64,000 nt of DNA, taken from Haloprofundus salilacus. Lineage in GTDB: Archaea; Halobacteriota; Halobacteria; Halobacteriales; Haloferacaceae. Below, one piece after another: positions 1 through 64,000 of the stretch (position 1 is the first letter of the stretch; each line of letters begins with the position of its first letter). A program made the position numbers and the translations under genes. The notes under the pieces are model-generated. The model had not been told where the DNA came from, ran no database searches, and saw only the letters and a program-made list of their open reading frames with translations. The stretch lies in NCBI RefSeq assembly GCF_020150815.1, contig NZ_CP083723.1, positions 1,736,001-1,800,000 of the forward strand, in the 5' to 3' direction.

Positions 1-314
1 CCGAAGATGAGTCCGAGGCCGATGAGGAGTTCACCCCACGGGACGGCGACGTTGACGAACTCGACGAACCACGCTGTGCTCCCCATCCACGCGAACAGGC
101 CCGCTAACGGGTTGCCGTTCGCCGCGGCCACGTTCGTGAGGTAGCCGCCTGCGTCGAAGGGAGCGACGAGTTTCTCGACGCCCGCCCACGCGAACGCGAC
201 GCCCATCATGAGACGGAGCGCGAGGACGAACCAGGCGCTGAGCGGGTGCGCCTCCGCCGTTACGGTGTATCCGCCGATGCTGCTTTCGAACGTGTTTTGG
301 GTTGTTTGGCTCAT
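1..314 (-). CDS. DoxX-family membrane protein (3' end outside window)
   Basis: Reading leftwards from the ATG at 312-314, the protein starts MSQTTQNTFESSIGG and runs off the window edge after about 104 residues without a stop. It has hydrophobic segments at about residues 26-44 and 84-104, and the stretch MMGVAFAWAGVEKLVAPFDAGG has the look of DoxX/DoxD-like proteins, which are small four-helix membrane proteins linked to quinone redox or oxidative-stress functions. A TATA-like element (GTTATATCGG on this strand, near 355) lies about 40 nt before the start. It follows the helicase gene in the same direction after about 150 nt. The family call is good; the role is not specified by the sequence. 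Confidence 0.75.
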   Translation of the reverse strand, partial: MSQTTQNTFESSIGGYTVTAEAHPLSAWFVLALRLMMGVAFAWAGVEKLVAPFDAGGYLTNVAAANGNPLAGLFAWMGSTAWFVEFVNVAVPWGELLIGLGLIF

Positions 315-466
315 TGTGTTCACCTTACAGTTGAACCATCGCCCGGAGTTCCGATATAACCGGTATCTCGTTCCCAACATCTGGGAATCGTGCGGTACGG
401 TGGCTCGAACCGCTCGATTCGACCACCGATCTCGGCACCGACGAAACGAACGCGAAACCCATCGCT

Positions 467-2377
467 CTACAACCGCGCGCGCACCGACGTGAGTTCGGGC
501 ATCGAGACGCCGACGACGCCGGCGAGCGCCTCCGCGCCGCCGAGCAGCCACTCAGCGCGTTCGATGCGCGATTCGAGGTCGCCGGGACCGATGCGGTAGG
601 CGTCGACGATGTCACGGGCGGGCACGTCCTCGGCCCAGTCGTGGAGGATGCGCGCCGTCTTCACCGCCTCCAGCCACCGCTCGAAGTTCTCCGTCTCGCT
701 CATCTTCGTCGTGAACTCGGCGGCGTGTTTCGTCGCAAACTGGTACATCGCCGCGCGCTCGCGGTTGCCGAGGTACGTCCCGTGCATGTCGGGCGTGTCG
801 CAGACGATTTCGAGCGCCGTCAGTTCCGTCGTCGACTCCATCTCGGCAGCGGTCCGAAGCCCCGAGACGATTCGCGCGCCGGTCTCGGGGGAGAGATACT
901 GCCGCGACACCTGTGCGCCGAGTTCCGTCGCCACAAGCGTCTCGCCGTCGGCAATCATCTCCATCGCCACGAGGTCCGAGATAACCGCGTCGACGACGCC
1001 CGAGAGGTCCATGTCGGGCGTCTGGTGCGCGTAGAACGTCGCGCCCAGCAGTTCGAGGATGCTCGAGCGCGAGTCAGCGAACTCGGAAGCGACGACCGAC
1101 AGCACGTGCGTTCGGAGCGCCTCGGGGTCGGCGAGTTTCGAGTCGACTGCCTCGGCGTCGGCCTCGACGTATCTGGTCTGGAGTTCGTCGCGCGTGTTCT
1201 CGTCGCCGACGAGCACCGCCTCGCCGTACGGGTCGAGGTGGGGGCGGCCCGCCCGCCCGCACATCTGGTGGACTTCGAGCACCGGCAGCCACGCCATCTC
1301 GGAGCCAGTGTAGCGCTTCTGGTCGCGGATGACGACGCGACGGGCGGGGACGTTCACCCCGGCGGCGAGGGTCGGCGTCGCGCAGATGACCGAGATCTCG
1401 CGGTTTCGGAAGCCGTTCTCGACGGCGACGCGGTGGTCGCTCCGCAGCCCTGCGTGGTGGAACGCGACCCCGGAATCGAGCGCGTCGGCGAGTCGCTCGC
1501 CCGTCTCCGTCGCGCCCGCGTCGAGGACGGTTTCGGCGACGCCGGAGGCCGCGCCGAGTCCGTCCTGGGCGAGTCGCTGAGCGAGCGTCTCCGCCTCGCG
1601 GCGCGACCGGACGAACGCGAGCGCCTGCCCGCCGCTGTCGACGGCGTCGGCGACGAGCGCCGCGGTGGCCTCGGTGTCAGCGTCGGCGCTCGGCGGCAAG
1701 TCGGCGGAATCGCAGTCGACGGTGAGGTCGGTGCCGTCGTCGAAATTCACCCGCTCCTCGCAGTAGACGCCGGTCCGGAGGTCGATGGGTCGCCACCGCG
1801 TCCGGACGAGTTCGGCGTCCAGCCAGTCAGCGATGTCTTTGGGGTTGTCGACGGTCGCCGAGAGTGCGACTATCTGGAGGCCGGGAGCGCGTCGTTGGAG
1901 GGTTGCGAGCGTCACTTCGAGCGTCGGGCCGCGCCCCTCCGCGCCCAAGAGATGAACTTCGTCGACGACGACGCAGGCGAGTTGTTCGACCCACGACGCG
2001 CCGTTTCGAATCGCCGAGTCGACTTTCTCGCTCGTGGCGACGACGACGTCGTAGTCGGCGAGCTCCTCGCCGGGCGAGTCGAAGTCCCCGGTCGAGATGC
2101 CTGCCTCGATTCCCGGTAGCTCGGCGAACGCCTCGTACTTCTCGCGGGCCAGCGCCCGCAGCGGAACGACGTACAGTCCGGGGCCGTCGGCGGTGAGCAT
2201 CGCCAGTTCGGCGATGAACGTCTTTCCTGATGCAGTTGGAATCGCGGCGACGACGCCGCCGCCGTCGCAGACGCCCGCCTCGACGGCCGCCGCCTGCGGC
2301 GGGTAGAGTTCGTCGATACCCTGCGCTTCGTAGTGGGCGACCAACTCGTCGGCAAGCGGCAGGTCCCGGACTCGCAT
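467..2377 (-). CDS. Hel308/Ski2-type DNA helicase lacking C-terminal HhH domain
   Basis: Superfamily 2 helicase of 636 residues from ATG 2377; a GTG at 2383 would add two. Walker A is PTASGKT (about 47-53), the DEVH box is at about 139-142, motif III is ALSATV, and the motif VI region reads HQMCGRAGRP. After the two RecA lobes come the winged-helix and ratchet domains (region with SRSSILELLGATFYAHQ, and the C-terminal part through ERAEWLLGGAEALAGVVGV). Hel308 enzymes unwind forked DNA at stalled replication forks. The protein ends at ELTSVRARL; longer relatives continue here into a helix-hairpin-helix domain of roughly 60-100 residues, and no remnant of that domain is visible in the 150 nt before the next gene. 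It is either a natural short paralogue or a truncated copy. Confidence 0.85.
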   Translation of the reverse strand: MRVRDLPLADELVAHYEAQGIDELYPPQAAAVEAGVCDGGGVVAAIPTASGKTFIAELAMLTADGPGLYVVPLRALAREKYEAFAELPGIEAGISTGDFDSPGEELADYDVVVATSEKVDSAIRNGASWVEQLACVVVDEVHLLGAEGRGPTLEVTLATLQRRAPGLQIVALSATVDNPKDIADWLDAELVRTRWRPIDLRTGVYCEERVNFDDGTDLTVDCDSADLPPSADADTEATAALVADAVDSGGQALAFVRSRREAETLAQRLAQDGLGAASGVAETVLDAGATETGERLADALDSGVAFHHAGLRSDHRVAVENGFRNREISVICATPTLAAGVNVPARRVVIRDQKRYTGSEMAWLPVLEVHQMCGRAGRPHLDPYGEAVLVGDENTRDELQTRYVEADAEAVDSKLADPEALRTHVLSVVASEFADSRSSILELLGATFYAHQTPDMDLSGVVDAVISDLVAMEMIADGETLVATELGAQVSRQYLSPETGARIVSGLRTAAEMESTTELTALEIVCDTPDMHGTYLGNRERAAMYQFATKHAAEFTTKMSETENFERWLEAVKTARILHDWAEDVPARDIVDAYRIGPGDLESRIERAEWLLGGAEALAGVVGVSMPELTSVRARL

Positions 2378-2539
2378 TGTCACTCTCTGTCTCCGTCTTC
2401 GGGTAAAAAGGTACGCCGCGGAGCGAGAGTGAGTGCAAGGGTGAGAATGAGCGCGCGGCGACGTTCACGCGCCTCTGTCACCGGTGTTCGTGTCAACGTC
2501 GGAGAAACACCTATGTTCGTCGCATCTGTTGTCGAATTC

Positions 2540-3187
2540 ATGGCGTTCACACACCTCCCGCTGCGCCGCTCCGCGCTGGTCGGCGCAGTCGTCTACGCCC
2601 TCGGGTACGCTCTGACGTACACGGTCACCGCTGGTCGCGCCAGTGCCGTCGCCGCCGTTGAAATCGCCGGAGAGTACGCAGACCCCGCACCACTCGGCGC
2701 GGTTCTCGGCTCGGGCCCCGCATCGTGGGTCACCTCCGGCTGGCTGTTCTACAACGCGCATCTCGTCCCCACGAGCGTCCCTATCGCCGACGCCGTGAAC
2801 GGACTCGGCGGGCTGACGAACCGCTCGCTCTTGGCAACGCTCGGCGGCCCGTTGTACCCGCTGTATCTGTTGCCGCCGCTGCTGCTCGTCGCGGCAGGTT
2901 ACGTCGTCGTCCTGACAGCGAGTACGCCCGGCGAGAACGGCGCGCGAAACGCCGGGGCGAGCGTCGTCGCCGGCTACTTCCCGCTGTTTCTCGTCGGGGC
3001 GTTCGTCTTCACCGTCGGTGCGGCGGAGGCGCCGACCGCCGCGTCGCCCGCTGGACTCCCGTCGGTGCTTCTCGGTCTGATGTATCCGCTGGCGTTCGGA
3101 GGGGTCGGCGGACTGCTGGCCGACAGACGAGCTGTCGCGTCGAATCCAACCGGAGAAGTCGCTGAAGCGAAGCGAGACCGGAGGTGA
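2540..3187 (+). CDS. Haloarchaeal multi-spanning membrane protein
   Basis: The protein starting MAFTHLPLRRSALVG has 215 residues with about five hydrophobic segments (about 10-30, 65-85, 105-127, 145-165 and 175-197) and a charged C-terminal tail. An in-frame ATG at 2513 would add nine residues. It resembles the haloarchaeal family I know as DUF7978, whose role is unknown. It is divergent from the helicase, and the shared 160 nt between the two genes would hold both promoters. No function is proposed. Confidence 0.7.
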   Translation: MAFTHLPLRRSALVGAVVYALGYALTYTVTAGRASAVAAVEIAGEYADPAPLGAVLGSGPASWVTSGWLFYNAHLVPTSVPIADAVNGLGGLTNRSLLATLGGPLYPLYLLPPLLLVAAGYVVVLTASTPGENGARNAGASVVAGYFPLFLVGAFVFTVGAAEAPTAASPAGLPSVLLGLMYPLAFGGVGGLLADRRAVASNPTGEVAEAKRDRR

Positions 3188-3560
3188 TTTTTCCGGAAAA
3201 GGGCTCTACTGAAGTCCTCAGAACGAGACAGGAGCGTTATACTGAATATAGAGGATGAATTCAGCAAGCTGTCTTCATTCGTATCAACCCGCAAGCGACG
3301 AAGTAGCCGTTAGGTAGGTGTGCTTAGTTAACGGAGTGGAATACGAGAGACGCGACGTTGGGGTGGACCGCCTACAAAGTCTCAACCCTTCGTCAGCGAT
3401 GAACCCGTCGAGCGACATCGCCATGGGGACTACAGCCAGCTTAAATCACTCTCTGTCATATAACGGTGGGGTCGTTACTGGTACATCGCCCATCGATATG
3501 ATTCGAGCGTCATCCTCCGTTTACCTGTCAGAAATATAGAGGCAAGAGGAGTTCGCTTGA
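3188..3560. other. AT-richer intergenic region, no convincing gene
   Basis: This stretch of 373 nt has lower GC than its surroundings. It separates the membrane-protein gene from a low-GC RibD-like gene. The only open frame of note (3318-3539) lacks haloarchaeal amino-acid bias and a promoter. A 6-bp inverted repeat CCGTTA/TAACGG occurs near 3307-3334. The composition shift suggests the left edge of an acquired segment or a decayed insertion sequence, but I recognise no transposase. Confidence 0.4.
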
Positions 3561-4133
3561 TTACCCTTCACTTAACTGCTGCACCTCATAGGTTAGAACC
3601 GCAAATACATCGCCATATTTTTGCACAGTAGCTAGTTTCAGAGGAGGGGTTGTGATCGCGCGCGGTAATAGTGGTGCACCCGAAGTGAGCGTGACGGGAG
3701 CAACGCTGAGAATAATCTCGTCGAGTAGACCGTGGTCGTGAAACTGTCCGACAAGGTCACCACCACCGACGAGCCAGACGTTCTTACCGTCTGCGGCCTT
3801 CACCATATCCGCATGGACGGGCGCGACATCCCCCTGCACGAAGCGAATGTCCGCACCCTCGACCACCGGCAATTTCCGACTGCTAAACACCCAAGCCGGG
3901 ACCTCGTACTGCCACTGTTCCGGGTTCTCGACTAGGTTTTCGTGCTCGATAATCCACTCATAGGTCGTCGAACCCATGGCCAAGGCACCAACCTGGTCTA
4001 TGAACTGCGAGTAGTTGTCCTGTACACCCTCGATATCCCCGATATCTCCAAACTGAAAGAGCCAGTCGAGTGAATCGTCCTCGTCGGTGAGATAGCCGTT
4101 GATGGTTGTTGCTGTGTAATATTGGGTCTTCAT
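3561..4133 (-). CDS. Dihydrofolate reductase-fold (RibD C-terminal) family protein
   Basis: 190-residue protein beginning MKTQYYTATTINGYL. The N-terminal strand with D17-E-D, the GSTTYEW segment and the VWLVGGGDLVGQFHDHGLLDEI block are the hallmark NADPH-binding elements of the RibD_C/DHFR-like family. Members of this subfamily (YwjB/YyaP-like) are reductases of unproven substrate; some act on folate or riboflavin precursors. The gene stands alone, lies in a lower-GC patch and is less acidic than its neighbours, suggesting transfer. A riboflavin role is possible but not implied by lumazine synthase 2 kb away. The start has a short AT-rich leader (aagatgaaaa on the other strand). Confidence 0.85.
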   Translation of the reverse strand: MKTQYYTATTINGYLTDEDDSLDWLFQFGDIGDIEGVQDNYSQFIDQVGALAMGSTTYEWIIEHENLVENPEQWQYEVPAWVFSSRKLPVVEGADIRFVQGDVAPVHADMVKAADGKNVWLVGGGDLVGQFHDHGLLDEIILSVAPVTLTSGAPLLPRAITTPPLKLATVQKYGDVFAVLTYEVQQLSEG

Positions 4134-4263
4134 CTTTTCAAACGCCGTTTAGGAAGCGTTACGGCGGGATAAAGGTTGCAAACCACCCCGTCGATTGACA
4201 GACACGTCGAAATACTCGGGCGGCTGAAATAAGCTCGTGGTAAACGGGCGGGTACCCGGGCTG

Positions 4264-4779
4264 TCACTCCGTCTCTACTGACTCGTCGGAATCCGTTCCG
4301 GCTACTCTACTGTCGAGAGAGTTCCAGTATCGCATCGCCATCCCGTCCACGGAGAAATCCCACCACGTGTATATCTCGAAGTCCAGCGCGTCGCGAATAC
4401 GTCTCGTCATCCCGAACCCGAGCGCCTCTTTTCGGAATTCGTCTTCGGAGAGTCGGACCGAATCGCCCTCCGAGCGGTCCGAATATCGAGCCGATTCGAC
4501 CAATCCGCTGTCGTCCAGCCAGTAGACGCTCCCGCAAGCAGTGTCCATCGTATCGTCGCTTATCACGAACCCACACCGCAAGAGTCCAGAGACTGTGCGA
4601 AGCAATTCTTCGAGGAACGACTCAAGTCCGTCCCACTTCCAATCGGTGTGCACAACGACGTGGGCCGAGTCGGGCATCTTCGGCCGAACAAACTCGTCGT
4701 GAGCTTCGAGATGTCTGAGTAGCGTTTCGACCCCATCCCTGTCCTTCAGTTCAAAGGTGACTGTACGATAGCGGCCCAT
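4264..4779 (-). CDS. Hypothetical protein, 171 aa
   Basis: I do not recognise this protein, which starts MGRYRTVTFELKDRDGVETLL. It is soluble, acidic, and shows no membrane segment, signal peptide or metal motif beyond two isolated cysteines. The tryptophan-rich stretches HTDWKWDGLESFLEELL and YTWWDFSVDGMAMRYWNSL suggest a compact alpha/beta fold. It has no operon partner: the RibD-like gene lies 130 nt downstream and the aminotransferase 98 nt upstream, both on the same strand. Acidic composition and codon use favour a real gene. Confidence 0.6.
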   Translation of the reverse strand: MGRYRTVTFELKDRDGVETLLRHLEAHDEFVRPKMPDSAHVVVHTDWKWDGLESFLEELLRTVSGLLRCGFVISDDTMDTACGSVYWLDDSGLVESARYSDRSEGDSVRLSEDEFRKEALGFGMTRRIRDALDFEIYTWWDFSVDGMAMRYWNSLDSRVAGTDSDESVETE

Positions 4780-4877
4780 CTCGCTCGGCGATTGGTCGAG
4801 TTCCGACTAAGCTCTATGTGTGTCTGCTCGGTGAAGAAAAAGAAACACTGGAACGGACGTCGATTCCGAACGCGGCC

Positions 4878-6032
4878 CTACAGCAATCCGCCGTCGTCCA
4901 GCCGCTCGACGGCTTCCTGAAGGCGCTCCTTGCTCGCCGCGTAGGAGATGCGGGCGTAGCCGGGCGCACCGAAGGCGCTTCCCGGAACCGTCGCGACGTG
5001 GGCGTCCTGAATCGCGTTCTCGCACCACTGCTGGTCGTCGTCAGCGACGGGAATCATCATGTAGAACGCGCCGTCGGGGACGGCCACGTCGACGCCGCGC
5101 TCGTCGAACATCTCGACGAGCATGTCGCGGCGCTCCTCGAACGCCTCGACCATCTGGCCGACCGCCGTCTCGGTGTTCGTGATGGCTTCGACGCCCGCAT
5201 GCTGGACGAAGTTCACCGCGCAGGAGACCGAGTGGCTGTGGAGTTTGCCTGCCTCCGAGACGAGGTCCTCGGGCGCGTGGAGGTAGCCGAGCCGCCAGCC
5301 GGTCATCGAGTACGCCTTCGAGAAACCGTTGACGGTGATGGTCCGGTCTTCCATCCCCTCCAGCGAGCCGAGGCTCGTGTGCTCGACGCCGTAAGTGATC
5401 TGCTCGTAAATCTCGTCGGAGATGACGGCGAAGTCGTGTTCGACCGCGAGGTCGCGAACGCCTTCGAGCGCCGCGTCGGAGTACACCGCGCCAGTGGGGT
5501 TGCTCGGCGAGTTAACAATCAGGAGCTCGGTGTCGTCGGAGAGAGTGTCCGAAAGTTCGTCGAGCGCCGGTTCGAGTTGGAACTCGTGCGGCGAGAGGTC
5601 AACGCGCGAGAGGCTGCCGCCCGCGAGTTTCACCATCGCCTCGTAGGAGACCCACGCCGGGTCCAGCAGGACCACCTCGTCGCCGTCGTCGACGACGGTC
5701 TGGATAGTCTCGTACAGCGCCTGCTTGCCACCAGGTGTGACGATGATCTCGTTCGCGTTCGCGTCGATGCCGTCACCGCGGAGTTTCTCGGCGATGGCCT
5801 CGCGGAGTTCGGCGATGCCGTTCGAGGAGGTGTAGCCGGTGTGCCCCGACTCCATCGCCTCCTGGCCGGCGCGGATCACGTTCTCGGGCGTCGGGAAGTC
5901 GGGTTCACCGACTGAGAGGTCGACGACGTCGACGCCGTCGGCTTCGAGTTCGCCCGCGAGGTTGCTGATGGCGAGCGTCGCGCTCGGTTCGACACGGCCG
6001 ACACATTCGGAGAAGTGGAATTCGTAGCTCAT
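4878..6032 (-). CDS. PLP-dependent class I/II aminotransferase
   Basis: 384-residue fold-type I aminotransferase. Visible family features are the N-terminal ISNLAGELEADG with LSVGEPDFPTP, the substrate loop SSNGIAELREAIAEKL, PSNPTGAVYSD around the PLP-binding region, ISDEIYEQITY, and the Schiff-base lysine in NGFSKAYSMTGWRLGY. It probably converts aspartate or aromatic/branched amino acids with 2-oxoglutarate; specificity cannot be read from sequence. Its ATG overlaps the stop of the lumazine synthase gene (ATGA, 6029-6032), so the two are co-transcribed with ribH first. Confidence 0.9.
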   Translation of the reverse strand: MSYEFHFSECVGRVEPSATLAISNLAGELEADGVDVVDLSVGEPDFPTPENVIRAGQEAMESGHTGYTSSNGIAELREAIAEKLRGDGIDANANEIIVTPGGKQALYETIQTVVDDGDEVVLLDPAWVSYEAMVKLAGGSLSRVDLSPHEFQLEPALDELSDTLSDDTELLIVNSPSNPTGAVYSDAALEGVRDLAVEHDFAVISDEIYEQITYGVEHTSLGSLEGMEDRTITVNGFSKAYSMTGWRLGYLHAPEDLVSEAGKLHSHSVSCAVNFVQHAGVEAITNTETAVGQMVEAFEERRDMLVEMFDERGVDVAVPDGAFYMMIPVADDDQQWCENAIQDAHVATVPGSAFGAPGYARISYAASKERLQEAVERLDDGGLL

Positions 6033-6433
6033 GAGAGTTCCTCCAAGAGGTCGAGTGCGGCGTCGACGGCGTCCGCGCCTTTGCCGACGCGTTCGCGTGC
6101 TTCGGCGCCGCTCATACCCGGACCGCTGACGCCGAAGGTGACGGGGACGTCGCGATCGAGGCTCACCCGCGTGAGTCCCTGCGCCGTCGCGTCGGCGATG
6201 ACCCGGTCGTGGTCGGTGTCGCCGGTGACGATAGCGCCGACGACAGCGACGGCGTCGATGTCGTCGCGACGGGCGAGGCGGTCCGCCGCCAGCGGGGAGT
6301 CGTACGCCCCCGGGACGTGGACCGTCTTGCCGACCGTCGCACCGCGCTCCGCGGCCGCCTCGCGGGCGGTCGCCTCCATCTCCTCGGTGACCGACGAGTT
6401 GAATCTCGCCGCCACCAGTCCGAGCGTGACCAT
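6029..6433 (-). CDS. ribH: 6,7-dimethyl-8-ribityllumazine synthase
   Basis: 134 residues from ATG 6433. Joins 5-amino-6-ribitylaminouracil and 3,4-dihydroxybutanone phosphate to make the lumazine precursor of riboflavin. Family signatures: GLVAARFN at the start, VHVPGAYDSPLAADRL (substrate loop, GAYE-type), AVVGAIVTGDTDHD (GxVIxGxTxHxD motif with the catalytic-region histidine) and VPVTFGV. An upstream in-frame extension to 6661 is a shadow and is rejected because the family starts at the first beta strand. Leads a two-gene unit with the aminotransferase. It is divergent from the Agl23 gene, sharing a 136-nt promoter region. Confidence 0.92.
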   Translation of the reverse strand: MVTLGLVAARFNSSVTEEMEATAREAAAERGATVGKTVHVPGAYDSPLAADRLARRDDIDAVAVVGAIVTGDTDHDRVIADATAQGLTRVSLDRDVPVTFGVSGPGMSGAEARERVGKGADAVDAALDLLEELS

Positions 6434-6569
6434 ACGAGGGAGGTGGAGAGGCCGACCCAAAGAGCTACCGTTAGCTGCCGCGGTTGCGGCGAGTCTCCCG
6501 ATAACCGGGCAGGACTTCCTGCCTACTCCGAACACAAGAGTTGTATTCCCTGTGTGCGAGAGGCGAGAT

Positions 6570-8411
6570 ATGACTAGCGACGACGGCGTCGGCGCGACGT
6601 CGCCGGCGACCGCCGCCACCCGTTCGGAGTCGGAGACGGCGACGCCGGTACCGGTCCTCACCGGCGCTCGAACCCTCTACGCGGTCCTCGCCGTCACCGC
6701 CCTCGCCCTCCTCGCACGCGTCGTCGGTCTCGGCGCACGGATCATGCACTGGGACGAAGGCCGGGTCGGCTACTGGGCGTTGCGCTACCACGAGAACGGT
6801 GAGTTCTTCTACCGCCCCATCATCCACGGACCGTTCATTCCCGTCGTCAACGACTGGGTGTTCACACTCGTCGGCGTCTCGGACTTCTCCGCTCGCCTCG
6901 TCGTCGCGCTCGTCGGCGGTCTGTTCCCGCTTTCGGCGTGGCTGTTCCGCGAACACCTCGACGACACCGAAGTCGTCGGCCTCGCGCTCGTCTTCGCGGC
7001 GAACCCGCTTCTCGTCTACTACTCGCGGTTCATGCGCAACGACGTGCTCGTCGCGGCGTTCTCCGTGTTCGCGCTCGGGTTCCTCGTTCGCGCCGTCGAC
7101 ACCGGGAAGCTCCGCTACCTCTATCTCTCGGGCGCGTCGATGGGACTAGCGTTCACCACGAAAGCGAACGCGCTCCTGTACCTCGCCTGCTACCTCGGAG
7201 CCGCGGTGTTAGTGTTCGACCACCGCCTCGTCGACGTCGCCTCGCGCGGCGACTCGGTCCTCCGGTACCTCCGCTCGCGGCCGCGGTGGGCGAAACGCGG
7301 GCTGGCGAACCGGTGGGGGAACGCCGAGTACGGCGCGGGCGTTCTCGCCGTCAACGTCGTCGGCGCGCTCCTCCTGTTTCTCGCCGTCGTGGCGTTCTTC
7401 TACGCGCCACGTCCGGACCTCTGGCAGGCGCTCGGGAACCCGGCAGTGCTGCCCGGCGTGCTAGACGAGGCGACGGTCGGCGCCGCCGAGTCGTTCTACG
7501 ACAGTTGGGGCTCCGGGAGCCACCAGGAGCATCCGTACCTCCCGTTCCTCTACGGGCTGCTGGAGACGCTCGTCTACGGAGGGGGCGTCACCATCGTCTT
7601 CGCCGTCGTGGGTCTCGCCGTCGACGGCTACAGCAGCCGTGACGGCCGCGCGTTCGGCGCGAGCGACGGCGGGCGGCGCGGCCGCCGCTGGCTCGTCGCG
7701 TTCGGTCTCTACTGGGGCGTCGCGAGTATCATCGGCTACCCTATCGCCACCGACATCGAAGCGCCGTGGGCCGCCGTCCACGTCGTCGTTCCGCTGGCGT
7801 TCCCCGCGAGCGTCGGCATCGCGTACCTCTACCGGGAGACGCGGGCATCGTTCGCCGTCCGCGATACGGTCAGCATCGTGCTGGCCGCCGTCATCGTCGT
7901 CGCGGCGCTGTCGGGCGTCGTCGGCGCGAACGTCGCCTACGCGAACAGCACCGACGAGGCGGACCAAGAGGTGCTACAGTGGGCGCAACCCGACAACGAG
8001 CTGAAGACGACAATGCAGAAAGTCGAGCGCATCGCCGAGACGAACGACGGTGTCGACGTGCTGTTCTACGGCAGCTACCACCCGACGACCGAAGAGACGC
8101 TGCTGTACGTCGAGAACGAGGAGAGCCTCGACCGGATGCCGCCGGGCGGTCCGGCGTGGCACAGCCGCCTCCCGCTCCCGTGGTATCTCGAACGCGCCGA
8201 CGCCAACGTGACGAGCACGCCGCCGAGCGAGAACGGCACCAAACTGCAGAACCCGCCGCCGGTCGTCATCGCCTACGGGTGGGAAGCCGAGCAACTTCGC
8301 GAGCAACTGCCCGGCTACACGGAGCACCGACACCTGTTCCGCCTCTGGAGCGACGAGGTGGTCGTCTTCATCGACGAGTCGGAACTGCCCGACGAGTCGC
8401 ACAACGAGTAG
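6570..8411 (+). CDS. Flippase activity-associated protein Agl23 (TIGR03663 family)
   Basis: 613-residue multi-spanning membrane protein from ATG 6570; the longer open frame upstream is the antisense of ribH. It has a short acidic N-terminus, about ten hydrophobic helices up to residue about 455, and an extracellular-looking C-terminal domain of about 160 residues. The first loop has HWDEGRVGYWALRYHENGEFFYRPIIHGPF, and a later stretch FYDSWGSGSHQEHPYLPFLYGLLE is typical of this dolichyl-mannosyltransferase-like (GT-C) family. In Haloferax the family is linked to N-glycosylation and dolichol-phosphate-sugar flipping. Acidic residues after the first helix (WDE) match the GT-C metal/acceptor site position. 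No glycosylation genes adjoin it here. Confidence 0.8.
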   Translation: MTSDDGVGATSPATAATRSESETATPVPVLTGARTLYAVLAVTALALLARVVGLGARIMHWDEGRVGYWALRYHENGEFFYRPIIHGPFIPVVNDWVFTLVGVSDFSARLVVALVGGLFPLSAWLFREHLDDTEVVGLALVFAANPLLVYYSRFMRNDVLVAAFSVFALGFLVRAVDTGKLRYLYLSGASMGLAFTTKANALLYLACYLGAAVLVFDHRLVDVASRGDSVLRYLRSRPRWAKRGLANRWGNAEYGAGVLAVNVVGALLLFLAVVAFFYAPRPDLWQALGNPAVLPGVLDEATVGAAESFYDSWGSGSHQEHPYLPFLYGLLETLVYGGGVTIVFAVVGLAVDGYSSRDGRAFGASDGGRRGRRWLVAFGLYWGVASIIGYPIATDIEAPWAAVHVVVPLAFPASVGIAYLYRETRASFAVRDTVSIVLAAVIVVAALSGVVGANVAYANSTDEADQEVLQWAQPDNELKTTMQKVERIAETNDGVDVLFYGSYHPTTEETLLYVENEESLDRMPPGGPAWHSRLPLPWYLERADANVTSTPPSENGTKLQNPPPVVIAYGWEAEQLREQLPGYTEHRHLFRLWSDEVVVFIDESELPDESHNE

Positions 8412-8551
8412 CACGACGAGAAATAGCGCGAGTCAGCGCCAACGACGCGCGAGACCAGCCCGCGCCACCGGCGGACGACGTACACACGTTCGTGTCTATT
8501 TGTCTTCCGAGTGAGCAACGTTTATGCAGTAACGTCCACAACCGGGCGACC

Positions 8552-9730
8552 GTGACTCTCACGCTCCCCGGTCCGACCATCGGTGTCGTCGGCGGCGGCC
8601 AACTCGGCAGGATGCTCGCTGAGTCGGCCGCACCGCTCGGCGTCGACGTCGTCGTCCTTGACCCGACGCCCGACTGCCCGGCGTCGGCCGTCGCCACGCA
8701 GGTCGAAGGCTCGTTCGACGACCCCGAGGGCGTCCGCGAACTCGCCGAGCGCGCCGACGTGCTGACGTTCGAGATAGAACTGGCCGACCCCGACGTGCTC
8801 GACTCGGTTCGCGAGGAGTACGGCGTCGCCATCCACCCCTCGCCGGAGACGCTGCGGACTATTCAGGACAAACTCGTCCAGAAGCAGACGCTCGAAGACG
8901 CCGGCGTACCCGTCCCGCCCTTTCGCCGCGTCGACGACGTCGAGGACCTGAAAGCCGCCGTCGAGGAGTTCAGTGCCGTGATGCTGAAAGCCCGCACCGG
9001 CGGCTACGACGGCCGCGGGAACGTCCCCGTAAAATCGGTCGACGAGGCCGAAGACGCGCTAGCGGAGCTCGGCGGCGCGCCCGCGATGGCCGAGTCGTTC
9101 GTCGAGTTCGAACGCGAACTCTCCGTCATCGCCGTCCGCGGCGACGAAGAGCTACGAACGTTCCCCGCTGGCGAGAACGTCCACGAGGACGAGATTCTGC
9201 GCGAGACGGTGGTCCCGGCGCGGACAACCGACGAGGTGCGGGAACGAGCGGAGGAGGTCGCCCTCGACGTGCTGTCGCTGCTCGACGGCCGCGGCGTCTT
9301 CGGTATCGAACTGTTCGAGTCAGACGGCGAAGTTTCGGTGAACGAGATCGCGCCGCGGCCGCACAACTCCGGGCACTGGACCATCGAGGGCGCGCTGACC
9401 TCCCAGTTCGAACAGCACGCCCGGTCGGTGCTCGGGTGGCCCCTCGGTTCGACCGAGCGCCGCGGCGTCACCGTCAGCGCGAATATACTCGGCGACGTGG
9501 GCGAGACGCGGGAGGCCGAACTCCGGGGCGTCGAGCGCGCGCTGTCGACGCCGGGCGCTGGGCTTCACTGGTACGGCAAGCGGGAAGTTCGGCCGCTGCG
9601 GAAGATGGGCCACGTGACGCTCGTCGAGGACGCAGCCGGCGAACGCGGGACAACCGACGATCTGCTCGCGACGGCGCGTGGCCTCACCGACGAACTGACC
9701 TTCGGAAACACCACGGAGACAGCAGAATGA
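8552..9730 (+). CDS. purK: 5-(carboxyamino)imidazole ribonucleotide synthase
   Basis: 392 residues from GTG 8552. ATP-grasp enzyme that carboxylates AIR to N5-CAIR with ATP and bicarbonate in purine synthesis. Rossmann start TIGVVGGGQLGRMLAESA, then QDKLVQKQTLEDAGVPVPPF, the ATP-binding ARTGGYDGRGN loop, and the catalytic NEIAPRPHNSGHWTIE block. A TATA-like TTTATG at about 8520-8525 sits about 27-32 nt before the GTG, which supports this start and a leaderless mRNA; an ATG in that element is followed at once by a stop. Overlaps purE by ATGA. Confidence 0.93.
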   Translation: MTLTLPGPTIGVVGGGQLGRMLAESAAPLGVDVVVLDPTPDCPASAVATQVEGSFDDPEGVRELAERADVLTFEIELADPDVLDSVREEYGVAIHPSPETLRTIQDKLVQKQTLEDAGVPVPPFRRVDDVEDLKAAVEEFSAVMLKARTGGYDGRGNVPVKSVDEAEDALAELGGAPAMAESFVEFERELSVIAVRGDEELRTFPAGENVHEDEILRETVVPARTTDEVRERAEEVALDVLSLLDGRGVFGIELFESDGEVSVNEIAPRPHNSGHWTIEGALTSQFEQHARSVLGWPLGSTERRGVTVSANILGDVGETREAELRGVERALSTPGAGLHWYGKREVRPLRKMGHVTLVEDAAGERGTTDDLLATARGLTDELTFGNTTETAE

Positions 9731-10344
9731 CCGACGAAATACAGGACCTCATCGACCAGTTGGAAGCGGAAGCCGAACAGGAGCGACCGACTGAGGAGAC
9801 GCCCGACGTGGGAATCATCATGGGTTCGGACTCGGACCTCGACGTGATGGCCGGCGCGTACGAGGCGCTCGAAACCTTGGGTTTCGAAGAGCAGACAGAG
9901 TACGACGACGCGCCCGGCTCGCGGTTTAGCTTCGAGAGCTACGTCGTCTCCGCGCACCGGACGCCCGAGTTGATGTACGCCTACGGAGAGACGGCGGGCG
10001 CGCGCGGCGTCGAAGTTATCATCGCGGGCGCGGGCGGGAAGTCCGCGGACCTCCCCAACATGACCGCTTCCATCGCCTACCCCCTCCCGGTCATCGGCGT
10101 TCCAGTGCAGGAGAAGTCCGTGAACTCGGTCATCGGGATGCCGACAGGCGCGCCGATAGTCGCCGTCGACGCCGGAAAGTCGTTCAACGCGGGACTCTCT
10201 GCGGGGCAAATTCTCTCGCGTGCGCACGACGAACTGGTCGACCGACTGGTCGAGTATCACGACGGTCTGCAGGGTGACGTCGCCGAGGCGTCGCGGGAAC
10301 TCCACCGACTCGGACTCGACGGCTACAGGGGCCGAAAGGGCTAA
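9727..10344 (+). CDS. purE: N5-carboxyaminoimidazole ribonucleotide mutase
   Basis: 205-residue class I PurE, which moves the carboxylate of N5-CAIR to CAIR, the step after PurK. Conserved blocks are GIIMGSDSDLDVM, SAHRTPELMYAY (catalytic His), IIAGAGGKSADLPNMTA, and VNSVIGMPTG. The N-terminus carries an acidic extension of about 28 residues before the core. The ATG lies inside the purK stop (ATGA), showing translational coupling. Confidence 0.93.
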   Translation: MTDEIQDLIDQLEAEAEQERPTEETPDVGIIMGSDSDLDVMAGAYEALETLGFEEQTEYDDAPGSRFSFESYVVSAHRTPELMYAYGETAGARGVEVIIAGAGGKSADLPNMTASIAYPLPVIGVPVQEKSVNSVIGMPTGAPIVAVDAGKSFNAGLSAGQILSRAHDELVDRLVEYHDGLQGDVAEASRELHRLGLDGYRGRKG

Positions 10345-10425
10345 TACCGACGTGTCGCCCGGCGCTCCGGGCCGAATCGCGTTCTCGGGACTCGACGGCC
10401 TCGTTTTCGCCCGAGGAGGCAAGAA

Positions 10426-10476
10426 TCAACGCTTATAGGGTAGCACACCCAAGCGCCGGACGTTGGAAACTCCGGT
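10426..10476 (+). promoter_or_regulatory. Promoter and short leader of the nuo operon
   Basis: CTTATA at 10432-10437 is the best TATA box before the eleven-gene nuo operon, giving a start near 10460. The resulting leader is short, and CCGGA (10456-10460) can pair with TCCGG (10471-10475) in a hairpin that ends one nucleotide before the nuoA ATG. Whether that hairpin forms in the mRNA depends on the exact start site. Confidence 0.5.
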
Positions 10477-10890
10477 ATGAATCCATGGATAGCCATCGGC
10501 GCACTGGCGGTCGTCGGCATCGGCATCCCGATTGGGATGATGGCGGTGTCGGCGCTCCTACGCCCGAGTGTGCCGGAACAAGGAAAGAGCGCCACCTACG
10601 AGAGCGGTGAGATTCCGACGGGGACCGCGCGCATCCAGTTCAACATTCAGTACTACATGGTTGCGCTGCTGTTCGTCGTCTTCGACATCGAAACCGTCCT
10701 CATCTTCCCGTGGACCGTCATCTATCGCTCCGCACTGGAGCAGGGTGTCAGTCTCGCAGCGGTGTTGACGCCGATGCTCGTCTTCATCGGAATTCTCGTC
10801 GTCGGTCTCCTCTGGGCGTGGCGCAACGGCGCGGTCGAGTGGGTCAAAAGCCCACGCGCGACTCGTCGGAAGACTGAGAGGCAATCATGA
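10477..10890 (+). CDS. nuoA: NADH-quinone oxidoreductase subunit A (ND3-like)
   Basis: 137 residues, three membrane helices (about 1-25, 62-85, 92-112). The loop ATYESGEIPTGTARIQFNIQYYMVALLFVVFDIE is the conserved ND3 loop and third helix; the family cysteine of that loop is replaced by S-G (YESGE). Membrane arm subunit of proton-pumping complex I, near the quinone site with NuoH. First gene of the operon; overlaps nuoB by 4 nt. Confidence 0.95.
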   Translation: MNPWIAIGALAVVGIGIPIGMMAVSALLRPSVPEQGKSATYESGEIPTGTARIQFNIQYYMVALLFVVFDIETVLIFPWTVIYRSALEQGVSLAAVLTPMLVFIGILVVGLLWAWRNGAVEWVKSPRATRRKTERQS

Positions 10891-11585
10891 GTAGCGACCA
10901 GCCATTCGTCACAGACGATTCACAAGTACTGACCGATACCCGCGACGCCCGCATAGCGGGCGCAGACGACCGGTTCAACTCGAAACTCCGGGAGGCGTTC
11001 GGTTCGTCGCCGTTCATCCTCACGAAGTTCGACAAGTTCATGAACTGGGTCCGTGGCTCCTCGATGTTTATGCTGCAGTTCGGTATCGCCTGCTGCAGCA
11101 TCGAGATGATGCACACGTACGCGGTGAAACACGACCTCGACCGGTTCGGGGCGGGCGTCCCCCGCGCCTCGCCGCGACAGGCGGACGTCATCATCGTCCC
11201 CGGGACCATCGTCTCGAAGTTCGCCCCGCGGATGAAACGCGTTTACGACCAGATGCCCGAACCCAAGTTCGTCGTTGGCATGGGTTCGTGTACGATCTCG
11301 GGCGGCCCGTTCCAGGAAGGGTACAACGTCATCAAGGGCGCCGAGGAGGTCATCCCCGTCGACATCCACATCCCCGGCTGCCCGCCCCGCCCCGAGGCGC
11401 TCGTCTACGGCGTCGCCAAACTCCAGGAGCGCATCGCCAACGGTGAGAGTTCGCCGGTCGTCGTCAAGCCGTACGAACTCGAACAGTTCGGCGACCTCGA
11501 ACGCGACGAGATCGTGGACAAACTCGCACAGGAGATCGACACCGACGACCTCGTGATGCGCTACAACTGGGCAGATTCACCATGA
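10887..11585 (+). CDS. nuoB: NADH-quinone oxidoreductase subunit B
   Basis: 232-residue peripheral-arm subunit carrying the terminal [4Fe-4S] cluster N2, which hands electrons to quinone. Ligands visible: the double cysteine in [11 protein letters not shown], the cysteine of [10 protein letters not shown], and that of [11 protein letters not shown]. An acidic N-terminal extension of about 45 residues precedes the core. The ATG overlaps the nuoA stop and the end overlaps nuoCD, so the whole run is coupled. Confidence 0.96.
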
Positions 11586-13258
11586 GTCTGGAACGAACCA
11601 AAGAGCAGGAGCCCGAGAACGCGGGCGTCCAGCGCCACAGCGCCGACGAACTCGCCGACCTGCTCGGCGACCTCGTCATCGGACGCGAAGAGCACATCAA
11701 CGCGCCCGGGTTCGTCATCCCGCCGGACGCGGTCCAGGAGACGCTTTCACTGCTCAAGAACGAGGCCGGCTTCGACCACCTCTCCTGCGTCACCGCCGAG
11801 GAACGGACGGACCGCTACGAGTCCATCTATCACCTCAAGAAGTTCGTCGACCCGACGCAGGAGGTCAGCGTCGTCGTGCCGACGGCGAAGGATAGCCCAG
11901 TGAGCCAGTCGGCCGAACCGGTGTTCCGGACGGCGGACTGGCACGAACGCGAGGCGTACGACCTCGTCGGCATCGAGTACGAAGGTCATCCCGACATGCG
12001 GCGCATACTCCTGCCGGAGACCTGGCAGGGCCACCCGCTGGCGAAGGATTACGACCAGGAGCGTCCGCAGGTCGTCTCCCTCCGCGAGCACGCGAACCCG
12101 CTTCAGGAGGACCACAGGGACGACCAGGACTCGGAAACGATGTACCTCAACATCGGGCCGCACCACCCGGCGACCCACGGGGTGCTCCACCTGAAGGCGA
12201 CGCTCGACGGCGAGCAGGTAGCCGACGTCGAACCCGACATCGGCTACCTCCACCGCTGCGAGGAGCAGATGTGCCAGAACAGCACCTACCGGTATCAGAT
12301 CATGCCGTACCCGGACCGCTGGGACTACATCTCGGCGGGGCTGCTCAACGAGTGGGCGTACGCCCGCGCGGCCGAGGATCTCGCGGACATCGAGGTTCCC
12401 GAGTACGCGCAGATCATCCGGACGATGGGTGCCGAACTCTGCCGCATCGCCGCGCACATGCTGGCGGTCGGGACGTTCGCGCTGGACGTGTACGGCGACT
12501 TCACGGCCATCTTCATGTACGCCATCCGCGACCGCGAGAAGGCCCAGAACATCCTCGAAGACCTCACCGGTCAGCGGCTGATGTTCAACTACTTCCGCCT
12601 CGGTGGCGTCGTCTGGGACCTCCCCGAACCGCGCGAAGAGTTCTTCGAGAAGACCCGCGACTTCCTCGAAGAACTGCCGGAGGCGCTCGAGGAGTACCAC
12701 GACCTCATCACCGGCAACGAGATTCTGCAGTCGCGCACCATCGGCACGGGCGTGCTGCCGCCGGAGGTTGCGAAGAATTACGGTGCGACCGGGCCGGTGC
12801 TTCGCGGGTCGGGCGTCGACTACGACCTGCGCCGCGACGACCCCTACGGCTACTACGAGAACCTCGACTGGGACGTCGTCGTCGAGGACGGCTGCGACAA
12901 CTACTCGCGGCTGCTCGTGCGGATGAAGGAGGTCGAGGAGTCGGCGAAGATCATCGAGCAGTGCATCGACCTGCTCGAAGACTGGCCGGAAGACGAGCGG
13001 AACATCCAGTCGAACGTACCGCGGACGCTCCGCCCCGACGACGACACCGAGATTTACCGCGCCGTCGAAGGCGCGAAAGGCGAACTCGGCATCTACATCC
13101 GCGCCGACGGGACCGAGAAACCCGGCCGCTTCAAGATTCGAAGCCCGTGTTTCTCGAACCTGCAGACGCTGCCGGAGATGTCGAACGGCGAGTACGTGCC
13201 GGACATGATCGCATCGCTCGGAAGCCTCGACATCGTACTCGGTGAGGTCGACCGATGA
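11582..13258 (+). CDS. nuoCD: NADH-quinone oxidoreductase subunit C/D fusion
   Basis: 558 residues. Residues about 40-175 are the NuoC (30 kDa) domain, ending in [33 protein letters not shown]; from about 183 the NuoD (49 kDa) domain starts at [18 protein letters not shown], with the quinone-site HHPATHG motif and [10 protein letters not shown]. The C-terminus keeps the [15 protein letters not shown] block of NuoD. The C and D subunits are separate in many bacteria and fused here, as in other haloarchaea. It forms the quinone-reducing peripheral arm with NuoB and NuoI. Confidence 0.96.
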
Positions 13259-14337
13259 ACCTGCTACAGCAAGGACCGGTACTGCTTCCGGAACGCATCG
13301 CGAACCTCATCGGTCTCGGCGACGGACTGCTCGGGCAGGTCGTCGGCGGACTCATCGCCGCGTTCCTCATCGCGAACATCATGTTGACGATGACCGCCGT
13401 CGCCGGTCCGTGGGCGAAGCGGAAGATTACGGCGGCGTTCACCGACCGCATCGCGGTCAACCGAATCGGGCCGTTCGGCCTGTTCATCATCGTCGCCGAC
13501 GCGGTGCGACTGCTCTCGAAGGAGCTCATCGTCCCCGACGGGGTCGACCGCCCGGCGTGGGACCTCGCGCCCATCATCCTGCCGGCGTCGGCGCTTCTCG
13601 GCTTCGCCGTTATCCCGATGGGTAGCGGCATCCAGCTCGCGGATCCGGAGACGGGACTGGTGTTCGCGTTCGCGGTCGCCTCCATCGCGTCGCTGTCGCT
13701 CGTGATGGGCGGCTACGCCTCGAACAACAAGTACTCGCTGATGGGCGGTCTGCGCGCGGTCGCGCAGAACATCGCCTACGAGATTCCGCTCATCGTCACG
13801 GCGGCGTCGGTGGTCATCTTCACCGGCACGCTGCAGATGAGCGAAATCGTCGCCGTGCAGCGCGAGCCGCTCATCGGCCTCGGCGGCGGTCTGACGATTC
13901 CGCAGTGGTTCGCGTTCGTCAATCCGTTCGCGTTCGTGCTGTTCCTCGTCGCCAACATGGCCGAGATCGGCCGCAACCCGTTCGACATCCCGGAGGCGCC
14001 GACCGAGATCGTCGCCGGATACCAGACCGAGTACTCCAGCGTCTACTTCGTGCTGTTCTACCTCGGGGAGTTCCTCCACATCTTCCTGGGCGGCGCGCTC
14101 ATCGCGACGCTGTTCCTCGGCGGCCCGGCGGCGCCCATCGCCGCGCTCAACGTGATTCCGGGCTTCGTCTGGTTCCTCATCAAGATCTGGGCGGTGTTCC
14201 TGTTCACGCAGTGGGCGCGCTCGGCGATTCCGCGCGTCCGCATCGACCAGCTGCTCGACATCGGTTGGAAGGGGATGCTCGTGCTCTCCTTCGCCAACCT
14301 GGTGCTCACGGCCATCATCGTGGGAGTGATAGCATGA
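13255..14337 (+). CDS. nuoH: NADH-quinone oxidoreductase subunit H (ND1-like)
   Basis: 360 residues, eight hydrophobic helices. Conserved features: [21 protein letters not shown] (ERK..RIGPN-like loop), [11 protein letters not shown], and [26 protein letters not shown], whose acidic residues belong to the quinone chamber and the start of the proton path. Overlaps neighbours by 4 nt on both sides (13255-13258 and 14334-14337). Confidence 0.96.
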
Positions 14338-14795
14338 TCGGAATCCTGAAATCGATGGCAACGACGATGAAACACGCCCTCGACGGGCAGACGTTCACCG
14401 TCGAATACCCGGACGTCGCCCCCGAGGTGAGTCCGCGGTTCCGCGGCGTGCACAAGTTCAGCCAGGAGCGCTGCATCTGGTGTCGCCAGTGCGAGAACGT
14501 CTGTCCGAACGACACGATTCAGATCGTAATGGACGACAAGCGCAACGGCGAGCAGTACAACCTCCACATCGGCCAGTGTATCTACTGCCGACTCTGCGAG
14601 GAGGTCTGCCCGGTCGACGCCATCCTGCTCACGCAGAACTTCGAGTTCACGGCGGACACGAAAAACGAGTTCGTCTACAACAAAGAACAGCTCAAGAACG
14701 TCCCCTGGTACAAGGGAATCGACCCCCTCAACTCGCGCAACCCCGACCGGGACGCGTGGGTCGGCGAGGGAGACGGCGAGGTCGACTACCAGTAA
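14334..14795 (+). CDS. nuoI: NADH-quinone oxidoreductase subunit I, 2x[4Fe-4S]
   Basis: 153 residues from ATG 14334; the longer frame upstream is a shadow of nuoH. Two ferredoxin motifs, CIWCRQCENVCP and CIYCRLCEEVCP, hold clusters N6a and N6b that relay electrons to NuoB. As there is no NuoEFG in the operon, the electron donor must dock here or near here; a ferredoxin is likely. A 79-nt gap follows before nuoJ, the largest inside the operon. Confidence 0.95.
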   Translation: MIGILKSMATTMKHALDGQTFTVEYPDVAPEVSPRFRGVHKFSQERCIWCRQCENVCPNDTIQIVMDDKRNGEQYNLHIGQCIYCRLCEEVCPVDAILLTQNFEFTADTKNEFVYNKEQLKNVPWYKGIDPLNSRNPDRDAWVGEGDGEVDYQ

Positions 14796-14874
14796 TCGAG
14801 GCCGACGCGCCCGAAGTCGGGTGCGTCGCGCGTTCTCGAAACCTTCAAACGGATACCTCAAGGAGACACACACA

Positions 14875-15135
14875 ATGGTTTATGAAACCCTCGCGTTCGC
14901 GCTGTTCGCCCTCATCACCGTGGGCTGCAGCGTGGGCGTCGTCCTCGTGCGGGACGTCTGGCACTCCGCACTCCTGCTCGGGGGCGCGCTCTTGAGCGTC
15001 GCGGTACACTACGTGATGCTGCAGGCGGAATTCCTCGCAGCGATGCAGGTGCTCGTCTACGTGGGCGGGGTCCTCATCCTCATCACGTTCGCCGTGATGC
15101 TCACGCGGACCGATCCGGAGGTGAGTAGCACATGA
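14875..15135 (+). CDS. nuoJ1: NADH-quinone oxidoreductase subunit J, N-terminal half
   Basis: 86 residues, three membrane helices, starting MVYETLAFALFALIT. It covers the first part of the ND6-like NuoJ subunit, including the AAMQVLVYVGGVLILITFAVML pi-bulge helix that is the mark of the family. The other half is encoded by the next gene, overlapping by 4 nt. The open frame extends upstream to 14821, but the ATG at 14875 fits the family start. Confidence 0.9.
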   Translation: MVYETLAFALFALITVGCSVGVVLVRDVWHSALLLGGALLSVAVHYVMLQAEFLAAMQVLVYVGGVLILITFAVMLTRTDPEVSST

Positions 15136-15581
15136 CGACCAAACCGCAGTTGAACGACGACTCGAACCTACTTCCGGGGCTGGCCGCCCTGGGACTGTTC
15201 GTCGTGATGGCGGTTGTATTCCTGCAGGCGGAGTTCGGAGCGCCGCAGGGGTTCCCGGCCGACGTCAGCATCGTCGCCAGCATCGGCTACGCGATGTTCG
15301 ACATCTCCGCCGACCAACTGCAGCAACAGATCGTGAGCGCCGAGGGGTTCCTCGCGGCGTTTCTCATCATGGCCATCGCGCTCGACGTCGCCATCGACGC
15401 CGCCGTCTACCTCGCCAAGCGCGAGGAGGCCGGCGAAGTGGTGACCGCGCTGGTCGACGAAGTACGCAGCGACGACCCGACGAGCGGCAGCGAACCGGCC
15501 GACGGACGCGGTCCCGCCGCGCGAGCGGACGGCGGTGAGGCGAGCACGAACGACGACGCGACCGCGGGAGGTGACCACTGA
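15132..15581 (+). CDS. nuoJ2: NADH-quinone oxidoreductase subunit J, C-terminal half
   Basis: 149 residues. Two membrane helices (about 15-32 and 72-95) correspond to the distal part of NuoJ; the tail from about 105 is a low-complexity acidic, Gly/Ala-rich extension. The split of NuoJ into two overlapping genes (ATGA at 15132-15135) is seen in haloarchaea and does not look like decay: both reading frames are coupled and intact. Confidence 0.88.
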   Translation: MTTKPQLNDDSNLLPGLAALGLFVVMAVVFLQAEFGAPQGFPADVSIVASIGYAMFDISADQLQQQIVSAEGFLAAFLIMAIALDVAIDAAVYLAKREEAGEVVTALVDEVRSDDPTSGSEPADGRGPAARADGGEASTNDDATAGGDH

Positions 15582-15883
15582 TGGTTCCGCCGCAGTACTA
15601 CCTGCTGCTCTCGGCGGCCATCTTCTGCATCGGCCTGTTCGGCATCCTCACGCGCCGGAACGCGCTGCTGTTCCTGATGTCGGTCGAGTTGATGCTGAAC
15701 GCAGCGAACATCAACCTCGTCGCGTTCTCCGTCTACTGGGGCAACGTCACGGGCCAAACGCTGAGCCTGTTCACGATGGCGCTGGCGGCCGCGGAGGTCG
15801 CCGTCGGCATCGGCATCATCCTCGCGCTCTACCGCAACTTCGGCGACGTAGATGTGACGGACGCGACGTCTATGAGGTGGTAA
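15581..15883 (+). CDS. nuoK: NADH-quinone oxidoreductase subunit K (ND4L-like)
   Basis: 100 residues, three helices. LFLMSVELMLNAANINLVAF includes the conserved helix-2 glutamate and AAAEVAVGIGIILALYR the helix-3 glutamate of the proton channel. Its start codon overlaps the last base of nuoJ2; nuoL begins 3 nt after its stop. Confidence 0.96.
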   Translation: MVPPQYYLLLSAAIFCIGLFGILTRRNALLFLMSVELMLNAANINLVAFSVYWGNVTGQTLSLFTMALAAAEVAVGIGIILALYRNFGDVDVTDATSMRW

Positions 15884-15886
15884 ACT

Positions 15887-17919
<2,033 letters not shown>

Positions 17920-17923
<4 letters not shown>

Positions 17924-19455
17924 TAATCGAAGCGCTCATCGCATTCACGTTCGTCGCCGCACTGGTCACGTTCGTCCTTCCGGACCGACTGGCCGGCCGC
18001 GGCGCGTTCGCTCTCAGTCTGGTTCCCGTCCTCGGGAGCCTCTACATGTGGTCGCAGTTCGACGCGTCCGGCAACGCCCTGCTGCAGGGCGGCCAGACCG
18101 CGTTCGAGACAGTCATCCCGTGGCTGCAGGTCGCAGGCTACGAGATCTCGTGGTACGTCGGCGTCGACGGCATCAGTCTGCCGCTCGTCGTGTTGACGAC
18201 GGTGCTCACCTCGCTCGCAATCGTGAGCGCGTGGACGCCGATTCAGCACCGCCAGTCGCAGTTCTTCGGCCTCATGCTGTTCATGGAGGCGAACCTGCTC
18301 GGCGTGTTCACGGCGCTGGACTTCTTCCTCTGGTTCATCTTCTGGGAGGCCGTCCTCGTGCCGATGTACTTCCTCATCGGCGTCTGGGGCGGTCCGCGCC
18401 GGAAGTACGCCGCTATCAAGTTCTTCGTCTACACGAACGCGGCGTCGCTCATCATGTTCATCGGCTTCATGGCGCTCGTGCTGGGTCTCGGCGACTCAAC
18501 GTCGTCGTTCGCGCTGCCCGAAATCGCGCAGGCGCTGCGCGCCGGCGAACTCGGGTCGTTCTACGGCCTCGACGCGAGCACGCTGCAGCTCGTCGCCTTC
18601 GCGGCGATGTTCTTCGGCTTCGCGGTGAAGGTGCCGGTCGTCCCGGTGCACACGTGGCTGCCGGACGCTCACGTCGAAGCGCCGACGCCGGTGTCGGTGA
18701 TGCTGGCGGGCGTCCTCCTGAAGATGGGGACGTACGCCTTGCTTCGATTCAACTTCACGATGCTGCCGGAGGTCGCCGTCGAGTACGCGCCGCTCATCGC
18801 GGCCATCGCGGTCATCAGCGTCATCTACGGCGCGATGCTCGCGCTCGCACAGCAGGACCTCAAGCGCATCGTCGCGTACTCCTCTGTCTCGTCGATGGGG
18901 TACGTCATCCTCGGCCTCGTCGCCTACACCGCCTACGGTGTCGGCGGCGCGACGTTCCAGATGGTCGCCCACGGTCTCATCTCGGGACTGATGTTCATGT
19001 CGGTCGGCGTCATCTACAACACGACCCACACTCGGATGGTCGGCGACATGTCCGGGATGGCCGACCGGATGCCCGTCACGACGGGTATCCTCATCGCGGG
19101 CGCGTTCGGCTACATGGGTCTGCCGCTGATGGCCGGCTTCGCCGCGGAGTTCTTCATCTTCGCGGGCGCGTTCCAGTCGACAGTTATCGCCGGAAACGGC
19201 CTCGCGCTGTTCACGGCGGCGGCGATGTTCGGCATCGTCATCGTCGCGGGCTATCTGCTGTTCGCGATGCAGCGGACGCTGTTCGGGCCGTTCCGCCTCG
19301 ACACCGACTACGAGGTCGGTCCCGCGCCGCTGCACGACACGCTACCGCTCGCGGTGCTGCTCGTCTGCATCATCGCGCTCGGCGTCGCACCGGAGATATT
19401 CTTCAACATGATCACCGACGCGGTTGACCCGGTCATCGGAGGTGTGCTGCAATGA
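17920..19455 (+). CDS. nuoM: NADH-quinone oxidoreductase subunit M (ND4-like)
   Basis: 511 residues from ATG 17920; a TTG three codons earlier is in frame but the ATG sits in the nuoL stop, the pattern used throughout the operon. Antiporter-like subunit with WEAVLVPMYFLIGVWGG (conserved Glu), KVPVVPVHTWLPDAHVEAPTPVSVMLAG, and QQDLKRIVAYSSVSSMGYV. Pumps protons in the membrane arm between NuoL and NuoN. Confidence 0.96.
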
Positions 19456-20990
19456 CGGCGCTCGCGTCGCTCGCCGCGCTCGCGACGCCGCTTCAGGCGG
19501 GACAACTGCCCGAGTGGACGGCGCTTGCGCCGGTGTTCATCCTCGCCATCACGGGGCTTGTGCTCCTACTCATCGACAGCATCGACCCTGATTCGACCGA
19601 CAGCGCGCTGCTCGCGGGCGTCTCGACGCTCGGTGCCGTCGCGTCGCTCGCGGTGACGGCCTGGTATCTGGCCGCCGGAACCGGTCAGACCGGCGGAGAG
19701 ATCACGCTGTTCGCCGACGCTATCGTCGTCGACGGGATGAGCCTGTTTTTCACGGCCATCTTCACGAGCGTCGTCGCGATGGTCACCATCGCCAGCTACG
19801 ACTACCTGCGCGGGCACGAGAACCAGGGCGAGTTCTACTCGTTGGTGCTGTTCGCCGCCAGCGGGATGGCGCTGATGGCGTCGGCGAACTCGCTCGCGAC
19901 GGTGCTCGTCAGCCTCGAACTCTCCTCGCTGCCGTCGTACGTGCTCGTCGCGTACCTCAAGAAGAACCGCGGCAGCGTCGAGGCGGGGCTGAAGTACTTC
20001 CTCATCGGCGCGCTCTCGGCGGCGGTGCTCACGTTCGGTATCAGCCTCGTGTACGCCGCCACCGGGTCGCTCATCTTCGCAGACGTGGCCGAGGCGCTCG
20101 CCGGCGAGGGCGAACTCGTCGGCGTCGCCGGTCTCGGCGTGCTGATGGTCGCCGGCGGCTTCGCGTTCAAGACCGCCTCCGTCCCGTTCCACTTCTGGGC
20201 GCCGGAGGCGTACGAGGGTGCGCCCGCGCCCGTGTCGGCGTTCCTCTCGTCGGCCTCGAAGGCCGCCGGGTTCGCCGTCGCGTTCCGGGTCTTCGTCGAG
20301 GCGTTCCCGCTGGCGACGACTCCCGCGGGAATCGACTGGGTGCTCGCGTTCCAGATTCTGGCCATCGTCACGATGACGCTCGGCAACTTCGCCGCGGCGA
20401 CCCAGGAGAACGTCAAGCGGATGCTCGCGTACTCCAGCATCGGTCACGCCGGCTACGCGCTCATCGGTCTCGCGGCGCTCTCGGCGGGCGGCAGCGCCAA
20501 CGGCAACGTGCTCGGCGCGAGCATGGCGCACCTGTTCGTCTACGGCTTCATGAACACCGGCGCGTTCCTCTTCATCGCGATGGTGGAGCATTGGGGCGTC
20601 GGCCGCACGTTCGAGGACTACAACGGGCTGGCGACGAAGGCGCCCGTCGCGTGTGTCGCGATGTCCGTCTTCATGTTCAGCCTCGCCGGTCTACCGCCGT
20701 TCGGCGGCTTCTTCTCGAAGTACTTCCTGTTCTTCGAGGCCATCGAGAACGGCTTCTGGTGGCTCGCCGTCGTCGGCGCGCTCAACAGCGTGCTGTCGCT
20801 GTTCTACTACAGCCGCGTCGTGCGGGCGATGTGGTTCGAGGACCCGAGCGGGTCGTTCGAACTCGGTAGCCAGCCCGTCGGGCTGTACGCCGCCGTCATG
20901 CTCGCCGCCGTCGCCACCGTCCTGCTCCTGCCCGGCTTCCCGCCGGTCATCGAGACGGCGCAGACCGTCGCGGCGACGCTGTTCGCCTGA
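19452..20990 (+). CDS. nuoN: NADH-quinone oxidoreductase subunit N (ND2-like)
   Basis: 512 residues, the third antiporter-like subunit. Conserved blocks are SLELSSLPSYVLVAYLKK, FKTASVPFHFWAPEAYEGAPAPVSAFLS, and QENVKRMLAYSSIGHAGYALIG. Last gene of the operon; overlaps nuoM by 4 nt. About 200 nt follow before the next gene on the same strand, with T-rich stretches just after the stop (tttcgcttttcgccgcttttcg, 20998-21019) that could end transcription. Confidence 0.96.
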   Translation: MTALASLAALATPLQAGQLPEWTALAPVFILAITGLVLLLIDSIDPDSTDSALLAGVSTLGAVASLAVTAWYLAAGTGQTGGEITLFADAIVVDGMSLFFTAIFTSVVAMVTIASYDYLRGHENQGEFYSLVLFAASGMALMASANSLATVLVSLELSSLPSYVLVAYLKKNRGSVEAGLKYFLIGALSAAVLTFGISLVYAATGSLIFADVAEALAGEGELVGVAGLGVLMVAGGFAFKTASVPFHFWAPEAYEGAPAPVSAFLSSASKAAGFAVAFRVFVEAFPLATTPAGIDWVLAFQILAIVTMTLGNFAAATQENVKRMLAYSSIGHAGYALIGLAALSAGGSANGNVLGASMAHLFVYGFMNTGAFLFIAMVEHWGVGRTFEDYNGLATKAPVACVAMSVFMFSLAGLPPFGGFFSKYFLFFEAIENGFWWLAVVGALNSVLSLFYYSRVVRAMWFEDPSGSFELGSQPVGLYAAVMLAAVATVLLLPGFPPVIETAQTVAATLFA

Positions 20991-21193
20991 GTTCCGTTTC
21001 GCTTTTCGCCGCTTTTCGTGCTCGCTCCGCTTCGTTTCGGCTCGGTCTCTCGTAACCGCATCTGCGGCGGCTATCGGTGAGTTCGGAAATCGAACGCTGC
21101 GGGCCATCGCACATCACCGCTCGTCACCGTTCGTCACGGCGCGACGCCGCGAGGACGGTAGGGTTTTCCCCGGAGGCGACCGAACGGTCGAGT

Positions 21194-22660
21194 ATGGTGA
21201 GGTGGCTGCTGCTCGGCTGCGGTCCGGTCGGCCACGCGATACTGGAGATGCTGTCGGAGCGCTCCGGACGCGTTCGGGTGGTCACCGACGATCGAGAACG
21301 CGTGACGTCGCTCCGCGAGGAGGGTATCCGGGCGACCCACGGCGACCCGACCGACTCGAGTAACTACCCACCGACGGCGGACATCGTCCTCGTCGTGGGC
21401 GAGGACGCCGAGTGTAACATCGAAGCCATCCAGAGCGCGAGAGGTCGGTATCCGAACGCCCAGGTCCTTTCGTACGCGGGGGTCGAAGTCGATCCCGACT
21501 GTATCGAGAAACTCGTCGCCGCCGCCGACCGCGTCGTCGACGCGACGGCGGTGTTGACCGACCACGTCGTCGAGATGGTCGACCGCGAACCCGCTCGCCG
21601 CCTCCGTCGACTGCTCACGGTGCTCCGCGAGTTGGACGGCCCGCTCGCGGTCGTCACCCACGACAACCCAGACCCCGACGCCATCGCGAGCGCCGTCGCG
21701 CTCTGTCGCATCGCCGAGTACGTCGGCGTCGACGCCGACGCCTGCTACTTCGGCGAGATATCTCACCAGGAGAATCGTGCGCTGGTCAACCTGCTGGACC
21801 TCTCGCTGCGGAACGTCGAGTCGCCGGAGGAGCTCGAGCAGTACGCCGGTATCGCGCTCGTCGACCACTCGCGACCCGGCGTCAACGACGGGTTGGACCC
21901 CGAGACGTTCGTCGACATCGTCATCGACCACCACCCGCCGCGCGCGCCCGTGGAAGCCCGGTTCGTCGACCTCAGAAGCGAGGTGGGCGCGACGAGCACG
22001 CTGTTGGCCGACTACTTAGAGCGACTCGGCCGCGACCTGGATAGAACGGTCGCGACGGCGCTGCTGTACGGAATCCGCGTCGATACGAAGGATTTCACCC
22101 GCGAGGTGTCGAAAACCGACTTCGAGGCAACTGCGTACCTGCTCGAACGCGTCGACGTGTCGGTGCTCGAACGCGTCGAGACGCCGAGCATGAGCGCCGA
22201 CGTGTTCGAGACGATCGCCGGCGCCATCCGCAACCGCGAAACTCACGGCACCGCGGTAGCCTCCTGCGTCGGTGAGATACGCGACCGAGACGCGCTCGCG
22301 CAGGCCGCGGAGCGACTGCTCGACATGGAGGGGGTGCAGGTGTCGCTCGTCTACGGCTACAAGGACGGGACCGTCTACGTCTCCGGGCGCGCACGCGGAT
22401 CCGACATCGACCTCGGCGAGACGCTCAGAGACGCGCTCGGCCAGATCGGGAGCGCGGGCGGCCACGCCGACATGGCGGGCGCGCAACTCCCGCTCGGCAT
22501 CCTCGAAGACGTCGGCGACGACGCCAAGGAGTCGCTGACCGACGTCGTCCGCGGCATCGTCAGCGGTCGGTTCTTTGAGACGCTCGACACCGCGCCCGCG
22601 CCGGAGGTCAGCGACGCCGAGGCGCTGGCGCTGGAGTTCCCGCTCGAGGACCGAACCTGA
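21194..22660 (+). CDS. RCK_N (TrkA-N)-DHH-DHHA1 phosphoesterase
   Basis: 488 residues from ATG 21194. Residues 1-125 form a Rossmann domain of the potassium-channel RCK_N/TrkA-N type (VRWLLLGCGPVGHAI, acidic end of strand 2 VRVVTDDRERV). From about 155 a DHH phosphoesterase follows: THDNPDPDAIASA (motif I-II), ALVDHSRPG, IDHHPPRAP (DHH motif), and the DHHA1 part ending in GSAGGHADMAGAQL. All metal ligands appear present, so it should be active, probably on small nucleotides such as pApA, c-di-AMP or nanoRNA. The RCK_N domain suggests control by NAD(H) or a nucleotide. It stands alone in its transcription unit. Confidence 0.85.
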   Translation: MVRWLLLGCGPVGHAILEMLSERSGRVRVVTDDRERVTSLREEGIRATHGDPTDSSNYPPTADIVLVVGEDAECNIEAIQSARGRYPNAQVLSYAGVEVDPDCIEKLVAAADRVVDATAVLTDHVVEMVDREPARRLRRLLTVLRELDGPLAVVTHDNPDPDAIASAVALCRIAEYVGVDADACYFGEISHQENRALVNLLDLSLRNVESPEELEQYAGIALVDHSRPGVNDGLDPETFVDIVIDHHPPRAPVEARFVDLRSEVGATSTLLADYLERLGRDLDRTVATALLYGIRVDTKDFTREVSKTDFEATAYLLERVDVSVLERVETPSMSADVFETIAGAIRNRETHGTAVASCVGEIRDRDALAQAAERLLDMEGVQVSLVYGYKDGTVYVSGRARGSDIDLGETLRDALGQIGSAGGHADMAGAQLPLGILEDVGDDAKESLTDVVRGIVSGRFFETLDTAPAPEVSDAEALALEFPLEDRT

Positions 22661-22776
22661 GAAGCGAAGCCAAGAACCGAAACCACTGATCGAAGTCGAA
22701 TAACGAAACCGGGGGGCAAACCTGCGGTTCGACACCCGACACCACGCTTTTGCTCTCCGCTCTCGTATCGCCGCCT

Positions 22777-23562
22777 ATGTCGGGAAACGCCACGGTGAAA
22801 GCGTACATGACTCGGGAGGTGTCGACCGTCTCGCCGGACGACACGGTCGGCAACGTCGCCCACCGAATCGTCGAAAGCGACGGGCACAACGGTTTTCCCG
22901 TCTGTAACGGCCGGAAGGTCGAAGGGTTCGTCAACGCCCGCGACATCCTGATGGCCGACGACGACGCCCCCATCTTCACCGTGATGACCGACGACATCAT
23001 CGTCGCCCACCCGGAAATGAAGCTGACCGACGCCGCCCGCGTCATCCTCCGGTCGGGTATCCAGAAACTGCCCGTCGTCGACGACGCGGGCAACCTCGTC
23101 GGGATTATCTCGAATACCGATGTCATCAGAAGCCAGATAGAGCGCGCGACGCCCGAGAAGGTGGGAAAACTGATGCGGACGCTCGAACAGATTCACGACG
23201 TGTCGGTCCACGAGGAGCGCCGAAAGATCTCACTCTCCTCGCTCATTCCGACGCAGGGGCGCGTTTACGCCGACGAACTCGAAGGTCGAAAGTACGAACT
23301 TGAACGCGGCCTCGCCGAACCGCTCGTCGTCATCGACAACGACGGGACGATGCTCCTGGCCGACGGCCACCACCGAGTGCTCGCCGCCGACCGAATCGAG
23401 ATGTCGGAGATGGACGCGTACGTCATCGTCGTCGACGACGTGGTGGAACTCGGGATGCAGCGAACCGCCGAGAAGGAGGGACTCTCCTCCATCGACGACA
23501 TCGACATCGTCGACTACGCGCGCCACCCGCTCATCGAGACGACCAAACGGTTACAGCAGTAG
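22777..23562 (+). CDS. CBS-pair plus ParB/sulfiredoxin-fold protein
   Basis: 261 residues from ATG 22777. Two CBS motifs (about 5-60 and 66-122, with MTREVSTVSPDDTVGNVA and LPVVDDAGNLVGIISNTDV) form one adenine-nucleotide-binding module. The C-terminal half (about 145-230) is a ParB/Srx-like domain: VYADELEGRKYELERGL, LVVIDNDGTMLLADGHHRVLAA. The DGHHR motif is shared with archaeal free-serine kinase SerK as well as ParB CTPases. It lacks the helix-turn-helix of partition ParB, so plasmid or chromosome segregation is unlikely. A nucleotide-sensing small-molecule kinase is a reasonable inference. Confidence 0.85.
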   Translation: MSGNATVKAYMTREVSTVSPDDTVGNVAHRIVESDGHNGFPVCNGRKVEGFVNARDILMADDDAPIFTVMTDDIIVAHPEMKLTDAARVILRSGIQKLPVVDDAGNLVGIISNTDVIRSQIERATPEKVGKLMRTLEQIHDVSVHEERRKISLSSLIPTQGRVYADELEGRKYELERGLAEPLVVIDNDGTMLLADGHHRVLAADRIEMSEMDAYVIVVDDVVELGMQRTAEKEGLSSIDDIDIVDYARHPLIETTKRLQQ

Positions 23563-23686
23563 CCGAAACGGTCCGGTAGCGCGCCGACGTTCGGGGGTAT
23601 CGAGGCAGTAATGTCAGTTTGTTACTCTTCGTAGCCGACCTGCCGTCGCACTCCGGTTTTCGTGACTGGCGCGAGCGACGCCGTCG

Positions 23687-23869
23687 CTACCGGCTCTTTC
23701 GCCGATTCCGCCGCTCGAAGCCGAGAATCAGCAACCCGATGACCGCCCACGCGAGGATGGGAATCGGCCGCGACAGCGGCCACCACGGGGCGACAGGAAC
23801 GGCCGTGAGGACGAGCGACACCAGCGCCACGGCGAGAAAGAACACACCGACCGCCTCGTTCGGTCTCAT
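23687..23869 (-). CDS. Small membrane protein, 60 aa
   Basis: Two hydrophobic segments (about 8-28 and 33-50) joined by a PWWPLSRPIP turn, then a basic tail FERRNRRKSR, which by the positive-inside rule would lie in the cytoplasm. I do not know the family. It lies alone in 430 nt between the CBS protein and the ABC exporter, on the opposite strand. The clean two-helix hairpin supports it being real. Confidence 0.55.
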   Translation of the reverse strand: MRPNEAVGVFFLAVALVSLVLTAVPVAPWWPLSRPIPILAWAVIGLLILGFERRNRRKSR

Positions 23870-23993
23870 CGTCTCACCGTCGGCCGCCGGGAGTAAACCG
23901 TCTTCGACACGTGGCGGGCGACGTCGCCGGACGCTCCGCCGCCCCTCGACGACGCCGGCAAACCGTTAAGCCGTCGCCGCCGCCAGTTCCGGC

Positions 23994-25100
23994 ATGGACG
24001 GCACACGGTCCCCGCCGGCAATCTTCGTCAGGAACCTCACGAAAGTGTACGGCGACGAGACGGACGATGGCGTCCGCGCCGTCTCCGACCTCTCGCTCGA
24101 CGTCGAGGCGGGGACCGTCGTCGGGATTCTCGGTCCCAACGGCGCGGGGAAGACGACGGCCATCAAATGCATGCTGGGGCTCGTCGTTCCGACGGCGGGA
24201 GAAGTGCGCATCCACGGCATCGACGTTCAGAGCGACACGCGGCGGGCGTACCGCCGCGTGGCCGCGATGCTAGAGGGCGCGCGCAACGTCTACTGGCGAC
24301 TGTCGGTCAGGGAGAATCTCGACTTCTTCTCCAGTCTCGCCGGACAGAAGCGCGCGGACGCCCGCCGGAGACAGGACCGCCTCCTGAAGCAACTCGGACT
24401 GGCCGAGAAGGCCGATACCGCCGTCAACGACCTCTCGCGCGGGATGAAACAGAAGGCATCGCTAGCGGCGACGCTCTCGCGCGGCACCGACGTGGTGTTT
24501 CTGGACGAACCGACGCTCGGTCTCGACGTGGAGAGTTCGCTCGAACTCCGTCGGGAACTCCGGCGACTGGCCGAGCGCGAGGCGATGACCATCGTGCTGA
24601 GCAGCCACGACATGAGCGTCGTCGAGGACGTCTGCGACCGCGTCGTCATCGTCGACGACGGCGAAATCGTCGCCGACGACACAGTGGAGAATCTCATCGA
24701 CCTCTTCCGGACGCAGTCGTACCGCCTCGTCCTCGACGGCGACGTGCCGCCGAGCGTTCGAGAGCGACTCGAATCGGGTTACGACGCCTCCGAGTGGGAA
24801 CGACTCGCCGAAAAGAGCGACGACGACGCCACCGACCCCGACAGAACGCGCGTCACCGTCTCGGTTGCCGACGGCGACCGGCTGTACGAACTGCTTGGCG
24901 TCCTCCGCGAAGCGGGCGTCTCGCTCCGACGCATCGACAGCGTCGACCCGGACCTCACGGACGCGTTCTTGGGGCTGACCGACCGCAATGAGAAGAGAGT
25001 CCGCCCCGACCGGCCGTCGGTGGCCGTCGACGCAGGCGGTGGGGGCGACTCCGGCACGGAGCACGTCGAAAATCCCGAACCCGACGGAGGCGACGCGTGA
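23994..25100 (+). CDS. ABC-2 type exporter, ATP-binding subunit
   Basis: 368 residues. Nucleotide-binding domain: Walker A GPNGAGKTT (about 48-56), signature motif LSRGMKQKASLAATLSR, Walker B VVFLDEPTLGLD, H-loop SSHD. The region from about 245 to 320 is a DrrA-like regulatory C-terminal domain, followed by an acidic Gly-rich tail. A TATA-like GTTAAG at about 23965-23970 is about 25 nt before the ATG. It pairs with the next gene, overlapping at GTGA. Substrate unknown; such pairs export drugs or lipids. Confidence 0.93.
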   Translation: MDGTRSPPAIFVRNLTKVYGDETDDGVRAVSDLSLDVEAGTVVGILGPNGAGKTTAIKCMLGLVVPTAGEVRIHGIDVQSDTRRAYRRVAAMLEGARNVYWRLSVRENLDFFSSLAGQKRADARRRQDRLLKQLGLAEKADTAVNDLSRGMKQKASLAATLSRGTDVVFLDEPTLGLDVESSLELRRELRRLAEREAMTIVLSSHDMSVVEDVCDRVVIVDDGEIVADDTVENLIDLFRTQSYRLVLDGDVPPSVRERLESGYDASEWERLAEKSDDDATDPDRTRVTVSVADGDRLYELLGVLREAGVSLRRIDSVDPDLTDAFLGLTDRNEKRVRPDRPSVAVDAGGGGDSGTEHVENPEPDGGDA

Positions 25101-25921
25101 GCGAGTCGCCGTCGTCGGGTGCGACGAAACCGGCGGTCACGACCGGCGTCCGGCCGTGGCTTCGACTGCTCGTCGCGATTGCGCGAAAGCAGTTCACGCT
25201 GATTATTCGCTATCCGATAAACACCGTCTCGCAGGTGTTCGGGCTGTACGTTTTCTTCGCGCTCATCTTCTTCGGCGGACGGGCCGTCGGCGGCGCGGCG
25301 TTCGGCGAGTCGCTCAACGCCATCATCGTCGGCTTCTTCCTGTTCACGATGACCATCGTCGCCTATTCGGGACTGGCGTGGGACGTGACCCGCGAGGCGC
25401 AGTGGGGGACGCTCGAACAACTGTTCATGTCGCCGTTCGGGTTCGGCCGCGTGATGGCGGCGAAGGCGGCGGTGAACGTCTGCTTTAGCCTGCTGTGGGG
25501 CGCGGTGATTCTCGCCTCGATGCTCGTGACGACGGGGCGGTCGCTCTCCGTCGATTTACTCACCGTCGTCCCCGTCGGCGTGTTGACCATCGCGTCGGCG
25601 CTCGGCGTCGGCTTCGTCTTCGCGGGCCTCGCGCTCGTCTACAAGCGCATCGAGAACCTGTTTCAGCTGATCCAGTTCGCGTTCGTCGCGCTCATCGCCG
25701 CCCCGGTGGAGGCGGTTCCGGCGGTTCGGTTCTTGCCACTGGCGCTGGGGAGTGCGCTCCTCCGCGAGGCGATGACGCAGGGCACCGCCCTCTGGCAGTT
25801 CCCGGCGACGGACCTCGCCGTCCTCGGGGCGACCGCGGTCGGCTATCTCGCCGTCGGCGCGTACGTTTTCGGCGTCGCGAGTCGTCGGGCGCGACGACTC
25901 GGTGTGCTGGGACAGTACTGA
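25097..25921 (+). CDS. ABC-2 type exporter, permease subunit
   Basis: 274 residues from GTG 25097, overlapping the ATPase stop. Six hydrophobic segments; a coupling-type amphipathic start (WLRLLVAIARKQFTLIIRYPINTV) and EAQWGTLEQLFMSPFGFGRVMAAKA are typical of ABC-2 permeases. Forms a dimeric exporter with the preceding ATPase. The substrate cannot be told. Confidence 0.9.
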   Translation: MSESPSSGATKPAVTTGVRPWLRLLVAIARKQFTLIIRYPINTVSQVFGLYVFFALIFFGGRAVGGAAFGESLNAIIVGFFLFTMTIVAYSGLAWDVTREAQWGTLEQLFMSPFGFGRVMAAKAAVNVCFSLLWGAVILASMLVTTGRSLSVDLLTVVPVGVLTIASALGVGFVFAGLALVYKRIENLFQLIQFAFVALIAAPVEAVPAVRFLPLALGSALLREAMTQGTALWQFPATDLAVLGATAVGYLAVGAYVFGVASRRARRLGVLGQY

Positions 25922-25939
25922 CGGGGCGCTCGAAGGCGC

Positions 25940-26173
25940 TCACGTCCCCGGCACGTCGAACGCCGCTTGCCACTCGTCGACGAGTTCGAGCGCCGCCTCG
26001 CGCGTCTCGGCGGAGTCGCGGCGGTAGGTTTGGCCGTCCGGCGCCTGTTCGAGTCGGTCGAGTCGAACGACCCATCTACCCGCTCTGCTCTCTCGCAGGC
26101 GTATCGTCGCCCATCCGTCGTCTCGTTCCCACTCGGTCAGTCGGTCCGTGGTCTCGGCTTCCGTCCAGCCCAT
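25940..26173 (-). CDS. Small haloarchaeal conserved protein, 77 aa
   Basis: Starts MGWTEAETTDRLTEWERDDGW at ATG 26173; the open frame upstream lacks the acidic bias. A compact acidic alpha/beta protein with the segment ATIRLRESRAGRWVVRLDRLEQAPDGQTYRRD, which looks like three beta strands, then two helices. It resembles a haloarchaeal DUF family (DUF7543, from memory). Function unknown. Convergent with the permease gene, 18 nt apart. Confidence 0.65.
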   Translation of the reverse strand: MGWTEAETTDRLTEWERDDGWATIRLRESRAGRWVVRLDRLEQAPDGQTYRRDSAETREAALELVDEWQAAFDVPGT

Positions 26174-26195
26174 GCCCCCCGTTGAGCGCGGACGA

Positions 26196-26390
26196 TTAAG
26201 GCGCTGTCCGACCGTCGCCGTCGGCGCTCGCACCTGAGTTCGCGTTCGAGTTCGCACGAGCGACCGGTCCGGTTCCGTGGCCGCAAGCCGGACACACTGC
26301 GTATCCGAAGCAGTCGTACTCGATGACGTCCGCTCGTTCGGCCGTTCCGCACGCGCTACACTCGAAGTACGCCACCCATTCGAATCCCAT
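26196..26390 (-). CDS. Small zinc-ribbon protein, 64 aa
   Basis: Two CxxC knuckles, CSAC (about 11-14) and CPAC (about 33-36), with a further Cys in YDCFGY, form a zinc ribbon in residues 8-40; the tail is Asn/Ser/Gly-rich and disordered. Haloarchaea have many such tiny zinc-finger proteins, some shown to affect stress and biofilm formation. Same direction as the following 77-aa gene, 22 nt apart, so probably co-transcribed. Confidence 0.7.
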   Translation of the reverse strand: MGFEWVAYFECSACGTAERADVIEYDCFGYAVCPACGHGTGPVARANSNANSGASADGDGRTAP

Positions 26391-26770
26391 ATCGAGTCAA
26401 TGGGCTTGAATATCCTTAGTTAATGAGAGCCTGTGTTCGTGTTAGTCACTATCTGCCAATGTCTGAATTCGGAGATACAGTCTCCGTAACGGGTGCTCAC
26501 GCGCTCCAAACCGAAGAACGCCACCGTGACGAGCGACGGGCGGGGTCCGGCGCCTCACCAGCGGCGAGACGCCGGAAGCGCGGTCGGCGGCGAGCCGTCC
26601 GCCTCCCGAGCGTAAAGCGGTGTAAAATCGACGAACCGCGGTCGGGTCCGTCGGGGTTTAAACGGTCGTTTACATCGCGTTCAGTCCCGCTCGAACCGTT
26701 GTGAGACCGACGAACGGGGACGGCGAGCGGGGACGGCGAAAGGGGGTCAATGGACGGAGAAACGGGCAGG
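26391..26770. other. Intergenic region, no supported gene
   Basis: 380 nt. The first 70 nt are AT-rich and hold the promoter for the zinc-ribbon gene (TTAACTAAGGATATTC on the minus strand near 26405-26425). The rest is GC-rich; the open frame at 26423-26704 encodes a basic, Arg-rich peptide without haloarchaeal character and is not accepted. Confidence 0.5.
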
Positions 26771-27007
26771 TTAGAGGCGGTATCGTTCTAACGCTCGGGC
26801 GGCGTACGCCCCGGAGGCGACCGCGAGCGTCGCCGTGAGGAGCGCGGAGGCGACGAGACCCGCAGCGAGGACGAGCGTCGGCGGGAGCGACAGTAGCGAC
26901 GTCGCCAGACTCACGAGACTCGCCAGCGCCCTCGTGACGAGCACGGCGGCGACGGCCGTCTCGTCGCCGTACCTTTTTCGAGTCGTCGGCTTCGATGGCG
27001 AGGGCAT
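26771..27007 (-). CDS. Small two-helix membrane protein, 78 aa
   Basis: Basic N-terminus MPSPSKPTTRKRYGD, then two long hydrophobic segments (about 18-42 and 44-70) and a short polar end LERYRL. Unknown family. Alone between two larger intergenic regions. Codon third positions are GC-rich like neighbours, and the topology is sensible, but with no homology evidence it may be spurious. Confidence 0.45.
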   Translation of the reverse strand: MPSPSKPTTRKRYGDETAVAAVLVTRALASLVSLATSLLSLPPTLVLAAGLVASALLTATLAVASGAYAARALERYRL

Positions 27008-27209
27008 CTGTACTCGGACGTCTCGGCGCAGTCCGAGAGATTCACCGCTTCGATGACACTCTCCGTTCGACGATTGCTCGCGAGGCGGTACTATACGGCT
27101 TCGAGGATTAGACCTGAATTTAGATATTCTTACATTAGCTAATTACTTCTCTTGGTTACTGAGATTATTTGTCACTCGCATCCTACGGTAGTTATGTAGC
27201 CGAAGAATC

Positions 27210-28244
27210 ATGACCGAGATCCCATCCAGTGACGACCACGAAGCAGCGAACGACGGACTGAACATCGACCCGCGAACTTCGCGGCGGACGTTCCTCGCGG
27301 CGAGCGCCGTCGCCGGAACGGGCGCGTTCGGCGTCGGAAGCGCGGTCGCGGAGTCGGACGACGACGACGACGGCGAGAACGGAGACGACGACACGGATTC
27401 CGAACCGTTCGCGCTGGTGGAGTTCGACAACCAAGAGACGGAGGGGACCGAACTCGTCATCGAATCGGTGACGCTCTCCGACGGCGGGTTCGTCGCCATT
27501 CACGACGGAACACTCCTCGACGGCGATGTCATCGGGAGCGTTGTCGGCGTCTCCGAGTACCTCCCGGCGGGGCAGCACACGCAGGTTTCGGTGACCCTGT
27601 TCGACGTCGAGGGCGCGGAGTTCGACGACGACTCGCTCTCGGAGACGCAACCGCTCATCCCGATGCCGCACCTCGACACCGACGGCGACGAGGAGTACAC
27701 TTTCGTCGAGAGTGAGGGCGAAGAAGACGGCCCGTACGTCGAGGCCGGAAACGCGGTTGTCGACGTCGGGTTCGCCGTCGTCGACGGTGAGGACGAAGAT
27801 AGCTACGAGGACGACGAGACGTCGTTCGCCGCCGTCGAGTTCACGAATCAGACCGTCGACGACGAGACGGTCACCGTCGATTCGACGGTGCTCTCGGAGG
27901 GCGGGTTCGTCGCGTTCCACGACCTGACGCTGTTGGAAGGAGAGGTGACCGGAAGCGTCGTCGGCGTCTCCGAGTATCTCGAAGCGGGCGCGCACTACGA
28001 AGTAGACGTTGAGCTATTCGACGTCGAGGGTGCGGAGTTCGACGACGACTCGCTCTCAGACGGACAGGGACTTATCGCCATGCCGCACCTCGACACCGAC
28101 GGCGACGAGGAGTACACTTTCGTCGAAAGCGAAGGCGAAGAAGACGGCCCGTACGTCGAAGCCGGACAGGTCGTCGTCGACCTGGGCTTCGTCACACTTG
28201 ACGGGGACGAGATGGACGACGAAGACGACAACACTGACCGGTAG
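27210..28244 (+). CDS. Tat-secreted protein with two DUF7282-like domains
   Basis: 344 residues. Twin-arginine signal SRRTFLAASAVAGTGAFGVGSAVA (about 24-47, cleavage after AVA likely), then an acidic linker, then two copies of a beta-rich domain at about 67-192 and 205-331. Each copy has VTL-type strands, GGFVA(I/F)HD, GSVVGVSEYL, and MPHLDTDGDEEYTF. The family (DUF7282, from memory) is common in secreted haloarchaeal proteins of unknown role, perhaps surface or ion-binding. The net charge is extremely negative. No lipobox or C-terminal anchor is seen, so it should be released. An AT-rich region (27110-27200) lies upstream. Confidence 0.8.
   Translation: MTEIPSSDDHEAANDGLNIDPRTSRRTFLAASAVAGTGAFGVGSAVAESDDDDDGENGDDDTDSEPFALVEFDNQETEGTELVIESVTLSDGGFVAIHDGTLLDGDVIGSVVGVSEYLPAGQHTQVSVTLFDVEGAEFDDDSLSETQPLIPMPHLDTDGDEEYTFVESEGEEDGPYVEAGNAVVDVGFAVVDGEDEDSYEDDETSFAAVEFTNQTVDDETVTVDSTVLSEGGFVAFHDLTLLEGEVTGSVVGVSEYLEAGAHYEVDVELFDVEGAEFDDDSLSDGQGLIAMPHLDTDGDEEYTFVESEGEEDGPYVEAGQVVVDLGFVTLDGDEMDDEDDNTDR
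27600..28165 (+). repeat. Near-identical internal duplication, 417-nt period
   Basis: The segment around 27600-27745 recurs at 28017-28162 inside the same gene with few changes, including silent sites: both copies contain cacctcgacaccgacggcg and the following codons for EEYTFVESEGEEDGPYVEAG. The flanking parts of the two domains are much less alike, which points to recent gene conversion or a functional constraint on this block. Confidence 0.7.
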
Positions 28245-28441
28245 TTGGCGTTTCCGGGTGGAGATCGCGGAGGACATCCTCCGCACCGGATTCGAACGCT
28301 CCTTTATTCACGCGGTGGACAATTCGTCGCAGACACATCGGACGCTTCCGGTGAAATCCTGGTAAGAGAGTTCCGTGAGATGGACCGGGAAGTTCCCGAA
28401 CGTCGCGGCACACTCGCGAACTTTATCCGTGGTCCACGAGT

Positions 28442-29482
28442 ATGTCAATTATGCGCACGGCTGTACTCTCGGATGACCTCCAGTTACAGATCGAGGAGCG
28501 CGAACGGCCCGAGCCCGGCGACGACGAGGTGTTGGTTCGGATGCGCTCGGTGGGCATCTGCGGGTCGGACGTTCACTACTACGAACACGGTCGCATCGGC
28601 GACTACGTCGTCGACTCGCCGTTAGTACTCGGCCACGAGAGCGCCGGAGAGGTGGTCGACGTCGGGGCGGCAGTCGACGGCTTCGCCGTCGGCGACCGGG
28701 TGACGCTCGAACCGGGCGTGCCCTGCGACCGCGACGACTGCGAGTACTGTCGCGTTGATGAGTACAACCTCTGTCCCGACGTTCACTTCATGGCGACGCC
28801 GCCGGACGACGGCGCGTTCGCCGACTACGTCGCGTGGCCCGCCGACTACGCCTACCGCCTGCCCGAGTCGGTGTCGTTGCAGGCGGGGGCGCTCATCGAA
28901 CCGCTCTCTGTCGGCATCCACGTCTGTCGACGCGCGGGCGTCGGTCTCGGCGACGCCGTCTACATCTCTGGGTGCGGACCCATCGGCCTGCTGGCGATGG
29001 AAGTCGCGCGCGTCGCGGGTGCGGAACCGATTATCGCCGCCGACGTGCTGCCCTCGAAACTCGAACGGGCGCGCGAACGCGGCGCGATTCCGGTGAACGT
29101 GACCGAGGAGAACCCCGTCGAAGCCGTCGAGGAGGCGACGAACGGCCGATTCGCCGACGTGGTCATCGAGGCGTCGGGCGCGGAACCGGCCATCGAGAAC
29201 ACGCTCGATGTCGTCCGTCGCGGCGGGACGGTCGTTCTGGTCGGGTTGGCCGCCGACGGCGTCGTCCCGTTCGACACCAACGACATCATCGACAACGAAC
29301 TCGATCTGTTGGGATCGTTCCGCTACCGCCACACCTACCCCACGGCCATCGAACTCCTGGCGAACGAGCAGGTCGACGTGGAGGGAGTTATCGACTTCGA
29401 GATGGATCTCGACGACGTCAACGAGGCGTTCAAGCGCGTGCAGTCGGGAGAAACGGTGAAAGGGATGATATCGTTCGACTGA
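28442..29482 (+). CDS. Zinc-dependent medium-chain alcohol/polyol dehydrogenase
   Basis: 346 residues; a second ATG nine bases later is an alternative start. Catalytic zinc ligands appear in VGICGSDVHYYEHGRIGD (Cys) and LGHESAGEVVDVG (His-Glu), and the structural-zinc region CDRDDCEYCRVDEYNLC has four cysteines. The Rossmann motif is SGCGPIGLLAMEVA. The HYYEHGRIGDYVV and KRVQSGETVKGMI blocks resemble sorbitol (L-iditol) and xylitol dehydrogenases, so it probably oxidises a sugar alcohol with NAD(P)+. Alone in its unit. A TTTATC element about 20-25 nt before the ATG supports a near-leaderless start. Confidence 0.88.
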   Translation: MSIMRTAVLSDDLQLQIEERERPEPGDDEVLVRMRSVGICGSDVHYYEHGRIGDYVVDSPLVLGHESAGEVVDVGAAVDGFAVGDRVTLEPGVPCDRDDCEYCRVDEYNLCPDVHFMATPPDDGAFADYVAWPADYAYRLPESVSLQAGALIEPLSVGIHVCRRAGVGLGDAVYISGCGPIGLLAMEVARVAGAEPIIAADVLPSKLERARERGAIPVNVTEENPVEAVEEATNGRFADVVIEASGAEPAIENTLDVVRRGGTVVLVGLAADGVVPFDTNDIIDNELDLLGSFRYRHTYPTAIELLANEQVDVEGVIDFEMDLDDVNEAFKRVQSGETVKGMISFD

Positions 29483-29696
29483 GAGGGGGTGTCGAGCGAG
29501 AATGGGGGTGCTGAACGGGAACGGCATTCGCGGTGCGAAAGCGGAACGACGGCGACAGAGCTACGCGGGTCGGACGTGCTCCGCGCCGATTTCGATACGG
29601 CGGACGTGTGCCTCCGCCGAACCGACGCTTTCGCAAGTGTCTCACCTCTGCCAGGGTCTGTGGGGAACCCGGGCGTGATAACACACTGTCTCGTCA

Positions 29697-29726
29697 GGAA
29701 AAAAGCGGCTTCCCTAACCGATTAGG
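29697..29726 (-). terminator. Hairpin plus oligo-T after the Bat-type regulator gene
   Basis: On the minus strand, directly after the stop codon, CCTAATCGGTTAGG (29726-29713) can form a 5-bp stem, followed by GAAGCCGC and a run of six T (29704-29699). Archaeal termination needs mainly the T run. The same inverted repeat family recurs at 36114-36127, so an operator role is also possible. Confidence 0.5.
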
Positions 29727-31334
29727 TCACTCCGTCGACGGCGAGACGCCGTCGAAGTACGCGGTGAGCAGTTTTTGCTGACTCCGGCGGAGATGTTCGT
29801 GGAACGTCGGCGGCGACACGTCGAGCGCCTCGGCAACTTCCTCCGCGGTGCTGCCGCGCGGCCACTCGAAGAAATCGACGAGAAACGCCGTCTCCAGTAC
29901 CTCCCGCTGTCGCTCGGTCAGCGCGCTGTCGAGCGAGTTGCGGAACTCGACGCCCCGACTGTTCGTCCGTTCGCGCTCGCGCTGGGCGCACACGGCGACG
30001 TTCGGGAACCGATCCTGAAGCGCCGTGACGGCGGCGCGAACGTCGGCGACAGCGGGGAGTTCGACGACGAGTTTGCCGTCCGCACCGTCAGCGCGCGCGC
30101 TCCGGAGCACGCCGCCCAAGTCGGCGACGACCGACGCGAGCGCGTCGTCCGGCGACGTCAGTCGCAGGATGGATTCGTCGTCGCGTTCGGTGACGACGAC
30201 TGCGTCGCCGCCCGCCTCCCGCGCGGCCGCGACCACTGTCTCGGCCGCACCGCCGTCGACGCCGACGAACTCCGACAGAGAGTCGTCGTCGGCCGTGACG
30301 ATGCCCTCGATGGAGAGCGAGACGTCCGCCGCCGCCGCGACCCTGAGAAAGAACGGGCCGGGGGTCGTCACGTCGAGTTCGAGTTCGACGACGGCATCGC
30401 TGACGAGCGCGCGTCGCTTCTCGACGGCGTTGATGGCGTAGCCGATGGTCTCGCCCAGTTCCCTGAGCACGTCGAGTTCGTCCTCGTCAAACGCCGATGA
30501 GCGAGTAGCGTAGAGACAGAGCGCCCCGTAGTTCGCGTCGCGATAGACGATCGGGACCGCCGCCGCGGAGCTGAGGCCGCCCTCGGCGGCTTTCACCCGC
30601 GGGTCGAACGCGTCGTCGCCCGCGGCGTCGGCGACGCGGACCTCCTGCGTCCGAACGGCGTCCAGCGCGACCGCCCCCTCGCTGTCTATCTCCTCGGGCG
30701 TCACGTCGTCGTCGAGTCCCTGGCCGCTCGCCCACGTCCGCGGGACCGCAGACTCGCCGTCGTAGCCGAGTTCGCCGATCCACGCGAAGCGGTACGGCTC
30801 CTCGCTGGCGAGGTGGCTGCACACCTCCCGTTCTATCTCCTCGCGCGTCGACGCCCGAACGAGCGCCTCGTTGACCTCCCGGATGACCGCGTTGACGCGG
30901 TTCAGCGTCTCGACGCGCCTCGTCTGCCGCTGGAGTGCCTCGATGCGGCGGTTCCGCCCGGTGATGTCGCGGCCGATGCCGGAGATACCGACGGGGACGC
31001 CGTCGTCGTCGTGGAGCAGCGCGCCCGTGAACTCGTAGGGGATTCGCTCGCCGTCGGCGGTCAGAAGCGACGCCTCCTCCTGGGCTTCCCCCGTCTCGAC
31101 GACGCGGACGATAGCCTCCGAGATGGCCGCCTCGTCCTCGGGTGCGACGAAGTCCAGCGGCGCCATCTGCTCGATCTCGTCGTCGTCGTAGCCGGTCACC
31201 TCCCGGAGTCGGCTGTTCCAGCGGAGAAACTGGCCGTCGAGGTCGAACAGAAAGAAGACGTCGTTGAGCGTGTCGATGGCGCTGTCGAGCAACGCCGACG
31301 CCTCTTCGTCGACACCTTGTCGCTGCATTGCCAA
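29727..31334 (-). CDS. Bat-type regulator: PAS-GAF-HTH_10
   Basis: 535 residues. PAS domain about 15-125 (ALLDSAIDTLNDVFFLFDLDGQF, YEFTGALLHDDDGVPVGISGIGRDITGR), GAF domain about 150-305 (EREVCSHLASEEPYRFAWIGEL, IVYRDANYGALCLYATRS), a haloarchaeal Bat linker domain about 310-460, and a C-terminal HTH_10 about 468-525 (SALTERQREVLETAFLVDFFEWPRGSTAEEVAEALDVSPPTFHEHLRRSQQ). It is a cytoplasmic one-component sensor related to the bacterio-opsin activator; PAS/GAF may sense redox, oxygen or light. No opsin or carotenoid gene adjoins, so its target is unknown. It might control the protease gene upstream. Confidence 0.9.
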   Translation of the reverse strand: MAMQRQGVDEEASALLDSAIDTLNDVFFLFDLDGQFLRWNSRLREVTGYDDDEIEQMAPLDFVAPEDEAAISEAIVRVVETGEAQEEASLLTADGERIPYEFTGALLHDDDGVPVGISGIGRDITGRNRRIEALQRQTRRVETLNRVNAVIREVNEALVRASTREEIEREVCSHLASEEPYRFAWIGELGYDGESAVPRTWASGQGLDDDVTPEEIDSEGAVALDAVRTQEVRVADAAGDDAFDPRVKAAEGGLSSAAAVPIVYRDANYGALCLYATRSSAFDEDELDVLRELGETIGYAINAVEKRRALVSDAVVELELDVTTPGPFFLRVAAAADVSLSIEGIVTADDDSLSEFVGVDGGAAETVVAAAREAGGDAVVVTERDDESILRLTSPDDALASVVADLGGVLRSARADGADGKLVVELPAVADVRAAVTALQDRFPNVAVCAQRERERTNSRGVEFRNSLDSALTERQREVLETAFLVDFFEWPRGSTAEEVAEALDVSPPTFHEHLRRSQQKLLTAYFDGVSPSTE

Positions 31335-31441
31335 GTGGTTCGGGTCAAAGAATAATAAGCAACGAGGTACCTGTCGTCAGGTCGAAGCGAGGACGGGAGA
31401 GAAGGGCCCGAGTGTGTCGAGGAGCGGCCCCGGCGGTCGGC

Positions 31442-34261
31442 TCAGGTGCTCTGACCGAAGACGACGTTCGTGTCGCTCGTCCCGTCGAGTTGGACCCACG
31501 TCTTTCCGCCGTCAGCGGAGACCTGTAGCGGCCCGAAGGTGTACTCGCCGCTCTCCTCCAGCGTCGTTGGCGCCTCGGCGAAGTACGTCGCCGAGAGCGT
31601 CTCGGCCTTCCCCTCGAAGTAGACGTATGTCTTCCCGTCAAACTCGTCGACCTCGGTACGTTTGACGTCGTTGGAGTGTGGTTCATGAACCGTCCACGCG
31701 CCAGGGACGACGTCGCGGACCCGCACCTTGTCGCTCGCTTCGACGGTCACGTCCACCTGGTTCGTCTGCCCGCCGGTGAAGGCGGAGCCGTCGTCGCTTC
31801 GCGTGCCCGACGCCGTGAACGACTGTCGCGCTTCGACGGAGAGGTCGACGTGCGCCTGTACGTCCGTGCCGTTGACCGCACCGGGGACGTTCACCAACTT
31901 CGCAACGACCGCGTAGACGCCGCCGTCGGTCGTGAAGGTGAGCGACCCGTCGCCAGAGAGCGCCTGCGCCCGCGCGACGACGTTCGGTTCGCCGTTCTCG
32001 GCGGGACTCTCGAGGTCGTAGACGAACAGGTCGAGGTGGGGCGCGCTCTCCGCGGCGCCCGCGTTCGCGCCGGCATAGTGGTCGAAGGCGAGGTCGACCG
32101 CATAGGTGCCCGCGTCGACGTCGAGGTAGCCCGCGAGCGCACGCTCGTCGTCGGGGACGCTCAGTCCGACCGAACCCGTCGTGATTCCCGAAAGTTCGTG
32201 CGTCACGGCGTCGATGGCCGCGCCCGGGTTGATTCGGCCGTAGCCCTCGTAGGGGTCTCGGTCGCCGAAGTCGTACGTCGGGACGTGTGCGCGATGGTAC
32301 GGCGCGGCCGTGAACGCCGTTTCCGTCGCCGTCGCCAGCAATACCTGCTTGAGACGGAGCGCGTCGTCGGCCGTCGAATCCGCCGGTTCCGGGAGCGCGA
32401 CGCTCTCGGGGGCGTCGGCCTCCATCGCCTCGGCGACGAGGTTGGCTGTCCCGGTGACGTACGGCGCGGCCATGCTGGTTCCCGCCTTCCCGGTGTAGTC
32501 GCGGATGGGCGGCTGGTCGCTCTCAGGCACGGTCGGGTCGCCGTTCTCGGCCGCGCGAGCGAGGTCCGTCAGCGTCCCGCCCGGCGCAGCGACGTCGGGT
32601 TTGCGGTAGAGCGTGTTCGTGTCCTCGTCGTAGACGGCCAGTCCCCCGCTGCTGTAGGAAGTGAGTCCGTCGAGCGGCCCCGTCGCGACCGTCGAGATGG
32701 ACTCGTCGGCGAGCGCCGGACCGCCGGAGTTGGCGGGTGTCGCGCTGTTGCCCGCCGACGCGGCGACGAGGATGCCCGCCGCGGAAATGTCGGCGATGAG
32801 CGACGGGTCGGCCGCGAGGAGGCCACCGGTCGCGCCGAGCGGTGCGCCGCCGACGTAGCCCCACGACATGTTCACCGTTCGGAGGTTGAACTCGCTCGCG
32901 AACCGCTCGGCGTACGTCGCGAGGTCGGCCGTCGCGCCGCCGAGCCCCTGCAAGCCGACGATGCCCGCGTTCGGCGCGAGACCGGCGTGAACCGTCGTCG
33001 CACCGTCGTTGGTTCGGTCGCCGACCGTCTCGTCCGCGCGGAGGAACGCGCCGACGGTGAGGCTTTCGACTGTCGCCGCCGTCGCGAGTTCGCCGTCGAG
33101 TGCCGTGACGTGAACTGTGTACGTCGCTTCGCCCGAGTCGTGGACGGTCGGCGCGTCGACGAGGTTGTTGTCCCACTCGCTCGTGTCGCTGCCGAGAGTC
33201 GAGGCGGCGAGTTCCGTGCCGTCCGGTCCCTCGATTCGTATCTCGACGAGGTTACCGTAGACGGACGCGAAGACGCCCGTGTCGGCGCGGGCGGAGAGTT
33301 CGTAAGAGAGCGCGTCACCGGCCGCCAGCGTCGTTCGCGGGGCCTCCTCGGTCACGCGCTCGGGGTCGACGGCGCTCGCACGACCGCTTCCGGCCATGAT
33401 GGACGACACGTGCGTCCCGTGGCCGTTTTCGTCGCGGGGGCGGTCGTACCGGCCGTAGCGCGACCCCTCGTCGTACCAGCCGACGGTCTTCATCGTCCCG
33501 GGCTTGATGTTCCCGTTGCTGCCGAATACCTTCCCGGTGAACTCAGTGAGCGAACCCTCGTAGCGGTAGTAGTCCGCACCGATGTCGTAGTCCGTGACGA
33601 GACTGGCGTACGTCTCGACGACGAACGCGTACGTCTCGCCGCCGTTGACGTCGACGGTGATTCGCTCGGGCATCTCGGCTGTCGCCGCCGTGGCGACCCG
33701 GTCACCCGAGGCGTCTTCGACGTAGAATTCGAGGTCGTTCACGTCCGCGACCGACCACGAGAGTTCGGCTACGACCTCGTCGGCGTCGGCTGGCGCGACG
33801 AACTCGTGGCGTCGAACGTCGGGGGTGACGAACGAACCCGGTCCGATGGTGCCCGAGAAGGACTCGCCACCGTCGAGTTCGACGCGATCGACGGCGTCAG
33901 AACTGTCGGTCGTGAGTACCAACTCGCCGTCGCGTGTCACCGCTCGCACGCCGTTCCACGGGCCGAGATCCGGATGTCTCGCGTCGACGCCACTGTCAGT
34001 GAGACCGACCGGGCGGTCGAGTCGGCCGCGATAGCCGCGCCGCCAGGCATGAATCGCCTCTCGTACCCGCCAGTTCAGAAAGCGCTCGTCCGTAGCCGAC
34101 GCGGTCGTCCCCGCGGCTTCGGCGGTGGACGCACCAACGCCGAGGAGTCCGGCTCCGACCAGCGCACCCGTCGTCCCCAGAACCGTCCGTCGGGTGAGTC
34201 CGTCGGCGTCTCTCTCAGTGGTGTCGTCGAATTCGTCACTTCGTGAGTCATCCTGTCGCAT
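31442..34261 (-). CDS. Tat-secreted S8 subtilase with two insert domains
   Basis: 939 residues. Tat signal LTRRTVLGTTGALVGAGLLGVGA (about 22-45). Catalytic triad: Asp89 in LTDSGVDARHPD, His281 in NGHGTHVSS, Ser596 in AGTSMAAPYVTG; oxyanion Asn505 in ASAGN. Between Asp89 and His281 lie about 190 residues instead of the usual 30-40; the insert (about 120-235) has beta-rich PPC-like sequence. A second insert of about 115 residues (about 305-415) follows the His. No I9 propeptide is evident between the signal and the core. The C-terminal 250 residues form beta domains, with VGLSVPDDERALAGYLDVDAGTYAVDLAF. It should act outside the cell as a protease. AT-rich promoter region 34262-34330. Confidence 0.88.
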   Translation of the reverse strand: MRQDDSRSDEFDDTTERDADGLTRRTVLGTTGALVGAGLLGVGASTAEAAGTTASATDERFLNWRVREAIHAWRRGYRGRLDRPVGLTDSGVDARHPDLGPWNGVRAVTRDGELVLTTDSSDAVDRVELDGGESFSGTIGPGSFVTPDVRRHEFVAPADADEVVAELSWSVADVNDLEFYVEDASGDRVATAATAEMPERITVDVNGGETYAFVVETYASLVTDYDIGADYYRYEGSLTEFTGKVFGSNGNIKPGTMKTVGWYDEGSRYGRYDRPRDENGHGTHVSSIMAGSGRASAVDPERVTEEAPRTTLAAGDALSYELSARADTGVFASVYGNLVEIRIEGPDGTELAASTLGSDTSEWDNNLVDAPTVHDSGEATYTVHVTALDGELATAATVESLTVGAFLRADETVGDRTNDGATTVHAGLAPNAGIVGLQGLGGATADLATYAERFASEFNLRTVNMSWGYVGGAPLGATGGLLAADPSLIADISAAGILVAASAGNSATPANSGGPALADESISTVATGPLDGLTSYSSGGLAVYDEDTNTLYRKPDVAAPGGTLTDLARAAENGDPTVPESDQPPIRDYTGKAGTSMAAPYVTGTANLVAEAMEADAPESVALPEPADSTADDALRLKQVLLATATETAFTAAPYHRAHVPTYDFGDRDPYEGYGRINPGAAIDAVTHELSGITTGSVGLSVPDDERALAGYLDVDAGTYAVDLAFDHYAGANAGAAESAPHLDLFVYDLESPAENGEPNVVARAQALSGDGSLTFTTDGGVYAVVAKLVNVPGAVNGTDVQAHVDLSVEARQSFTASGTRSDDGSAFTGGQTNQVDVTVEASDKVRVRDVVPGAWTVHEPHSNDVKRTEVDEFDGKTYVYFEGKAETLSATYFAEAPTTLEESGEYTFGPLQVSADGGKTWVQLDGTSDTNVVFGQST

Positions 34262-34574
34262 ACGTCATGGAAGAATATAGTAAATAAGTAAAGAATATAT
34301 CCTAAGTATATAGGTAGCTCGAGCAATGATTTTCAGGTTGACCGTTTTTGAGGTTCTCCCCACCTCTAGACGGTGGTGAGCGAGAAGGGCGTCGTCGTCC
34401 AAACGCCGCCGGGGAGCGACGAAGACGCCGCTGCGAATCACTTCGAGTGAATACGAGCGAGTTCCAGTGGTCGAAGCGAGTTCGAGCGGGTTCGAACGGA
34501 TTCGAGTCCACTGGGAGCCGCCCCCGACCACTCCCGACCGCTCGATTCCGCGCTGACCGTTCAAAGTCGAAGAG
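34262..34574. other. Intergenic region with promoter and TTCGAG-type repeats
   Basis: 313 nt between the two protease genes. The part next to the downstream gene (34262-34330) is AT-rich with several TATA-like elements on the minus strand (GGATATATTC near 34293-34302). From 34441 to 34515 short degenerate repeats of TTCGAG/GCGAG occur, flanked by CCAGTGG (34464-34470) and CCACTGG (34508-34514), which could form a 7-9 bp stem. No gene is seen. Confidence 0.5.
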
Positions 34575-35999
34575 TCAGACGAGCGTCGTCTCGTCGAACG
34601 TCGCAAAGTCGCCAGCCTCCGCCCGTTCGACGGCGTCGTAGGCGTCGACGAACCCGGCGCCAGCGCTGGCCGGTTCGTAACTCGAACGCGCGTCCTCAGC
34701 CTCGGCTTCGAGCGTTGCGAGCAACTCGCGTGCGGTCGGTCGACTCCCCTGTGCGGCGACGTGTGCGTCGACACACAGCGCGGCGATACCCGAAACGTGC
34801 GGGCAGGCCATGCTCGTCCCGCTGATGCTCGCGTAGTACAGTTCGCCGTCGTCGACAGTCGTCGCTCCCAGCGGGTCGTCCGGAGACATCGTGCTCACGA
34901 TGGCGTTGCCGGGCGCGGCGACGCCGGGACGGTAGACGCCCAGCGGTCCCGCGACTTCGCCGGTCTCGTAGTACGTCTCGAGGTTCGACAGCGCTGTGGC
35001 GCGGTCGTAGTTGCTCCCGTCGTTACGGCCGCGCGAGGAGAAGTCGGTGATCTCCTTCTGGTCGTTCGTCGCGGCGACGCCGAGGACGTGCGGCGCTTTC
35101 GCGTAGTCGTTCAGTGTGTCGTAGTCGGGACCGTCGTTGCTAGCGGCGAACACCGGGAGGATGTCCGCCTGGTAGGCGTACCACGACGCGACGTTGAGCG
35201 TCGCGTCCGGGTCGAAGTCGTCGGTGCTCGACACGCCGTAGGAGTTCGAGACGACCTGGTACGTCGAGCCGTCGCCGTTTTCGAGCATGTGGTCGAACGC
35301 CGCGGCGGCTTTCAGTACCGAAATCCCGGCGCTGGTCGAGTAGGAGGTGAGCGTCGCCTCCGGAGCCATCCCGCGATACTGGCCGTCGCTGGCGCTGCCG
35401 TCGCCGGCGACGGTGCCCGAGCAGTGAGTCCCGTGGCCGATCTCGTCGGTGTCGAGACCGCCGACTTCGGGCCACAGCGTCTCGGTGCCGGTGAGTTCCA
35501 GCGGGTCGCCGGCCCACTGGTAGTTGGCGTCGAGGTTGGCCGCTAGGTCGGGGTGGTCGCCGTCGATGCCGCTGTCGATGACGACGACGTGGGCGTTCTC
35601 GCCGGCGTAGTTCAACTGCTCTTGGACCGCCGCCGCCCGCGTCAGTTCGCGCCCGTCGTCGTTGAACAGTTCGAGGTCGCGGTTCGCCTCGACGTAGCGC
35701 ACCTCGTCCCAGTCGGCGACGGCCTCGATCTGCGTCCCCGTCAGTCGGGTGAATCCGACCGGGAGAACGGAGAACTCGTAGTAGCCGTCGACGAGGTCGA
35801 GCGAGTCCAGAAGCGACACGTCGTCGGACGACTCAAAGACGACGAGGGCCTCTTGCAGCGCGTCGCTCGCCGTGTCGAGCGTCTCGTCGACGAGTGAGGT
35901 GAGCGTCCCCGCTTGCGCGCGACCCGCCAACGGTACGAGTGACGCCGCGCCAGTCAGTTTCAGCACAGTTCGTCTGTCTACGGTGAAATCGTCTACCAT
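34575..35999 (-). CDS. Halolysin-like S8 serine protease
   Basis: 474 residues from ATG 35999; the longer frame would run over a good TATA box (GAGTATAATCG, 36058-36068). Tat signal DRRTVLKLTGAASLVPLAGRAQA (8-30), then an I9-like propeptide about 31-110 (ALVVFESSDDVSLL, YEFSVLPVGFTRLTGTQIEAV), then the core with Asp142 (VVIDSGIDGDHPD), His189 (GHGTHCSG), Asn288 (FAASNDG) and Ser396 (SGTSMACPHVSG). Extracellular protease of halolysin type, but without the C-terminal extension of classic halolysins. Same strand as the larger subtilase but separated by 313 nt, so separately controlled. Confidence 0.9.
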   Translation of the reverse strand: MVDDFTVDRRTVLKLTGAASLVPLAGRAQAGTLTSLVDETLDTASDALQEALVVFESSDDVSLLDSLDLVDGYYEFSVLPVGFTRLTGTQIEAVADWDEVRYVEANRDLELFNDDGRELTRAAAVQEQLNYAGENAHVVVIDSGIDGDHPDLAANLDANYQWAGDPLELTGTETLWPEVGGLDTDEIGHGTHCSGTVAGDGSASDGQYRGMAPEATLTSYSTSAGISVLKAAAAFDHMLENGDGSTYQVVSNSYGVSSTDDFDPDATLNVASWYAYQADILPVFAASNDGPDYDTLNDYAKAPHVLGVAATNDQKEITDFSSRGRNDGSNYDRATALSNLETYYETGEVAGPLGVYRPGVAAPGNAIVSTMSPDDPLGATTVDDGELYYASISGTSMACPHVSGIAALCVDAHVAAQGSRPTARELLATLEAEAEDARSSYEPASAGAGFVDAYDAVERAEAGDFATFDETTLV

Positions 36000-36113
36000 G
36001 GTTCGAGGGTGGGCGTCGGAGAGACGCGTGCGGCGGATGTTTCCATTCCCCCACACTACGATTATACTCCGACCGATCTGCAATTTTAACCGAGGTGATA
36101 AAAGACGCGAGCC

Positions 36114-36127
36114 TAACTGGTTAGGAT
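36114..36127. promoter_or_regulatory. Inverted repeat CCTAAC-TG-GTTAGG
   Basis: CCTAACTGGTTAGG has perfect 6-bp arms with a 2-nt centre. It lies about 50 nt upstream of the protease TATA box on the minus strand and about 195 nt beyond the stop of the Pta-like gene. A minus-strand T-rich run (TCTTTT) follows it by 6 nt, as in the copy at 29713-29726. It may be a protease operator or a terminator of the acd-side genes. Confidence 0.4.
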
Positions 36128-36322
36128 TAGACTATATTCGAGCCTGAATGAACCCGCGAAAGGATGAACTGCCGAAATCGGTGAGCCGCGAGCGTCACTG
36201 GCGAGAGAGCCGGTCGGAGAAGCCGTGCGTCGTGGCGGACAAACGTACGTCACCGGTCCAAAAACCGTTACCACAGGCGAGCGTTCGTCCTCTCGAAGGG
36301 AAACTCCCGCAGCGGCGACTAG

Positions 36323-37423
36323 TTACTCGTCGTCGCTCTCGCTGTCGGTCGCTTTCGGGACGAGGGCGTCCACGTCGGCGTGTTCGAACAGCAACTCGCG
36401 CATCAGTTCGACGGTCCGTTCGTCGCGCGTCCGGCCGCCGCGGATGATCTCCTCGGCGCGGTCGATAGCCGACAGCGTGTCGGCGTTGAGCACGAGCACC
36501 GGCACGCCTTCAGACTCGGCACGGCCAACGACGGCGCCCGATGGCCGGTGTCCGCCGGTGAGGACGAGACACTTCACGCCGGGCGCCTGGAGCGCGGCTG
36601 TCTGGATGTCCGCGCGGTCGCCGCCGGTGATGACGGCGGCGTCCTTCGTCCGGCGGAAGTAGCGAAGCGCCTCGTCCGCGCCCATCGCGCCGACGAGGAA
36701 CCGTTCGACGTAGGCGTCGGTCGGCGCGTCGGTGACGAGTTCCGCGCCGAGTTCGTCGGCGAGGTCGGCGACCGAGACACCGGCGAGTTCGCGTTCGCGC
36801 GGAACGACGCCCAGGACGGGCACGTCTCGGCTTTCGAGGAAGGAGACGACCTCCGTCTCCAGTTCGTCGTAAGCGGCGTCGCCGACGCGGTTGAACAGCA
36901 CGCCCGCAAGGCGCTCCTCGCCCTCGTCGCGCACGTCGTCGACGGCGGCGAGTACGTCGTCGAGGTCGGCTGGCGTCGCGTATTCGGCGACGAGAACGAC
37001 TTTCGCGTCGAGCAGGTCGGCGACTTCGGGGTCGGTGAGGTCGACGAGGCCGCCGGTGGTGTGTTTGCCGCCGCCCTCGACGAGCATCAGGTCCGTATCC
37101 GCCGCGAGGGTCGCGTAGTACTCGCGGACGATTTCGGCGAGTTCCTCGCCGCTCTCCTGACCGCGAACCGCGCCCTGCATGAACGTCGGCGAATAGACGA
37201 TAGGCTCCATCTCGTGCATCTCGGCGTCGGTGCCGAGCAGTTCGCGCGCGAGCATCGGGTCCTCGTCGAGCGTCTTGCCGACGTTGCTCTGCAGGCGCGT
37301 CCCCTTTGGCTTCATGTAGCCGACCGAGAGGCCGCGGTCCTGCGCGAGCAGGCCGAGCGCGAGCGTCACCGCAGTCTTTCCGGTACTGTCCTGCGTCGAG
37401 GTCACCAGTAGGGTTTCAGTCAT
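36323..37423 (-). CDS. Pta-like P-loop/DRTGG protein (phosphotransacetylase family)
   Basis: 366 residues. The N-terminal half is a BioD-like P-loop domain (TSTQDSTGKTAVTLALGLLA; MLVEGGGKHTTGGLVDLTD); the C-terminal part (about 215-330) is a DRTGG domain (AAVITGGDRADIQTAALQAPGVKCLVLTGGHRPS). This matches the N-terminal part of long bacterial phosphate acetyltransferases but lacks the Pta catalytic domain, so it is unlikely to make acetyl phosphate. It is in the same direction and 25 nt downstream of the ADP-forming acetyl-CoA synthetase gene, so a regulatory role in acetate/acetyl-CoA balance is a fair inference. Confidence 0.85.
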   Translation of the reverse strand: MTETLLVTSTQDSTGKTAVTLALGLLAQDRGLSVGYMKPKGTRLQSNVGKTLDEDPMLARELLGTDAEMHEMEPIVYSPTFMQGAVRGQESGEELAEIVREYYATLAADTDLMLVEGGGKHTTGGLVDLTDPEVADLLDAKVVLVAEYATPADLDDVLAAVDDVRDEGEERLAGVLFNRVGDAAYDELETEVVSFLESRDVPVLGVVPRERELAGVSVADLADELGAELVTDAPTDAYVERFLVGAMGADEALRYFRRTKDAAVITGGDRADIQTAALQAPGVKCLVLTGGHRPSGAVVGRAESEGVPVLVLNADTLSAIDRAEEIIRGGRTRDERTVELMRELLFEHADVDALVPKATDSESDDE

Positions 37424-37448
37424 GAGTGTGTGAGGGTTGTGTGGTCGC

Positions 37449-39557
37449 TTATAGTTGGTCCGGGTCGATGGTCAGTCGCACGTCGACGGCCTGTACGCCC
37501 GTCCCGTCGCCTTCTTTCGGGAGCGCGACGAGCGGGTTGATGTCGAGTTCGAGGATGGCCGGGAAGTCCGACACGAGTTGCGAGAGTCGCTGGATGGTCT
37601 CGACGATGGCGTCGCGGTCGACCGGGTCGCGGCCGCGCGCACCGCGGAGCAGCGGCGCGGTCTGAATCTCGTCGGTCATCTCGCGGGCTTCGCTCTCGGA
37701 GACGGGCGCGACGCGGAACGTCGTGTCCTCCAGAATCTCGACGAAGATGCCCCCGAGACCGAACATCAGCAGTGGCCCGAACTGCGGGTCGCGGTTCATC
37801 CCGACGATGGTCTCGACGCCGTCGTCGAGGTTCACCATCTCCTGGACCTGGACGCCGAGAATCGTCGCGTCCGGTTGGTAGTTGCGCGCCCGAGTTACGA
37901 GGTCCTCGTACGCGTCGTACACCTCCTCGTTCGAAACGCCGACTTTGACGCCGCCGATGTCGGACTTGTGGAGGATGTCCGGACTGACGATCTTCATCAC
38001 CACGTCGCCGCCGATGTCGTGGGCGACGGCGACGGCGTCGGCGGGGTCGTCGACGATATCGCCCGTCGGCGTGGGGATGCCGTAGGCGTCGAGCAGGTCC
38101 ATCGCCTCCACTCCGATGCGCGTGTCGCCGCGGTCCGCCGCCTCCTCCAGTATCGACTGGACGTGCTCGCGGTCGACGTCGAACTCGATGGGATCGTCGT
38201 ATTCGCGGTGCTGGATGTCGCGGTACTCGCCGAGGGCGTCGAGGCTCTCGACGGCGCGGGCGGGGTCGAAGTAGTTCGGGATGCCTGCCTCGCGCAGCAC
38301 GCCTTCGGCGGCGTCGACGCGCTCACCGCCCATGAAGCAGGCGGCGACCGGTTTCCCGTGTTTCTCGCGGAGTTCGACCGTCGCTTCAGCGAGTTCGCCG
38401 TAGTCGAGCACTGCCGTCGGCGCCGAGAGGACGAGCGCGCAGCCGACGTTCTCGTCGGCGAGCGCGATGTCGAGCGCGTCGCGGAAGCGGTCGATGTCGG
38501 CGTCGCCGACCACGTCGACCGGGTTGTAGATGTTTCCTTCCTCGGGCAGTTTCTCGCCGAAGGCGTCGAGTGTCTCGTCGGAGAACGTCGCCATCTCGAG
38601 GTCGGACTCACCGACTGCGTCGGTCGCCATCACGCCGGGACCGCCCGCGTTCGTGATGACGGCAATGTTCTTCGACTCCGGCAGCGGCTGGTTGGCGAGC
38701 ATCTGCGCCGCGTCGAACAGTTCTTGCGGCGACGACGCGCGCAGCACGCCCGCCTGTTCGAGACCCGCCTCGTAGGCGCGGTCCGACCCGGCGATGGTCC
38801 CCGTGTGCGACGACGCGGCCTGCGCCCCGGCGTCGGTCTTGCCCGATTTGACGAGTAGAATCGGCGTCTCCTGCGTCACCTCGCGGGCGGTGTCGATGAA
38901 CTTTCGTCCCTCCTCGATGCCTTCGAGGTAACCGATGACCACGTCGGTGTCGGGGTCGTCGCCCCACTCGGCGACGAAATCCGTCTCGTCGAGGACGGCC
39001 TTGTTGCCCAGCGAGACGACGTCTTTGAAGCCGACGCCCTCGTCGTTGGCCCAGTCGAGAACGGCGGTGATGAACGCGCCTGACTGGCTCATGAAGGAGA
39101 GACCGCCTTCGAGTGCGTTGTCTGGGCCGAAGGTGGCGTTCATCCCGTTCGGCGTACTCATGACTCCGAGGCTGTTCGGTCCGACGAGGTTGATGTCGTG
39201 CGCTTCGGCGACCTCGCGGAGCTCTCGCTCGCGGGCCGCGCCCTCGCTGCCGGTTTCGCCGAATCCGGCGGTGATGACCACGACGTTCTCCACGCCGCTC
39301 TCTCCGGCCTCTCTGACGGCGTCGACTGCGATCTGCGGCGGGACGACGACCACCGCGAGGTCGGCGTCGCTCTCGCCGACGGAGTCGACACACGAGAGTC
39401 CGAGCACCTCGTCGTAGTTCGGGTTCACCGGCACGACCTCGCCGTCGTAGTCGTCGACGAGGTTCTGCGTGATGGCGCGGCCGATGGACCCCTCACGCGC
39501 AGTCGCGCCGACGACGGCGATGCGTCCCGGCGCGAACAGTTCAGATAGCGCTCCCAT
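37449..39557 (-). CDS. acd: Acetate-CoA ligase (ADP-forming)
   Basis: 702 residues from ATG 39557 (MGALSELFAPGRIAVVGATAREGS); an extension to 39626 is not family-like. Single-chain form joining the alpha part (CoA-binding Rossmann, about 1-125; succinyl-CoA-synthetase-like ligase domains to about 460) and the beta part (ATP-grasp about 480-702, VVMKIVSPDILHKSDIGGVKVGV). The phosphohistidine loop is SSHTGTIAGSD. It makes acetate, ATP and CoA from acetyl-CoA, ADP and phosphate, conserving energy during sugar overflow. Co-directional with the Pta-like gene. Confidence 0.92.
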   Translation of the reverse strand: MGALSELFAPGRIAVVGATAREGSIGRAITQNLVDDYDGEVVPVNPNYDEVLGLSCVDSVGESDADLAVVVVPPQIAVDAVREAGESGVENVVVITAGFGETGSEGAARERELREVAEAHDINLVGPNSLGVMSTPNGMNATFGPDNALEGGLSFMSQSGAFITAVLDWANDEGVGFKDVVSLGNKAVLDETDFVAEWGDDPDTDVVIGYLEGIEEGRKFIDTAREVTQETPILLVKSGKTDAGAQAASSHTGTIAGSDRAYEAGLEQAGVLRASSPQELFDAAQMLANQPLPESKNIAVITNAGGPGVMATDAVGESDLEMATFSDETLDAFGEKLPEEGNIYNPVDVVGDADIDRFRDALDIALADENVGCALVLSAPTAVLDYGELAEATVELREKHGKPVAACFMGGERVDAAEGVLREAGIPNYFDPARAVESLDALGEYRDIQHREYDDPIEFDVDREHVQSILEEAADRGDTRIGVEAMDLLDAYGIPTPTGDIVDDPADAVAVAHDIGGDVVMKIVSPDILHKSDIGGVKVGVSNEEVYDAYEDLVTRARNYQPDATILGVQVQEMVNLDDGVETIVGMNRDPQFGPLLMFGLGGIFVEILEDTTFRVAPVSESEAREMTDEIQTAPLLRGARGRDPVDRDAIVETIQRLSQLVSDFPAILELDINPLVALPKEGDGTGVQAVDVRLTIDPDQL

Positions 39558-39668
39558 CGTCTCTGTGTACCGTCCCTCGGCGCATAAGTTCGGGTGTGTG
39601 CTCCGTGACGTGGGCCAAACTGTCACTCACCGACGACCGTGAACGACCTGCGACCGGCGGAGCCGAGT

Positions 39669-40460
39669 TCAACAGACGTGGCCGCCGCCGTCGACCCACA
39701 CCGTCTCGCCGGTGACGAACGAGGCGTCCTCACTAGCCAAAAAGAGGTACGCACCCGGGAGTTCGTCGGGCGTCGCCGCGCGTAGCGGGAGCGTGGGCTG
39801 GTCGGCGCGCTCCTCGTCCGGGCCGACCTCGCGGGCGAGCTCGGACCAGCCCTCGGTGATCTCGGTGGCGACGGGACCGGGTGCGACGGCGTTGACGCGC
39901 ACGCCGTGCTGGGCGAGTTCGAGCGCCGCGCTCCGCGTGAGCATCCGAATCGCCCCCTTCGTCGTCGCGTAGTGCGAGTGTTCCCACTCGGCGACGCCCA
40001 TCGTCGTCGACGCGGTGTTGACGACGACGCCGCCCTCGCCGCGCGTAATCATCTCCTCGGCCGCGAGTTGCGTGCCGAAGAACGCGCCGTAGGTGTTCAC
40101 CTCGTGGACGCGCCTGAGGTCCTCGGGGGTAACCTCGCGGAACCGCTTGCTGACGTGGATTCCGGCGTTGTTGATCATCACGTCGACGCCGCCGTAGCCG
40201 CGTGCGTGTTCGACCACAGCCTTCAGTTCGGCGGGGTCGCTCACGTCGCATTCGAGGAACTCGGCGGTGGCTCCGCGCTCTCGCGCGAGTTCGTGCGTCG
40301 GCGTGGTTGCGTCGAGGTCTTTCGGCTCCTCGCGCACGTCGGCGTTCAGTACCGTCGCACCGGCGTCGGCGAACGCGAGCGCGATTGCTCGCCCGATACC
40401 GGAACTCGCGCCGGTGACGACGACCGTGTCTCCTTCGAACGTCGGCGATAAACGTCCCAT
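39669..40460 (-). CDS. SDR-family NAD(P)-dependent oxidoreductase
   Basis: 263-residue classical short-chain dehydrogenase. Cofactor motif TGASSGIGRAIA (about 16-27), NNAGIHV, catalytic Ser in NTASTTMG, YATTKGA with the Tyr-x-x-x-Lys pair, and PGPVATEI. The C-terminal FVTGETVWVDGGG is typical of glucose/3-oxoacyl-type reductases. An acidic residue after strand 2 (NADVREEP) suggests NAD(H). Substrate unknown. A single gene, 111 nt upstream of acd on the same strand. Confidence 0.9.
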   Translation of the reverse strand: MGRLSPTFEGDTVVVTGASSGIGRAIALAFADAGATVLNADVREEPKDLDATTPTHELARERGATAEFLECDVSDPAELKAVVEHARGYGGVDVMINNAGIHVSKRFREVTPEDLRRVHEVNTYGAFFGTQLAAEEMITRGEGGVVVNTASTTMGVAEWEHSHYATTKGAIRMLTRSAALELAQHGVRVNAVAPGPVATEITEGWSELAREVGPDEERADQPTLPLRAATPDELPGAYLFLASEDASFVTGETVWVDGGGHVC

Positions 40461-40668
40461 ACTCGTCGTACGGGAGAGGCGAACCTCAAAATTCGGTCGC
40501 GCGATTAGCGAATGGCGAACAGGCGGCCGCGTCGAATCGTGGCGTCCGCGAGCGGGTGACCGCGCTCCCGCCTCGTCTGACTCGCGGCGATAGTTACGTC
40601 ACGAGGCGGGATGGTTCCGTCTTCGTATTTGAACGTCGGGGGATACGGGTACGGAGGCGGACGCGGAA

Positions 40669-40977
40669 TCAGAGCAGGTCGTCGGGGTCGTGCTTCTCAC
40701 GCATTCGGGTCGCCTCGGTTGCGTACGCCTCCCGCGAGTCGTCGTCGTCGACGCGGCCGAGGCTGTCGGGTTTCGCGTCCACCGCGGCGGTGGTGTCGCG
40801 AACGTCGCCGAAACTCGTGAGCGCGCGCTCCTTTCTGAGGTACTGCGACCCGTCTGGCGTCGCGTAGACGAGGATGATGATGTTCTGCTCGTCGTCGGAG
40901 TAGGTACGCTCGACGAGCCACACCCGGACGGCGTTGTCTCCGGCGTCTTCGGGATCGTCGGGGTCAGTAACGCTCAT
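40669..40977 (-). CDS. Haloarchaeal conserved hypothetical protein, 102 aa
   Basis: Very acidic, soluble protein starting MSVTDPDDPEDAGDNAV. The segment VRVWLVERTYSDDEQNIIILVYATPDGSQYLRKERAL looks like a three-stranded sheet and is the conserved core of a small haloarchaeal family of unknown function. The tail EAYATEATRMREKHDPDDLL is helical. It lies 51 nt downstream of the manganese-transporter gene in the same direction and might be co-transcribed. Confidence 0.65.
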   Translation of the reverse strand: MSVTDPDDPEDAGDNAVRVWLVERTYSDDEQNIIILVYATPDGSQYLRKERALTSFGDVRDTTAAVDAKPDSLGRVDDDDSREAYATEATRMREKHDPDDLL

Positions 40978-41028
40978 CGATGCGTACTACGTCTCCCAGT
41001 CAGAAGTGCGTTTTTCGCTCCCATCCGC

Positions 41029-42261
41029 TCAGAGCACCCCGAAGCCGAACATCGGGCCGAACGCGAGGTGGAGACCGATACCGACGACGAGCGCCGGAAC
41101 CGTCGTGTAGATGCTGGCGACGATGGCCGCCTTCTTGTCGATGGCTAGGAGCGGGAACAGTGCGTCGCCGTCCTGGCTGATGGCGTTCGCCGTCAGCGCC
41201 GAGAACGGGATCGCGCCCTCGGCGTACGCTGTCGCGAGCAGGATCTGCGGGCCGCAACCGGGAATCAACCCGACGAGTGCCGCGCCGATGGGCGCGAGAA
41301 CGCCCGCGGCGGCGGCGAACACCTGCAGGTCGACGCCGGTCAGGAGGATGCCGTACTCGTACAGGAGGTACGCCGCGATGACCCAGACGGTGACGAACGA
41401 TGTCTCCATCGCCGCGTGCGTGAGCGTCTCGTAGACGTTTCTGAACGTGTCGCGGGCCTGTCCCACGTGGCCGTGGCCGACGTAGCGTCGACCGACGAAG
41501 TAGAGGTAAAACGAGAGCGTCGTCCCGACGAGACCGAAGACGGTGAACGCGCCCGCGAAACTCGCGTCGGCGATCATCGGCACCTCGGGCGCGCCTCGAA
41601 TCAGGTAGAGGACGCCGGCGACGAGACCACCGGCGGCGGCGACCCACCAGAGCGCGAGGGCGGCTTGGCTCACGCGGCGGAGTACTGGGGCGTCGCGGAT
41701 GGTCCCGTCGACTTCGCAGCTCTGGACGTCCTCGTAATGGTGGACTTGGTTGCCGACGGCGGGTGCGGCGACGCCACCGTCGGTCACCGTTCGGCCCATG
41801 CGGGCTACCGCGCTGTCGACGCGGCCCACACCCATCCCGAAGCGGTCGATGGCATAGCCGAAGACGACCGCCGAGACGAAGGCAAGTCCGTAGGCGTACA
41901 GTCCCGCTTCGGGTGCGAGCGCGATGATGACGAACGCGGAGTCGCCGGCCGTCGCAACCAGCGTCGCGACCACCGTCCCGAAGGAGACGCTCCCGCGGAC
42001 GTACAGCGGCATCATCACGATAGCGCCGCCGCACCCCGGGGTCAACCCCATCAGCGCGCCGACGAGCGGTTGGTACTTCTCCTCGGATTCAAGGCGCTCG
42101 ACGAGCCGACCGTCGGTCCGATACTGGACGTAACTGAACAGCAACACCGTCACCGCGACGAACGCGCTTACCTGCACGAAACCGTCGCGTATAGATCCAA
42201 GGAAGATGTCGAACAGCTCGTTCGGCAGACCGGCCTGAGCGACGGGTACGAACTCACCCAT
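41029..42261 (-). CDS. Putative manganese transporter (DUF2899-like)
   Basis: 410 residues, ten or so hydrophobic segments. Two homologous halves each carry a Pro-Gly-Cys-Gly motif: LMGLTPGCGGAIVMMPLY (about 70-87) and LVGLIPGCGPQILLATAY (about 320-337), which probably line the substrate path. A cytoplasmic loop with NQVHHYEDVQSCE separates them. This is the family annotated as putative manganese transporter, or arsenic-efflux-like; export of Mn2+ is the usual idea. A palindrome over the predicted transcription start suggests metal-dependent control. Confidence 0.82.
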   Translation of the reverse strand: MGEFVPVAQAGLPNELFDIFLGSIRDGFVQVSAFVAVTVLLFSYVQYRTDGRLVERLESEEKYQPLVGALMGLTPGCGGAIVMMPLYVRGSVSFGTVVATLVATAGDSAFVIIALAPEAGLYAYGLAFVSAVVFGYAIDRFGMGVGRVDSAVARMGRTVTDGGVAAPAVGNQVHHYEDVQSCEVDGTIRDAPVLRRVSQAALALWWVAAAGGLVAGVLYLIRGAPEVPMIADASFAGAFTVFGLVGTTLSFYLYFVGRRYVGHGHVGQARDTFRNVYETLTHAAMETSFVTVWVIAAYLLYEYGILLTGVDLQVFAAAAGVLAPIGAALVGLIPGCGPQILLATAYAEGAIPFSALTANAISQDGDALFPLLAIDKKAAIVASIYTTVPALVVGIGLHLAFGPMFGFGVL

Positions 42262-42277
42262 CGGTCGACCACCGTAG

Positions 42278-42293
42278 ATTAGACATATCTAAT
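42278..42293. promoter_or_regulatory. Palindromic operator of the manganese transporter gene
   Basis: ATTAGACATATCTAAT has perfect 6-bp arms around CATA. It lies 17-32 nt before the start codon at 42261. The likely TATA box, TATATG on the minus strand (42320-42315), is about 25 nt upstream of the palindrome, so the site covers the expected transcription start. The arrangement fits a repressor of the DtxR/MntR class, whose haloarchaeal members include SirR and Idr. Confidence 0.6.
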
Positions 42294-42345
42294 TCACTCT
42301 TTAGCCCTCTAGAACATATAGCTTCGTGTTACGTCGTACCAGTCG

Positions 42346-42852
42346 TCACGTCGTGCTAGTCGTCACGTCGACCACGTCGGCGTCGGCGTGTTCTCGAAGC
42401 GATTCGGGCGTGAGCGCGAAGACGGCGCTGGGCGTCCCGGCGGCGGCCCACACCGTCTCGTATTCGGTGAGCGTCGGGTCCAGCAGCGTTCGGACGTCCG
42501 AGTCGTGGCAGAACGGCGGGACGCCGCCAATGGCCCAGCCGATTCGCTCCCGAATCAGTTCGGGGTCGGCCATCGAGACGGCGTCGGCGGGGACGCCGAG
42601 TTCGCCGGCGAGCGTCCCCTCGTCGACGCGGTTAGCGCCGCTGGTGACGGCGACGACGAGCGTCTCCGTCCCTGTCGCCCCGCCGTTCGCGGCGGAGAAG
42701 ACGAGGCTGCTGGCGATCTGACCGACTTCACAGCCGATAGCGTCGGCGGCGTCGGCGGCCGTCTTCGTCCCTTCGGGAAACTCGCGAACGGTCACGTCGA
42801 GGTCGTAGGCGTCGGCGGCGCGTTCGGCGAACGCCTGTGCGCGTGGATGCAT
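42346..42852 (-). CDS. YbaK/ProX-type aminoacyl-tRNA deacylase
   Basis: 168 residues from ATG 42852. Conserved elements are VREFPEGTKTAADAADAIGCEVGQIASSLVF (with the family lysine region replaced by SLVF), VAVTSGANRVD, and the GWAIGGVPPFCH loop. YbaK-like enzymes clear mischarged tRNAs such as Cys-tRNA-Pro in trans. The longer frame to 42954 has no support. Not in an operon with known translation genes. Confidence 0.85.
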   Translation of the reverse strand: MHPRAQAFAERAADAYDLDVTVREFPEGTKTAADAADAIGCEVGQIASSLVFSAANGGATGTETLVVAVTSGANRVDEGTLAGELGVPADAVSMADPELIRERIGWAIGGVPPFCHDSDVRTLLDPTLTEYETVWAAAGTPSAVFALTPESLREHADADVVDVTTSTT

Positions 42853-42978
42853 GAGAGGCGATGGCGCACAAGAAGGTAAAACAGCTACGCCGTCGGCAAC
42901 GGAGCGAGCGCTCGCTCGACAGACGGCCCATGCGCCGCTCGGTGGCGTCGGCACGGCAAAAAATGGGAGTGCGATTCG

Positions 42979-43197
42979 CTACAGTAAGAACGACAGTATC
43001 GCCAGTACGATGAACACGAGGATGAGGATCCGGGCGATCTCCATCGTGACGCCAGCGATTCCTCGCGCACCGACTACGTAGGAGACGATAGCCAGCACGA
43101 TGAACAGCACAGCGAGTTCGAGGAACCCGCCGGACTGCAATGGAACCGCCGCCGTCGCGTTCGCGAGTTCGGCTAGCATCCGTGCCACCCCGCGCAT
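42979..43197 (-). CDS. DUF1328-like small membrane protein, 72 aa
   Basis: Two hydrophobic helices (about 27-45 and 52-72) with the conserved FLELAVLFIVLAIVSYVVGARGIAGVTMEIARILILVFIVL. In bacteria DUF1328 (YtjA-like) proteins are linked to stress and envelope; here function is unknown. The start could also be the internal Met at position 7. A TATA box CTATAAC (43265-43259, minus) and a 15-bp palindrome sit upstream. Confidence 0.8.
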   Translation of the reverse strand: MRGVARMLAELANATAAVPLQSGGFLELAVLFIVLAIVSYVVGARGIAGVTMEIARILILVFIVLAILSFLL

Positions 43198-43282
43198 CGT
43201 CCGCCGTTTGTCGTTGTGAAGGTCATCGCACTCTCACGTGCAACTGCGACCCGATTAGTTATAGTTCGTACTTTGGTGAACA

Positions 43283-43297
43283 ATCTCTCCGAGAGAT
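43283..43297. promoter_or_regulatory. 15-bp perfect palindrome ATCTCTC-C-GAGAGAT
   Basis: Perfect 7-bp arms around a single base, 18 nt upstream of the CTATAAC box of the DUF1328-like gene on the minus strand. The rest of this 356-nt gap (43198-43553) shows AT-rich promoter sequence and no supported gene; the frame at 43332-43520 is Ser/Arg-rich and unconvincing. A position just upstream of the TATA/BRE fits an activator, or a repressor blocking TBP-TFB. Confidence 0.5.
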
Positions 43298-43553
43298 AGT
43301 TAGCCGAACGCGAATAGTGAAGATGGGCGAATTACGCCTTCGCCTGTCGGTTCTCCCGGACGAAATCTCGGCGAAAGATGAGATTAGCTCCGCCTACTGC
43401 GCAGAAACAGCGGCCATCGCTGCTCCGTCGACCCGACGTTTCCGTTTCCGACGTCAGATTCTGTGGCGTCAGCAGTGACTTCGCTGGTGACACTGTTGCG
43501 ACGCTGGCGACGGTCGCCACACAGAAGAATGTCGGCGTGACGGGTTAGACCGT

Positions 43554-43838
43554 TCAGTGCGAGTGACCCGTCGCCTCGGCGAGCGTCATGCCGAAGCGCT
43601 CCTCGAACAGTTCTTCGCCTTTCTCGTTGATCTCGACAAGGTCCTCCGGCGTCTCCCCCTCCGAGTGGTGGACGATGGCGTGCGCGCGCTGGACGAACGA
43701 GAGCAGTAAGATGTCGCCGACGACTTCCGTCGGTTGCTCGCCCTGTTCGGAGAGCACGTCGACGAGTCCGGCGGGCAGTTCGACGGAGTCGCTGTCGCCG
43801 TCGGGTCCTTCGATGGTGTACGTCTCGGTGTCGACCAT
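43554..43838 (-). CDS. Haloarchaeal conserved hypothetical protein, 94 aa
   Basis: Acidic, soluble protein starting MVDTETYTIEGPDGDSDSVEL. ELPAGLVDVLSEQGEQPTEVVGDILLLSFVQRAHAIVHHSEG reads as a small helical domain; the C-terminus EERFGMTLAEATGHSH is His-rich but without a clear metal motif. It matches a haloarchaeal DUF (DUF7545, from memory). Probably transcribed separately from trxB, 108 nt upstream on the same strand. Confidence 0.7.
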   Translation of the reverse strand: MVDTETYTIEGPDGDSDSVELPAGLVDVLSEQGEQPTEVVGDILLLSFVQRAHAIVHHSEGETPEDLVEINEKGEELFEERFGMTLAEATGHSH

Positions 43839-43946
43839 AGGGGTTCGACGGGCGTGCGAGATAAAGGGGCTGTGGTATCGGGGTGAATCGAGCGTTCGAG
43901 ATCGCGCGGGACGCGAGAAAAAGAACTGCAGAATGAAACCGCGTTC

Positions 43947-45014
43947 TCAGTCGTCGGACTCGGCGGCCGCGGGTTCCGCCGCCCCGGTTTCGGTCCGTTC
44001 GAGCCCTTCGAGGTAGTCGTCGGCGTCGATGGCGGCCTTACAGCCCATTCCTCCGGCCGTGACGGCCTGCTGGTAGTGGAAGTCGACAACGTCGCCCGCG
44101 CCGAAGATACCGGGAACGTCCGTCTCGGTCTGACCGCCTCCGAAGCCGCCTTTCGTCTTCAGGTAGCCCTCGGGGTCCATCTGCACGTCCGTCCCTTCGA
44201 GATACTCGGTGTTCGGCGTGTGGCCGATGGCGTAGAACACCGCGCCCGCGTCGAACTCGAACTCCTCGGTCTCGGGGTCGTCGAGGCGGTCGGTCGGGTG
44301 ACCCTCCGGGTGACGGACCATCGTCACGGTGTTCACGCCCTCTTCGGGCGACCCGTGGAGTTTGGTCACTTCGGTGTTGAGCACGAGATCTATCTCGTCG
44401 TCGTCGACCTTCTCCATCACGCGGTCGATCCAGTAGTCCTCGGCGCGGAACTCCTCGCGGCGGTGGACGATGTACACTTTCGAGGCGAACTTGGTGAGGA
44501 ACGTCGCCTCCTCCATCGCGGCGTCGCCGCCGCCGACGACGACGATCTTCTCGTCGCGGAAGAACGCGCCGTCGCAGGTCGCGCAGGTCGACAGCCCGTA
44601 CCCCATCAGTTCGTCCTCGCCGGGGATACCAAGCGTCCGGGCGCTCGCGCCGGAGGCGGCGATGAGCGCGTCAGTCGTGTACACGTCGCCGTTGGTGAGT
44701 TCGACGCGGAACGGCTGCTGGGAGTCGTCGACGTCGGCGACGACGCCGTTTTTGATCTCCGTGCCGAAGCGCTTCGCCTGCGTCTTCATGTCGTTGACGA
44801 GCTCGGGACCGCTGATTCCCTCCGGGAAGCCTGGGAAGTTGTCGACTTCCGTCGTGAGCGTCAGCTGGCCACCGGGTTCGGTCCCCTCGAACACCAGCGG
44901 GTCGTTGTTCGAGCGGGCGGCGTAGATGGCCGCCGTGAGTCCCGCGATGCCCGTTCCGGCGACGATGAGCCGCCGGTGTTCGACGAATCCGTCTTCCGCA
45001 GATACGTCTGTCAT
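43947..45014 (-). CDS. trxB: Thioredoxin-disulfide reductase family flavoprotein
   Basis: 355 residues. FAD motif GTGIAGLTAAIYAARS (about 19-34), redox-active CATCDG (about 153-158, CxxC), NAD(P) motif VVVGGGDAAMEEA, and FGAGDVVDFHYQQAVTAGGMG. It reduces thioredoxin or a related partner with NAD(P)H. The C-terminal 20 residues are an acidic Ala-rich tail. AAATTAAATACA (about 45037-45048, minus strand) lies 25-34 nt before the ATG, indicating a leaderless transcript. Confidence 0.9.
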   Translation of the reverse strand: MTDVSAEDGFVEHRRLIVAGTGIAGLTAAIYAARSNNDPLVFEGTEPGGQLTLTTEVDNFPGFPEGISGPELVNDMKTQAKRFGTEIKNGVVADVDDSQQPFRVELTNGDVYTTDALIAASGASARTLGIPGEDELMGYGLSTCATCDGAFFRDEKIVVVGGGDAAMEEATFLTKFASKVYIVHRREEFRAEDYWIDRVMEKVDDDEIDLVLNTEVTKLHGSPEEGVNTVTMVRHPEGHPTDRLDDPETEEFEFDAGAVFYAIGHTPNTEYLEGTDVQMDPEGYLKTKGGFGGGQTETDVPGIFGAGDVVDFHYQQAVTAGGMGCKAAIDADDYLEGLERTETGAAEPAAAESDD

Positions 45015-45161
45015 TGACCACTGTTGGCCGCGGGTTTGTATTTAATTTGTGCTGTTCGACGCGGGTGATGCAACAGTAAGTCGGACGCGAGCGCGACGAC
45101 GCGGCGGCCCTCGTCGCGACGACAGGGGAACGCTTAGGCGACGAGGCGCACATCCGGAGGT

Positions 45162-45446
45162 ATGTCTGCGGACCTCGAAGAGAAGACGACGCGTTACGAG
45201 CGGATGCTCGCCGACGCCCTCGACGAAGCCGAAGCGGTGCCGCCGGACGGGACGCCGCTGTCGGCGATGGCCGACGACTGCCGGGAGATGGCCGAGTCGT
45301 ATCTCGACGACGGCCGCCACTTCCGGGAGACCGACGACTGGGTGAACGCGCTCGCGTCGTTCTCGTACGGCTACGGCTGGTTGGACGCGGGCGTCCGGAT
45401 GGGGCTGTTCTCGATTCCCGAGGAGACGGAACTGTTCACGACGTAG
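45162..45446 (+). CDS. DUF357-family protein, 94 aa
   Basis: All-helical acidic protein starting MSADLEEKTTRYERMLADAL. The C-terminal ALASFSYGYGWLDAGVRMGLF is the signature of archaeal DUF357, whose role is not known. Divergent from trxB, sharing the promoter region. A CTTAGG element lies about 25 nt upstream, again suggesting a leaderless mRNA. Confidence 0.8.
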   Translation: MSADLEEKTTRYERMLADALDEAEAVPPDGTPLSAMADDCREMAESYLDDGRHFRETDDWVNALASFSYGYGWLDAGVRMGLFSIPEETELFTT

Positions 45447-45530
45447 CAAACGCGTTGAGGAGGAACCTGCGCCCCGGGCCTGTATGCTCCGGCGATGTGT
45501 TTAGGTCGGTCGGTGGACTCTCACTCACTG

Positions 45531-45818
45531 ATGGAGTCAATCCTCTGGTACGTGCTGACGAGCACGCGCGGCGGTGACAACCGCCTCAGACTCCTCGTCG
45601 CCGCCGACGAAGAAGCCCGCAACGCCAACCAATTCGCCGCGGACCTCGGGTTGGATTACAAGACGGTTCGCCACCACCTCGACGTTCTCGTCGAAAACGA
45701 TATCCTCGAACCGCTCACCGAGGGATACGGCGCGCGGTATCGGCCGACCGACAGGGTTAGACACCACTGGGAGACGGTCGAGAAGATACTCGCGGAGTCC
45801 GACGTCGAACGCCCCTGA
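45531..45818 (+). CDS. ArsR-like winged-helix transcriptional regulator
   Basis: 95 residues from ATG 45531; a TGTTTAGG element 27-34 nt upstream supports this start rather than the longer frame. Winged helix: SILWYVLTSTRGGDNRLRLLVAADEEARNANQFAADLGLDYKTVRHHLDVLVENDILEP. The recognition helix is YKTVRHHLDVL, followed by a wing EGYGARYRPT. No cysteine pair, so no metal site of ArsR type. Its target may be its neighbours or elsewhere. Convergent with ribL, 22 nt apart. Confidence 0.85.
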   Translation: MESILWYVLTSTRGGDNRLRLLVAADEEARNANQFAADLGLDYKTVRHHLDVLVENDILEPLTEGYGARYRPTDRVRHHWETVEKILAESDVERP

Positions 45819-45840
45819 GCGACGCGTATCCGAGCGGAAG

Positions 45841-46272
45841 TTAGCAGTCGCGCCGAGAGAGAATCCGCTCGATGATGTCGCCCGTCGAGAGTAGTTCGTC
45901 GGGATACTTCGGTTCGCGCGCGGAGGCGCGCTCGACGGCGCAGTCGATGCCGCGGGCGGCCAACGCAGACTCGATAGCCGCCTCGTCGTGGTGCTGGTCG
46001 TAGCCGAGGACGATGAGGTCGGGTTGAATCTCCTCGATTGGGACGAAGATGTCCTCGCGGTGGCCGAGGTGCGCCTCGTCGACGACGGCGAGCGCGGCGA
46101 CCAAGTCCCGGCGCTGGCGGTCGGAGAGAACCGGTTTCTTCTTGTGGGTGACGTTGTCGCGTCGAGCAACGATGACGTGGAGTTCGTCGCCCATCGAGGC
46201 GGCCTCCGAGAGGTAGTGGACGTGGCCGGGGTGGAGCAGGTCGAACGTGCCTTGTGCGATTACCGTCGTCAT
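45841..46272 (-). CDS. ribL: FAD synthase (archaeal RibL type)
   Basis: 143-residue nucleotidyltransferase that adenylates FMN to FAD with ATP or CTP. Class I motif [18 protein letters not shown] (HxGH), the R-x-D and [18 protein letters not shown] segment, and the ISTGDII-like end [12 protein letters not shown]. Archaeal RibL lacks the riboflavin kinase domain of bacterial RibF, consistent with this length. The JAMM protease gene lies 19 nt upstream on the same strand, so the two are probably an operon. Confidence 0.92.
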
Positions 46273-46291
46273 GCGTCGAAATCCTCGTGAA

Positions 46292-46789
46292 TCATGAGTC
46301 CTCGGCGAGTTCCTGGTCGATGTCCTCTTGCGTGAAATCGAAGAACGCTTCGTCGTCCGGCAGGTCGACGTCGAGCACGTCGAGTTTTCGTCGCTTGCCC
46401 TCTCGGTCGAACGCGCGCCAGTCGTTTCGGCCGTACGGCGCGCCGACGATGATGTGAGCGTCGCCGTTGCCGAACGTCGCGAGGTCGGCGTCGCTCGGGC
46501 GGAGCACGCCGTTCGGGTGCGAGTGGACCGAACCGACGGCGTCTCTGTCGTTGGGGACCATGCTCGTCTTGACCGTCGCGCTCACGGGGTTCGATTCGGT
46601 GCCCGGAATCACCAACACGTCGGTGATGACTGTGCCGTCGCGATCTAAACCGAGGTCGTGGGCGTCCTCGCCGCGGAGAAACCCCATGTACTCGTTCGGA
46701 TGGGTCTCCTCGGACGCTTCGAGGACGAAATCGAGCGTCTCGGCGGCGATTCCGAGGAGTTCGCGATCGCTCGACCGGAAGAGCCGCAT
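46292..46789 (-). CDS. JAMM/MPN+ metalloprotease (desampylase-like)
   Basis: 165 residues from ATG 46789. Zinc site: the upstream Glu in [12 protein letters not shown], the HSHPNG motif ([22 protein letters not shown]) with Ser and Asp at the expected spacing. This is the catalytic MPN+ set, so the enzyme should be active. In Haloferax, JAMM proteins such as HvJAMM1 remove the ubiquitin-like SAMP from targets; this may be that or its paralogue. Residues 120-165 form an acidic tail beyond the core. Located first in a unit with ribL, divergent from the S1-OB-DHH gene. Confidence 0.88.
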
Positions 46790-46913
46790 AGCACACACTC
46801 CGACCCGTCGCCTTCTAAGGGTTCCGGAAGGTCCCTCGCGGCCGAACCGCCGGACCGTCGAGCCGTCGAGACAGGATGTAAAGCTTAAGGCGGGACCCCC
46901 ACGTAGCACGCCC

Positions 46914-48812
46914 ATGACCGATGACACCGCCGGAGATTCCGGCGCAGGGTCGGATTCGAGACCCGTCGTCTACGACCTTGATCCCGACTGCACGGCCGCA
47001 GACGTGGAGACCGGGGCACTGTACCACGCCGCCGTCAACGGCGTCGTCGACTACGGCGTCTTCGTCGACGTCTCCGACAACGTCTCCGGACTCGTCCACG
47101 AGTCGAACCTCGACGGTTCGTACGGCGTCGGCGACAGCCTCGTCGTCGAACTCGTCGAGATCAAGGAGAACGGCGACCTCGCCTTCGACGAGGTCGACCC
47201 CGACGACTACCGAACCGAAGCCGTCGACCACGAACCCGACATCACCGCTGTCGCGTCGTTGACGACCGGCACCGACGCGACCGTCGAGGGTCGGATCGCG
47301 CAGATAAAACAGACCGGCGGCCCGACCATCTTCCACGTCGCCGACGACACCGGAATCGTCTCCTGCGCCGCCTTCGACGAGGCGGGCGTCCGCGCGTACC
47401 CCGAGCTCGGTCTCGACGACCTCGTCCGCCTCGACGGCCGGGTCGAGACCCACGACGGCACGACGCAACTGGAGGTCTCCTCGATGCGCGCGCTCGACGG
47501 CGAGCGCGCCGAAACCGTCGCGGCCCGTCTCGACGCCGCCCTCGAAGAACGCGCGGAGCCGAACACCGTCGAACCGCTCGTCGAGTGGCCCGCGTTCGAG
47601 AAGCTCCGCGACGACCTCCGGGAGGTCGCCCACCTGCTCCGCCGGACGGTACTAGAGGGCCGCCCGATTCGCGTCCGCCACCACGCCGACGGCGACGGCA
47701 TGTGCGCGTCGATTCCGGTCCAGCTCGCGCTGGAGAACTTTATCGCCGAGGTACACGAGAACCCAGATGCGCCGCTGCACCTGTTCAAGCGACTGCCGAG
47801 CAAAGCGCCGTTCTACGAGATGGAGGACGTGACGCGCGACCTCAACTTCGCACTGGAAGGGCAGGCCCGCCACGGCCAGAAGCTCCCCCTCCTCCTGATG
47901 CTCGACAACGGCAGCACCGAGGAGGACGTGCCCGCCTACCAGAACCTCGCGCACTACGACATGCCCATCGCGGTCGTCGACCACCACCACCCCGACCCCG
48001 AGGCGGTCGAACCACTGCTCGACGCCCACGTCAACCCGTACCTCTACGACGAGGACTACCGCATCACCACCGGGATGATGTGCGTCGAACTCGCGCGGAT
48101 GATCGACCCCGACATCACCGACGAACTCCGCCACGTCCCCGCCGTCGCCGGACTGGCGGACCGCTCGAAGGCCGAGGTGATGGAGGAATTCGTAGACCTC
48201 GCCGAGGAGCAGGGCTACGACCGCGAGGACATCGGCGACATCGGCGAGGCGCTGGACTACGCCGCGCACTGGCTGCGCTACAGCGAGGGCAAAGCGCTCG
48301 TCAACGACGTGCTCAACGTCGGCTGCGACGACGACGAGCGCCACCGCGAACTCGTCGAGTTCCTGTCGGCGCGCGCCGAACGCGACGTCGAAGTCCAACT
48401 GGACGCCGTCGAGGACCACGTTGAGCACGAGCGCCTCAAGAGCGACGCCCGCCTCTACACGGTCGACCTCGACAACTTCGCGCACCGCTTCACCTACCCT
48501 GCACCCGGCAAGACGACGGGCGAACTCCACGACCGGAAGGTCCAGGAGACGGGAGAACCCGTCATCACCATCGGCTACGGGCCGGACTTCGCCGTCCTGC
48601 GCTCCGACGGCGTCCGCCTCGACATCCCGCAGATGGTCGCCGAACTCAACGAAGAGGTGGAAGGCGGCGGCGTCTCCGGCGGCGGCCACCTCGTCGTCGG
48701 CTCCATCAAGTTCGTCAAGGGGATGCGCGAGGAGGTCATCGACAGCCTCGTCGAGAAGATGGCCGAAGCCGACATCGACGACGAACTGTCGAGCACGGCG
48801 GCGCTTGACTAA
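46914..48812 (+). CDS. S1-OB-DHH single-strand nuclease (RecJ-like)
   Basis: 632 residues from ATG 46914; the longer frame is antisense of the JAMM gene. Domains: S1-type RNA/ssDNA-binding about 30-90 (GALYHAAVNGVVDYGVFVDVSDNVSGLVHESNL), OB-fold about 110-180 (TVEGRIAQIKQTGGPTIFHVADDTGIVSCAAFD), DHH core from about 245 (RVRHHADGDGMCASIPVQ; MLDNGS; VVDHHHPDPEAV), and a DHHA1 part ending GVSGGGHLVVGSIKF. All DHH metal motifs are present. Probably an RNA or ssDNA exonuclease in repair or RNA turnover. A TATA-like CTTAAG at about 46884 lies 25-30 nt before the start. Confidence 0.88.
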   Translation: MTDDTAGDSGAGSDSRPVVYDLDPDCTAADVETGALYHAAVNGVVDYGVFVDVSDNVSGLVHESNLDGSYGVGDSLVVELVEIKENGDLAFDEVDPDDYRTEAVDHEPDITAVASLTTGTDATVEGRIAQIKQTGGPTIFHVADDTGIVSCAAFDEAGVRAYPELGLDDLVRLDGRVETHDGTTQLEVSSMRALDGERAETVAARLDAALEERAEPNTVEPLVEWPAFEKLRDDLREVAHLLRRTVLEGRPIRVRHHADGDGMCASIPVQLALENFIAEVHENPDAPLHLFKRLPSKAPFYEMEDVTRDLNFALEGQARHGQKLPLLLMLDNGSTEEDVPAYQNLAHYDMPIAVVDHHHPDPEAVEPLLDAHVNPYLYDEDYRITTGMMCVELARMIDPDITDELRHVPAVAGLADRSKAEVMEEFVDLAEEQGYDREDIGDIGEALDYAAHWLRYSEGKALVNDVLNVGCDDDERHRELVEFLSARAERDVEVQLDAVEDHVEHERLKSDARLYTVDLDNFAHRFTYPAPGKTTGELHDRKVQETGEPVITIGYGPDFAVLRSDGVRLDIPQMVAELNEEVEGGGVSGGGHLVVGSIKFVKGMREEVIDSLVEKMAEADIDDELSSTAALD

Positions 48813-48842
48813 GACGCGACTCGCTCACAGCTCGGCGCACGC

Positions 48843-49798
48843 TCACTCGAACTCAATTTCTCTCGCCCCGACGACGAGGGCCAACGCCGTCGCCGCGACG
48901 ACGGCCACTCCGACGACGACGGGGAACAGCCGGCTCTTGTCACCGCCACTGGCCCGCCAGTCGGCGGCGAACACCTCGCCGTAATACGCCGCGGCCTCGT
49001 CTCCCTCTAACGCGACGATCACTTCTCGGTTCTCCCGGGCGGAGTGATTGTTCCAGTAGAAACTGCCGACGAGCGCCGTCTCGCCGTCGACGAGGACGCC
49101 TTCGCGTGGACCTTCCCGTACCGCCCCCGCGGGTCCGCGAGTCGAACCGACAGGGGCGCGTCGTGGCGGTCGGCCCACTCGTTCAGTCGGTCGGCGACGG
49201 CGCGGTTCTCCTCTTCGGCGTACCACAGGCCGGAGAGCAGGAGGCGGACGCGAACGCCCTTCTCGGCGGCCCGCACCGTCGCCCAGACGAACGGCTGTCG
49301 GGGACCGCCGACGATCGGCAGCACGACGATCGGCAGCACGTCTATCGACTCCTCGGCAGCGTCGAGTTCGGCGACGACGGCGTCCTCCGCGTTGCCAGGG
49401 GCGGTGAGGATCCGCGGCTCGGACGCCAGCGCGACGCGGCCGGGTGACGGAACCGCGACGGTCGACTCCCCGTCCGAGAGCGTCCAGTTCTCCCTGCCCT
49501 CGATTTCGACGACGACGAACTCGCCGACGTCGCCGTCGCGGACGGGGTTCGGGTAGAGTTCGACGATGCGGCCGGAGGCCTCGCTCGCCTCGGCAGCTGT
49601 CGAGGGCATGCCCGTCGACGCGGGATGCGTCGGCGAGACGGATGGGGCCGAATCAGGCGTCAACGAGACGGATGCCGACGGGACAGGCGTCGACGAGACG
49701 GGCGTCGGCGACGCCACTCCCGCGCAGACGGCGAGCAGACAGAGAACGACCGCGATTCCTCGGCGCACGACACGGAGTGGTCCCGTCTCCGCCGACAA
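48843..49798 (-). pseudogene. Phospholipase-D-like secreted protein, frameshifted
   Basis: Two overlapping frames make one protein. The first (49798 leftwards) encodes a signal-like helix (VVRRGIAVVLCLLAVCAGVA), a Ser/Thr/Pro linker, a lamin-tail-like beta domain (RIVELYPNPVRDGDVGEFVVVEI) and a PLD domain start, up to YGKVHAK. Near 49099-49102 the frame must shift by one base to continue with GVLVDGETALVGSFYWNNHS, which completes the HxK(x)4D motif, followed by a C-terminal membrane helix. Restoring one G in the GAAGGCGTC stretch would join them. A 15-bp tandem duplication (VLPIV VLPIV, near 49310-49340) is a second oddity. It is either a decaying gene or a base-calling error. Confidence 0.75.
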
Positions 49799-49845
49799 AC
49801 GTTCGCTTCGGTGTTTTTTTGGCTCCGACAGACGGTGAGACAGTC

Positions 49846-50088
49846 ATGGTCGATATCGTAACCGGTCTGGAACTGGCAGGCTACGCGCTGGGCGCGCTCG
49901 GCGGCGCGCTCGTCTTCATGGAGTTCTTTCAGGAACCGACGTACGTTGAGTACGATCCCGATTTCAACGGCTACACCATCGACATCTCGCCGCAGGAGGT
50001 CCGCGAGCACACGTGGCTCGGCCGCGTCGGCGGCTTCTCCATCGCGCTCGGGTTCGCGCTGCTGTTCCTCTCGACGTTCCTCGCGTGA
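49846..50088 (+). CDS. Small membrane protein, 80 aa
   Basis: Two hydrophobic segments (about 5-24 and 60-80) separated by the acidic loop FFQEPTYVEYDPDFNGYTIDISPQEVREHTW. Start is ATG 49846; the upstream frame is antisense of the PLD-like gene. The sequence has good haloarchaeal character, but I cannot name the family or a function. It lies alone, convergent with the HEAT-repeat gene. Confidence 0.65.
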   Translation: MVDIVTGLELAGYALGALGGALVFMEFFQEPTYVEYDPDFNGYTIDISPQEVREHTWLGRVGGFSIALGFALLFLSTFLA

Positions 50089-50109
50089 AAAACTGAACCG
50101 TTCGTCTTC

Positions 50110-51435
50110 TTACGCCGTCGGCGTCGTCGCCTCGAGCGCCTGCTTCGCCCGGTCGACCTCGTGCTGGACGATAAACGAGTTGTCGTCGGTGTGGTCCGCG
50201 ACGGCTTTCAGCGCCTTCTCGGTGCCGATCTGCCGGAGCGCCCACGCCGCGCTCGCGCGGACGTTCGGGCTCGCGTCGTCTTCGAGCGTGTCGGTGAGCG
50301 GGTCGACGGCGCGCGCGTCGCCGATGAGGCCGAGCGCACGGGCGGCGTGCGGCCGGACGTTGTCGTTGTCCATGACGAGTTTGTCCGCCAGCGGTTGCGT
50401 CGCCTCCTCGCTGCCGATCTCGCCGAGCGCCTTGAACGTCACCTTCTGCAGCGCAGGGTCCTTGTCGGTGTCGACGTAGTCGACGAGCGTCTCGACGGCG
50501 TCGAGCGCGCCCGACCCCATCTTGCCGAGCGCCCTGATGCTGGGTTTGTCGCGCTTCTGGGCGCGCTGGTGCATCGCGTCGAACGCGCGGGCGTCGTTCA
50601 TCCGCGTGATGGCTTCGAGGCAGTGCTCCTCCATGAAGTCGGATTGGAGGCTGTCGAGTGCGAGCAGCACCATCTCGACGTTGCCGCGCTTCTCGTGTTC
50701 TTTCAGCGCGCTCCACTCCGGCGGGTAGTCCTTGTAGTGGCCGAGCACGTCGTAGAAGCCTTCAGCCTCGAGCTGTTCGCGCGTCTCCAGGTCGTCCCAC
50801 TCCTGGGCGTCTTCGAGGTCCGACTGGAGCGTCTCGGTCGCCTCGAGCAGCGCCGCGATTGTCTCTTCGTCCTCGTCGGCATCGAGTGACGCCGATTTTA
50901 CCGTCTTCACGACGGCGTCGAGCGCGGAGACGAGGTCGCTCTTGTCGCCGGTGGAGACGGCCGCGTCGACGACGGCGCCACTCTCGTCGTCCTCCTCGAA
51001 GATCTCGGCGACGGTGTCGAGGAACGACTCGACGGCTTCGGCGATTTCGCCCTCACCGCGGTCGGTCCAGCGTGTCTCGTCTATCTTCGTCTTCGCCTCC
51101 TCGACGTTCTCGGCCACGTCCTCGGCGTACGGTCCGCGCTGGGATTCGAGCTCGTCGCGCAGGTCGGAGAGGCGTGATTCGAGTTCCTCCTGCGGGCTCT
51201 CCTCCTCTTCGTCCTCCGGTTCCGGCAACTCGGCGGCTTCGAGGTCGGCGGCGATGCTATCGAGCGTCTCCTCGGCCTCGTCGAGGTCGGCTTCCGTCTC
51301 CGCCGCGTCGAGTTTCTCCTCGGCGGTGTCGAGGCGCTCGTCGAGGCTCTCGGCCGTGATCTCGGACGATGCGTCCGTGGCCGACTCCTCGTCGTCGGTC
51401 GCCTCGGTCGGCGTCTCGTCATCCCCGTCAGTCAT
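50110..51435 (-). CDS. HEAT-repeat protein with long acidic coiled N-terminus
   Basis: 441 residues from ATG 51435. Residues 1-115 are Glu/Asp/Ala-rich with heptad-like helices (SLDERLDTAEEKLDAAETEADLDEAEE). A helical middle follows. The C-terminal part (about 265-430) contains five or six HEAT/PBS-lyase repeats, for example LQKVTFKALGEIGSEEATQPLADKL, VRPHAARALGLIGDARAVDPLTDTL and VRASAAWALRQIGTEKALKAV. Such solenoids bind proteins or nucleic acids; the partner here is unknown. Cytoplasmic: no signal peptide or membrane helix. Confidence 0.85.
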   Translation of the reverse strand: MTDGDDETPTEATDDEESATDASSEITAESLDERLDTAEEKLDAAETEADLDEAEETLDSIAADLEAAELPEPEDEEEESPQEELESRLSDLRDELESQRGPYAEDVAENVEEAKTKIDETRWTDRGEGEIAEAVESFLDTVAEIFEEDDESGAVVDAAVSTGDKSDLVSALDAVVKTVKSASLDADEDEETIAALLEATETLQSDLEDAQEWDDLETREQLEAEGFYDVLGHYKDYPPEWSALKEHEKRGNVEMVLLALDSLQSDFMEEHCLEAITRMNDARAFDAMHQRAQKRDKPSIRALGKMGSGALDAVETLVDYVDTDKDPALQKVTFKALGEIGSEEATQPLADKLVMDNDNVRPHAARALGLIGDARAVDPLTDTLEDDASPNVRASAAWALRQIGTEKALKAVADHTDDNSFIVQHEVDRAKQALEATTPTA

Positions 51436-51559
51436 ATGCTGAATCTCCGCACGTGCGCCAAAAGAGCGTTTCCCTTTGCCCCCCGTGAGAGAGGGAAATT
51501 GCGGCCGCGACCCTACCCGCGCGGGACCATGACGAACCCGCGCCGTTCGCAGCCGCACG

Positions 51560-51594
51560 ATGCTGGTCGAACGTACTGTGGTAACAACCAGCAT
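51560..51594. repeat. Inverted repeat ATGCTGGT/ACCAGCAT
   Basis: Perfect 8-bp arms at 51560-51567 and 51587-51594 with a 19-nt spacer. It lies about 20 nt upstream of a TATA-like CTATATG (51614-51620) that precedes a possible small gene, and about 125 nt before the start of the HEAT-repeat gene on the other strand. It could be a regulator site in this divergent region. Confidence 0.45.
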
Positions 51595-51645
51595 GATACT
51601 AGTACACATCCAACTATATGCATCTATCGCGGCGTATCAGGGCGA

Positions 51646-51879
51646 GTGACTGACAAGGGTTTTGTCCGAACTTCAGTGCTATGGCGACTGTGGCGGTCGC
51701 GCAGACGACCTGCCTCGGAGTTGGCGTCGAACTCGGAGTACGCCGGACGGTCCGCCGTCGTGAGATCGGGCGGAACCGTCGCCGCCGCGCTGAGTCGGGA
51801 CGAGCGCGGCCTCGTCACCGACCTTGACCCGACCGTACTGGTCGAACAGCGGGCGTTCGTCGGTATCTTTGAGGAGTGA
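51646..51879 (+). CDS. Possible small protein, 77 aa (GTG start)
   Basis: GTG 51646 opens a 78-codon frame; CTATATG lies 26-32 nt upstream, just as in leaderless haloarchaeal genes. The product begins VTDKGFVRTSVLWRLWRSRRRP and its second half, RSGGTVAAALSRDERGLVTDLDPTVLVEQRAFVGIFEE, looks like a folded acidic segment. I know no family. The rest of the 617-nt gap (51436-52052) holds the inverted repeat at 51560 and the dpsA promoter. The basic N-terminal half keeps confidence low. Confidence 0.4.
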   Translation: MTDKGFVRTSVLWRLWRSRRRPASELASNSEYAGRSAVVRSGGTVAAALSRDERGLVTDLDPTVLVEQRAFVGIFEE

Positions 51880-51973
51880 AGCGGCCCGAAATCGTCACGT
51901 TCGGACGCGGCGGCGCCGCTCCATCGACCGGCGACGTTTCGGTGTAGTACGAACACATCAACGACACATAGAG

Positions 51974-52030
51974 AAAGAATTTTTTGGAAAGCCGAAAAAG
52001 AATTTTTGTAGAGTCAAGGTTTAAGTGGGT
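51974..52030 (+). promoter_or_regulatory. dpsA promoter with two AAAGAATTTTT repeats
   Basis: AAAGAATTTTT occurs at 51974-51984 and 51997-52007, 23 nt apart (about two helical turns). The TATA-like GTTTAAGT (52019-52026) lies 27-34 nt before the dpsA ATG, giving a leaderless mRNA. The repeats lie just upstream of the TATA/BRE, where an activator or an iron/oxidative-stress regulator would bind. Confidence 0.5.
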
Positions 52031-52052
52031 GGCGTCCGTACGATGGAGTGTT

Positions 52053-52598
52053 ATGAGTACCCAGAAGACAGTTCGTCAGCCTGCCGACAAAGTCGAGGAG
52101 ACAGCGCTCCGTATCGAGAAGGACAAAGCCGAGCAGATTATCGACGCGCTCAACACCGACCTCGCGAACGCGTACGTGCTCTACCACCAACTGAAGAAGC
52201 ACCACTGGAACGTCGAGGGCGCCGAGTTCCTCGAACTCCACCGCTTCCTCGAGGAGGCGTACGAGCACATCGAGGAAGGCGCCGACATCATCGCCGAACG
52301 CGCGCAGGCGCTCGGCGGCGTCCCGGTCGCCGGCCCGTCGAACCAGGAGGAGCGCGCCACCGTCGAGTTCGAAGGTGAGGACGTCTACGACGTTCGCACG
52401 TCGCTGGAGAACGATCTGGAGATGTACGGCGACATCATCGTCGACCTGCGCGAGCACATCCAGCTCGCCGGTAACCTCGGCGACCCGGCAACCGAGGAGA
52501 TCCTCCGGCAGATTCTGGTCGAAGTCGAAGAGGACGCCCACCACATCGAGCACTACCTCGAAGACGACACGCTGGTGCTCGAAGAAGCGACGCACTGA
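52053..52598 (+). CDS. dpsA: DNA-protection/iron-storage protein DpsA
   Basis: 181 residues from ATG 52053. Ferritin-like four-helix Dps: VLYHQLKKHHWNVEGAEFLELHRFLEEAYEHIEEGADIIAERAQALGG contains the inter-subunit ferroxidase ligands (His in HHW, Asp/Glu in FLEEAYEHIEEGAD). Forms a dodecamer that oxidises and stores iron and protects DNA from peroxide. The longer frame upstream would read through the promoter. A T-rich stretch (tatttttc, 52633-52640) after the gene may end transcription. Confidence 0.93.
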   Translation: MSTQKTVRQPADKVEETALRIEKDKAEQIIDALNTDLANAYVLYHQLKKHHWNVEGAEFLELHRFLEEAYEHIEEGADIIAERAQALGGVPVAGPSNQEERATVEFEGEDVYDVRTSLENDLEMYGDIIVDLREHIQLAGNLGDPATEEILRQILVEVEEDAHHIEHYLEDDTLVLEEATH

Positions 52599-52676
52599 GA
52601 CGAGGGCGAGTCGGCAGACCGGACCATTCTCGTATTTTTCGCACTCGATAACGACGCAGACGGGAGCATCGCGAAT

Positions 52677-52727
52677 CGGTAGCGACGCGGACGCCGAGCG
52701 AACGCGAGGAAGAAGGCGTCGCTACCG
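52677..52727. repeat. 12-bp perfect inverted repeat CGGTAGCGACGC/GCGTCGCTACCG
   Basis: Arms at 52677-52688 and 52716-52727 with a 27-nt loop. The stem is strong, with no mismatch. It lies 79 nt after dpsA and about 80 nt beyond the stop of the small gene on the other strand, and has no T run at its foot, so it is not a classical terminator. It may be a 3'-UTR stability element or part of a small RNA. Confidence 0.55.
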
Positions 52728-52807
52728 GGTGAGTACGAACGCCGACGTGGAAGAGACGGACACGACGTCCCGGCCCCGGTTCGGGCGGTTCGACGAAGGA
52801 GTGTAGA

Positions 52808-52969
52808 CTACTGCTGGAGGACGACGGTGTAGTCGGTAGCTATCCAACCGTCGTTGTTGCCGTCTTCGGTGAATACGGTTCGGTTCTGTGAGGTTTGGCA
52901 CGCCGAAACGGAGAACTCTGGTTCCGCTGGGTGAGCGGAGTCGTCGTCGCGGGCGTCGGAGACTGCCAT
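52808..52969 (-). CDS. 53-aa haloarchaeal protein under DtxR-like boxes
   Basis: ATG at 52969-52967, stop TAG at 52810-52808. The protein is soluble and acidic, starting MAVSDARDDDSAHPAEPEF; its end, NRTVFTEDGNNDGWIATDYTVVLQQ, has the beta-hairpin look of small haloarchaeal DUF families (for example DUF7331, from memory). No Cys pair or metal motif apart from one Cys. A TATA-like CATATTTT lies about 30 nt before the ATG, flanked by two TTAGG/CCTAA-type boxes, which argues strongly that it is a real, regulated gene. dpsA lies 210 nt away, convergently. Confidence 0.65.
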   Translation of the reverse strand: MAVSDARDDDSAHPAEPEFSVSACQTSQNRTVFTEDGNNDGWIATDYTVVLQQ

Positions 52970-52977
52970 GGATGGAG

Positions 52978-53017
52978 TTAGGTGAGCCTAAAGCAAAATA
53001 TGTTTTGGTTGCCCTAA
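52978..53017 (-). promoter_or_regulatory. Two DtxR-like operators around a TATA box
   Basis: Box 1 is TTAGGTGAGCCTAA (52978-52991), with perfect TTAGG/CCTAA arms and a 4-nt centre, 9 nt before the 53-codon gene. Box 2 is TTTGGTTGCCCTAA (53004-53017), matching box 1 in 10 of 14 positions. Their centres are 26 bp apart and the TATA-like CATATTTT (minus strand) lies between. The TTAGG...CCTAA pattern is the half-site pair of iron-dependent DtxR/IdeR-type repressors. Confidence 0.65.
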
Positions 53018-53095
53018 AGCGGTCTGGCTGAGAGCGCGATACCGCGAGCGGGTCCGAACCCGCTTCGAGACCCTTCGAAAGAGCGCTTCCGACGC

Positions 53096-53776
53096 TCAGA
53101 TGGGCATCCAGTCGTTCGAGAGCGCCCGGTCGGGGAACGTCCAGCGGTGTTCCGGCGTGCCGTCGCACATCCGAAGTTCGATGACGGCATCGAACGCGTC
53201 GGCGAGTTCGTCGACGACGGGGTCGTCATTGGGAACCGACAGGTGGTAGTGCGCCATTCCTGCGACGGACTTGACTCGGCCGCCGACGACGCTGGCGAAG
53301 CGTCGAACCGACTTGACGCCGTGGTCCTCGACAAGCGGTTGCAGTGAGTCGAGACAGAGCCGCAACTCGCTGGTTTCGAGCGGACCGTTGGACTGGAAGG
53401 AGGTGATGGCGTCGCCAATAGCCCACGAGAGCGACCCGAGGTCGCCGGCTTCGACGTACTCGTGGGCGACCGGTCCGCCGAGGGTAGAGCCGGGGAGACC
53501 CTCCGTCGCCGCCGCGCCGCGAACAACCGACGACTGCGTCACGACGCGAAGCGAGTCGTCGTCTCGGGGACCGTTGCCGAGGCGTTCGTGGGTGTGGACG
53601 CCATCGGTGAAGACGAACAGTCGCTTGCGCGGTTCGGTCGTCGCGTCGCCGAGGAGGCGACGAGTGAGCGACTGCCGTGCGTCGGGTTCGGAGGACCCGA
53701 CGACGAGGATGTTGCACCCCCGTCGTTTCAGCTCGGAGAGAGCTACGGTGAATGAATTTTGCCCGGGGGTTTTCAT
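53096..53776 (-). CDS. RecA-like HTR/DUF7504 family protein
   Basis: 226 residues from ATG 53776. The N-terminal part NSFTVALSELKRRGCNILVVGSSEPDARQSLTRRLLGD is a degenerate P-loop region: GSSEPDARQS replaces GxxxxGKS, so nucleotide binding is doubtful. LFVFTDGVHTHERLG, the central WAIGDAITSFQ, and LRLCLDSLQPLVEDHGVKSVRRFASVVGGRVKSVAGMAHYHL match the haloarchaeal family I know as DUF7504, seen beside signal-transduction genes. Function unknown. The gene is divergent from the Old Yellow Enzyme gene, sharing a 98-nt AT-rich region. Confidence 0.7.
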   Translation of the reverse strand: MKTPGQNSFTVALSELKRRGCNILVVGSSEPDARQSLTRRLLGDATTEPRKRLFVFTDGVHTHERLGNGPRDDDSLRVVTQSSVVRGAAATEGLPGSTLGGPVAHEYVEAGDLGSLSWAIGDAITSFQSNGPLETSELRLCLDSLQPLVEDHGVKSVRRFASVVGGRVKSVAGMAHYHLSVPNDDPVVDELADAFDAVIELRMCDGTPEHRWTFPDRALSNDWMPI

Positions 53777-53874
53777 CTTTCGAAAAGAGACGATAGAGTG
53801 TACAATAAATATTGTGGGTGCCGGCACCGGGCGAAGTCGGTAGGCGTTTTGTAGATGACCTCCTACGTGTGACA

Positions 53875-54951
53875 ATGACGGATTCGCTGTTCAGTCCGCT
53901 GACCCTTCGCGGGACGGAAATTCCGAACCGAGTGATGGTTTCGCCGATGTGTCAGTACTCCTCGCCCGACGGCGTCGCCACCGACTGGCACCGCGTCCAC
54001 CTCGGGAGCCGAGCGGTCGGCGGTGCTGGTATCGTGATGACCGAAGCGACCGCGGTCTCGCCGGAGGGACGTATCTCGCCGGACGACCTCGGTATCTGGA
54101 CGCAGGAGCAGGCGGACGCGCTCGCACCTATCGCGTCGTTCATCCGCTCGCAGGGAAGCCACCCTGCGATACAGTTGGCCCACGCCGGGCGGAAAGCGAG
54201 CACCAACCGCCCGTGGGACGGCGTCGGTCCCGTCTCGCCCGACGACGGCGGGTGGGAAGTGTACGGCCCGACGGACGAGGCGTGGCCGCGCGAGGAATCG
54301 TACCCGAAGACGCATGCACTTGACGGAGACGACCTCTCGGTAGTCGTCGACCAGTTCGCGGAGGCCGCGAAGCGCGCTCACCTCGCCGGATTCGAAATCG
54401 CCGAGGTCCACGCCGCGCACGGCTACCTCCTCCACGAGTTCCTCTCGCCGGTCACCAACACCCGCGAGGACGACTATGGCGGTAGTTTCGAGAACCGCAC
54501 CCGACTCGTCCGTGAGGTCACGTCGGCGGTGCGCGCCGTCTGGCCCGACGACAAGCCTGTCTTCGTCCGCATCTCGGCGACCGACTGGCTCCCGGACCGC
54601 GAGTCGTGGGACCTCGAACAGTCGGTTCGTCTCGCGCCGCTGCTTCGGGAGGCGGGCGCGGACCTCGTCGACGTGAGTTCGGGCGGCATCCACCCCGACC
54701 AGCAGATTACGAACACGGGCGCGGGCTATCAGGTTCGGTTCGCCGAAGTCATCCGCGAGGACGGCGAGATGCCCGTCGGTGCCGTGGGCAAAATCACCGA
54801 ACCCGAGCAGGCCGACCAGCTGATTCGGAACGAACGCGCCGACCTCGCCATCGTCGGCCGCGAGCATCTCCGCGACCCGTACTTCACGCTCCACGCCGCC
54901 GAGAAACTCGGCGTCGATGTCGACTGGCCAGTGCAGTACCGGCGCGCCTAG
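53875..54951 (+). CDS. Old Yellow Enzyme-family NADPH:flavin oxidoreductase (YqjM-like)
   Basis: 358-residue FMN-dependent TIM-barrel enzyme from ATG 53875. PNRVMVSPMCQYSSPDGVATDWHRVHLGSRAVGG is the FMN-binding start with the YqjM-class Cys; AIQLAHAGRK, IAEVHAAHGYLLHEFLSPVTN (catalytic HxxH), and GGSFENRTRL follow. YqjM-type enzymes reduce alkenes conjugated to carbonyls and take part in oxidative-stress or xenobiotic metabolism. Single gene. Confidence 0.93.
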   Translation: MTDSLFSPLTLRGTEIPNRVMVSPMCQYSSPDGVATDWHRVHLGSRAVGGAGIVMTEATAVSPEGRISPDDLGIWTQEQADALAPIASFIRSQGSHPAIQLAHAGRKASTNRPWDGVGPVSPDDGGWEVYGPTDEAWPREESYPKTHALDGDDLSVVVDQFAEAAKRAHLAGFEIAEVHAAHGYLLHEFLSPVTNTREDDYGGSFENRTRLVREVTSAVRAVWPDDKPVFVRISATDWLPDRESWDLEQSVRLAPLLREAGADLVDVSSGGIHPDQQITNTGAGYQVRFAEVIREDGEMPVGAVGKITEPEQADQLIRNERADLAIVGREHLRDPYFTLHAAEKLGVDVDWPVQYRRA

Positions 54952-55028
54952 TCGCGGAACGGAGCAGACGCTCACCGCGCACGGAACCGGACAAAGCCTT
55001 ATTCACCGCAGGCAACCAACGCAAAGCT

Positions 55029-55847
55029 ATGAGCCGCCGCGACGACGACCTCGAAGAGCTACTCGGGGAGTTAGAGGAGACGCTGTCGGAGCTCCGAGCC
55101 GAACTCCGCGAGGAGCACACGCCCCGCCGCCGTTCCTTCGAACCGCCGACGCCGAGAGACATCCTCCGGTTCACCGAGGAGTACACCATCCCGACGGTCG
55201 TCTCGACGCTGGAGGCGACGATTCAGGCGCTCGAACTGTTCCAGCGACTGCTGCGCCTAGCCGACCCCGAGCGCGCGATTCGCGAAGAGAGCAAAAACGC
55301 CAGCGAGACGACGCTCCGCAGCGCCGACGACGTGGGGCGCGTCGCCGTCGACGGACTGGAGCGCGCGCTCACCGAACTGCAGCGTGCGCTCTCGGAGGCC
55401 GACCTGCCCGAGGACGGCGAGTCCCGCGACATCATCGAGGACGCGCGGCAACTCTCAAGAGATATCGAAGACCGTCTCGCCGACAGCCGGCGAAGCACCG
55501 ATACCCGACGACGCACGCACGACGCTGAACGGCGACGCGACCGCTCGACCGGGAGGCGGACGCGGGCAGAGCGAGAGTGGGACGAACCGACGCGACGGAA
55601 CGGACGCGACGACGCGTTCGACGACGGCGCGGTCCGAATCGCCGTCAGCGACGAGGAGAACGACGACTCGGACGTCAGCGATGCCGCCGATGATGCCGAC
55701 GACACCGCCGACACAGCGGAGTCGGAGGGCGACGGCGACGACGCACCGGCGGTCGACATCGAGTCGGAACTGGACTCGATTCGCGACGAAGTCGAGCGGG
55801 CCGAACGCGGCGAAGAGCCGAGACCCGAAGGAAACGACGAGGAGTAG
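55029..55847 (+). CDS. Haloarchaeal conserved coiled-coil protein, 272 aa
   Basis: From ATG 55029. Residues 1-35 are a predicted coiled coil (DDDLEELLGELEETLSELRAELREE), followed by the conserved FEPPTPRDILRFTEEYTIPTVVSTLEATIQALELFQRLLRLADPERA, likely an amphipathic helical pair that touches the membrane. The second half is disordered, Arg- and Asp-rich, ending in an acidic tail. It matches a haloarchaea-only family (DUF7547, from memory). The helix pattern hints at a scaffold or vesicle-type role, but that is only inference. Confidence 0.7.
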   Translation: MSRRDDDLEELLGELEETLSELRAELREEHTPRRRSFEPPTPRDILRFTEEYTIPTVVSTLEATIQALELFQRLLRLADPERAIREESKNASETTLRSADDVGRVAVDGLERALTELQRALSEADLPEDGESRDIIEDARQLSRDIEDRLADSRRSTDTRRRTHDAERRRDRSTGRRTRAEREWDEPTRRNGRDDAFDDGAVRIAVSDEENDDSDVSDAADDADDTADTAESEGDGDDAPAVDIESELDSIRDEVERAERGEEPRPEGNDEE

Positions 55848-56013
55848 TAACTCGGCACGGAAAGAGCGAACAGACGGTGGTCGAAAGCGCACGACGGGTC
55901 ACCGTACACCCGCTTCGGCCGCCGTACGCGACTCTTCAAGTCAGGGGAAGCGGTGGCCGCCTCCTCTCTGAAAAACGTTCTCGGTCAGCGAGCTAGCGGC
56001 CGGACCTGCCGAA

Positions 56014-56415
56014 CTACCCGAGCGGCCGGAACCGGTAGCCGTCCCACTCCTGGCTCTTCTCCTCGCGGATTCCGGCGTCGGGGTCGCGGAGTTCCGCAGC
56101 GTAGACAGGTTCGACCTCGTCGCCGATCTCGACGTCGGGATGCTCGTCGTCGACGTCGAGTTGGCCGATGGCGCGCACCGGTTCGCCGTCGACGTCGAAC
56201 TTGACGATGGCCAGCGAATTCGGTGCGCGGACGCCCGGGGGCGTCGCCGTGCTCGTCGTCCACGTCACGACCGTCGCGGTGTACTCGCTCAGGTCGACCG
56301 TCCCGACCGGCTCGTTCCCGTCGGGACCGATAGGGTGAGGGGGGTAAGTGATGCTGCCGTCGGCGTAGCGCGCCGCTTCCATGGGTGGAATCTCCTTCTC
56401 GGGGGTGTCGCTCAT
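56014..56415 (-). CDS. DUF35 OB-fold protein, partner of thiolase
   Basis: 133 residues. VGTVDLSEYTATVVTWTTST...LAIVKFDVDGEPVRAIGQLD, and IGDEVEPVYAAELRD form the OB-fold of DUF35 (acyl-CoA-binding partner of archaeal thiolases). The N-terminal rubredoxin-like zinc ribbon usual in this family is not visible: the protein has no cysteine. In archaea such proteins bridge acetoacetyl-CoA thiolase and HMG-CoA synthase. Its ATG overlaps the thiolase stop (56412-56415), so the thiolase is translated first and the pair is coupled. Confidence 0.88.
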   Translation of the reverse strand: MSDTPEKEIPPMEAARYADGSITYPPHPIGPDGNEPVGTVDLSEYTATVVTWTTSTATPPGVRAPNSLAIVKFDVDGEPVRAIGQLDVDDEHPDVEIGDEVEPVYAAELRDPDAGIREEKSQEWDGYRFRPLG

Positions 56416-57566
56416 CGTTTCGCCTCCAGAATCGTCGTGATGACGCAGTTACCGAACCCGCCGACGTTGCAGGCGAGACCGGTGTCGGCATCGACCTGTC
56501 GGTCGCCCGCGTCGCGGGTGAGCTGTTTGTAAATCTCGTACACCTGCGCGACGCCCGAGGCGCCCAGGGGATGACCCTTCGATTTCAGCCCGCCGGACGT
56601 GTTGATGGGCAACTCGCCGTCGCGGTCGGTGACGCCCTCCTCAACGGCTTTCCAGCCCTCGCCCTTCTCGAAGAAGCCGAGATCCTCCGACTGGAGGAAC
56701 TCGAGGATGGTGAACATGTCGTGCAGTTCGGCCACGTCGATATCGTCGGGACCGAGGTCGGCCATCTCGTAGGCGATCTCCGAGGAGTTGACGACGCCGC
56801 CCATCGTCGTCGGGTCCGCGCGCTCGTGGACGACGTGGGTGTCCGTCGCGCCGCCGATGCCCGAGACGACGGCGTACTCGTCAGTATACTCGCGCGCGAC
56901 GGACTCGGGACAGAACAGCAGCGCCGCGCTCCCGTCGGTGATGGGACAGAAGTCGTAGAGACGGAGCGGGTCGGCAACGACCGGCGACTCCAACACGGTG
57001 TCGAGATCGACCACCTTTCGGAACTGCGCGTGGGGGTTGTCGACGCCGTTTCGGTGGTTCTTGACCGCGACTTTGCCGAGGCTCTCTCGCGGCGCGTCGT
57101 ACTCGTGGAGGTAGAGGCGCGCGGTGAGTCCGGCGAAACTCGGGAGTGTGACGCCGTGTTTGTACTCGACGGGGTGGGTGAGAGAGGCGATGACGTCCGT
57201 CGACTCCGCCGTCGTCCGGTGGGTCATCTTCTCGCCGCCGACGAGCAGCGTCATCTCGCTCGCGCCGGAGGCGACCGACTGCCACGCGGCGTACGTACCG
57301 GCGCCGCCCGACGAGGAGGTCTGGTCGATGCGGGCGGTGTACGCGGGCATCGCCGCGAGGTCGTGGGCGAGGGCGTTCGGGACGCCGGTCTGGCCCTCGA
57401 ACTCGCCGCTCGCCATGTTCGAGACGTAGAGGTGGTCTATCGCGTCCGGTGCGACGCCCGCGTCGTCGAGGCAGGCCTGGCCGGCCTCCGCGAGCAATTC
57501 GCGGATCCAGGCGTCGCGCTGCCCGAATCGGGTCATCGACGCACCGATAATCGCTACGCGTTCCAT
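56412..57566 (-). CDS. Thiolase family protein (acetyl-CoA acetyltransferase-like)
   Basis: 384 residues. Begins RVAIIGASMTRFGQRDAWI; the nucleophile region reads DQTSSSGGAGTYAAWQSV, where the usual Cys is a Ser (SSSGG), as in SCP2/archaeal-type thiolases that keep activity otherwise or act on other acyls. GLKSKGHPLGASGVAQVYEI holds the conserved His, and CNVGGFGNCVITTI has the second Cys. The start of a two-gene unit with the DUF35 partner. Probably condenses or cleaves acyl-CoA, in mevalonate or fatty-acid metabolism. Confidence 0.88.
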   Translation of the reverse strand: MERVAIIGASMTRFGQRDAWIRELLAEAGQACLDDAGVAPDAIDHLYVSNMASGEFEGQTGVPNALAHDLAAMPAYTARIDQTSSSGGAGTYAAWQSVASGASEMTLLVGGEKMTHRTTAESTDVIASLTHPVEYKHGVTLPSFAGLTARLYLHEYDAPRESLGKVAVKNHRNGVDNPHAQFRKVVDLDTVLESPVVADPLRLYDFCPITDGSAALLFCPESVAREYTDEYAVVSGIGGATDTHVVHERADPTTMGGVVNSSEIAYEMADLGPDDIDVAELHDMFTILEFLQSEDLGFFEKGEGWKAVEEGVTDRDGELPINTSGGLKSKGHPLGASGVAQVYEIYKQLTRDAGDRQVDADTGLACNVGGFGNCVITTILEAKR

Positions 57567-57852
57567 ATCGGACGCGTGCGGGCCACCCGCTTACCGGTTT
57601 CCCTTCGCGGAGCCGAAACGCCGGAGCGACTCTCGGACGTGGCGTACGTTTCGCATTCGGTCTGTCTCACCGCAGCACAGGTGTCAGATATGTGTGCTTT
57701 CCCGAAGTAGTGCATTACTACTGGCGCCACGTTCGAACGCCGTGGGACGACCGCGCGCGGACGACGTAACCTGACGCCGAATCGGTACCGAGAGGGCGAA
57801 CCGAAGCGCGAACATCTCAACTGTTTTAGTAGCCCGTCCGCAAGACGCTCTT

Positions 57853-58266
57853 ATGCAGATGAAGGACGCTGTCGCCACCGCCGGCACCGTCGCCAGTCTC
57901 GTGCTCCTCGTCGTCGTCGCGATACCCTACCTCGTGGTCACGAACCCAGAGGCGCCGCTTTCAGCGTACTACACTGCGGGGTCGGTCGGGGCCAACAGCG
58001 TCGGCTTCCTCGCGGCCATCGCCGCCGTCGTCTTCCTCTCGGGGACGCGCGGTAACGCCGAGCCGGATCTCGTCGCGGGTATCGCCGTCGTTCTCGGTCT
58101 CGCGATGGTGCTGCTCTCGTTGCTGTGGGCGACAGCGATCAACTCGACGCTCCTGTTTAGCTTCCCGCCGGAGGCGGCGTGGATCGAGTACCACCGCTGG
58201 GCGGTCGTCGCGCTCTCGGCCGTCGTCGCTGTGGACGCGACGGTGTACGCGCGCGAAGTCGTCTGA
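57853..58266 (+). CDS. Four-helix membrane protein, 137 aa
   Basis: Hydrophobic segments at about 8-29, 42-64, 75-97 and 115-135, starting MQMKDAVATAGTVASLVLL. The loop AEPDLVAGIAVVLGLAMVLLSLLWATAINSTLLFSFPPEAAWIEYHRWAVV is typical of a haloarchaeal family (DUF7548, from memory) of unknown role. A TTTTAG stretch lies about 25-30 nt upstream. It precedes the SRP RNA gene by about 95 nt. Confidence 0.7.
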   Translation: MQMKDAVATAGTVASLVLLVVVAIPYLVVTNPEAPLSAYYTAGSVGANSVGFLAAIAAVVFLSGTRGNAEPDLVAGIAVVLGLAMVLLSLLWATAINSTLLFSFPPEAAWIEYHRWAVVALSAVVAVDATVYAREVV

Positions 58267-58361
58267 GCGGCCGCGTCTCTCGTTGCGTCCGACCACAGCG
58301 CCGTCGCCGTGTTCCGCGGACGAGAGTCGAAAGGCCCTTAAGCCGGACCGGAGTAGTTCGG

Positions 58362-58672
58362 GGTGGACTAGGTCGGGCAGTTAGGCCCTGCTCGTAACCC
58401 GCCATAGAGTCTTTAGCGGGGACCGAACGTCGGGCGCGTCCGGTCAGACCGGTACGGGCCCCGGGAGCCAACGTAGAAACCTCGTCCTGCGGGGACAGCG
58501 GCTTCGTGTCGCTCGTCCGCAGGGGCGAACCGTCACGATTCATCGGCGGTACTGGGTCAGGCGCGGAAGCGAGCAGCCCACCGTCGGACGTGCGTCGCTC
58601 GTAGGATCGCGGGGTGGAGGAGGCAACCGGGATTCCCCGTACCGGAACGCCGGGCAACCCCGACCGTCCACA
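58362..58672 (+). ncRNA. Signal recognition particle (7S) RNA
   Basis: About 310 nt. The ends pair: GTGGAC (58363-58368) with GTCCAC (58666-58671) and GGTCGGG (58371-58377) with CCCGACC (58659-58665). The 5' domain has GGGCAGTTAGGCCCTGC, the loop-loop Alu fold of archaeal SRP RNA. The S domain carries the universal helix-8 motif at about 58554-58579 (GGTCAGG ... GGAAG ... GCAGCC) bound by SRP54. A box-A-like CCTTAAG lies about 23-28 nt before the 5' end (58336-58342). The RNA scaffolds SRP19 and SRP54 for membrane protein targeting. Confidence 0.92.
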
Positions 58673-58787
58673 TTCATACGTCATACTACCTACCCGAGAG
58701 CGACCGCGCTGCCGCTCCGATGACCGACCGCTCCTCGGCGGTTTTCACTCCGGAACCCATAGGTTCGGCTGTTCCCAACGACGAGCC

Positions 58788-59057
58788 ATGAGCGAAGCCA
58801 GCGCCGGTGACGTCGAGGCGCGCTACTACGAGACGGACGGAGAACGCGTCGTGGAGTTTTCGCGCGAGGGACGGACAGCGGCTATCGCCCAGAACGTCGA
58901 CGGCTACGCGATGCTGAAAGTTCGGCCGACCGCCGACGGCGACGAACTGGAGCGGTACTACGGCTTCGATATGGCGCTGGACCACGTCGCCGAACTGCTC
59001 GGCGTCTCGCCGTACGACCTACCGGTGCCCGACGACGCCAGCGATATGGGGATGTGA
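58788..59057 (+). CDS. Haloarchaeal conserved protein, 89 aa
   Basis: From ATG 58788. VEARYYETDGERVVEFSREGRTAAIAQNVDGYAMLKVRPTADGDELERYYGFDMALDHVAELLGVSPYDLPVPDDA reads as a beta-sheet of four strands plus two helices, acidic throughout. It matches a family I know as DUF7111; role unknown. The start is about 115 nt after the SRP RNA, with its own promoter region; convergent with pssA. Confidence 0.7.
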   Translation: MSEASAGDVEARYYETDGERVVEFSREGRTAAIAQNVDGYAMLKVRPTADGDELERYYGFDMALDHVAELLGVSPYDLPVPDDASDMGM

Positions 59058-59098
59058 GGGCAGGTCATCCCGTAGACGCCGTCACCCCACGGACGCCG

Positions 59099-59776
59099 TC
59101 ACCGACCCCAGTAAAAGCGCGGCGCGAGGAACAGGTACGCCAGGGCCAGAAACAGCAGACCGAAGGCGAACCCGCCGCCGACGCGGTGCGGGAACAGAAT
59201 CGCCAGCGCCTGCACGACGCCCATCACGAGCGCGTCTTGGGTGTGCAAGTCGGGGTACGGAATCGTCGTCACCATCAACACGGCGAGCAGCACCGTCAGC
59301 CCGACGAGCGGGAACGGATCGGTGAAGCCGACGAGTACACCCGCGGCGAGAATCGTCGCCGCCAAGGTCGTCGGGACGCCGCGAGTCTGGTCGGAGTCGG
59401 CGTCGTAGGCGGTGTACATTCCGAGGCGCGTGACCGCCATCACGACGAACAGCGCCGACGTCGCGAACGCGACGCCGACGCGGAGCGAGTCGAGCCCCCA
59501 CGCCGACACGGCCGCGGCGACGACGACCATCGCGGGGGCGACGCCGAACGACGCCACGTCGGCCAGCGAATCGAGATACGGCCCGGCGTCGGTGCCGCCG
59601 TAGCGCCGCGCGAGCACGCCGTCGAGACCGTCGGCGATGGCCGCCAGAAGGATGAGCCTCGCGGCGAGACCCGGAGAGGCACTGGCGGTCGCGACGGCGA
59701 GAAATCCCAGTCCGGCGTTGCCGACGGTGACCACGTCGGCGATGCCCAACCGTCCGACGACGAACCGGGGGTGCAT
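59099..59776 (-). CDS. pssA: Archaetidylserine synthase (CDP-alcohol phosphatidyltransferase)
   Basis: 225-residue membrane enzyme with six helices. The CDP-alcohol phosphotransferase motif reads DGLDGVLARRYGGTDAGPYLDSLAD (DG(x)2AR(x)8G(x)3D(x)3D). It transfers serine onto CDP-archaeol. In haloarchaea PssA with PssD makes the archaetidylethanolamine used by archaeosortase ArtA to lipid-anchor surface proteins. No ArtA or PssD gene is adjacent. The ATG lies just after an AT-rich stretch. Confidence 0.88.
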   Translation of the reverse strand: MHPRFVVGRLGIADVVTVGNAGLGFLAVATASASPGLAARLILLAAIADGLDGVLARRYGGTDAGPYLDSLADVASFGVAPAMVVVAAAVSAWGLDSLRVGVAFATSALFVVMAVTRLGMYTAYDADSDQTRGVPTTLAATILAAGVLVGFTDPFPLVGLTVLLAVLMVTTIPYPDLHTQDALVMGVVQALAILFPHRVGGGFAFGLLFLALAYLFLAPRFYWGR

Positions 59777-59907
59777 ATTTTCCGGGTTGCAGAGGTGCGG
59801 TATACGTCTTTACATCCGGAGTCAGCGGCGGGGGACGCGCAGAATCGAGCGACGATTTCGACGCGCGTACCACGCCGCCTTTATCCGACCGGGACCGAGG
59901 TCCAGCC

Positions 59908-60366
59908 ATGAAGCGACGAGCGTTCCTCGCAGCGGTCGGGGCGGCCGGAGTCACGGCGCTCGCGGGCTGTGGCGGTGCGAGCGGACAAGGAGACAGCTAC
60001 GATGTCGGGATGACGGCGACGGCGTTCGATCCCCCCGAGATTACCGTCTCTGCCGGCGAGGAAGTCGTTTGGCAGAACACGAGCACGCGGGACCACACGG
60101 TCACCGCATACGAGAACTCCATCCCCGAGGAGGCGGCGTACTTCGCCAGCGGCGGCTACGAGAGCGAGCAGGCCGCCCGCGACGCGTGGCGCAACGAGTT
60201 CGAGGGCGCGATAACGAACGGCGAGACCTTCTCTCACACCTTCGAGGTGCCCGGCCGATACGAGTACGTCTGCATTCCCCACGAGACGGGCGGGATGGTC
60301 GGGACGATTGTCGTCGAAAAAAGTTCGGGGTCGGGAAATCAGTCGCAGTCGAGCGACCGGTCGTAG
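59908..60366 (+). CDS. Halocyanin-type blue copper protein
   Basis: 152 residues. Signal MKRRAFLAAVGAAGVTALAGCGG has both a twin arginine and a lipobox (LAGC), so it is probably a Tat lipoprotein on the outer face of the membrane. The cupredoxin domain has ligands His in STRDHTVTA, Cys and His in YVCIPHETGGM, and Met in GGMVG. It carries electrons between membrane respiratory complexes, possibly to a terminal oxidase. The tail is Ser/Gly-rich. Confidence 0.9.
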   Translation: MKRRAFLAAVGAAGVTALAGCGGASGQGDSYDVGMTATAFDPPEITVSAGEEVVWQNTSTRDHTVTAYENSIPEEAAYFASGGYESEQAARDAWRNEFEGAITNGETFSHTFEVPGRYEYVCIPHETGGMVGTIVVEKSSGSGNQSQSSDRS

Positions 60367-60424
60367 GTCGGTCTGCGGACCGAGTCCACGAATCGAGTCC
60401 GCGAGTCGCGTCCGCGAGAGTCGA

Positions 60425-61078
60425 TTACTCGGCGTCGGCGACGTCTTCGGCCACGTCGGACTCGTCGACGTCGACGGCGGCCTCCTCTTCGGCTTCGACC
60501 TCTTCGGGACGCGCCTCCAGCGAGAGCTTCTGAATCTCGACCCGGCGAAGCGGGTAGATGGTCTTCGCCTCGCCGTAGATCGCCGAGGAGAGTCGGCCTT
60601 CGACGACGCTGTCGATGAGCTGTTCAAAGCTCCGGTCGTCGGCGGCATCGCGGACGAGGTCGATCATGACCCGGCGAATCGCCTTCTCCTGACTGCGGTC
60701 GGCCTTCTTCGTCGTGAACGCCACGGGCTGGACCTGGACGCGGTAGTCGTCGGTCGTCAGGATGGTGATGTTCGCCTCGACTTTCGAGGCGCCGCGGCGA
60801 ACCAGACTGCGCAGGTAGTCCCGCGTCAGTTCGTGCTGGATGAACTCGGTGTACGCCGAGTCCGACCCCACGTCGTTGATCTTGAACGTGAGTTTGGTGT
60901 TGTTCGCGCCGGCGTCGTCTGTAATGTCGCCGAGCGTGGTCTCGATGGTGCGTCCGTACACCATCTGCGGTTCCTCAGCGACGGTCTTTCCGAGTTCGGC
61001 CCGGTCGAACTGCTCGGGCGCGAGCACGGAGTACCATCGCTTACCTCGTTTCTGCTTGGATACTGAACGTTCGCTCAT
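60425..61078 (-). CDS. rps3ae: 30S ribosomal protein S3ae (eS1)
   Basis: 217 residues. KRGKRWYSVLAPEQFDRAELGKTVAEEPQMVYGRTIETTLGDITDD at the start, KLTFKINDVGSDSAYTEFIQHELTRDYLRSLVRRGASKVEAN, and VIGEAKTIYPLRRVEIQKLSLEA-like end are the core of eS1. The acidic tail EEVEAEEEAAVDVDESDVAEDVADAE is a halophile trait. Last gene of the rps15 operon; its ATG overlaps the stop of pcc1. Confidence 0.95.
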   Translation of the reverse strand: MSERSVSKQKRGKRWYSVLAPEQFDRAELGKTVAEEPQMVYGRTIETTLGDITDDAGANNTKLTFKINDVGSDSAYTEFIQHELTRDYLRSLVRRGASKVEANITILTTDDYRVQVQPVAFTTKKADRSQEKAIRRVMIDLVRDAADDRSFEQLIDSVVEGRLSSAIYGEAKTIYPLRRVEIQKLSLEARPEEVEAEEEAAVDVDESDVAEDVADAE

Positions 61079-61308
61079 GTTGTGTGCTTACGTGCGGTGT
61101 CGATGACGGTCTCTGCGACCGTCAGGTTCACCACGTAGTCGTCGACCGTGGCCTGTAAGCCGCCGGTCGTCTCCCGCTCGATGTCGGTGACGATGCGGTT
61201 CGAATCGACCGTCGTCGTCATCGAGTCGGTGTCGTCCGGGGCGAGCGCGGCGGCGACGAGCGCCGCCTCCTCGTGCGTCGTCTCGACGCGCGCGGTTCGC
61301 GAACTCAT
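61075..61308 (-). CDS. pcc1: KEOPS complex subunit Pcc1
   Basis: 77 residues. Small alpha/beta protein TTHEEAALVAAALAPDD...VDSNRIVTDIERETTGGLQATVDDYVVNLTVAETVI. In KEOPS (Kae1-Bud32-Cgi121-Pcc1) it makes the Kae1 dimer contact needed for t6A modification of tRNA. It overlaps the neighbouring genes by 4 nt on both sides, so it is tied tightly to ribosome and nuclease genes. Confidence 0.88.
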   Translation of the reverse strand: MSSRTARVETTHEEAALVAAALAPDDTDSMTTTVDSNRIVTDIERETTGGLQATVDDYVVNLTVAETVIDTARKHTT

Positions 61309-62522
61309 GCGCGAAGCGCCTCCCGGAACGCCGCGGTGAACGGGTGTTGGTCTGTCGTCGATGCGTCTGGCGTGGTCGTCGCGTCCGTCTCCTCGGCGTC
61401 GAAGCGCGCTTCGCCTGCGTCTTTCCGTCCGTAGCCCGTACCGCCGACCTCGGCGGCGGCCGTCGCCATCGTCGATCCCAACGCTCGGGGTTCGACGCTC
61501 GCGGCGGCGGCGGCGCCGTCGCCGACGGCGAGGACGACCGGTTCCGGCGACCGGAAGTCGCGGACCAGTCGCGCAATCGTCGAGAGGACGCCGAGCGAAT
61601 CCGACCCGAGGCCGGTTCGCACGACGACACAGTCGGCGAATCGAGCGGTGTCGGCCTCGCGCAGAACGGTGTGGGCTTCGAGCGCGTGGTTGCGCCAGGC
61701 GTCGAGCGCTGCCGTCTGTGTCGCGTCGGTAGCGTGACCGAGTGCGAACGCGACGCCGGTTCCGGGGCGCTCCCGGGCGACGGCGCAGAGCACGTCGGCG
61801 TAGCCTTCGACCGTCTCGAACGGACCATTCGGCGTCTCGTACGGACGCAGAAGGCGCTCGAGCGACTCGACCGCCCGCGGCGTCGCGTTGTCCGTCTCCG
61901 TCGCGTCGAGCGCGGCGAGGGAGGCGACGCGGCGGTGCGCGTCGGCGTCGAGTTCGGCCGGAAGGTTCGCCTCGGCGAGCGCCGCCCGCGCTGACTCCAC
62001 GTCGCCGGAGTACGGCGCGTGCAGCAGCGTCGAGTGGGCGAGGCCGTCGGCGAGGTCCGCGACGGGGACGCCGACGCCGGGGCGTCGCGTCACCCCTCCG
62101 GCTTCGGCGGCCGACCGAATCGGGTCGTACTCGTCGTCTCCGAGCGAGGCTTCGCCGGCGACGACGCCCGCGAGTGCGAGCGTCGCGTCCGGCGCGTCGC
62201 CGAGTTCGCTCGCGACGCGGTACGCCGCGAGCGTCGCCGGCGACTCGTCGCCGGGAACGGCGAGTCGGGTCGCCGTCGCACCGACGGAAACGACAGTGTC
62301 ACCCCGGTCGTCGGCGTCGTCGTCGACGACGCTCTCCGGATTTGCGCGGAGTTGGACGTGGAACGGAACGTCGGCGCTCCTGAGCGCACGCGCGAGGATG
62401 CCACTTGCGGCCAGCGAGTCGCCGTCGGCGCGCGCGACGACCCGGACGAACGGGGCGTCGGCGAGCGCCGCGGCGACGGCGGCGGGGGCGGTCTCGGCGT
62501 CGGCGGAGCGCGCGGTCGACAT
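61305..62522 (-). CDS. RecJ/Cdc45-like DHH-family protein, probably inactive
   Basis: 405 residues. Motif I is kept as RVVARADGDSLAASGILARAL, but where active relatives have the DHH motif this protein reads DTVVSVGATATRLAVPGD, and the DHHA1 GGxxxA motif is weak (EPRALGSTMATAAAEVGGTGYGRKDAGEARF). It therefore probably does not cut DNA. Such degenerate RecJ paralogues in archaea bind GINS and MCM like Cdc45. It sits between rps15 and pcc1 with a 3-nt gap and a 4-nt overlap, so it is co-expressed with translation genes. Confidence 0.8.
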   Translation of the reverse strand: MSTARSADAETAPAAVAAALADAPFVRVVARADGDSLAASGILARALRSADVPFHVQLRANPESVVDDDADDRGDTVVSVGATATRLAVPGDESPATLAAYRVASELGDAPDATLALAGVVAGEASLGDDEYDPIRSAAEAGGVTRRPGVGVPVADLADGLAHSTLLHAPYSGDVESARAALAEANLPAELDADAHRRVASLAALDATETDNATPRAVESLERLLRPYETPNGPFETVEGYADVLCAVARERPGTGVAFALGHATDATQTAALDAWRNHALEAHTVLREADTARFADCVVVRTGLGSDSLGVLSTIARLVRDFRSPEPVVLAVGDGAAAAASVEPRALGSTMATAAAEVGGTGYGRKDAGEARFDAEETDATTTPDASTTDQHPFTAAFREALRA

Positions 62523-62525
62523 TCG

Positions 62526-62990
62526 TTATTCGAGGAGTTCGACGGCGACGTCGTAGCTGTAACGGAACGACGGGTCGAGCGCGTCGCCTCGGTAGTAGTT
62601 AACGAGGCGGCGAATCTTCGACTCGGTGTTCTGCAGCGCTCGGCGGTTCTGGTGGTCCTGCGGGTTGCGCTGGACGTGTCTGCGGAGTCGAACCGCGCGT
62701 TGCATCAGGTTCTTGAGGTCCTCGGGCAGGTCGTCAGACGCGTCGTTCTCCTCGAGAATCTCGGTGACCTTCTTGCCGGTCGCGAGTTTGACGTTCGGGA
62801 CCGGGGTACCTTTGACGCCTTCGTCGCGCAGTTTCAGGCCGATGACGCTCGGGTCGTGGCCTTGCTCTGCGAGTTCGACGACGCGCTGTTCGATGTCGTC
62901 GGCGTCGACGTCGCTCCACTCGGGGGATTCGTCTGTCACCGGGCGGTCCGAACCGGACGAGCCGCGGCGACGGGTGTGCATTCGTGCCAT
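62526..62990 (-). CDS. rps15: 30S ribosomal protein S15 (uS15)
   Basis: 154 residues from ATG 62990. MARMHTRRRGSSGSDRPVTDESPEW is the archaeal/eukaryotic N-terminal extension; GLKLRDEGVKGTPVPNVKLATGKKVTEIL precedes the S15 core LMQRAVRLRRHVQRNPQDHQNRRALQNTESKIRRLVNYYRG. It binds the central domain of 16S rRNA at a three-way junction. First gene of the rps15-recJ-like-pcc1-rps3ae operon, preceded by an unusually long structured leader. Confidence 0.95.
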   Translation of the reverse strand: MARMHTRRRGSSGSDRPVTDESPEWSDVDADDIEQRVVELAEQGHDPSVIGLKLRDEGVKGTPVPNVKLATGKKVTEILEENDASDDLPEDLKNLMQRAVRLRRHVQRNPQDHQNRRALQNTESKIRRLVNYYRGDALDPSFRYSYDVAVELLE

Positions 62991-63001
62991 AGTTCGAAAT
63001 T

Positions 63002-63141
63002 GGAACGGCACTGACCGCAGAAAGCGTGACCGACAGCTGTCGGTGCACTTCCGCAATCCCAAGCCCGGAGAGAGAACCCGGGCGAGTCAGAGTTGCGGCC
63101 GTGCTGTTCCCACAGGTGGGTTCCCCCGTCGAACGTTAAAC
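63002..63141 (-). promoter_or_regulatory. Promoter and three-way-junction leader of the rps15 operon
   Basis: CGAAACGGTTTAAC on the minus strand (63146-63133) gives a BRE and TATA, predicting a start at about 63112. The next 110 nt can fold as follows. P1 pairs 63110-63101 with 63011-63002, 9 of 10 bp. P2 pairs 63098-63093 (CCGCAA) with 63056-63051, extended by the GCCCGG/CCGGGC hairpin at 63083-63063. P3 is ACCGAC-AGCT-GTCGGT at 63044-63029, plus 3 bp. P1 closes 11 nt before the rps15 ATG. Confidence 0.6.
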
Positions 63142-63277
63142 CGTTTCGACTCGCGACGCTCGACGCGTTCGTTTCTGCGGTCGGGACGGTCGCCCGACCG
63201 CGTGGGGGTGTGGCACACGCGCCTGTACGAGTCGAAGCCCTTATTAATCGGTCAGAGGTACGTGAGAGTGCAGACGA

Positions 63278-63349
63278 GGGCTCGTAGATCAGTGGTAGAT
63301 CGTTCCCTTGGCAGGGGAAAGGCCGCGGGTTCAAATCCCGCCGAGTCCA
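63278..63349 (+). tRNA. tRNA-Ala (GGC)
   Basis: 72 nt. Acceptor GGGCTCG pairs with CGAGTCC, including the G3-U70 wobble that marks tRNA-Ala. D arm GATC-AGTGGTA-GATC, anticodon stem TTCCC/GGGAA with loop TTGGCAG (anticodon GGC), T arm GCGGG-TTCAAAT-CCCGC. CCA is not encoded. TTATTAAT at about 63241-63248 is the box A, about 30 nt upstream. Divergent from the rps15 operon. Confidence 0.96.
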
Positions 63350-64000
63350 CTACGATTTCTTCGGCGTTAGCAACAAATGAGAGCATATGATCCTCACTAA
63401 CATTCTCCTTTACAAAATTGAGAGTCTTCGAGGATGAGTTTAGGGTTGTCAAACCTCACATCAGCCCTCAGACCCATCGAAAAACCACACAACTTCCGGT
63501 ACGAGTCATTATCAAAGAGAGCCTCGACAGTTCCTTGAGAGAGTCGCTTGAGGATTCAGAGGGACCTATTTAGGTTTCATAATCGGCCTCAGTCCCCGCA
63601 AGAGACCTTCTATTACCCCACTCAGGAGGTGAGTCTGAGCTATCAAGATCACAAATCGTGAAGAAGGACATTCAGCACGGATTCACAAAGATTAGCGACA
63701 GCGACCAGTACGCTCGAGTCTCTCGAATCAACGGGTAGAAAGAATACTCTGCCGAGAGCAGAAAGTAATGAAGACAAACGAGCTTGAATGGGCAAAACCG
63801 ATAGACGGAAACCGATTATGAAGATTCGAGTAGGTGAAAAAGAGAGCGATAAATCAGGAGTAACGGACGGGGAATTTGGCGCCTCATAGCGTCTAGCGCT
63901 CATTTTCTATATTTGACGATATAGGTGCGGCCACTTGCAACTGGCTCAGAGTCAAGGTTCAGATAGGGTTGTACGCCTCTCTTGCGGCGTGAAAACCGAT
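63350..64000. other. AT-rich tail downstream of tRNA-Ala, no supported gene
   Basis: The GC content falls abruptly after the tRNA, unlike the rest of the window. Only short broken frames are seen, such as one ending before 63572 with LRVFEDEFRVVKPHISPQ and a later one with VKKDIQHGFTKISDSDQY ending near 63738. The frame at 63649-63903 (minus) has no haloarchaeal character. tRNA 3' ends are common integration sites, so this may be the edge of an integrated element or the remains of one; no integrase or second att copy is in the window. Confidence 0.5.

Follow-up and report, generated by a model that had tools for sequence, protein, structure and literature searches.

The DNA upstream of rps15 in Haloprofundus salilacus raises the question whether the transcript of this gene carries a structured leader and how such a leader would act on the synthesis of ribosomal protein S15. 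In Haloferax volcanii, 72% of the protein-coding transcripts are leaderless, and translational control through structured leaders has been considered untypical in haloarchaea (PMC4983044). An earlier sequence-only reading of the locus had proposed a three-way junction of the stems P1, P2 and P3 in front of rps15 as a new, candidate autoregulatory RNA and knew of no archaeal S15 leader. Here, we analysed the whole stretch of 64,000 nucleotides around the locus (the window; contig NZ_CP083723.1, positions 1,736,001 to 1,800,000) together with the corresponding leaders of related archaea.

A catalogued leader upstream of rps15

A covariance-model search identified the stretch 63113-63045 as RF03143, the S15-Halobacteria leader, covering the full model (1-66). 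The match was obtained on the minus strand only, is the sole one in the genome that contains the window and precedes rps15 in the same orientation, with the S15 start at 62990 (Table 1). RF03143 occurred in 288 of the 292 Halobacteria genomes sampled, in agreement with the proposal that the leader is structured and a candidate for S15 autoregulation. The claimed novelty did not hold, as the family was first published in 2020 by Eckert and Weinberg (PMC7247131), and the RNA described there agrees with the one found here in sequence, site before rps15, strand and proximal fold. The S15 leader of the window is already catalogued, real but not a new RNA, and RF03143 is ordinary for the lineage, being nearly universal among Halobacteria. 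The same publication proposes that RF03143 imitates the S15 site of 16S rRNA and predicts it to bind S15 and to repress the gene that it precedes; its main text mentions neither a switch nor a competing fold for this family. A search of the available literature for experiments on S15 binding or own-gene repression by RF03143 found none. In the organism's own 16S rRNA, the relevant region contains GGCUUGG and CGAC, a short likeness that is consistent with the proposed mimicry.

The four genomes lacking a match to RF03143 were read directly. In one of them (G054) the available DNA stops within the leader, and the remaining part keeps the proximal and distal strands described below; in the other three (G021, G217 and G285, from two other families), inspection of the region upstream of the S15 gene found the leader to be absent. 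Two genomes with weak or low RF03143 scores (G215, G198) have an insert within the P2 loop. In eight leaders the apical P2 loop is enlarged by big inserts, which explain the weak RF03143 scores of two of them, L114 and L115.

The S15 protein encoded in the window is 95% identical to that of H. marisrubri. Its gene is followed by a likely operon in which the genes for a 405-aa protein, Pcc1 and S3Ae come in this order; the published gene order is rpsO, recJ, rps3ae (PMC7247131). The promoter that had been placed ahead of the leader (BRE CGAAAC, TATA GTTTAAC) is present, and the position of its TATA element predicts a transcription start at about 63112. Among the 77 leaders, out of 151 distinct ones, that show a strict BRE/TATA pattern, the spacing between TATA and GGGAA is near-constant at 28-30 nt in 71. 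A tRNA-Ala (GGC) gene lies divergent from the leader at 63278-63350 (+), and in several other genera the end of such a gene is likewise found upstream of the leader. The window also contains the archaeal SRP RNA (RF01857, 58361-58673 (+), 198.3 bits); outside the window, the same genome has an eL15-Euryarchaeota leader (RF03144) at C1:2390017-2390086 (+), scoring 34.5 bits against a cut-off of 33.7.

Table 1. Features at and around the S15 leader in window coordinates.
Feature	Position	Strand	Basis
S3Ae gene	60425-61078	-	likely rps15 operon
Pcc1 gene	61075-61308	-	likely rps15 operon
Gene for 405-aa protein	61305-62522	-	no Pfam match
Likely operon, genes after rps15	60425-62522	-	gene order (see text)
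rps15, ribosomal protein S15, 154 aa	62526-62990	-	PF08069 and PF00312
Possible start-codon hairpin, GUGCCGUUC with GAAC and GGCAC, when distal strand is free	62984-63011	-	prediction
Distal strand GCGGUCAGUGCCGUUCC, competes with proximal strand (state C), outside Rfam model	63002-63018	-	standard pairs in relatives (see text)
P3 hairpin ACCGAC-AGCU-GUCGGU, outside Rfam model	63029-63044	-	spacer hairpin in relatives
Proximal strand GGGAUUGCGGAAGUGC, partner of 5' strand in Rfam fold (state A)	63045-63060	-	standard pairs and double changes in relatives (see text)
Apical part of P2, containing UGAC and GGCUU, 16S S15-site mimic as proposed in the literature	63061-63093	-	Rfam match; PMC7247131
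5' strand GGGAACAGCACGGCCGCA, common to two exclusive pairings	63094-63111	-	conserved, 151 distinct leaders
RF03143 S15-Halobacteria leader, Rfam-covered part	63045-63113	-	77.5 bits, cut-off 49
Promoter: TATA GTTTAAC 63141-63135, BRE CGAAAC 63149-63144	63135-63149	-	sequence and spacing in relatives

One 5' strand with two exclusive partners

All three proposed pairings are present on the minus strand of the window: P1 (GGAACaGCAC 63110-63101 with GUGCcGUUCC 63011-63002, containing a single A-C mismatch), P2 (CCGCA/UGCGG plus a GC-rich inner hairpin) and P3. In the Rfam fold, the 5' strand pairs with the proximal strand and GGGAA stays unpaired, a pairing that the sequence-only reading had missed. 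Its P1 joins the 5' strand to the distal strand, which includes the 3' side of P1 and lies, as does P3, beyond the end of the RF03143 model at 63045. In an unconstrained fold of the minus strand, P1 grows inwards, so that 63111-63094 pair with the region up to 63018. Of the proposed three-way junction, P1 and P3 stood, both being conserved upstream of rps15 in the alignment of 151 distinct haloarchaeal leaders; the junction is not the sole fold and represents a conserved alternative to the Rfam fold. In the fold of the window, the proximal strand also lengthens P3; this was discarded as a general feature, as 151 of 2000 permutations with swapped partners were equally good.

Read on the plus strand, the A-C mismatch of P1 would be replaced by G-U pairing, and a small RNA transcribed from the same place in that direction had been named as an alternative. 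However, the Rfam match and the promoter with its near-constant spacing are both confined to the minus strand, and the minus strand of a 136-nt stretch folds better than its dinucleotide shuffles (z -2.97, 1 of 200 shuffles equally good), whereas the plus strand is unremarkable (z -1.49). In addition, few columns vary as much as that of the mismatch, which is paired in just 25% of the distinct leaders. A plus-strand small RNA is therefore highly improbable.

The full leaders from 151 distinct haloarchaeal sequences share a recurring order up to the AUG, consisting of 5' block, proximal strand, variable spacer and distal strand. The duplex of the 5' strand with the distal strand is stronger than that with the proximal strand in each of the 151 leaders (mean -26.4 versus -14.7 kcal/mol) and is better than all 50 shuffles in 134 of them. 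In leaders without indels, standard pairs make up 95.4% of the distal and 99.8% of the proximal pairing, compared to 27-48% and 13-45%, respectively, in slid registers, a control that is generous where the structure was derived from the same sequences. The two pairings, each with at least 95% standard pairs, share one 5' strand and are mutually exclusive. P3 recurs as a hairpin in almost all leaders, its sequence having turned over completely (146 spacers; mean z -2.95, 94.5% below -1). With few exceptions, 8-13 nt (median 11) separate the end of the distal helix from the AUG. In three leaders, two of them from Haloquadratum, additional AT-rich nucleotides widen this gap to 34-37 nt. Rearranged distal strands remain able to pair; in one leader (L052) the distal pairing is only partly retained (p 0.16).

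Coupled evolution was assessed by a tree-aware null in which substitutions were reassigned to other branches of the S15-gene tree. For the distal pairing in all leaders, this yielded a z of -6.7 (0/400). As a null that separates linked events exaggerates the signal, nulls in which the events of one branch were moved jointly and nulls on indel-free leaders were added. Under the joint null, the distal signal across all leaders was lower (z -3.1, 0/300), and in leaders without indels the coupling was weak (z -2.3 and -1.5) and not significant in the strictest test (18/300). Much of the distal coupling signal comes from lineages in which the pairing has survived deletions or rearrangements. The proximal helix shows seven double changes among distinct leaders; the energy tests for its pairing (tree-aware, joint and indel-free) had few events and were not significant (z about -1).

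These results bear on whether the leader might simply act as published, with S15 on the Rfam fold blocking translation directly and the distal strand being kept for other functions, e.g., ribosome entry, RNA processing or stability. The outcome of the strictest coupling test would fit this explanation, as would the little or absent variation of most paired distal columns, many of which never vary. However, the distal columns that do vary are chiefly those predicted to form an end, a mismatch or a bulge (23, 13 and 12 events, respectively), pairing survives in rearranged distal strands, and the Methanomicrobia show the same arrangement with a different sequence (see below). We therefore regard this explanation as rather unlikely. 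The comparison instead gives good support to the view that the leader has a conserved competing distal strand, which is kept by nearly all haloarchaea. Since this strand competes with the catalogued stem throughout nearly all of the group, the outer stem of the sequence-only reading and P3, as conserved parts absent from the Rfam entry, suggest an on/off switch.

A putative S15-dependent switch at the start codon

The most likely reading, which we hold with about half of our confidence, is that the RF03143 leader is a two-state feedback switch in which S15 traps the proximal fold and closes the start. Transcription of the leader would begin near 63112 (minus strand). The 5' strand would pair first with the proximal strand, giving a fold similar to the S15 site in 16S rRNA. 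S15 in excess would bind and trap this rRNA-like fold (state A), leaving the distal strand free to pair with the start-codon region and thus to lower translation. When S15 is scarce, the distal strand, made later but stronger, would capture the 5' strand (state C, including P3 and the outer stem), which would leave the start region freer. S15 is the probable ligand, judged by the gene context and the published likeness to rRNA, and we infer both the order of these events and the polarity of the switch.

In whole-mRNA folds of the haloarchaeal leaders, with energies computed, as throughout, for standard salt and not for molar KCl, states A and C were nearly equal in energy (differing on average by 1.5 of about -78 kcal/mol), and C was the better one in 52 of 151 leaders. 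In state A, the distal strand is predicted to pair with codons 2-3 at p > 0.5 in 120/151 leaders, and the predicted openness of positions -6 to +12 is higher in C for 95 leaders and in A for 19. The polarity in which S15 traps state A is favoured because of these two predictions. The hairpin at the start codon itself is predicted only. Codons 2-3 are nearly invariant (GCA in 149 and CGA in 148 of 151 leaders); this was rejected as proof of the hairpin, as nearby synonymous sites are conserved too and the signal is unspecific. Covariation supporting the hairpin was not found among the 151 leaders, in which the GCAC of codons 2-3 scarcely varies.

The main rival to this model has the opposite polarity: S15 would bind or stabilise the three-way junction that the distal strand closes, the long helix about 11 nt before the AUG would block the ribosome, and state A would be the expressed one. 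The narrow range of distances between distal helix and AUG in nearly all leaders and the conservation of P1 and P3 are in line with this possibility. However, the published fold (PMC7247131) closes the rRNA-like part with the proximal helix, and the start is predicted to be more accessible with the distal helix in place (95 versus 19 leaders). We consider the opposite polarity unlikely, and trapping of state A by S15 remains the preferred model.

S15 leaders of Methanomicrobia and related systems

The S15-Methanomicrobia leader RF03137 belongs to the same clan (CL00121), precedes the same gene and has the UCCGAC and UUGGGAU parts in common with RF03143. It differs in having additional hairpins, a U-run ahead of the distal strand and strands of other sequence, and its covariance model gave no match in the genome containing the window. 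We compared the strands of 71 Methanomicrobia leaders. Here, the 5' strand GUAAGUCC lies opposite a distal GGACUUAC, GGAUUUAC or UGACUUAC outside the Rfam model, and an analogous competitor of this kind is present in nearly all of the 71. In 70/71, the 5' strand pairs more strongly with its distal than with its proximal partner, and a run of at least four U directly precedes the distal strand in 69/71. GGAU occurs in the distal strand of each of the four leaders that have GUAAAUCC or GCAAAUCC, and one leader (L247) differs in all three strands together.

A different hairpin was observed upstream of the S15 gene in sixteen leaders assigned to the Methanosarcina group by search position. Its loop is like UCUCCCAAnGUUC and is preceded by CACUUCGCCA, and the stems differ entirely (ACAGG/CCUGU, UAUCAGG/CCUGAUA, AAGUUAA/UUAACUU). 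An Rfam search gave no match for this hairpin, and an automatic consensus fold on a MAFFT alignment of these leaders yielded no structure; it is possibly a third archaeal S15 leader. In five further leaders, the S15 upstream regions share a long conserved stretch (GCUGUGGCGGAUUAAAAUCUCCCGAUCGAUGU...), and the three of them that were searched had no Rfam match.

Bacterial S15 leaders, as cited in PMC7247131, likewise exert S15 feedback on the own mRNA, partly via rRNA-like structure, but have other RNA structures and occur in other organisms. In archaea, there is in vivo evidence that L7Ae regulates its own mRNA via the 5' UTR (PMC5539422). This system involves another protein and another RNA motif, the k-turn, and the available part of that paper does not describe a distal competing strand.

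We are evenly divided on whether the S15 leaders of Halobacteria and Methanomicrobia are both two-state switches, in which a conserved distal strand absent from the Rfam models competes with the S15-binding fold for the 5' strand and S15 decides between them. If so, both Rfam models, RF03143 and RF03137, would stop short of a functional element, and a concrete, testable mechanism would be at hand for a leader whose ligand is predicted but whose mode of action is hitherto undescribed. The two families would then share an undescribed mechanism of ribosomal protein feedback within the Halobacteriota.
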